A stretch of 34,373 nt of DNA from an uncultured Bacilli bacterium (GTDB lineage Bacteria; Bacillota_I; Bacilli_A; RF39; UBA660). The notes below the pieces were generated by a model. That model saw only the letters and a list, made by a program, of their open reading frames with translations, was not told the DNA's origin and searched no databases. Made by a program: the position numbers and the translations under genes. This document shows, in pieces, positions 1-34,373 of the stretch. Location of the stretch: assembly GCA_947631045.1 (NCBI GenBank), contig CANRJV010000012.1, positions 1-34,373 of the forward strand, in the 5' to 3' direction. Each line of letters starts with the position of its first letter. The stretch's first letter is position 1.

Positions 1-327
1 ACTAGAAATGATTGCAAGTGGTAGGCATACCTTAAATGCACAAAAAAAATAAATAACGAAACTAATTATAGTTTTGCTCCAGCATTCGCTTAATATAGCG
101 TAGGAGTATCTTATATATACTTTGCTTATAGAGTTATATAAGGTTCATGAAATATAAGATATATTGTTTTATTTGATTAGGGTAAAACAACGAATAATTT
201 TCTAATCTTGGCTATATAGAAAATGGGTTGGAGTTGTCTATATAGAGAAAATAAATTCCAACTAAACTTGTAGATATTGTTTCATAGATTATATTGGACA
301 CGAGTTCGACTCTCGTCTACTCCACCA
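1..327 (+). ncRNA. ssrA: tmRNA, 3' portion (5' end lies outside window)
   Basis: 3' end GGACACGAGTTCGACTCTCGTCTACTCCACCA (T-arm plus encoded CCA); upstream in-frame tag ...NNETNYSFAPAFA-stop (AAT AAC GAA ACT AAT TAT AGT TTT GCT CCA GCA TTC GCT TAA, 52-93) typical of proteolysis tags ending in hydrophobic Ala-rich residues. Confidence 0.85.
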
Positions 328-338
328 AATTAAAAATT

Positions 339-363
339 AACTCCACAAAAAGTGGAGTTTTAA
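339..363 (+). terminator. rho-independent terminator after tmRNA
   Basis: AACTCCAC-AAAAA-GTGGAGTT followed by TT-rich tail. Confidence 0.7.
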
Positions 364-418
364 AATAGATTAATCTTTTTTTGCCTTATAAATCAAAGAA
401 AAAGCCAATTAAATATGG

Positions 419-1093
419 CTATTTATTAAACATAGTTATTTTATCATTTTTATCAATTGTTAAAAGTGTAATATTATTAATTTTTTTCTTTTTCTCTTTT
501 AAATAATTATTTAACCAAGTCTTACTTTTATGAGCTTTTTTTAATTCCGATTCATTTAAAACTCCATCGACGATAATTAAATGGCTTAGAGTTTGCTTCG
601 AACATTTCTTTTGGAAACTATTTTTTAAATCAGTACTAGTAAGAGGTTGATTTTTTTCTTTTAAAAGAATTGATATGTCTCCGGAAGGCTCTAGAATGGC
701 AGTTCCTAGTTCATTAATATCAAAGCACCCTTTAAGACGACAATTTTCTAATACTTTGGCAACACTTAATTTGGCATCTTCTAAAGCATCATAATTGAAA
801 TTATCATTTTCAAATAAAACTAAAGGTTCACCATCGACAATTTCTTCAACTGTATGACTATGATAAGAAATAAGAGAAGTTATATAGCCAATAATTCCAA
901 AGACTACTAAAGCAATTATGCCATCATATAGAGGAGTATCTAAGCTAATAATGGAATCAGCCGCGATAGATCCAATTGTTATACTTAAGACATAATCGTA
1001 TAAAGTTAAATTTTTAATTTGTTTTTTGCCATTAATTTTCACAATTAAAAATAAAATAGCAAACATAACTAAAGCCCTTATTAAGATTTGCAT
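419..1093 (-). CDS. DUF421/YetF-like membrane protein
   Basis: 224 aa; N-terminal TM helices with GKKQIKNLTLYDYVLSITIGSIAAD motif followed by DUF421-type soluble domain. Confidence 0.8.
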   Translation of the reverse strand: MQILIRALVMFAILFLIVKINGKKQIKNLTLYDYVLSITIGSIAADSIISLDTPLYDGIIALVVFGIIGYITSLISYHSHTVEEIVDGEPLVLFENDNFNYDALEDAKLSVAKVLENCRLKGCFDINELGTAILEPSGDISILLKEKNQPLTSTDLKNSFQKKCSKQTLSHLIIVDGVLNESELKKAHKSKTWLNNYLKEKKKKINNITLLTIDKNDKITMFNK

Positions 1094-1207
1094 TTATATC
1101 ACCTAATTATAATATGGCCTATTTTCTCAAAATTATGATGTTTGTTAAAAAGTGATTGTTAATTTATTTAAATACTGATATACTAAAGGCGAAAGCGAGT
1201 AGTAAAA

Positions 1208-2098
1208 ATGAAAAAATTTTTTAAAATATTAGGAACAATTATTTTGGGTTTAATTTTATTTTTAGGAGTAACATCCTTATTAATTTTAATTCCTTTAAGA
1301 CATACTATAAATGAAAATACTATTAGAAATATGGTGTCATCTTTAGAAATTGAAAAAGAAGTGGAAAATAATCCGGAATTAAAAGAAAGTATCGAAGAGG
1401 CTTTAATGCCTATTTATGATATTACAAGAGAAGTAGGTCTTAGTGATGATGTTGTTTTAAAATTACTAGATACTCAAGAAGTAAAAGATTTAATTGGGGA
1501 TATTGGTAGTAATGTTTATAATGCCATTATAACAGGTGAAAAGCAAAAATTAATTAATGTTCAAAATATTGAAAGAATTATAAGTGAGGCTATTGATGAT
1601 ATAAATGCTTTAGATATATATGAAATTGATAATAAAACTAAAAATGAAATTATTGATTTTGTGAAAGAAGAGGTTAATGATTATGAAGATTTATTACCGG
1701 AAACGGATGTCGTTTTAGATGGCTTATCTGAAGAAGATGTAAAAACTTTAAATATAGTTCGCTTTGTTCTATCTGATGAATTAGTTTTAATAGTTAGTGT
1801 TATCTCTTTAGGAGCCTTACTTTTAATAATTCTTCTTAACTTAGCAAAATGGCATTGGATTAAAGTTTCTAGTGGTATAGTTTTAGGAAGTACAATATTA
1901 ATGATATTGGTAACATCTGTTATCTTAGGGGTAAATAATTATTATTTAGCCTCTGATTATTCTTATATTTCTGATTTTATTAGTGGGTATGTTAATTTAA
2001 ATTATCTTATATCAGGAATTACTTTCCTTGTAGCCATAATTATCTTAATTACTTATAGTATTGTTTTGAAAAAAATTACCAAAAGGGAAGAAGCATAA
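1208..2098 (+). CDS. membrane protein of unknown function
   Basis: 296 aa; N-terminal TM, long polar region, three C-terminal TM segments. Confidence 0.7.
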   Translation: MKKFFKILGTIILGLILFLGVTSLLILIPLRHTINENTIRNMVSSLEIEKEVENNPELKESIEEALMPIYDITREVGLSDDVVLKLLDTQEVKDLIGDIGSNVYNAIITGEKQKLINVQNIERIISEAIDDINALDIYEIDNKTKNEIIDFVKEEVNDYEDLLPETDVVLDGLSEEDVKTLNIVRFVLSDELVLIVSVISLGALLLIILLNLAKWHWIKVSSGIVLGSTILMILVTSVILGVNNYYLASDYSYISDFISGYVNLNYLISGITFLVAIIILITYSIVLKKITKREEA

Positions 2099-2149
2099 GT
2101 CTACTAGTCAAAGAATAATTTTTGATTTATAATTAAAGAGAGGTGGATT

Positions 2150-2521
2150 ATGAGAGAATTAAAATTAAAAAAATGTTTAAATTGTGGCGCGATGATTAAG
2201 GTAATTGAAGATTGTCATTGCGCTTGTAATTTTATTTGTTGTGATGAAAAAATGACTGATATAAAACCAAATACAGAGGAAGCTGCAGTTGAAAAACATC
2301 TTCCTACTTATGAGGTTAAAGGTGATAAAATTGAAGTACAAGTAAATCATGTTATGGACGCTGACCATTATATTGAATGGATTAGTTTTGTTTCTGAAGA
2401 GTGTGAAGAAACAATTTATTTAGAACCAGGTATGGATGCGAAAGCTGTATTCCCATATCAAAAAGGAACTTTATATTCTTATTGTAATAAACATGGTTTA
2501 TGGAGTGAGGCTGTTAAATAA
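2150..2521 (+). CDS. desulfoferrodoxin/superoxide reductase family protein
   Basis: SD AGAGAGGTGG; Cys-rich N-term CLNCG...CCDEKM, then EKHLPTYE, VNHVMDADHYIEW and CNKHGLW matching the His/Cys iron-site pattern of SOR. Confidence 0.85.
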   Translation: MRELKLKKCLNCGAMIKVIEDCHCACNFICCDEKMTDIKPNTEEAAVEKHLPTYEVKGDKIEVQVNHVMDADHYIEWISFVSEECEETIYLEPGMDAKAVFPYQKGTLYSYCNKHGLWSEAVK

Positions 2522-2559
2522 TTTGCCAAAATAAATATTTCATTATAAAATAGATTTAG

Positions 2560-3012
2560 GTGGTTAAGATGGGTAAAGTATATGATAAAGTATTAGAATT
2601 TAAAAATAAATATCCGGGTGGAATTTTCTGGCGCCTTAAAAAGCATTCTAAAGTGGTTGAGGATTACATAAATCCTGATGAAGAAGTACTATATGCTTTT
2701 TGTGCCCAAAAGAATGACAAATTTAGTGAGATATTTAATACTTTTGTTATAGTTCTTACCAATAAAAGAATTTTATTGGGACATAAAAGACTTACTTGGG
2801 GAAGTTTTCTTTATTCAATAACACCTGATTTATATAACGATATGGAAATTTATAAGGGCCTAATATGGGGTAAAGTAACAATCGATACTGTTAAAGAAGT
2901 AGTAGTTTTAACTAATATTTCAGTAAATGGATTAGATGAGATTGAAACAACTATTTCGGAGTTTATGATGAAAGAGAAAAAGAAGTATGGAGAGCCAAAA
3001 AAAGAAGATTAA
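2560..3012 (+). CDS. PH-like (bPH) domain protein, unknown function
   Basis: 150 aa; PDEEVLYAF...NTFVIVLTNKRILLG motif typical of bacterial PH-like domains; true start may be ATG at 2569. Confidence 0.6.
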   Translation: MVKMGKVYDKVLEFKNKYPGGIFWRLKKHSKVVEDYINPDEEVLYAFCAQKNDKFSEIFNTFVIVLTNKRILLGHKRLTWGSFLYSITPDLYNDMEIYKGLIWGKVTIDTVKEVVVLTNISVNGLDEIETTISEFMMKEKKKYGEPKKED

Positions 3013-4087
3013 ATTATATATATTTATTATTGTTTTAATCGGGTGCTTTGTTGTTTTTCTCATTTTTACTTTTAAACCTTATTCATATAATCGAAAATAT
3101 CAAGTTAATAAATATGAAATAGAGGAAATATATAATAAAGAAACAGGTTATTATACTTTTTTAATTCAAGATGACAAAACTATTTATTCATTTTTAATTA
3201 ATCATAAATATACTAAAAAAAGAGAACTTATCAATAATGTTTTAGAATATAAAGGAGAAGATGAAAAATGCCTTTTACCGGAAGGAAAAAATTTTCACTT
3301 TTATCCTTTATGTAAAAATGACGAGGGAGTATATACTTATAATTTAAGTAATTTAAAAATAGATAACTATAAATATAATAAAATAGCTAATTTAGATAAA
3401 TCATATGAAAAAATTGAACTTAATTATTTAAATGATAAAAGTTATTTAGTTTTTAATTATCGCGGTTTTTATTCTATAAATCCAAAAGAAAATAAAAATA
3501 TTAACTTATTTAATAATGATATTTATACTTTAAATTTAATCTATCAAAGTAAGGAATATGTTATTGTTCCGGATTATAATGAAACCCATTATTTTTCAAA
3601 AATTTATTTAATAAATGTTAAAAATGGTTCTTATGAAGAGATAAAATTAGAAACACCAATATCTTTTGACAGTGTCTTTTTAGGAGAATATAAAAATAAA
3701 GTTTATTTACTGGATAAAAAAGAAGAGAAAGAATATCAAATTAATTTAAGAACTAAAAAGATTGAAGAAACAGATTATCTAATATTAGAAAATAATAAAT
3801 TAGTGAAGAAAAGTTTTAAAGATATTGTGGTAAATAATTTAAACTTTTTACCAATTTCTTATCCAGAGTATAAATTACAAAATAATATTTTATATCAAGT
3901 TATTGAAGATAATTTAGTAAAAATATCGAATCTAGAAGTTAGCAAAATAATTAAAGTTGAAGATGATACCATCTATTATTTAGCTAAAGATAGTTTAATG
4001 ATGTACAATAATAAAGTAGGAGAAATTAAATTACTTAGTAGTTTTGAATGGAACTTTAATAATGATAATATTATTTATATTTTTTAA
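2987..4087 (+). CDS. membrane-anchored protein of unknown function
   Basis: 366 aa, single N-terminal TM; overlaps upstream gene by 26 bp. Confidence 0.65.
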   Translation: MESQKKKIKLYIFIIVLIGCFVVFLIFTFKPYSYNRKYQVNKYEIEEIYNKETGYYTFLIQDDKTIYSFLINHKYTKKRELINNVLEYKGEDEKCLLPEGKNFHFYPLCKNDEGVYTYNLSNLKIDNYKYNKIANLDKSYEKIELNYLNDKSYLVFNYRGFYSINPKENKNINLFNNDIYTLNLIYQSKEYVIVPDYNETHYFSKIYLINVKNGSYEEIKLETPISFDSVFLGEYKNKVYLLDKKEEKEYQINLRTKKIEETDYLILENNKLVKKSFKDIVVNNLNFLPISYPEYKLQNNILYQVIEDNLVKISNLEVSKIIKVEDDTIYYLAKDSLMMYNNKVGEIKLLSSFEWNFNNDNIIYIF

Positions 4088-4132
4088 ATAACATCTTAAT
4101 TTTTTTAACATACCTTATATTAGAGGTGTTAT

Positions 4133-4585
4133 ATGTTTGAAAGTTATAAATTAAGTAAAGGTGAAGATTTAGATAGTGTTGCTAAAAAATTTAATACAAG
4201 TGTTAAAGTCTTACAAGATTTAAATAATATTTATTTTTTAGATGGTTTAAGAGAAGATATGGAATTAATTGTTCCTGCAAGTAGCAAAGATTATTTTAAT
4301 TATTATACAGTAGAAACGGGCGATAGTCTTTACGCTATTGCGAGAAAGTATAATATTAATCCGGAGTTACTAGCTAGTATGAATGGACTTAATATGGATG
4401 ATTATATTTATCCTAATCAACAATTGTTAATTCCCAAGAATGGTTATTCTTATTATATAACAGCAGATGGTGATACTTTAGATGAAGTTATTAAAGTATT
4501 TAATAGTAATAAAGATAAATTTTTAAATGAAAATGGAACAATTTATTTAATGGCAGGTCAATTACTTGTTAATAAAAAGAACTAG
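4133..4585 (+). CDS. LysM-repeat protein
   Basis: three LysM-like repeats, best: YTVETGDSLYAIARKYNINPELLASMNGLNMDDYIYPNQQLLIP. Confidence 0.85.
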   Translation: MFESYKLSKGEDLDSVAKKFNTSVKVLQDLNNIYFLDGLREDMELIVPASSKDYFNYYTVETGDSLYAIARKYNINPELLASMNGLNMDDYIYPNQQLLIPKNGYSYYITADGDTLDEVIKVFNSNKDKFLNENGTIYLMAGQLLVNKKN

Positions 4586-4617
4586 GATATTTTATAAATT
4601 AAATCCTAGTTTTTTTC
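4580..4617. terminator. bidirectional rho-independent terminator
   Basis: AACTAGGAT...ATCCTAGTTTTTTT between convergent genes. Confidence 0.75.
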
Positions 4618-4840
4618 ATTTCATAATTGATTTTTTATAAGGTTTTCTTTCATCTGTTCTATAAAGAATATAGTCGGTACTAGTGTTATATAAATCCGCC
4701 AGTTTAACTAATATATCTTCAGTTAACATCGTTCTCCCAGTTTCAATATAACTATAGTTTCGTTGAGTTATGCCAATCTTTTTAGCCACTTCAGTTTGAT
4801 TTAAACCTAAATCTTCTCTTATTTCACGCATTCGATTCAT
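4616..4840 (-). CDS. XRE-family HTH regulator
   Basis: 74 aa; REIREDLGLNQTEVAKKIGITQRNYSYIETGRTMLTEDILVKLADLYNTSTDYIL; ends TDERKPYKK like the paralogue at 24650-25105. Confidence 0.85.
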   Translation of the reverse strand: MNRMREIREDLGLNQTEVAKKIGITQRNYSYIETGRTMLTEDILVKLADLYNTSTDYILYRTDERKPYKKSIMK

Positions 4841-4875
4841 TTTTTATTCACCAACACAATTAAATCATAGATAAA

Positions 4876-4918
4876 TTTTGTCTATTGATATTTAGACAAA
4901 AATGGTCTAAAATATAAT
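4876..4918. promoter_or_regulatory. putative operator/promoter between divergent XRE and exported-protein genes
   Basis: TTTTGTCTA-N8-TAGACAAAA inverted repeat (4876-4901), extra half-site GGTCTAAAA, and TATAAT -10 at 4913-4918. Confidence 0.55.
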
Positions 4919-4954
4919 TATGTTATATCATATAAAATACATAAGGAGGTAGCC

Positions 4955-6487
4955 ATGGTAGAAGATAAATATAATAATAAAAAGAAAACAATAATAGGAA
5001 TAATTATAGCAGGAGTATTTTTAATAGTCTTAGTTACAGGAGCAACATATGCCTTCTTTAGTATAAATGTAAGTAATGGTAGTACAAGTACAAATATAAA
5101 TGTCAATATGGGCAAATTAAATAATATTGCTATCAAAGGAACAGAAAATAATACTTTGCATATTAAAGTAAGTTCTGAAGATATGAAGTTAGCTAGTAAA
5201 GGAACAAGTTATTATGCTACAACAGATACAAGCAAAAATTACTTAAATGAAGGCGACGACCATGTAATAAATATTGCCAACTTATTAGTAGAAGGAGAAA
5301 TGACTCCCACTAATATATGTACAGCTAAATTAAAAGTCGAAATGGATGGCGAGTTAAAAGATGCTTTACAAGATGGTGATACCTTACTTCATATAGAAGG
5401 TGGAAGAAGTAAACATGATATAGATTTGAGTTTATTATTAGATGAATATCCCATAGAGTTTGTTGTAGATAAAAGCGAAAGCAAACCAATAAATGCCTCT
5501 TTAAAACTTATAAATAGAGATGCTGATCAAACATACATTGCCGGAAAGACCTTAAGTGTAACATTAACAATAGAAGGCTTAACATGCAAAGTGCAAAATC
5601 CAGATGATGCAGTAGAAAAGATATTAGCCAATTCAGAGCAATATTTAGAAAAAGCCGAAGAAGTATCATTGAGAGGAGATGTCCTTCGAAGATTTCAAGG
5701 TCAAGTGGAAAAAGATGAACAAGGTAATATAATAAATGATATAAATAATTATATCTGTTTTGAAACAACAGAAAAGGAAAAATGTTTAAAAGATACAGAT
5801 AAATATTTATATAGAATAATTGGAATAGATACATTAAATAATGAATTAAAAATAATAAAAAGAGAGGCATTAAATGATTTACAACAATGGGGCACACCAT
5901 ATCAAACATGGGAAACAAGCGATTTACAAAAAAAATTAAATGACACATTATATTTAAGTGAAGTTTCAAAAAGTTGGGCAGATTTAATACAGCTATATGA
6001 TTGGGAATATGGGGATATACCATATGGTGATAATTTAGGAACAGGAATTTTTGATGCAAATAATAATATAAACGGGCAACAAATGTATAAAAATGAACAA
6101 GCAATTTGGAAAACTAATAATAAAGTGAGTGCCAAAATAGGCTTGATTTATTTAAGTGATTATTGGTTATCGGGAGGAGATAATTTAAAATGTGTAAATA
6201 GTAATTTATGTATTGAATGTAAAAAAAGTTGGATGTACTTAAGTAATAATGATACAAAAGATTTAAGCACAACCAAACAAGACCCGCCTAGTTTTCGTGA
6301 ATGGACCGCTAGTACTCAAGACTCATACTGGTCTGCATGGGATATCTATACTATTGGCTCACCAGCCGGGTGTGGGCGTGTGGATTGTTTTGATTCTGTA
6401 CGTCCGGTCTTCTATCTTCAATCTGGTTTAAAATTATTGGGAGAAGGAAAATTATCTGATCCATATATAATCCAAGGTGTTGAATAA
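4955..6487 (+). CDS. exported surface protein: SipW-type signal/TasA-like N-terminal domain plus C-terminal variable display-like domain
   Basis: 510 aa; N-term KKKTIIGIIIAGVFLIVLVTGATYAFFS; C-terminal core RGDVLRRFQG..NDINNYICF..YLYRIIG shared with 25927-27342; ends SVRPVFYLQSGLKLLGEGKLSDPYII. Confidence 0.75.
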   Translation: MVEDKYNNKKKTIIGIIIAGVFLIVLVTGATYAFFSINVSNGSTSTNINVNMGKLNNIAIKGTENNTLHIKVSSEDMKLASKGTSYYATTDTSKNYLNEGDDHVINIANLLVEGEMTPTNICTAKLKVEMDGELKDALQDGDTLLHIEGGRSKHDIDLSLLLDEYPIEFVVDKSESKPINASLKLINRDADQTYIAGKTLSVTLTIEGLTCKVQNPDDAVEKILANSEQYLEKAEEVSLRGDVLRRFQGQVEKDEQGNIINDINNYICFETTEKEKCLKDTDKYLYRIIGIDTLNNELKIIKREALNDLQQWGTPYQTWETSDLQKKLNDTLYLSEVSKSWADLIQLYDWEYGDIPYGDNLGTGIFDANNNINGQQMYKNEQAIWKTNNKVSAKIGLIYLSDYWLSGGDNLKCVNSNLCIECKKSWMYLSNNDTKDLSTTKQDPPSFREWTASTQDSYWSAWDIYTIGSPAGCGRVDCFDSVRPVFYLQSGLKLLGEGKLSDPYIIQGVE

Positions 6488-6491
6488 TATT

Positions 6492-6519
6492 ACTTGAGAA
6501 TTAACTCTCAAGTTTTTCT
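6492..6519 (+). terminator. rho-independent terminator
   Basis: ACTTGAGA-ATTAAC-TCTCAAGT-TTTTC. Confidence 0.75.
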
Positions 6520-6628
6520 TTTTGTAAAATTGCATAAATTAAGGGTAAACTAATCTGTATGGTACTAGGGATTTATTTACATTTTATCTGGTTTTTGATA
6601 TGATATATATGAGTATAGGGGAATAGAT

Positions 6629-8236
6629 ATGATACTAAGAAGGCCTTATGCATTTTTAATTAAACATTTTAGATTAATTAACTTCTTACTCGCTATATTT
6701 GCAGGTTATATTGCTTATTTAACTTATAATATAGTGGCTTTTTTTAGTGAATATATTTCTAATGGATATACAGGTAATTTTTATGAAGGCTTTTATACTG
6801 AATACATACCTTTATCATTCTATGTTGGATTAATATTAATTTGTTTCCTTCTCTTATTATTGTGTGGTTTATTTTTATATAAGAAAAAAAATAATAAAGT
6901 ATATGTGGCAGCCCTTATATATTATATAGTAGCTTTTGCTTTAATAGCTATTGTTAAAAATGAAATGATTACAATGGAAAGCAATGTTATTACAGCGGAA
7001 GCAGCGCGGGCTTTTAGAGATATTTCTTTAATTGTAATAGTTCCTCAAGCAGTATTTTTGATCTTCTTTTTAATGTATGGTTTTGGGTTTAATTTTAGTA
7101 AGTTTAATTTTCAACAAGATTTAAGAGATTTACAAATAACTGAAGAAGATAGCGAAGAAGTAGAAATAACCATTAAAAAAGATAATGTCAAACTTCAAAG
7201 AAATTTTCGGAGATTTTTAAGAGAGTTTAGATATTATATTAAGGAAAATAAGTTTTTCTTTATTGTTATTTGCATTGCTTTAGTCGGATTAATTGGTTAT
7301 GGGATATATTTAACTCTTCCCGAAATTGTCGATTCTAAATATATTCAAGGAGAAACATTTAATTTTAAAAATTTAACTTATCGAATTGAAGATAGTATTA
7401 TTACTAATTTAGATTATAATGGTAATTACTTAAAAGACAATAAATATTATTTAGTTGTAAAATTATATGTTAAAAATAATTCAGTACTTTCTGAATCTTT
7501 GAATACCAATAATTTTCGTTTAGAGGTTGGAAGTGATTATTATTATCCTGTTACTGATAAAGGCAGTTATTTTATCGATTATGCTAAAAATTTTTCCGGA
7601 ACTGATTTGAAGAAAGAATCTGAAAATATCTTTTCTTTAATTTATGAAATTGGCGCTAAAGATGTAAAAAAAACTTACCGAATTAAAATTAATAATGGTT
7701 CAGCTTTCTCTGATAAAACTTGGATTGGGAAATTTAATTATGTTACAATTACCCCTGTTATTGTTGATAAAATTATGAGTGAAGGAGAATACGACGTAGG
7801 TAAAGAAATAAATTTTAGTAACTCATATTTAAAAAATACTACTTTTACGGTAACTGATTATAGTATTGAAAATAGATATTATTATACCTATAAACATTGT
7901 CTTAGACTAGATGAGTGTGAAACCTACCAAAATATGATAAATTTAGGATATAAATCTCAAGATAAAAGTTTATTAATATTAGGTTATAAGTTTGATTTAG
8001 ATAAAACAGTACCTTTTTATACTAATGCGGCAGATGTAACTACTTTTGCTTCAACATTTTTTAAAATAAGATACAGCTATGAAGATGAGGATGTTCTAGA
8101 AACAATAGAAAATGTTACACCCAATAGTGATAAATCAAAATTAGTTTTTGAAGTAAATAGAAAAGTAAGAGAAGCTAATCATTTGTGGCTATCAATAATT
8201 ATCCGTAACAAAGAATATTTAATTAAATTAAAATAA
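6629..8236 (+). CDS. multi-pass membrane protein of unknown function with large extracellular C-terminal region
   Basis: 535 aa; RRPYAFLIKHFRLINFLLA N-terminus, several TM helices, C-terminal beta-rich soluble region. Confidence 0.7.
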   Translation: MILRRPYAFLIKHFRLINFLLAIFAGYIAYLTYNIVAFFSEYISNGYTGNFYEGFYTEYIPLSFYVGLILICFLLLLLCGLFLYKKKNNKVYVAALIYYIVAFALIAIVKNEMITMESNVITAEAARAFRDISLIVIVPQAVFLIFFLMYGFGFNFSKFNFQQDLRDLQITEEDSEEVEITIKKDNVKLQRNFRRFLREFRYYIKENKFFFIVICIALVGLIGYGIYLTLPEIVDSKYIQGETFNFKNLTYRIEDSIITNLDYNGNYLKDNKYYLVVKLYVKNNSVLSESLNTNNFRLEVGSDYYYPVTDKGSYFIDYAKNFSGTDLKKESENIFSLIYEIGAKDVKKTYRIKINNGSAFSDKTWIGKFNYVTITPVIVDKIMSEGEYDVGKEINFSNSYLKNTTFTVTDYSIENRYYYTYKHCLRLDECETYQNMINLGYKSQDKSLLILGYKFDLDKTVPFYTNAADVTTFASTFFKIRYSYEDEDVLETIENVTPNSDKSKLVFEVNRKVREANHLWLSIIIRNKEYLIKLK

Positions 8237-8455
8237 TTAGTTTTTATCTTTAAATATTTCATCAGGAAGATCTTTATTTTGTAAAAGGTATTGATAATAA
8301 CTATTTAAAATTTTATTATAATTATCAATTTTTTTCTTTAAAAATTTCCATTTAAAATGTGAATATAATAGAAGTAATCTATTATATTTTTTTTCAATAG
8401 GTTTAATTAATTCTTGATATTCATCATATTTTTTCATACTTATCACTAGATTCAT
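8237..8455 (-). CDS. small hypothetical protein
   Basis: 72-aa ORF, Lys/Tyr-rich; no recognisable family; nothing overlapping on the other strand. Confidence 0.3.
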   Translation of the reverse strand: MNLVISMKKYDEYQELIKPIEKKYNRLLLLYSHFKWKFLKKKIDNYNKILNSYYQYLLQNKDLPDEIFKDKN

Positions 8456-8562
8456 TATACCATAAACAGGCTTTAATAGTTACCGGTATTACGTTTTTTG
8501 ACATTTGGTAAATTTAACCAATAAAATGACTAATAATTTATTTTGTTTGTGTTATAATTTTA

Positions 8563-9768
8563 ATGGTGGTTATTTTGGAAGAAAAATATATTAAATTAAT
8601 CTTGGAAAGATGTCTTTTATTAAAAAAAGATATACCTCTTTTTATAAGTTATCCTTTAATTATTCGAGATTTTGTTTTAAAATTAGTTAATCATGCTAAA
8701 AAAATGGGAATTAAAGATATTTATTTAGAAGAAAAAAATTCTTATGAAGTATATTATGTTTTAAAAAATTATAGTTTAAAAGAATTAGAAACTAGCCCTT
8801 TATTTGATGCTAAAATTTGGGATATATATGCTAAAAAGAAAGCTGCTTTTTTAATGTTAGAAAGTGAAATACCTAATTTAATGAATGGGATTGATTCTTT
8901 AAAATTAGCAAAATCAGCGGAATTAAAATTGGCTACAAAGCCTATTTATCGCCAAAAACAATTAAAAGGCCAAATTCCTTGGTGTATCGCTGCAGTTCCT
9001 AATTTAATTTGGGCACAAAAGTTATTTCCAAAAAGTAAGAAACCTTTAGAAGATCTATGGAATTATTTTTCTGATATCTGTATGTTTAATAAAGGTAATC
9101 CGAAAAATAATTGGGAAAAATATTTAAAGAGTCAAAAGAAAATGGAAGATAAATTAAATGATTTAAAAATTAGTAAGTTATATTATCATAATAAACTAGG
9201 GACTAATTTAGAAATAAGTTTATCTCCTAAGTCTTTATGGCGGAGTGCTTCTAGTGATAAGTGGCTCGTCAATATGCCTAGTTATGAAATATTTACGACC
9301 CCTATTTATGACAAAACTGAAGGGATAGTTTATAGTTCTAAACCTCTAATATATAATGGAAAAACAATTGATAAATTTTTTGTTAAATTTAAAGAAGGTA
9401 AAGTGGTATCTTTTAAAGCTGAGATAGGAAATGACACTTTAAAAGAAATAATTAATAGTGAAAAATTAATGACCTCTTTAGGAGAAGTGGCTCTAGTAGA
9501 TTATGATTCACCTATTTCCAACACAAAAATAGTCTTTGGCACAACTTTAATTGATGAAAATGCCGCTTGTCATATTGCTTTAGGTTGTGGTTTTAGTGAA
9601 TGTATTAAAGATGGAGATAAATTAAGTCGAACTGAGCTTAAAAAATTAGGAGTTAATACTGCTAAAAATCATGTTGATTTTATGATTGGTACTAAAGATC
9701 TAACTATTGAAGCTGATACTAAAGATGGTAGAATAACCATTATGAAAAATGGAAATTTGATTATTTAA
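8563..9768 (+). CDS. aminopeptidase, M29 family (aminopeptidase T/AmpS-like)
   Basis: NMPSYEIFTTP, SLGEVALVDYDSPI, ENAACHIALGCGF, NHVDFMIG motifs carrying the M29 metal ligands. Confidence 0.88.
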   Translation: MVVILEEKYIKLILERCLLLKKDIPLFISYPLIIRDFVLKLVNHAKKMGIKDIYLEEKNSYEVYYVLKNYSLKELETSPLFDAKIWDIYAKKKAAFLMLESEIPNLMNGIDSLKLAKSAELKLATKPIYRQKQLKGQIPWCIAAVPNLIWAQKLFPKSKKPLEDLWNYFSDICMFNKGNPKNNWEKYLKSQKKMEDKLNDLKISKLYYHNKLGTNLEISLSPKSLWRSASSDKWLVNMPSYEIFTTPIYDKTEGIVYSSKPLIYNGKTIDKFFVKFKEGKVVSFKAEIGNDTLKEIINSEKLMTSLGEVALVDYDSPISNTKIVFGTTLIDENAACHIALGCGFSECIKDGDKLSRTELKKLGVNTAKNHVDFMIGTKDLTIEADTKDGRITIMKNGNLII

Positions 9769-9780
9769 AAGTAAATTCAA

Positions 9781-9815
9781 AAAATCTAATAAGTTATTAC
9801 CTATTAGATTTTTTC
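9781..9815. terminator. bidirectional terminator between convergent genes
   Basis: AAATCTAATA...TATTAGATTTTTT. Confidence 0.65.
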
Positions 9816-11731
9816 CTTTTTCGTCTAGTTAAATTTTGATTATTTATATATGGATTTTTAATCAATGCTTCTTGATTTAGTGGCAATAAAGAGTAATTAA
9901 CTTTCTTTTGGATTGAATATAATAAATTAACTTGAGTTTCATTTGGTCTATTAGGAATATTTTCTAATCCTTCATATTCGCTAGTATATAAAGCAACTCT
10001 TTGCGGAGTAGTTAAAGATCCTTTTTTGGATAATGTTTGAATTTCAAAGATTCTTAAATTTTCATGTTCATCATTTTTAGAGAAAACAATTGCTCCCACG
10101 GATTTTCCATTATAAGTAATTTCAACTTTAATGCTATCATTTTCTCTTGTAATTTTAAATCCTTCGGGAATATGACTTATTAATCCTTTATTTAAGTTAC
10201 TTAAAAAACTAAAGACAATATTTCTTATATGGTCAAATGCTTTTATTGGAGCAAGTTCAGCTTCTCTAATTGCCTTTTTATTTTCCAAAGCCTCTTCATA
10301 CTCTTGAGTTAATTGATCAGCTGTTTTAAAATTCAAATCACTAATTGGTGGTTTATCATTTTGAATTAAAGCTTGATTATAATAATTAACTGCTACTTCA
10401 ATAATGCTTTTTGTTTGGGCATAATGAGCTTGATACCATTTTTTCCAATATTCATCCTTTGCTTCCATTTCAACTGGTTGATTTAAAATTTTAAATTTTT
10501 TACTATGAGATTCATAATCTGGAGCAAAGTTACCTCCAAAAGAGAAATTAAGTTGAATTACACCGGCTAAATCGTTGTTAGCATCCCTAAATAAATCATC
10601 ATAAGTTACTAAAAGAGTTAATTCTTTTCCCGTATCTTTGCATTGCTCTGTACTTTCATTATTCATATATAATAGACTTCGTGAATATATATCAGACGCG
10701 ATAATAATATCGTATTTACCTAGGCTACTTACAACATATTTACTTAAACTGCTATTATTATCTTCTTTAAAATAGATTTTTAATCCTAATTCTTTGGCAA
10801 TCTGATTATCAAATGTATGAACTCTTATAGAATCTAAAAATAATATTTTTAAATCAGATTTTTGGGTCGGTAAAGGTAATCTATTTGGATTAACGGATTC
10901 TTGGATTGGTACAAAGTCCTTACATGTTCCAAATTCTTCTAATGTTCTATTAATTAAGGTATTTTCAACAATTCGATCATACATATTTGCATATGACATT
11001 TCTTGTTCTTCCCAACTTTTATGGTTAGTTTTATCATGTAAAATTGTTCTCAATGATATATGATCTGAATAATCAACTCGAATTAAAGATACTTGTATTC
11101 CGCATTCTAATTTTGTACATTTTCTATTTAATTCAAGCTCTTTATCAAAGAAACCACGTTGGGTAGATTGATTTCCATTTATAATAATGTGATATTTTTT
11201 TAATTCTTGAGGATGTTTAGCAAAATATTGATCAGCTCTGATAATGGATTTAAAATAATCTATATTTTTAAATCCATATTTTATCAGTTCATCATAATCC
11301 TCTGGAATATCGGATATTAATAATACATTCGCGGTATTTAATACATCTTTTTTGTTTTCTTCTAAAGCTTTCTCTTTTCTCCTTAAATACGTTTCTATAT
11401 CTAAACTCTCAAAATAACTGTTAACTGTATCTCCCGCTATTTCTAATAATATATCTCTCAAAGTTTGATTTTTTTCTTCATTAACATCATCTAGGGAAAC
11501 GCTTTTCCGTAATTTAATTGTTCCGTCTTTAAGAGATACGACATATTTGCCTATACTATTAGGATAAAAATGTATAAAGCCGCTAATTTGGGTATTTGTT
11601 TTTTCTTCAAAATCTCTAACTAATAAACTAAAGTCAATATTATCAAGTGTTTTAAATTTTAATATGGCACCCGCAATAAATTGATCATAGCTAATTATCC
11701 TTTTTTCTTGAATGTCAGGATTCATATGCAA
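9797..11731 (-). CDS. large hypothetical protein
   Basis: 644 aa, hydrophilic, no TM or family motif I recognise; SD AGGAGG upstream of start. Confidence 0.65.
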   Translation of the reverse strand: MHMNPDIQEKRIISYDQFIAGAILKFKTLDNIDFSLLVRDFEEKTNTQISGFIHFYPNSIGKYVVSLKDGTIKLRKSVSLDDVNEEKNQTLRDILLEIAGDTVNSYFESLDIETYLRRKEKALEENKKDVLNTANVLLISDIPEDYDELIKYGFKNIDYFKSIIRADQYFAKHPQELKKYHIIINGNQSTQRGFFDKELELNRKCTKLECGIQVSLIRVDYSDHISLRTILHDKTNHKSWEEQEMSYANMYDRIVENTLINRTLEEFGTCKDFVPIQESVNPNRLPLPTQKSDLKILFLDSIRVHTFDNQIAKELGLKIYFKEDNNSSLSKYVVSSLGKYDIIIASDIYSRSLLYMNNESTEQCKDTGKELTLLVTYDDLFRDANNDLAGVIQLNFSFGGNFAPDYESHSKKFKILNQPVEMEAKDEYWKKWYQAHYAQTKSIIEVAVNYYNQALIQNDKPPISDLNFKTADQLTQEYEEALENKKAIREAELAPIKAFDHIRNIVFSFLSNLNKGLISHIPEGFKITRENDSIKVEITYNGKSVGAIVFSKNDEHENLRIFEIQTLSKKGSLTTPQRVALYTSEYEGLENIPNRPNETQVNLLYSIQKKVNYSLLPLNQEALIKNPYINNQNLTRRKRKKSNR

Positions 11732-11830
11732 AACCTCCTATATGTAGCAATTATATCATACTTTAAAACATTATGTTAAAAATTAGCATTCATTATTAAT
11801 TGTCAATTTATCCAGAAATCTTTCGGCATT

Positions 11831-11851
11831 AAAAAAGAACCATAATGGTTC
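11831..11851 (-). terminator. rho-independent terminator (minus strand)
   Basis: minus strand GAACCATTATGGTTC followed by TTTTTT. Confidence 0.7.
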
Positions 11852-11904
11852 AAATGGATTTAATATTCTTTAACAATTTAATCATTTAAATAATATTTAA
11901 AAAA

Positions 11905-12774
11905 TTATTTTTGAAGTATTCTTCCTCTATCATTTTGAAGATAATTTTGAATTATATATTCTTTTAAAGTATCAAAAGTATATCTTACAATTTGATGGTT
12001 TTTAGTTGCTTCCCAATAATCCATCCATTTTTGATACGTATCATTTGTGAAAAAAGGTAAAGAATCATTTATGACAGCTTTAATATCTTCTCTATATCTA
12101 ATATCTTCTAAGTCTTCTCCAAAAAACAAAGTATATCTTCCTGTTATATATTCACATTTAAAGAAAGTATCTAAATTATTTAAACGAGACTCATATAAAT
12201 TTAAAAGCTCAGCTTGACTAGATACATGCATATTCTTTTCAATCTGTTCATATCTTTGTTGACTTATTTCTTGATCATTCAATTGTTGCATTAAAAATGG
12301 TCTTATTTTTTCAAAAAACATTTGAGCCCTTTTTTGAAAGGCTCCTAAAAGCTGATTAAATAGTTCATCATCACATTTTTGAAAAATAGGATTATTATTT
12401 CTTAACTTACTAGTAGGTATTTGAAATTCGGGTATATGGCAACCATCATAATAACCAAAGCCTAAACATTCAATTAATATATCTTGTGGGATGTCATACT
12501 CTAAAATACTTATTTCCATATCACTATATATATTACCTATATATTTAGAGTTTAATAAAGCATCCCAAGGAAATAAATAGAAGTATTTACAGTCTTCTTC
12601 AACATAATCAAAACTATTAACAGCATCCAAACCTGAACCCATGTTAAAATATGGGCAGCCATTGTTCATATTAAGATAACCCAAATCATAAAAGGCATCT
12701 TCTGGTGGTGTAGCAATATATCCAGAAGTTAAACGTGTTCCCCAATAACCAGGAACGACTCTATATACTAGCAT
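11905..12774 (-). CDS. hypothetical protein; possible ADP-ribosyltransferase-like fold (low confidence)
   Basis: 289 aa; MLVYRVVPG...FYLFPWDAL...ISILEYDIPQDILIECLGFGYYD resembles ART-like arrangement by eye only. Confidence 0.5.
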   Translation of the reverse strand: MLVYRVVPGYWGTRLTSGYIATPPEDAFYDLGYLNMNNGCPYFNMGSGLDAVNSFDYVEEDCKYFYLFPWDALLNSKYIGNIYSDMEISILEYDIPQDILIECLGFGYYDGCHIPEFQIPTSKLRNNNPIFQKCDDELFNQLLGAFQKRAQMFFEKIRPFLMQQLNDQEISQQRYEQIEKNMHVSSQAELLNLYESRLNNLDTFFKCEYITGRYTLFFGEDLEDIRYREDIKAVINDSLPFFTNDTYQKWMDYWEATKNHQIVRYTFDTLKEYIIQNYLQNDRGRILQK

Positions 12775-13049
12775 AATACCATTTTCCCCCTTTTGAGCGA
12801 TTTATATTCTAATATATGTGTATTAATTTGTCAATCCTTATAAGATAAGCAAATGGTTAGATGAAGTATTAGAATTTATTAAAAAATAAATTAAAAGAAG
12901 TATTTTAGTGAAAACATGTTATAATTGTAATAGATTAAATAAAGATAATAATATATAGTGGTCGTAAGTTTGAAATAATAGTTATTATACATGACTTAAA
13001 ATGGTTATAATTATTCATTAGATGTTTTTATAAAATAAAGAGGTTAAAA

Positions 13050-15680
13050 ATGAAAAAGAAAGATATAGAAGTTTATAATCAAAAAATTGAAGATTTATAT
13101 AAAAAATATAAGACTAATGAGGATGGGTTAACTAAAGTAGAAGCTCAAAAAAGGTTATTAGAAAATGGCGAGAATAAATTAACGGAGCAAAAAAAGAAAT
13201 CAGATTTTATTTTATTTTTGGAGCAATTTAATGATTTCATGATTATTCTTTTAATTTTTGCATCTTTATTTTCAGCGATTATTTCATACATTCGAAGTGA
13301 ATCTTATTTTGATTCAATTATCATTATCGTAATTGTTATTATTAATGCTATTTTAAGTTTTATTCAAGAAAAGAAAGCCGATGTTGCTATATCAGAATTA
13401 AATAAAATGTTTGTTACGAATAACTATGTTATTCGTAGTGGAGTTAAAGAATCTATTGATGTTCGAAATGTAGTTGTGGGCGATATTATAGAATTAGAAG
13501 CTGGTGATTATGTTTCTGCTGATGCGAGAATTATTAAATCGGATAGTTTAGAAGTTAATGAAGCAACCTTAACTGGTGAATCTAAAAGTATCAAAAAAAA
13601 TAGTAAAATAATTAAAGGAGAAAAAGAACTTTACGAAAGAAAAAACATGGTTTTTGCCGGTTGTAATGTGACTAATGGCCATGCTTTTGTTTTAGTTACT
13701 AGTACAGGAATGAATACCGAATTGGGTAAAATAGCGACTAGTTTAATAGATAAAAAAAGTGATATTACACCTTTGCAAAAAAAGGTTAATCAAATTAGTA
13801 AAGTTTTAACATATGTTGTTTTAGGCATAATTGTGACTATGATGGTTGTTGGTTTAATATTAAAAAATGATTTTTTTGATATTTTAATGTTATCTATTTC
13901 TTTAGCAGTGGCCGCTATTCCAGAAAGTATGTCGTCCATTATAACGATAATCCTTTCTTTAGAGATGACGACGATGGCGAAAAGAAATGTTATTATTAGA
14001 AAAATGGCCTCTGTTGAAACTTTAGGATCTACCGATATTATTTGTTCTGATAAAACAGGTACTATTACCCAAAATAAAATGTTAGTTAAAAATATTTATG
14101 TGAATGACCTTTTATATGATAATGAATCTTCTATTATTAATGCCGAAATGTTATTCACTTGTGCCAAGAATTGTCAAAATGTTTCCAAAAATAATGATAT
14201 ATATATTGGTGATGAAACAGAAGTTTCGATTTATAAATATTTGGAAAAGATAAATAAAGGAAATGTTTTACCTGATAAAAGAATTAAAGAATTTCCTTTT
14301 GATTCGGAAAGGAAAATGATGAGTACCATAAATGAAGTAAATGGTAAAGAATATTCTTTTACAAAAGGTAGTCTAGATTCTCTTATAAAAAAATGCTCTT
14401 TTTATATGATTGATGGGGCAGTTATTCCGATGAGTAAAGACTATAAAGAAAAAATTTTACAAATTGAAAAAAATTTATCTTATAAATCATTGCGGCTTTT
14501 AGCATTTGCATATAAAGAAAAAAATCTTCTTGATCCGGAAAGTGATATGATTTTCTTAGGGTTAATTGGTATGATGGATCCACCAAGAGAAAGTGTTCCC
14601 GAGGCCATTGCGACTTGTCATAAAGCGGGGCTTAGGCCTATTATGATTACGGGTGATAGTATTAATACCGCAATTGCCATTGCCAAGTCTGTTAATATTA
14701 TTGATAATGATGACTATGCTATTGAAGGTAAAAAAGTTGATAAAATGAGTGATGAAGAATTAGTCGAAGCTGTTAAACATTATCAAGTTTATGCGAGAGT
14801 TAGCCCTAATACTAAACTGCGCATAGTAGAGGCTCTGCAATCTTCTGGTTATGTTGTGGCTATGACGGGTGATGGTGTTAATGATGCCCCGGCTATTCAA
14901 AAAGCCGATATTGGTATTGGCATGGGCATAACCGGAACCGAAGTTGTTAAAAAAGTGGCGGATTGCATCTTAGTTGATGATAGTTTTTCGACGATTGTTG
15001 ATGGAGTAGAAGAAGGAAGAAGAATTACTTCTAATATTAAAAAAGTTATTTTATATCTTTTAGCTGGTAATATAGTTGAGGTTATTTTAGTTTTTGTTTC
15101 TATGTTTCTTAATATGGAAATGTTTACGACCTTACAATTATTATGGATTAATTTAGTGACGGATTCTATTCCCGCTATTATGTTAGCTTTTGAAAAGTCG
15201 GATGAAGATTTAATGGAGGATAATCCTGCTAATCATTGCAAGAATACTTTTTTTACACCATTTTTAACAGCGAAGATTGTTATTAGTGCCTTATTTAAAT
15301 CAGTTATTATGATTTCTTTATTTATCTATTTTACCAAACATTTTGATTCTAATATAGCCAGTTCTTTAATGTTTATTTATCTAATTTGCAATGAACTTTT
15401 ATATTCCCTATCTTGTCGTAATTTAAAAAAATCAGTTTTAAATAGATATATTTTGGCTAATCACAAATTAATAATTAGTTTAATTATTTTGGGAATAATT
15501 CAGGTATTAGTTTTAACTACGGGTTTATCTAAATTCTTTATTGTTGGTAATATTGGGAAAATTAATGTTATAATTACTTTAGGAATATGTTTTATCGCCT
15601 TCATTTTGGGAGAATTTATAAAACCCTTATATGTTAAATTATTTAAAGATTATGTTGGGGTGAAAAATGAAAAAGAATAA
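13050..15680 (+). CDS. P-type cation-transporting ATPase (Ca2+-type)
   Basis: LTGES, AAIPESM, CSDKTGTITQNKM, MITGD, MTGDGVNDAPAI motifs. Confidence 0.93.
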   Translation: MKKKDIEVYNQKIEDLYKKYKTNEDGLTKVEAQKRLLENGENKLTEQKKKSDFILFLEQFNDFMIILLIFASLFSAIISYIRSESYFDSIIIIVIVIINAILSFIQEKKADVAISELNKMFVTNNYVIRSGVKESIDVRNVVVGDIIELEAGDYVSADARIIKSDSLEVNEATLTGESKSIKKNSKIIKGEKELYERKNMVFAGCNVTNGHAFVLVTSTGMNTELGKIATSLIDKKSDITPLQKKVNQISKVLTYVVLGIIVTMMVVGLILKNDFFDILMLSISLAVAAIPESMSSIITIILSLEMTTMAKRNVIIRKMASVETLGSTDIICSDKTGTITQNKMLVKNIYVNDLLYDNESSIINAEMLFTCAKNCQNVSKNNDIYIGDETEVSIYKYLEKINKGNVLPDKRIKEFPFDSERKMMSTINEVNGKEYSFTKGSLDSLIKKCSFYMIDGAVIPMSKDYKEKILQIEKNLSYKSLRLLAFAYKEKNLLDPESDMIFLGLIGMMDPPRESVPEAIATCHKAGLRPIMITGDSINTAIAIAKSVNIIDNDDYAIEGKKVDKMSDEELVEAVKHYQVYARVSPNTKLRIVEALQSSGYVVAMTGDGVNDAPAIQKADIGIGMGITGTEVVKKVADCILVDDSFSTIVDGVEEGRRITSNIKKVILYLLAGNIVEVILVFVSMFLNMEMFTTLQLLWINLVTDSIPAIMLAFEKSDEDLMEDNPANHCKNTFFTPFLTAKIVISALFKSVIMISLFIYFTKHFDSNIASSLMFIYLICNELLYSLSCRNLKKSVLNRYILANHKLIISLIILGIIQVLVLTTGLSKFFIVGNIGKINVIITLGICFIAFILGEFIKPLYVKLFKDYVGVKNEKE

Positions 15681-16053
15681 TAAAGAAGCAACTATGTTTA
15701 TTATTTTAGCAGGAATTACTATTTTATGTATCTTTGCTGTAGTTATAGCTATTAATATTATGCCTAATAAGAAAAATGATTCCTATTATGTTAAAGTCGA
15801 AGATGAAATGGCCGCTAAGATAGAATCTTTGGAAATTAAAGATAATAAACTTAAAATTACGATGTCAGGAGATGCTGTATCTTATTGCGCTAAATCAACT
15901 AGAAGTACTCCAAGTGAAAATGCTATATGTTGGAAAGATGTAGAAAATAATATGGCAACAATTTCTATCTATCAGTATAAGAAATATTATGTTTGGGTAA
16001 AAGATACAAATGGTAATATAAGTATTCCGATGAGTATAAATACTAAAGAATAG
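15667..16053 (+). CDS. membrane-anchored hypothetical protein
   Basis: 128 aa, one N-terminal TM; overlaps ATPase gene by 14 bp (translational coupling). Confidence 0.65.
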   Translation: MKKNNKEATMFIILAGITILCIFAVVIAINIMPNKKNDSYYVKVEDEMAAKIESLEIKDNKLKITMSGDAVSYCAKSTRSTPSENAICWKDVENNMATISIYQYKKYYVWVKDTNGNISIPMSINTKE

Positions 16054-16695
16054 GTGGTTAAAATAGAAGTAGGTTTAGAAGAAATAATTAATATTTTATA
16101 TGAAGATGGTTATTTTGCTTTAGCGCATGGAACGGGAAGGAATGGTGATGGTAAAGATATTGTCAAATCTATTTTTGAGAAAGGCTTGAGAACTAAAGAT
16201 AACTCTCTATATTATACAACAATAGGCTTAGATAAATTAAATGTAGACGATTTAAAAACTAAATTAGATAATTGGCCTCATTTAAATTCTGAAAGAATTA
16301 TTTTAATGCGTATTCCTTTAGAATACATAAATATTTATGGTGATAGTGCGGATTTAGATGGTGAAAAATATGGTGCCTTTATGGTTACAAGACAAGAAGG
16401 CAATAAAGAAGTTAGTTATCTTAATCCAAAATTTATTTTAGGCTCTTATGATAGAGAAACAAAATTAGTTACCTTAAATCCTACTTTTGAAAAAGAGTTA
16501 AGTGAAGAAACTAAAGAAGAATTAACTCATAATTATAAAAAAGTTTTAGAAAAATTTAAAGAAAAAATTGAAAGGCAAAGTGAAGCTTTAAAAATAATAT
16601 CAAAAGGCACTAGTTTTGATACTCTTCCCGATGATTTAGTTTTTGATTATGACCCTTCTAAAGAAGATATAAATGATTTTATAAATCGCAATTAA
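16054..16695 (+). CDS. hypothetical protein, possible ADP-ribosyltransferase-like
   Basis: 213 aa from GTG immediately after previous stop; LAHGTGRNGDGKDIVKSIFEKGLRTKDNSLYYTTIGL. Confidence 0.6.
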   Translation: MVKIEVGLEEIINILYEDGYFALAHGTGRNGDGKDIVKSIFEKGLRTKDNSLYYTTIGLDKLNVDDLKTKLDNWPHLNSERIILMRIPLEYINIYGDSADLDGEKYGAFMVTRQEGNKEVSYLNPKFILGSYDRETKLVTLNPTFEKELSEETKEELTHNYKKVLEKFKEKIERQSEALKIISKGTSFDTLPDDLVFDYDPSKEDINDFINRN

Positions 16696-16721
16696 AAAGA
16701 ATAGAAAAGAAACTGAATAAT

Positions 16722-16760
16722 ATAAAACCCCATTCTTGGGCAAAGAAACGGGGTTTTATA
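16722..16760 (+). terminator. rho-independent terminator
   Basis: TAAAACCCC...GGGGTTTTA. Confidence 0.65.
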
Positions 16761-16904
16761 TGAGTAAATTGATTTTTGAAGATAAAAATTACTGGTTTGA
16801 TACATTGTGTATAGTTATATAGAAAATACAATCATTATCAATGATATATTTTTCGCCTTTTTAATTTAATATTTTGTTTATTAATAATTGTTGTTTTAGA
16901 AGAT

Positions 16905-18116
16905 TTATTCTTCACTTAAAAAATCAATAATATTTACAATTTGTATTCCATCTATTTGTTTATTTTTTACATTATCCATAGTTAGTATTACTTTTTTGTA
17001 ATTATCATTAATTGCTAGAAGGGATTTTTTTTCTCGTTCTTCTACTTTTTTATCCGTTAGACTTCTTGTAACTTGAAAGTATATTTTTTCATTAGGATTT
17101 ATGGCAATAAAATCGATTTCTATATCATTATATTGTCCTACATATACTTCATATCCTCGCCTCAAAAGTTCTATATATATAATGTTTTCGTAACTGCTAC
17201 CTGTATCATAAGAAGAAATGCCTGTAATGATATTTTTAAGGCCATTGTCTATAAAATAATATTTTCCTTGAGTTTTTAGTAATTGTTTCCCTTTTAATTC
17301 ATAGCGAGGAACTCTATATAAAAAATAAGCATTTTCTAACATTTTTAAATAAGAATCAACAGTTTCATTTGTAATTGAACTTCCATTTTTCTTCATAAAT
17401 TCGGCAATGGCATAAGGAGTGGTGAGATTGCCAATTGTGGATGCCATATATTTTATTAAATTGTCTAAAAAAACAATATCTTTTATATTATTACGACTAA
17501 TGACATCTTTTTTTAATACAACCTCCTTTAAATCATTTAAATAATTAATAATTAGGTTTTCATTATCGTTCATATTTGTAATCATTGGCATGCCACCATA
17601 TCTTAGATATTTATCAAATTTTTCAAATTTATCATCGGTGTTTTTAAAAGGATAGATACTTATAAATTCTTTAAATGAAAAAGGATATATTTTTATAGTC
17701 AAAACTCTTCCCGCAAGAAGGGTAGTCAGTTCACTTGATAATAAGTATGCATTTGAACCTGTTATGTAGATATCAGCATTAAAATCAACTAAAATAGAAT
17801 TTACAGCCTTTTCCCATTGGGAAATATTTTGGACTTCATCAAGTAAAATATAAAATTTATTTTTGTTAATAATTTTATCCTTTATATATTTATATAAGTC
17901 ATTATAATTCTTAATATCATAAAAGTCGGCGCTTTCAAAATTCATATAAATAATATTTGTTTTTTTAATTTTTTGAGTTAACAAATAATCTTTGTATTGA
18001 AGTAATAATGTGCTTTTCCCTGATCTTCGAACTCCAACTATAACTTTAATTAAATTAAGGTCTTTACTTTCTATTAATTTATTTAAATATTTTTCTCGTA
18101 TTAACATATTAAACAC
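16905..18116 (-). CDS. ATP-binding protein, AAA_14/DUF4143 family
   Basis: GVRRSGKSTLLLQ Walker A, FYILLDEVQNISQWEKAVNSIL Walker B, C-terminal nuclease-like/DUF4143 GYEVYVGQYNDIEIDFIA. Confidence 0.9.
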   Translation of the reverse strand: MFNMLIREKYLNKLIESKDLNLIKVIVGVRRSGKSTLLLQYKDYLLTQKIKKTNIIYMNFESADFYDIKNYNDLYKYIKDKIINKNKFYILLDEVQNISQWEKAVNSILVDFNADIYITGSNAYLLSSELTTLLAGRVLTIKIYPFSFKEFISIYPFKNTDDKFEKFDKYLRYGGMPMITNMNDNENLIINYLNDLKEVVLKKDVISRNNIKDIVFLDNLIKYMASTIGNLTTPYAIAEFMKKNGSSITNETVDSYLKMLENAYFLYRVPRYELKGKQLLKTQGKYYFIDNGLKNIITGISSYDTGSSYENIIYIELLRRGYEVYVGQYNDIEIDFIAINPNEKIYFQVTRSLTDKKVEEREKKSLLAINDNYKKVILTMDNVKNKQIDGIQIVNIIDFLSEE

Positions 18117-18155
18117 CTCATATTAAATATATAATACTTTTCTAGTTTTGTCAAG

Positions 18156-18177
18156 TTTTACGGCTGCAGCCGTAAAA
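18156..18177. promoter_or_regulatory. perfect 22-bp palindrome abutting the -35 of the AAA_14 gene
   Basis: TTTTACGGCTGCAGCCGTAAAA; on minus strand followed by TTGACA-N17-TATATT. Confidence 0.6.
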
Positions 18178-18339
18178 AATGATTTTTTTGCTTTTTTTGC
18201 GGTTATGGAATATTTTTTTAGAAAATTTCTATAAATAAATTTTTCATTCATTTTTTTGCATTTTATCAAAAAATATAAAATTTCATCAGTAAAATAAAAA
18301 AAGAACTATCTTTAACTAGATAATTCCCTTATTTTATTA

Positions 18340-18413
18340 TGGAGGAGCCGACCGGATTTGAACCGGTGATGACGGTGTTGCAGACCGGGGCCTTACCACT
18401 TGGCTACGGCTCC
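18340..18413 (-). tRNA. tRNA-Cys (GCA), CCA encoded
   Basis: minus strand GGAGCCGTAGCCAAGTGGTAAGGCCCCGGTCTGCAACACCGTCATCACCGGTTCAAATCCGGTCGGCTCCTCCA; U73, anticodon GCA. Confidence 0.95.
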
Positions 18414-18675
18414 AAATAAATTTAAATAACATTAATATTTTACCCTAAATCATAGGGTATGTCAATTGAGTTATCTATTATATTATAATAAATTTTATGT
18501 TGAAATAAACCAAATATTTCCGAATCAGAAAAAATATTATATTTTAAAATATTATGTTAAAATATAATAAAAAATTGTAATTTAAGTCTAAAGCAACTAA
18601 TATTTAACAAAAAGATACTGAAAGTTGGTGGTTGCTAATAGCATTTTATTTTAAAATGATTAGCGAGGTGAGGAA

Positions 18676-20040
18676 ATGAGTTTTGGAGAAAAACTAGCAA
18701 GTTTAAGAAAAGAAAAGGGAATTAGTCAAGAAGAACTAGCAAGTGAATTAAATGTTTCGAGACAAGCCGTTAGTAAATGGGAAAGCAATAATGCTTATCC
18801 CGAAACTGATAAAATAATTGCAATTTGTAAAATATTTAATTATAGTATGGATGAATTAATTGGTTTAAAAGAAGGGCACGAAAAAAGAAAAGAAGAAAAT
18901 TTATTCAGTAAATATTATAATAATTTTATTAAAGGAATAAAAATGTTTTCTTTAATGACTTTTAAACAAAAAATTAAATGTTTATTGGAATTATTATTTT
19001 ATAGTATTTGTTTATTTGTTTTCTTGATAGTTCTTAGTGAAATATTAAGAATAATTTTTACCGAATCATTTTCTTTTATTCCGAGAGAAATAATAAATCA
19101 TCTTATTGATTTTTTAGGAGGATGTTGGTCTTTAATTTGCTTGGCTTTAGCTATTTATACTATTGCCAAAATATATAAAATAAGATATCTAGATTATTAT
19201 GAAGAGGTTAATCCGGAAGTAGTAATAAATAATAACATTAAAGAAGATAGCAATAAATCTAAAATAAATATTTGTGAAGAAAAAATAATTATTCGGGACG
19301 CTAATCAAGATTTTAATCCTTTCAGATGGTTTAAAAAAGTTTTTAAATTTTTAGGGAAAATAATAGTAAGTTTTATGGCTATTCCCATTTGTATCGCTTT
19401 TATCTTTTTCATAATGGCTTTAATATTTACTTTATATTATATCGGTAATGGCCTTATCATTTTATATTTTGCTTTAGGAATTATTAGTGCTATATTATTT
19501 GCCTATTTATTAATAGAGCTTTCTTTCAAGTTTGTTTTTGGGATGCCTATTAAAGCCCAAAAGTATTTAATTATTTTTCTTTCTTCTATTATATTATGTG
19601 GAATAAGTGGCGGTCTATTTTTAGGAGAAATATCGCAATATGAAATAACACCCGTTACCACTTTAAAAGATTTAGATAATGAGATAATTGTGCCGATGAG
19701 TGATAATGTAGCCATTCATTATTTAAGAAATGCCGATATTATTTTTGAGGATCGAAGTGATATATTAAGTGAATTTTATGTTTTTGATAAAAATTTAGTT
19801 AATATTATTCCTTCTTCTTATAATACCTTAGGATTTTTTGAAAATGGTTTGAAATACATAATTTATGATTATAATTATTATTATGAAGGTTTAAGTATGA
19901 AAAGTTTTATAAATTTGCTTTTAAAATCGACCCAAGATAAAAAACTTTATTATTATAAAGAAGATGTTCATATTGTGGTTCATATAAGTAAAGAAAATTA
20001 TGAAAAAATATTAAAAAATAATCAAGAATTAGGTTTGTAA
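18676..20040 (+). CDS. XRE-family regulator with C-terminal membrane domain
   Basis: KLASLRKEKGISQEELASELNVSRQAVSKWESNNAYPETDKI HTH followed by multiple TM helices. Confidence 0.85.
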   Translation: MSFGEKLASLRKEKGISQEELASELNVSRQAVSKWESNNAYPETDKIIAICKIFNYSMDELIGLKEGHEKRKEENLFSKYYNNFIKGIKMFSLMTFKQKIKCLLELLFYSICLFVFLIVLSEILRIIFTESFSFIPREIINHLIDFLGGCWSLICLALAIYTIAKIYKIRYLDYYEEVNPEVVINNNIKEDSNKSKINICEEKIIIRDANQDFNPFRWFKKVFKFLGKIIVSFMAIPICIAFIFFIMALIFTLYYIGNGLIILYFALGIISAILFAYLLIELSFKFVFGMPIKAQKYLIIFLSSIILCGISGGLFLGEISQYEITPVTTLKDLDNEIIVPMSDNVAIHYLRNADIIFEDRSDILSEFYVFDKNLVNIIPSSYNTLGFFENGLKYIIYDYNYYYEGLSMKSFINLLLKSTQDKKLYYYKEDVHIVVHISKENYEKILKNNQELGL

Positions 20041-20094
20041 TTTGCATAATAAGAAGTGATATGTTAAAATAATTTTCACCAAAAGAAGGTTATT

Positions 20095-20793
20095 ATGGAA
20101 AAATTAGAAAATAAAGAATTATGTCAAAAATGTGGTGGCTATTGTTGTAAAAAATCGGGATGTGATTATTTTACGACAGATTTTACTAGTTTAAAATCGG
20201 ATTATTTAGAAGAAGTCTTAAAAAGTGGAAGAGTATCAATTGTTTCTATTATAAAGTTTACTAATGATCATGGAAAAATGACTTTGCGACCATTCTTATA
20301 TTTAAGAGCTAGAAATGTCGGAAGAGGAGCCATTGATTTACTATCTTATAAAAAAACATGTGCTTCTTTAGAAGATGATGGTTGCTACTTTGATTTTGAA
20401 CATCGCCCTAGTGGAGGCAAGCATTTAGTTCCTAGTTCTTTAGGGAAAGACTATTGCCACTCTAATGTGGATTTGTTAAAAGAAGTTTTGAAATGGCGTA
20501 GTTATCAAAATGTTTTAAGAGGTTTAGTGGAAAAATTTACGGGAATGGATGTTTTTTCTAAATTAAAAGAAGATACCGAAAACTTATTTTATGATTATTT
20601 AGCAGATAATAATAAGGATGTTGCCATTGAGGAGAAAAATGATATTTTAGGTATGCTTCCTCTTTTAAAAGAAGTATATCCCGAAAGTTATGAAAATGCT
20701 TTAGAAAGATATAATCAAAAAAAGGAACAAGAAGATTTAAAATCCAAAGAACAAATAGAACGGATACTATCTAGAATGCCATCTAATAGATAG
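20095..20793 (+). CDS. Cys-cluster protein (YkgJ-like zinc/iron chelating)
   Basis: CQKCGGYCCKKSGCDYF plus later CASLEDDGCYF and YCHS. Confidence 0.6.
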   Translation: MEKLENKELCQKCGGYCCKKSGCDYFTTDFTSLKSDYLEEVLKSGRVSIVSIIKFTNDHGKMTLRPFLYLRARNVGRGAIDLLSYKKTCASLEDDGCYFDFEHRPSGGKHLVPSSLGKDYCHSNVDLLKEVLKWRSYQNVLRGLVEKFTGMDVFSKLKEDTENLFYDYLADNNKDVAIEEKNDILGMLPLLKEVYPESYENALERYNQKKEQEDLKSKEQIERILSRMPSNR

Positions 20794-20803
20794 TATTTTT
20801 TCT
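20764..20803 (+). terminator. rho-independent terminator
   Basis: ATACTATCTA...TAGATAGTATTTTTTC. Confidence 0.65.
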
Positions 20804-20878
20804 TGTAATTTTCACATAGAGATAATATAATAGGAATAGTCTTTTAAATGGACAATATATTTAATAAGGAGGCTAAAT

Positions 20879-23296
20879 ATGCTAGAAATAAAAAAGATAA
20901 CTAAAATTTATAAATTAGATAACTTTGAACAAAAAGCCTTAGATAATGTGAGTATTAAATTTAGAGAGAGTGAATTTGTTTCAATTTTAGGGCCATCTGG
21001 TTCTGGTAAAACCACTCTTTTAAACATTATTGGTGGTCTTGATAAATACACCAGTGGGGATTTAATTATTAATGGTATCTCCACTAAAAAATATAAAGAC
21101 CATGATTGGGATATTTATCGGAATCATAAAGTTGGTTTTGTTTTTCAAAGTTATAATTTAATTGCCCATCAAAGTGTTCTTTCTAATGTGGAATTGGCTT
21201 TAACTTTAAGTGGGGTTTCTAAAAAAGAAAGAAGAGAAAGAGCCATTAAAGCTTTGGAAGATGTAGGCTTAAAAAATCATATTTATAAAAAACCTAATCA
21301 ACTATCAGGCGGTCAAATGCAAAGAGTGGCTATTGCTAGAGCATTAGTAAATAATCCCTCTATTGTCTTAGCGGATGAACCAAGCGGGGCTTTGGATACT
21401 AAAACAAGTTTACAAATTATGGAACTTTTAAAAGAAATTTCTAAAGATAAACTAGTTATAATGGTAACTCATAATCCGGATTTAGCGAGAGATTATTCCA
21501 CTAGAATAATAAGTATAAAAGATGGGATAATTGAAAGTGATAGTAATGCTTATCATGGCGAAGAGAATGAAATAGTTGAAAAACCTGATAAGAAAAAATC
21601 TAATATGTCATTTAGAACAGCTATATCTTTAAGTTTAAATAACTTAATGACTAAAAAGGGAAGAACTATTTTAACGGCTTTTGCAGGTTCCATTGGAATA
21701 ATTGGTATCTCACTTATTATGTCTTTATCCAATGGTTTTGAAAGATATATTTCCAAGGTTCAAGAAGATACTTTAACAAGTTATCCTTTATCTATTGAAA
21801 AACAAACGGTAGATTTTTCTTCGATGATGAGTAGTATGGCCGAAGATAATAGTAAAAGTCATGATGATAAAAATAAAGTTTATTCAAATAACATTATGAC
21901 TGATATGATGAGTATGGTCACAGAACAAGTTACGACAAATAACTTGGAAGATTTTAAAAAATATATTGATGGTAATAAGGATATTCAAGATAAAGTTAAT
22001 GATATTAAATATAGTTATAATTTTGATTTAACTATTTATGATCCTGATACCTCTAAAGGAATTAATAAAATTAATCCATCCAATATCTTAGATGAAATGG
22101 GTATGGGTAATATGATGATGATGAGTAACTATGAAATTTGGATGGAACTTACTGATAATAAAGAGTTACTTAAGAGTCAATATGATGTTATTGCAGGAAG
22201 ATTACCAGAAAATTATAACGAAATTGTTTTAATTGTAGATAGTAATAATTCGATTAACGATTATGCTTTATATTCTTTAGGTTTAAAAGATAAAGAAGAA
22301 TTATATAATTTATTTCAAAGCACTTTAAAAGGTGAAAAGTATGAGACAGAAGATCGCGATTATACTTTTGATGAATTATTAGATTTAGAATATAAGTTAG
22401 TTTATAATTCATCTTTGTACGAAAAAGAAAATGGCCATTGGGTTAATAAAGAAAACGATTTAAGTTATATGAAAAATCTTTTAGGTAAATCTGATACTTT
22501 AAAAGTAGTGGGAATTATAAGACCTAATGAAGAAGCCGCTATTTCAGAAAGTACGGGAGGCATTGGTTATACTAGTGATTTAACTAAACATATAATTGAC
22601 CATAATAATGATTCAAAAATAGCAAAAGAACAATTAAAAAATAAAGATATTAATGTTTTAACGGGAGAAACATTCAAAGAAATTGAATCTTATGATAATA
22701 ACTTAGCTTTACTTGGAGTTGTTGATTTAGAAAGTCCTAGCAGAATTGATATTTATCCTAAAAGTTTTGATGATAAAGAAGCCATTGAAAATATTATTAG
22801 TGATTATAATAATGATAAAGATGATGCTGATAAAATTCAATATACCGATTATGTTGGTCTTCTTATGACTAGTGTAACTACCATTGTTGATATTATTAGT
22901 TATGTCTTAATTGCTTTTGTAAGTATATCTTTAATTGTATCTTCTATTATGATTGGTATTATTACTTATATTAGTGTCTTAGAAAGAACTAAGGAAATTG
23001 GTATTTTAAGAAGTATCGGGGCTAGTAAGAAAGATATTGCCAGAGTATTTAATGCGGAAACCTTTATTATTGGTTTAATTTCTGGTTTATTAGGTATTGG
23101 TGTTACTTTCTTATTAAGTATTCCAATTAATATGGTCTTAAAGAATTTAGTAAATATTTCTAATATTTGTAAGTTACCGATTGTGGGTAGTATAACTCTT
23201 GTCATCATTAGTGTTGTCTTAACTGTTATAAGTGGTTTAATACCATCTAAGGTAGCAAGTAAAAAAGACCCAGTTATTGCTTTAAGAACTGAATAA
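20879..23296 (+). CDS. ABC transporter, fused ATP-binding and FtsX/MacB-like permease
   Basis: GPSGSGKTTLLNIIGGLD Walker A, LSGGQMQRVAIARAL signature, VLADEPSGALD Walker B; C-terminal FtsX-type TM region ERTKEIGILRSIGASKKDI. Confidence 0.93.
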   Translation: MLEIKKITKIYKLDNFEQKALDNVSIKFRESEFVSILGPSGSGKTTLLNIIGGLDKYTSGDLIINGISTKKYKDHDWDIYRNHKVGFVFQSYNLIAHQSVLSNVELALTLSGVSKKERRERAIKALEDVGLKNHIYKKPNQLSGGQMQRVAIARALVNNPSIVLADEPSGALDTKTSLQIMELLKEISKDKLVIMVTHNPDLARDYSTRIISIKDGIIESDSNAYHGEENEIVEKPDKKKSNMSFRTAISLSLNNLMTKKGRTILTAFAGSIGIIGISLIMSLSNGFERYISKVQEDTLTSYPLSIEKQTVDFSSMMSSMAEDNSKSHDDKNKVYSNNIMTDMMSMVTEQVTTNNLEDFKKYIDGNKDIQDKVNDIKYSYNFDLTIYDPDTSKGINKINPSNILDEMGMGNMMMMSNYEIWMELTDNKELLKSQYDVIAGRLPENYNEIVLIVDSNNSINDYALYSLGLKDKEELYNLFQSTLKGEKYETEDRDYTFDELLDLEYKLVYNSSLYEKENGHWVNKENDLSYMKNLLGKSDTLKVVGIIRPNEEAAISESTGGIGYTSDLTKHIIDHNNDSKIAKEQLKNKDINVLTGETFKEIESYDNNLALLGVVDLESPSRIDIYPKSFDDKEAIENIISDYNNDKDDADKIQYTDYVGLLMTSVTTIVDIISYVLIAFVSISLIVSSIMIGIITYISVLERTKEIGILRSIGASKKDIARVFNAETFIIGLISGLLGIGVTFLLSIPINMVLKNLVNISNICKLPIVGSITLVIISVVLTVISGLIPSKVASKKDPVIALRTE

Positions 23297-23302
23297 TATA
23301 TA

Positions 23303-23426
23303 AAAAATGCACAATAATTTGAAAATATTGTGCATTTTTGCTTTTTGAAACACCATTTTGCACAATGATTGTGCATTTTTGCATTTTTTTGCGCATTTTT
23401 GCACAATTATTTAGAAATATTGTGCA
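23303..23426. repeat. three TGCACAAT/ATTGTGCA palindromes downstream of fic
   Basis: 23308-23334 and 23400-23426 have 8-11-8 geometry; 23359-23375 is TGCACAATGATTGTGCA. Confidence 0.85.
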
Positions 23427-23438
23427 TTTTTTAAAAAA

Positions 23439-24527
23439 TTAGATATTTTTGCCAACAAAAACATTATAAATTTCATTATATCGATAACTTAATTTGGCGT
23501 AATTAGAGTCTTTAATTAAAATGCCGAGCTTTTCTAATTTATCAATTAGTGATGAAACGGTATTTCGAGAAACTCCTGACTCTTTTACAATTTCTTTTTT
23601 TGTAAATACTATTTGATGCATTATACTTGGCATAATTCTATAAACAGCATTACTATTTAATGATTTTATTAATTCCATGTCCTTTTCATAAATTTTTTGA
23701 ATTCTATTTATTTTAGTGATATTACTATTGCATTGTTCGATAATACATTGAAGAAAAAACTTAATAAAACCTAATAAATTACCATTTCGGCTTTCGTTTA
23801 ATAATTTATAATAGCTTGGCTTGTATAGTTCAATTACTTCTGAAAGAAATAATATAGGTTCATCATTAGTAAGATGCGCTAATTGAATAGGTATAAGAGC
23901 TCTTCCAAGTCTTCCATTACCATCTCTATAAGCATGGATAGTTTCAAATTGAAAATGAGAAATAGCCATATTTATAAATATGGGATCTATATAAGCATCA
24001 TTCATATAGTCAAAAAGATTGTTCAAAAGAGTAGGGATATCTTCTGGTGTAGGAGGAATAAAAGTGGCTTCATTTATTGAAGCACCTTTTGGGCCAATCC
24101 AATTTTGAATATTTCTAATTTTTCCTGGTTCTTTATTATTACCTCCTACACTATTAAGTAATATTTTATGAATACTATTTAAGAAACGAATATCAATTTT
24201 TTTCTTATCATTTAAATAATCTTTGGAATATTCAATAACTTTTTTTAAATTTTGAATTTCATTAGTGTCATCATTTTTAGGCATATATTTTAAATAATAC
24301 ATATCATCTTGGGATATTTGGGTTCCCTCTATTTGGGTTGATTTTAAACTTTCATTTAAAATGATGGAATTCAAAAAAAATCGTGAATCAAATTTGCTAT
24401 TTCTTAAATTAGACTTATATTCCCCATATCTTTCATTAGCTTCCGCAATTAATGATAAAAGTTCTTTGTCAATTGTATAGCTAATTGGCAAGGGATTTGC
24501 TTTATATGGTTCCATATTTATCACCAA
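23439..24527 (-). CDS. Fic family protein with inhibitory helix and C-terminal winged HTH
   Basis: active-site HAYRDGNGRLGR; (S/T)xxxE(G/N)-type STQIEG; C-term FTKKEIVKESGVSRNTVSSLIDKLEKLGIL wHTH. Confidence 0.92.
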   Translation of the reverse strand: MVINMEPYKANPLPISYTIDKELLSLIAEANERYGEYKSNLRNSKFDSRFFLNSIILNESLKSTQIEGTQISQDDMYYLKYMPKNDDTNEIQNLKKVIEYSKDYLNDKKKIDIRFLNSIHKILLNSVGGNNKEPGKIRNIQNWIGPKGASINEATFIPPTPEDIPTLLNNLFDYMNDAYIDPIFINMAISHFQFETIHAYRDGNGRLGRALIPIQLAHLTNDEPILFLSEVIELYKPSYYKLLNESRNGNLLGFIKFFLQCIIEQCNSNITKINRIQKIYEKDMELIKSLNSNAVYRIMPSIMHQIVFTKKEIVKESGVSRNTVSSLIDKLEKLGILIKDSNYAKLSYRYNEIYNVFVGKNI

Positions 24528-24561
24528 CTAAATCCTAACATAATTATATGAAAATTTCAAC

Positions 24562-24645
24562 AAAAATGCACAATATTTTAAAATTATTGTGCATTTTTGT
24601 TGTATAAAATATACATTTTGCTCAATCATTTAGAAATATTGTGCA
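24562..24645. repeat. two TGC(A/T)CAAT/ATTGTGCA palindromes upstream of fic
   Basis: 24567-24593 and 24619-24645, both 8-11-8 geometry. Confidence 0.8.
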
Positions 24646-24649
24646 TTTT

Positions 24650-25105
24650 CTAATTATTTCTTTTATGAGGTTTTCTTTCATCAGTTAAATATAATAAATA
24701 ATCTATTGGTACACCATAATATATAGCCAATTTTTTTAAGATTTTGGTGGGGGTATCAGAATAGCCAGTTTCATAAGTGGAATAGGTTGGCCTACTAATA
24801 TTTAATATTTGCGCAACTTCAATTTGTAGTAAATCTAAATCGTTTCTTATTTCATTTAATCTGTTCATATTATTTGTTACATTAACTATTTTTGAAGTAG
24901 AATATTTTTCTTTTATATTTGTTAAATTAAGAAGATAATCAACAGAAACATTAAAATAGCAAGCAATCCTTTTTAAAGTAACAGACGGAATATCAGTAAT
25001 TTCATTTTCATATTGTGAATAGCCATTTTGACTCATTTTTAAAATTCTTGCCATATCTTTTTGTAATAAATTATTTTCTTTTCTAACTTCTTTTAATTTA
25101 TTCAT
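24650..25105 (-). CDS. tandem (double) XRE HTH regulator
   Basis: 151 aa with two consecutive HTH domains (KEVRKENNLLQKDMARILKMSQNGYSQYE and NEIRNDLDLLQIEVAQILNISRPTYSTYE); C-term LTDERKPHKR like 4616-4840. Confidence 0.85.
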   Translation of the reverse strand: MNKLKEVRKENNLLQKDMARILKMSQNGYSQYENEITDIPSVTLKRIACYFNVSVDYLLNLTNIKEKYSTSKIVNVTNNMNRLNEIRNDLDLLQIEVAQILNISRPTYSTYETGYSDTPTKILKKLAIYYGVPIDYLLYLTDERKPHKRNN

Positions 25106-25144
25106 AATCCATCATAAAAAAATTATCATAAACAAATAATTATG

Positions 25145-25204
25145 TTGATTAATGTTAAGTTTTACGATATAATTTCATTATAACAATATCGTAAAACTTA
25201 ACAT
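25145..25204. promoter_or_regulatory. divergent promoter with perfect 19-bp inverted repeat
   Basis: ATGTTAAGTTTTACGATAT (25152-25170) and ATATCGTAAAACTTAACAT (25186-25204), 15-bp spacer; + strand TTGATT-N17-TATAAT (25145-25173), minus TATAAT at 25183-25178. Confidence 0.75.
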
Positions 25205-25261
25205 ATATTTAATTTGCAATTATAATTAAGTATTTGCAACAAAAACATAAAGAGGGAAAAA

Positions 25262-25924
25262 ATGAAAAAGAAAATAGATAAGGAAAAAATAGTAATAATA
25301 AGTTTAATAGTAATAGTTATGATAACAGTAATAAGTAAAGTAATAAAAAATACTTATGCTTATTATGGGAATAGTAATGAATTAGAAATAATGAAGGCTA
25401 CAATTGGGGACTTTGCTGTAGAAGAATTACCCAAAGAGAAATTAAAGTATGATATAGATCTAGTATTGTATATGGAAGACGCTGAAACCAAATACCGATA
25501 TCATATAGTACAAAATACACCCATAACAGGATATGAAGTAAATAAAGAAAAATCAGAATGTAATCCAAAAGATGCTAAATATAGTAATTACACAATAAAG
25601 AGTGATGGAACAATAGTCATAAACGTTAGTGAAAACATTCCCAATAAAATAGTATGTAAGATATATTATGACAAGAAAAAGAGTGCGGATATCATAACCT
25701 ATGCATTAGTAGAAGATGACAAAGGATATAAAGAATACAATGGAAAGAAATATAGAATAGTAAATAGTATCCCAAGTGAAGAAGAATATACATACTATGA
25801 ATCAAGATGTCTAGATAATAATGTCACAACAAGTGTAATATATGATACAAGTACCAAGAGTTTTAAATACACCACAAATGGAATGAATACTTGTTATGCA
25901 TACTTTAATAAGAAAGAAGGGTAG
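25262..25924 (+). CDS. exported protein with SipW/TasA-like N-terminal signal, unknown function
   Basis: 220 aa; TM then NTYAYYGNSNELEIMKATIGDF. Confidence 0.65.
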   Translation: MKKKIDKEKIVIISLIVIVMITVISKVIKNTYAYYGNSNELEIMKATIGDFAVEELPKEKLKYDIDLVLYMEDAETKYRYHIVQNTPITGYEVNKEKSECNPKDAKYSNYTIKSDGTIVINVSENIPNKIVCKIYYDKKKSADIITYALVEDDKGYKEYNGKKYRIVNSIPSEEEYTYYESRCLDNNVTTSVIYDTSTKSFKYTTNGMNTCYAYFNKKEG

Positions 25925-25926
25925 TA

Positions 25927-27342
25927 ATGAAGAAGAAGATAATAATCGGAATATTAATAATAATAGAGATAGGGTTAATAATGGTAAATTATAATACTAC
26001 CTTAAGTAATAAAGAGATAGATAAGATAGAAGCTAAAGAAGAAACGAAAGAGATAAAAGGAAACAACACTTTAGCGATAATGGTTAAGAGCAAAGATGGC
26101 AAAGAATACACTCCATCAGAGACAAACACCTGGCCAGAATCACCATACAAATATGCAGGAGCCTTATGTATAGGGAATGATGGAAGAGATATAGAAGAGA
26201 GTGAAGTAATAAGTTTTGATAACGCAAGTCATACAGCAACCATAACTACGAAAGACACCATCTATTGTTATTTATACTTTGCTGAGGGAGAAGATGCAGT
26301 AACTAGAATACTATCCAAAAGTGCAAGTGGTTTAGAAGCCGAGGAAGATGTAGGAGCAAGAGGCGATGTTCTTCGAAGGTTTCAAGGGACAGTAACAAAT
26401 AATGGAGACGGAACAATAGATAATGATATAAACAATTACATCTGTTTTGGAACAAGTATTACCGAAGAATGTGTAAAAAACACCGACAGATACATGTACC
26501 GAATAATCGGCTATGCCACCGCAGATGATGAAACAACTAACACCAAAAAAGGTCAACTTAAACTTATCAAAAAAGAAGCCTTAGAAGAAGCCATGCAATG
26601 GCATTACAATTCTAATGATAATATAAATTGGTTTCAAAGTGATTTATATAATAGAATAACAACAAAAGAATATTTAACAAATAAATACTATGTTCCAAGT
26701 GGATGGGAAAATAAAATAGCCGAACATATATGGTGGACAGGTAATATGTCTTTTGCAGCAACTGGAGCAAAACAAGTTGGTTCAGAAGTATTTAAAATAG
26801 AAAATGGACAAACTACAACCGAATATAATGTGTTTTTAGGTGAAGTTGATAAAACACTAATTAAGCCGGAAGGAGCATTAATGCAAAAAGTTAATGATGT
26901 CACAACAGGCCCATATAAAGATAAGGATATTTATTATAAAATAATAAGTAATCAAAAATGGACTGAAAAGCAAATGACTAAAGTTGGGTTAATGAATATA
27001 AGCGATTATTATTTGTCAGTTAGTAATGATGTAATTTGTAGTGAAATTAACGAAATACGAGGAATATGTAAAGCCGGATGGCTGCATCTTAGTAACAATG
27101 ATGATGATCGTTTAAGCACAACTAAGTTATTACCGCCATGGCCTAATGAAACTATGATGGCGGACTATGGTTTTGAAGTTTATTATGGTCTGTACATGTA
27201 TTTTTTCTTATTTTCTGAAGGTAATATTGATACAACACGCTATGATAGTAGTGCTGCTATTCGCCCTGTTATATATACTACTGAAAATATAACTTTGAAT
27301 GGCTCTGGAACCATAACAGACCCATATATAATAGTTAGTTAG
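25927..27342 (+). CDS. exported surface protein with variable C-terminal display-like domain
   Basis: 471 aa; N-terminal TM; RGDVLRRFQGTV..NDINNYICFGT..YMYRIIG; C-term LSTTKLLPP...SAAIRPVIYTTENITLNGSGTITDPYII; paralogous C-terminus to 4955-6487. Confidence 0.75.
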   Translation: MKKKIIIGILIIIEIGLIMVNYNTTLSNKEIDKIEAKEETKEIKGNNTLAIMVKSKDGKEYTPSETNTWPESPYKYAGALCIGNDGRDIEESEVISFDNASHTATITTKDTIYCYLYFAEGEDAVTRILSKSASGLEAEEDVGARGDVLRRFQGTVTNNGDGTIDNDINNYICFGTSITEECVKNTDRYMYRIIGYATADDETTNTKKGQLKLIKKEALEEAMQWHYNSNDNINWFQSDLYNRITTKEYLTNKYYVPSGWENKIAEHIWWTGNMSFAATGAKQVGSEVFKIENGQTTTEYNVFLGEVDKTLIKPEGALMQKVNDVTTGPYKDKDIYYKIISNQKWTEKQMTKVGLMNISDYYLSVSNDVICSEINEIRGICKAGWLHLSNNDDDRLSTTKLLPPWPNETMMADYGFEVYYGLYMYFFLFSEGNIDTTRYDSSAAIRPVIYTTENITLNGSGTITDPYIIVS

Positions 27343-27364
27343 GAAGCAAAGGCTTCCTTTTTGT
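27342..27364 (+). terminator. rho-independent terminator
   Basis: GGAAGC-AAA-GGCTTCC-TTTTT. Confidence 0.75.
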
Positions 27365-27401
27365 ATGACTTTCGACATAATAAAAGAAAGTTCGACAAAT
27401 G

Positions 27402-27431
27402 TTGTCAAAACTTCCTATGGACTTTTAATAT
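27402..27431 (+). promoter_or_regulatory. candidate promoter for toxin-like mRNA
   Basis: TTGTCA-N18-TAATAT. Confidence 0.45.
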
Positions 27432-27523
27432 ATAGGTGTGCTTTAATAGTAAGTCGAGACGAGGAGTCTTGCCTACTTTCAGGGGGTTTTGGGAAACCGG
27501 AATCATGTGAAAGGGGTGGTTTT

Positions 27524-27631
27524 GTGAAATTAAATATCTTCGGATTTTTAAAAGTAATAATTTTTTTGTCTAGTCAAGTGACAAAACAAAAAAAGACTAT
27601 CCTGGTTCGGATTGAGTTCCGAATAGGATAG
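27524..27631 (+). CDS. candidate type I toxin-like peptide (35 aa, GTG start)
   Basis: SD AAAGGGGTGG then GTG; (M)KLNIFGFLKVIIFLSSQVTKQKKTILVRIEFRIG: short hydrophobic stretch plus basic tail; nested in frame of the listed 88-aa ORF. Confidence 0.5.
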   Translation: MKLNIFGFLKVIIFLSSQVTKQKKTILVRIEFRIG

Positions 27632-27667
27632 CATCCACTTAGGCAACGATTTCTCGTCTCCTAAAGT
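27587..27667 (-). ncRNA. candidate antisense small RNA (antitoxin-like), ~80 nt
   Basis: minus strand: TTGTTA-N17-TATAAT promoter (27697-27669), 5' hairpin CACTTTAGG..ACGA-GAAA-TCGT..CCTAAGTG, then terminator CTATCCTATTCGGA-ACTCAA-TCCGAACCAGGATAG + TCTTTTTTT. Confidence 0.65.
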
Positions 27668-27668
27668 G

Positions 27669-27697
27669 ATTATAACATATTTTTACATATATAACAA
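27669..27697 (-). promoter_or_regulatory. sigmaA-type promoter for small RNA
   Basis: TTGTTA-17 bp-TATAAT, read on the minus strand. Confidence 0.7.
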
Positions 27698-27774
27698 TTT
27701 ATTTATTAAAGGTTAAAATATTGCGATAAAATTCAAGTTATGCTATACTAAATTAGAGAATAGGAAAGGTCAAT

Positions 27775-28500
27775 ATGAATAAAAAGGTTACTGATACTAG
27801 TAGTAAAGTCAAGAATGAAATTGATGAAGATTTAGAAATTAAAAAAGTTGCTCATTCCAAAAATTATATTCAAACATTACTATTAATTATCTTAATAGTT
27901 CTTTTTGCTTTGACACTTTTTTGTTCTTGCTTTTATATAGGGAAATATTATGAAGCTAAAAATAAAGTTAAAGGAAATGCTGAATTAATTGAAATTAGTA
28001 AAAAGTCCAATAAATCCTTAATTACTAATAATGGACCATTTGAAAAGGTTATAGATGATACTTTATCAGAAGATGTTTTAATTGAGTCATATGCTAATGT
28101 TGAATTAAGTACCAATGATGATAGTGAGAATGATGGGGTATTGGTATATGATGTTAAATATGAGATCATTCAAAATGATTTTACTTTTAATCCTATTTCT
28201 AATATCAGTAGTGATATTTTAGTTCGATTTTCTTATTCATTTGATAATAAAGAGTGGAAAAGTACCGATTATGTTTTAACTGCTCCAAGTACCACTCTTA
28301 ATCCTTTGATGAGCAATTATTATGATATTGGAGGTATAGTGGGAGCTATTAATGTATCTACCAATTATAAATTATCTAGTAAACCAGGAGAAACTAAAAA
28401 AATGTATTGGAAAAGTGAAACTTTGATTAGAAACACAGGTAATACAGTAGGAAAAGCATTTAAAGCTAACTTGAAAATTGAGTATAAAGAGAGTGCCTAG
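27775..28500 (+). CDS. membrane-anchored protein, possible surface-fibre/SipW-locus component
   Basis: 241 aa, one TM then beta-rich region; directly upstream of SipW-type signal peptidase. Confidence 0.6.
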   Translation: MNKKVTDTSSKVKNEIDEDLEIKKVAHSKNYIQTLLLIILIVLFALTLFCSCFYIGKYYEAKNKVKGNAELIEISKKSNKSLITNNGPFEKVIDDTLSEDVLIESYANVELSTNDDSENDGVLVYDVKYEIIQNDFTFNPISNISSDILVRFSYSFDNKEWKSTDYVLTAPSTTLNPLMSNYYDIGGIVGAINVSTNYKLSSKPGETKKMYWKSETLIRNTGNTVGKAFKANLKIEYKESA

Positions 28501-28560
28501 TCAAAACATTAAAGTATTGTTATTAAGAAAAAAGTTGTTTATAATTATTTTAGAATAAGG

Positions 28561-29349
28561 ATGAGTCGTATGGATAATACAGAAGAAACACGTTTAAATT
28601 TTAAAGGTTTGTTTAAATATATTTCCACCGTAGTAAGCTGGACTGTTTTTATTTTACTTTGTTTAATCGGAATTTTATTAATTTATTATTTTATTTCAGT
28701 TCGTCTTTATGCTACTCATGGTGAAAAATTTGAGCCTAAATTTTCCGTGTATACGGTTGTTTCCGAAAGTATGGAACCTACTATCGATAAATATGATGTT
28801 ATCGTTAATACTAAAATAAATAGTATTGATGATGTTAAAGTAAATGATGTTATTACCTATATTTCTACTTGGCAAGTTAATTATGGTATGACAGTTACTC
28901 ACCGGGTTGTGGGAACTAAAACTTTAGATGATGGTTCTAAATGTTTAATAACCAGAGGAGATAATAATACCTCTGAAGACCCAATCTGTATTAAGAAAAG
29001 CAGTGTTATTGGTGTTGTAAAAGCCGTTATTCCTTCATTAGGAAGAATTCAATTTTTCTTATCAAGTAGTATCGGCTGGTTATTAGTAGTTTTAATTCCA
29101 GCTCTATACATTATTGTTAAAGATATTTTAAAAATATTTAATTTATCGAAAGATATTAAAGAAGAAAATAAAGAAAAAGAAAACAAAGGAAAACCAGAAT
29201 TAGAAAAAGAAGAAAATTCTTTGGAAACCGAAAAAATCAAAGAAGAAATTGAGAGCCGTGCTAAAAAAATATTACGGGAAAGTAAAAACGAAAATAAATA
29301 TTTAAAAGAAGCTTATGAGGAGTTGAAAAAAGTAAAGAATCACAAGTAA
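28561..29349 (+). CDS. signal peptidase I, SipW/ER-type
   Basis: VVSESMEPTIDKYDVIV catalytic-Ser motif, TVTHRVVG and TRGDNN motifs; charged C-terminal extension. Confidence 0.85.
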   Translation: MSRMDNTEETRLNFKGLFKYISTVVSWTVFILLCLIGILLIYYFISVRLYATHGEKFEPKFSVYTVVSESMEPTIDKYDVIVNTKINSIDDVKVNDVITYISTWQVNYGMTVTHRVVGTKTLDDGSKCLITRGDNNTSEDPICIKKSSVIGVVKAVIPSLGRIQFFLSSSIGWLLVVLIPALYIIVKDILKIFNLSKDIKEENKEKENKGKPELEKEENSLETEKIKEEIESRAKKILRESKNENKYLKEAYEELKKVKNHK

Positions 29350-29367
29350 TAATTCTTTACTTTTTTA
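29330..29367 (+). terminator. rho-independent terminator
   Basis: AAGTAAAGAAT...AATTCTTTACTTTTTT. Confidence 0.7.
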
Positions 29368-29408
29368 GTTATTTGCTTTAAAATACTTATAAGAAGGAAG
29401 TGTTATAA

Positions 29409-29948
29409 ATGGAATTAAAAGGTTCAAAAACTGAAAGTAATTTAATGGCCGCTTTTGCTGGTGAAAGTCAAGCTCGTAATAAATATACTTATTATGCAAG
29501 TAAAGCAAGAAAAGAAGGATATGAACAAATAGCTGCTATTTTTGAAGAAACTGCTAATAATGAAAAAGAACATGCTAAATTATGGTTTAAAGAATTACAT
29601 AATGGAGAAGTTCCTGATACCCATACTAATTTAGAAGATGCTGCTGCTGGAGAAAATTATGAATGGACAGATATGTATCAAGAATTTGCTAAAGTAGCCA
29701 AAGAAGAAGGTTTCGATAGATTAGCTACTTTATTTGAAATGGTTGGCAAAATTGAAAAAGAACATGAAGAAAGATATCGTAAATTAATTAGCAATATGGA
29801 TGAAGGATTAGTATTCTCATCTGAAGGCGATACCATTTGGGTATGTCGTAATTGTGGCCATGTTGTTGTTGGCAAGAAAGCCCCAGAAGTTTGTCCAGTA
29901 TGTAAACATGCTCAAAGTTATTTTGAAAGAAAAGCTGAAAATTATTAA
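29409..29948 (+). CDS. rubrerythrin
   Basis: [15 protein letters not shown], EExxxxExxH diiron motifs, C-terminal rubredoxin CRNCGH...CPVCKH. Confidence 0.95.
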
Positions 29949-29984
29949 TAATAAATGCAATGATTTAATTTAAGTAGGTTATTA

Positions 29985-30175
29985 TTTTTTAATTTAGAGA
30001 ATAAATATAATTGGTGAAAATATTTATAGATAAATAATAATTGAAATTCACTTAAGGAGCATTTAATGGTTTATTCCCAATACGAATTAAAGAGTATGAA
30101 TTAAATTTCATAAATAAAGGTGGTACCGCGGAGTATTCTTCGTCCTTTAGCCAATTTATTTATGAAATTTTTATT
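29985..30175 (+). promoter_or_regulatory. T-box leader (Phe) upstream of pheST
   Basis: AAAGGTGGTACCGCGGAGTATTCTTCGTCCTTT T-box/antiterminator; upstream GAATTC context compatible with UUC (Phe) specifier; followed by pheS. Confidence 0.88.
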
Positions 30176-30195
30176 TTAAAGAAAGGAAAATAGAT

Positions 30196-31245
30196 ATGTA
30201 CAATGATAAAATTAAAGAAATAGAAAACGAATTAAAAACAGTCTTTGAAGGAATTAAAACTTTAAATGATTTAGAAAATTTAAAAGTTTTATTTATGGGT
30301 AAAAATGGCAAAATTACTTTAGTTAATAGTCTTATTAAAGATGTCCCAAATGAAGAGAAAAAAGAATTTGGGATGAAAGTAAATGAACTAAAAAACACTT
30401 TTAATACAAATTACGAAAAGATTAAAGAAGAATTAGAAAATGCCGAAATAAATGCTAAATTAAATAAGGAAGCTATAGATGTTACTTTACCAGGGGTAAA
30501 ATTAGAAACAGGTAGTGCTCATCCAATTGAAAGAATAATTGAAAGTTTAGAATCTTTACTTATGAGTATGGGTTATGATGTTGTGGAAGGTCCTGAGGTT
30601 GAAAAAGATTTATACAATTTTGAACTTTTAAATTTACCCAAAGGTCATCCAGCGAGAGATGCTCAAGATACTTTTTATATCAAAGGCGAAGAATATTTAC
30701 TAAGGAGTCAAACTAGTCCGGTACAAGTAAGAGAAATGCTTGCTGGTAAAGGAGAAGAACCAATACGGATTATTTGTCCTGGCAAAACTTACAGAAGAGA
30801 TGAAGACGATGCCACCCATTCACATGAATTTACCCAAATGGAAGGACTTTTGGTTGATAAAGATATTACTTTAGGAGATTTAAAAGGAACTTTTGAAGAA
30901 ATAGCCAAAATGCTTTTTGGGAAAAGCCGAGAAACAAGATTTAGACCAAGTTATTATCCTTTTACTGAACCAAGTGTGGAAATGGATATTAGTTGTTTCA
31001 ATTGTAATGGCAAAGGCTGCAATATTTGTAAAGGTACGGGCTGGATTACTGTTGGGGGAGCAGGTATGGTAAATCCCATTGTGTTAAGAAATTGTGGTTA
31101 TGATCCTGATCGGTGGAATGGCTTTGCCTTTGGTTTTGGAATTGAAAGGCTAGCTATGCTTAAATATGGTATTAATGATATTAGAACATTCTATGTTAAT
31201 CATGATATAAGGATGTTAAAAGAATTTGATCGGAGGGAGTATTAA
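30196..31245 (+). CDS. pheS: phenylalanyl-tRNA synthetase alpha subunit
   Basis: THSHEFTQMEGLLVD, RPSYYPFTEPS, GFAFGFGIERLAMLKYGINDIR. Confidence 0.97.
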   Translation: MYNDKIKEIENELKTVFEGIKTLNDLENLKVLFMGKNGKITLVNSLIKDVPNEEKKEFGMKVNELKNTFNTNYEKIKEELENAEINAKLNKEAIDVTLPGVKLETGSAHPIERIIESLESLLMSMGYDVVEGPEVEKDLYNFELLNLPKGHPARDAQDTFYIKGEEYLLRSQTSPVQVREMLAGKGEEPIRIICPGKTYRRDEDDATHSHEFTQMEGLLVDKDITLGDLKGTFEEIAKMLFGKSRETRFRPSYYPFTEPSVEMDISCFNCNGKGCNICKGTGWITVGGAGMVNPIVLRNCGYDPDRWNGFAFGFGIERLAMLKYGINDIRTFYVNHDIRMLKEFDRREY

Positions 31246-31246
31246 A

Positions 31247-33637
31247 ATGGCAATAAGTTTAAATTGGGTAAATGATTATGTACCTATTAAAGATATTGAT
31301 CCTGCTTCTTTAGCTAGCAAAATTACGGCAGCTGGTATCAATGTGGAAAAAGTTAGCAGTAATAATATTCAAAATTTAGTAATTGGCCATGTTTTAGAAT
31401 GTGAAATGCACCCCGATAGTGACCATTTACATGTTTGCAAAGTTGATGTAGGTAAAGAAGTATTACAAATTGTTTGTGGAGCTTCTAATGTTAGAGCTGA
31501 TTTAAAAGTAATTGTGGCTCTACCTGGGGCTATTTTACCCGGTGATTTTGAAATTAAACAAAGTAAAATTCGCGGGGTGGAATCTAATGGTATGATTTGT
31601 GCCTTATTTGAACTAGGCTTAGAAGAAAAAACGGAAGAAACTTATAACAAAGGAATTACCGAGCTTTCTAATGATGCTCCGGTGGGAGAAGATGCTTTAG
31701 AATATTTAGGTTATAATGATACTTTATATGAATTAGATTTAAATCCGAACCGAACTGATTGTAACAACCATTTGCCATTTGCTTATGAAGTAGCGGCCGT
31801 TTTAGGGCGTAATGTGGTAATGCCTGATGTTGGTTACAAAGAAACAAATGAGAATGTTGCCGATTTAGTTTCTTTAGATGTTAAAACGGAAAATGTATCT
31901 ATGTATAATTTAATGATTGCCAAAGATGTTAAAATTAAAGAAAGTCCCGATTTTATTAAACATCGCCTTGAAGTAGCAGGTGTAAGAAGTATTAATAATG
32001 TAGTCGATATTTCCAATTATGTTATGCTAGAATATGGTCAACCTCTTCATTTCTTTGATAAAGATGTTGTCGGGGACAAAATAGTTGTTAGAATGGCTAA
32101 AAAAGGCGAAAAAATTGTTACTTTAGATAAAGAAGAACGAGATTTATCAGAAGATGATATTTTAATAACCGATGGCGATACTCCTTTATGTGTGGCCGGG
32201 GTTATGGGTGGCCTTAACAGTGGTATTACAGAAAACACCAAAAATATCTTAATTGAATCAGCCATTTTTAATCCTTATAATATCAGATATACTTCGATAA
32301 GATTAGGTCTTCGAAGTGAAGCTAGTTTAAGATTAGAAAAGCCTTTAAGTTATGAATTTTGTGAACTGGCTATTAAAAGAGCGTGTCATTTACTGGAGAA
32401 ATATGCTGATGCTAAAATTGTTAAAGGTGTTGTAACTTATGATAAAGTTGATAAAAAGGAAAAGAAAGTATCTGTAAGAGAAGAAGAAATAAACACGATA
32501 TTAGGAATTGAATTTGCTAAAGAAGATGTGGAAAGAATCTTAACTAATTTAGGTTTTCCTTACACTTTTGAAAAAGATAAGTATATAGTTACTATTCCTA
32601 ATCGAAGACAAGATATTTATCCCCAAAAAGAAGATATAATTGAGGAAATTGGTCGTATTTATGGCTATGATAACATTAAGCCGACTCTTCCTTTAATAAG
32701 AACGAAAAAAGGCGAATATCGGGATAATGTTAAATTAAGAAAAATAGTTTCTAAAAAATTAAGAAGTTTAGGATTCCATGAAATTAGAACTTATACTTTA
32801 ACTAGTGAAGAAGAAAGTCAAAAGTTCAATTATCATTTTGGACCAACTATTAAATTATTACGCCCAATGTTAAAAGAAAAATCTTGTATAAGGCAAAGTC
32901 TAATTCCAGCTTTATTAAATGTGGCTGAATATAATAAAGGTAAGAAAAATAATGATGTTTTCTTATATGAAATAGCGAATGTTTATGCAGAAGATGGAGA
33001 TAATTATCAAGAATGGACTCACTTAGGCTTTTTGATGAGTGGAGAATACTTGAATAATACTTGGAATAGTCTAAACTATAAAGTTGATTTTTATCTAATG
33101 AAAGGGATGGTTGAAAGTATTTTAGATTACTTAGGTTTAAATGGACGTTATACTTTATTCTTAAGTGATAATTTACCAAAAGAAATTCATCCAAAGATTA
33201 ATAGTGAGATTAAAGTTGATGGTAAAGAGGTCGGCTATTTTGGCAAATTACATCCAAATGTTACGAAAAAAGACATGTATGTATGTGAAATCGATTTAAG
33301 CGAACTAATTACCCATAAATCTAGTGATGTTAAATATCAAGAATTAAATAAATATCCGAAGATTGAAAAAGATGTCGCTTTTGTCGTTAATAAAGATATT
33401 CCATCCTCTGATATCTTAAAAGAAATTAAAAAGAGTGGTGGCAAGTTATTAACTGATATTAAAATATTTGATATATATACTGGTGATAAAATTGCGGAAG
33501 ATAAAAAATCAATTGCTTATAATTTAACTTTTGAAGATAATACGAGAACTTTAACGGAAGAAGAAGTTATGGCTCTCTTTAATAAAATAATTTTAAGTGT
33601 TGAAGAAAAATTTAAAGCCAGTATTAGAGATAAATAG
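31247..33637 (+). CDS. pheT: phenylalanyl-tRNA synthetase beta subunit
   Basis: MAISLNWVNDYVPI start, tRNA-binding domain, B3/B4 domain, C-terminal FDX-ACB; ORF track start 31226 is upstream of the likely ATG at 31247. Confidence 0.95.
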   Translation: MAISLNWVNDYVPIKDIDPASLASKITAAGINVEKVSSNNIQNLVIGHVLECEMHPDSDHLHVCKVDVGKEVLQIVCGASNVRADLKVIVALPGAILPGDFEIKQSKIRGVESNGMICALFELGLEEKTEETYNKGITELSNDAPVGEDALEYLGYNDTLYELDLNPNRTDCNNHLPFAYEVAAVLGRNVVMPDVGYKETNENVADLVSLDVKTENVSMYNLMIAKDVKIKESPDFIKHRLEVAGVRSINNVVDISNYVMLEYGQPLHFFDKDVVGDKIVVRMAKKGEKIVTLDKEERDLSEDDILITDGDTPLCVAGVMGGLNSGITENTKNILIESAIFNPYNIRYTSIRLGLRSEASLRLEKPLSYEFCELAIKRACHLLEKYADAKIVKGVVTYDKVDKKEKKVSVREEEINTILGIEFAKEDVERILTNLGFPYTFEKDKYIVTIPNRRQDIYPQKEDIIEEIGRIYGYDNIKPTLPLIRTKKGEYRDNVKLRKIVSKKLRSLGFHEIRTYTLTSEEESQKFNYHFGPTIKLLRPMLKEKSCIRQSLIPALLNVAEYNKGKKNNDVFLYEIANVYAEDGDNYQEWTHLGFLMSGEYLNNTWNSLNYKVDFYLMKGMVESILDYLGLNGRYTLFLSDNLPKEIHPKINSEIKVDGKEVGYFGKLHPNVTKKDMYVCEIDLSELITHKSSDVKYQELNKYPKIEKDVAFVVNKDIPSSDILKEIKKSGGKLLTDIKIFDIYTGDKIAEDKKSIAYNLTFEDNTRTLTEEEVMALFNKIILSVEEKFKASIRDK

Positions 33638-33660
33638 AAAGAAGAAATTCTTTCTTTTTT
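33637..33660 (+). terminator. rho-independent terminator
   Basis: AGAAAGAA-GAAA-TTCTTTCTTTTTTT. Confidence 0.65.
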
Positions 33661-33720
33661 TGGAAATATTTGACAATGAATATTAAATTAGATATAATGG
33701 TAACATAAGTTACTATAGAA

Positions 33721-34281
33721 ATGGGGGATATAATGCCTGCAAGTTGTAAATTAGAAAAAGAGACTATTATTAAAAAAGCCGTAGTCATGATTAACAAAAA
33801 GGGTTGGGAATCCTTAAATGCGAGAGATTTAGCCAAAGAATTAAAGATATCGACTAAACCTTTATATCGTATTTATCAAAACATGGATGAGATAAAAGAA
33901 GATATTTATAAAGAAATTTATAGACAATATGATGAATTTATAACTAGCCGAGTGGATAATAAAAAAGCTTTAGTAACTTTATGTGTCGCTTATGTCGAAT
34001 TTGCAAAATATTATAAAAATTTATTTATTAGTTTATTCTTGTCGAATAATTTAAAATGGAAAAGTATTGATGATGTTTTAAATGAAAAGTGGAATCAAGG
34101 AGCCATTATTAATTTAGTTAATAAAGGTGGTTATTCTTTTGAAGATGCGAAAGAGTTATTTATGCATCTTTGGTTATATGCTAATGGACTAGCAACTTTA
34201 ATATCAACCAATAAAATTGATATTGATGATAAAGAAGTAATTGTGCGAATTGTTAAAATTTATAAGACACTTATTAAATAA
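33721..34281 (+). CDS. TetR/AcrR-family regulator
   Basis: N-term ETIIKKAVVMINKKGWESLNARDLAKELKISTKPLYRIYQNMDEIKEDI HTH. Confidence 0.85.
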   Translation: MGDIMPASCKLEKETIIKKAVVMINKKGWESLNARDLAKELKISTKPLYRIYQNMDEIKEDIYKEIYRQYDEFITSRVDNKKALVTLCVAYVEFAKYYKNLFISLFLSNNLKWKSIDDVLNEKWNQGAIINLVNKGGYSFEDAKELFMHLWLYANGLATLISTNKIDIDDKEVIVRIVKIYKTLIK

Positions 34282-34373
34282 TCTGGTATAATTATTTTAG
34301 AACATCTGGTAAAAGTCAATAAGTAAAATTAAATAGTTTTAGATATATTTTTAATATATTTAAATAAATTAGC

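Follow-up and report, generated by a model that had tools for sequence, protein, structure and literature searches.

The window and its exported protein family

The window, by which we mean the whole stretch of 34,373 nucleotides that was analysed, comes from an uncultured Bacilli bacterium and contains two genes of one family of exported proteins, a DGR target family. The first, win1 (4955-6487, forward strand), is an ORF for a protein of 510 aa with a TM/export segment near the N-terminus that includes ..GATYAFFS... The second, win2 (25927-27342, forward strand), was recognized as a member by its ORF and by paralogy, and is only one of many win1 paralogues in this genome. Relatives are present in 38 of 38 congeneric genomes, and searches of Pfam and NCBIfam gave zero domain matches for the family. 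The N-terminal export segment of these proteins is followed by a conserved middle (LRRFQG, NYICF, YRIIG), then by SDY and EW[TL]M.R; after these, about 29-41 codons are variable, and RPV.Y and a C-terminal G.G...DP[YF] motif close the plan.

Composition of the C-terminal segment of win1

The first-pass annotation had described 6290-6425, near the end of win1, as adenine-depleted and compositionally foreign. A recount on the sequence gave exactly the same numbers for 6361-6420, namely 7/60 A and 31/60 G+C. The odd segment is real and only its extent has to be corrected, since the natural unit is slightly narrower and runs from the EWT motif to the VRP motif, that is, over the 31 codons of 6308-6400 (forward strand). 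This low-A, high-GC stretch takes the position homologous to that of the variable regions (VRs) which in other family members match a template repeat (TR), and together with the composition this marks it as a putative orphan, or relic, VR. The 108 nt from 6302 contain 19 A (17.6%) and 55 G+C, while the remaining win1 gene is 43.5% A. Among the 9022 in-frame 108-nt coding stretches of the contig (A: mean 41.9, sd 7.3; G+C: mean 29.8, sd 6.1) there is no other with equally low A plus equally high G+C; taken singly, A is as low in 10 of them and G+C as high in 5. The compositional edges of the segment are sharp and the remainder of the gene has the normal composition of the host.

At its 3' end the segment is followed by an IMH-like anchor (6401-6419, forward strand, by sequence reading), composed of CGTCCG and GTCTTCTATCTTC. 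These last 13 nt (6407-6419) are the exact complement of GAAGATAGAAGAC, which is present in the tails of all four TR RNAs of the same genome. For the C-terminal domain of win1 AlphaFold2 gave a model with a mean pLDDT of 67, poor in the VR part (about 36-60), and for the suggested C-type-lectin fold around the VR a PDB fold search with this low-confidence model returned no significant match and profiles returned none.

A DGR on another contig of the same genome

That the window itself holds no reverse transcriptase (RT) or template repeat was stated correctly in the first-pass annotation; both occur on other contigs of the same genome, a draft of 1.31 Mb which is 93% complete in 81 contigs. 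Contig C21 carries one target gene, four TRs, and genes for a MutS-domain protein (MutS_I), Avd and an RT. The RT (380 aa; DGR motif IGNMTSQ, YMDD; RVT_1 E 1.4e-18; nearest NCBIfam models below cut-off) was assigned to the DGR type by the motif xGxxxSQ, where group II intron RTs have a QG motif, in accordance with the use of the SQ motif as a criterion for DGR-type RTs (PMC3521204). Avd is a 126-aa ORF situated before the RT, which is its expected place, and matches NF033474 DivGenRetAVD (E 1e-9) and Pfam bAvd (2e-6), both under the curated cut-offs. An RT on contig C76 was considered as a possible second DGR and ruled out, because its PQGGPLSP motif is of the group II intron RT type.

In known DGRs copying of the template RNA is error-prone opposite adenines, and the resulting cDNA replaces the VR beside a 3' anchor. 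The variable codons of the C21 TRs are nearly all AAC or AAT. VRs matching one of the TRs were found in 12 of the 24 family members of this genome that were examined, and in these 12 template A was changed at 208 of 437 positions and the other bases at 69 of 825 (odds ratio 10, p=1e-55). In the shuffle control 0 of 200 reached the score of any of the 12. Targets that share a template diverge at codon positions 1 and 2 but scarcely at 3; C7a and C7b, for example, show differences of 0.53, 0.33 and 0.00 at the three positions. As 11 of the 12 matched VRs are situated on contigs other than C21, the DGR appears to act in trans on genes of the family and, judging from sequence comparison, one DGR would seem to rewrite about a dozen sister genes of win1.

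Search for a template of the win1 segment

A search of the full genome for an RT and a template, as had been suggested, was successful in so far as C21 provides a DGR-type RT and TRs, none of which matches 6308-6400. A DNA search of the same genome did not find a TR for the win1 VR, and neither did a covariance model built on the conserved tail of the TR RNAs, which gave no TRs in this genome besides the four on C21. An adenine-tolerant pattern of the win1 VR that permitted 3 mismatches returned, from 38 genomes, only win1 itself, and adenine-tolerant alignment of the VR with 33 TRs gave a score of 25.5, compared with a codon-shuffle mean of 23.1 and equalled by 42 of 200 shuffles. The best hit of the tail model within the window (17 bits, E 0.05) falls in an ABC-transporter ORF (20879-23296) and was rejected as a TR remnant.

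The sister species G016, whose RT is 87% identical to the RT of C21, possesses SRNDSSNAWNVNSDGNVNNNSFSNTRSVRP-type TRs, three in number, which the win1 relatives of G016 match with adenine-specific changes (in the best case A changed 18/35 and non-A 2/77). This indicates that win1 comes from a target subfamily. When win1 is compared with C10b and with two relatives from G016, the amino-acid identity of the VR is lower than that of both flanks, and compared with C40 the VR is only slightly less alike (0.43) than the upstream flank (0.49). Differences between the win1 VR and its G016 relatives or paralogues occur at each of the three codon positions, and for that reason no direct TR/VR pair can be demonstrated. 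The earlier description of the region as DGR-like is therefore sustained at the level of the family, in which C-termini appear to be rewritten with adenine-specific TR/VR differences and the subfamily relatives of win1 match TRs in the sister species. It finds no support for a current feeding of the win1 segment, since all TR searches were empty and its silent sites are off the template pattern.

The other origin proposed in the first-pass annotation was a recombining cassette, which would be swapped among paralogues or strains without reverse transcription and would account for the sharp compositional edges. Neither the genome nor the genus yielded another copy of the segment that could act as donor, the similarity to sequences of the genome and of the 37 congeners being limited to the short RP/anchor motif. 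In addition, paralogues carry a low-A segment at the equal place, where a TR explains its composition. We consider such a cassette highly improbable.

Silent sites and the 3' anchor

The silent sites are more telling. Third-position A amounts to 0.4% in TRs (957 codons), 3% in matched VRs (12/395), 19% in the win1 VR (6/31) and 46% in the win1 flank (64/140). The win1 value, a rough estimate from only 31 codons, is different from that of the matched VRs (p=0.0009) as well as from that of the flank (p=0.008). GC3 is 0.58 in matched VRs, 0.32 in the win1 VR and 0.18 in the win1 flank. Such silent sites would be expected in a VR which a template had once supplied and which had drifted afterwards.

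The most probable explanation, and one we hold with good but not full confidence, is that 6308-6400 was the VR of a DGR target and has been orphaned, its composition now returning to that of the host. No TR of a matching type was found in its own genome, and the past rewriting of win1 is suggested by composition and kinship; at present the VR is probably no longer rewritten. In this lineage one DGR, comprising the RT, Avd, the MutS-domain protein and template-RNA genes, would rewrite the C-termini of the family in trans. The template RNA would be miscopied opposite adenines and the cDNA would substitute the VR adjoining the conserved 3' anchor. The last template of win1 would have been lost or replaced, leaving a segment which retains the low-adenine product of the earlier rewriting, together with the anchor, and whose silent sites would be drifting toward the A-rich composition of the host.

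The lack of a template could also be attributed to the assembly, if the win1 VR were active and its cognate TR existed outside the assembled sequence. The 81 contigs of the draft amount to a completeness of 93%, and several G016 contigs end in or beside target genes. Two orphans of the same genome, C27 (L058) and C16 (L060), have third-position A of 0.09 and 0.03 and no TR in the assembly, and their VRs (before RPVLYL) differ from one another by 0.41, 0.28 and 0.06 at codon positions 1, 2 and 3. Such a fresh DGR signature indicates that templates can be absent from a draft or recently lost. The 13-nt anchor is also intact in win1, while win2 and several other orphans do not have it intact; the anchor is, however, present in genomes without a detected RT as well and is therefore no proof of activity. 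What speaks against an active VR is the third-position A of win1 (6/31), far above that of templates (0.4%) and of matched VRs (3%; p=0.0009), given that 33 of 33 template cores examined are from RNAs with practically zero third-position A. An active VR with an unassembled template is in our opinion rather unlikely.

It is also conceivable that the segment was never a product of a DGR. In that case win1 would be a paralogue without a VR, and the composition would come from protein constraints or from descent from another lineage. VR-less paralogues are often retained in DGR target families (PMC3521204), win1 is without TR kin, and the member L206 of G033, a genome without a detected RT, has a similarly low A (0.20). 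Most members in genomes where neither RT nor TR was detected, however, have A of 0.26-0.37 in the VR position, the shift of silent third positions (6/31 vs 64/140) is unexplained by protein constraint, and the rest of the win1 gene has normal host composition, all of which makes this explanation improbable.

The window has another orphan VR in win2 (27157-27261, forward strand), with A of 0.25, third-position A of 0.14 and the anchor changed to GTTATATATACT. In this genome and in G016 VRs read GTCTTCTATC and most TRs GCCTTCTATAAC, the VR form being the exact complement of the TR tail. This suggested that the anchor is written by an RNA primer, which was rejected as a general rule: the tails of G003, G009 and G014 are altered (complement GTCCTCTATC or GTCCTTTATC) and the sampled VRs still read GTCTTCTATC. 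The anchor of C27 and C16, GTCCTTTATC, is the complement of the G014 TR tails, and these two orphans may therefore belong to a second template type resembling that of G014.

Dispersed template-RNA genes

A conserved RNA stretch of about 130 nt follows each TR. In this tail AAGATAG pairs with the 3' end of the TR, and two hairpins come next, the last one preceding a T run. Compensatory changes were observed in 19 of 34 base pairs, and the tail had no match in Rfam. With the covariance model of the tail TR genes were detected in 18 of 38 genomes, a few hits being partial or weak; there are 13 in G008 (8 contigs), 12 in G032, 11 in G037, 7 in G027, 6 each in G003 and G023, and 4 in the genome of the window. 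All 13 TR cores of G008 differ, and VRs on its contigs C16 and C11 have their best match in TRs on its contig C6. In G037, which is 94% complete, the 11 tail hits are situated on several contigs and a homologous DGR RT was not detected. All these genomes are drafts and separate contigs are not a proof of distance; several TRs sit tens of kb within contigs without an RT. A PD-(D/E)XK transposase-family gene is located 3' of a TR in C21 and, by sequence reading, in contig C90 of G016.

These results raise the possibility, to which we give about an even chance, that the DGR is organized as a dispersed template library, with a single RT/Avd and many unlinked template-RNA genes. The templates would differ in their cores and have in common the structured tail with a terminator-like hairpin at the end. 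As templates are gained or lost, family members would enter the rewritten state or pass into a frozen archive, and win1 would be among those archived. A limited search of open-licence papers did not reveal a dispersed multi-template library with one RT.

Comparison with known systems

Remote targets and action in trans are already known (PMC8144416, PMC10907252, PMC7517822, PMC8867640), and a VR whose fitting TR is missing from the strain itself is known as well (PMC4891356). The DGR of Treponema denticola (PMC4891356) resembles the present one in having an exported target family, in a remote target VR which fits the TR of other strains better than its own, and in targets which remain in strains without RT and TR. 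It has few targets and one TR per isolate, while here a genome has dozens of members, and its TRs number from several to 13; and, unlike in T. denticola, win1 has no TR in any genome examined here. In the remote multi-target DGRs of Cyanobacteria and Thiohalocapsa (PMC7517822, PMC8867640, PMC10907252) RT and TR likewise act on targets elsewhere, and members both with and without a TR match are found. There the targets are dispersed, while here the templates seem to be dispersed too, as an RNA gene family with a shared structured tail.

The experimental model, the DGR of Bordetella phage BPP-1 (PMC12875486), also has a TR 3' end beside a structured spacer RNA, which in BPP-1 recruits RT-Avd, and shares Avd and the IMH-like anchor at the VR 3' end, priming and homing being putative in our case. 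Unlike BPP-1, the system described here is cellular and has many targets and templates, which appear to act in trans, and an additional MutS-domain protein.

Targets of DGRs are usually found by inspecting the neighbourhood of the RT for a template and a target. In the present case the templates appear as a dispersed family of RNA genes, and for half of the family members examined in one genome the draft contains no template. With the covariance model of the tail templates can be found without a nearby RT. If the proposed interpretation is true, silent-site composition would be a rough clock of the last rewriting of a target, and these gut bacteria would hold both changing and archived repertoires of surface proteins.

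Other features of the window

A SipW-type signal peptidase I is encoded at 28561-29349 (forward strand) and is a plausible processing enzyme of the exported family. Its match to TIGR02228 (E 5.6e-24) passes the cut-off, and that to the SipW model (2e-21) stays under the cut-off of that model. The ORF at 23439-24527 looks like a member of the Fic family by a HxFxxxHxxxDGNGR-like motif (sequence reading), and repeats TGCACAAT..ATTGTGCA are found on both of its sides, at 23290-23440 and 24549-24661.

Downstream of win2 there is a structured element of 285 nt (27380-27665). A 321-nt region folds with -105 kcal/mol, compared with -70 for shuffles (z -7), and an Rfam search of the element matched nothing. 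Near full-length copies are present in the same genome (C27, C4, C7, C11, C2) and in G023 and G016, and the copies on C7, C11 and C12 are situated directly behind VR-family genes. The element is possibly MITE-like or a non-coding RNA. A near-palindromic sequence in it, TTTTGACAACnTTTGTCGAA (27390-27410, reverse strand), also occurs in spacers between TR RNA and the PD-(D/E)XK transposase-family gene, with copies in L053 near 3253-3276 and 5283-5306, and short matches to the TTTTGACAACnTTTGTCGAA end of the element were found in most congeneric genomes.
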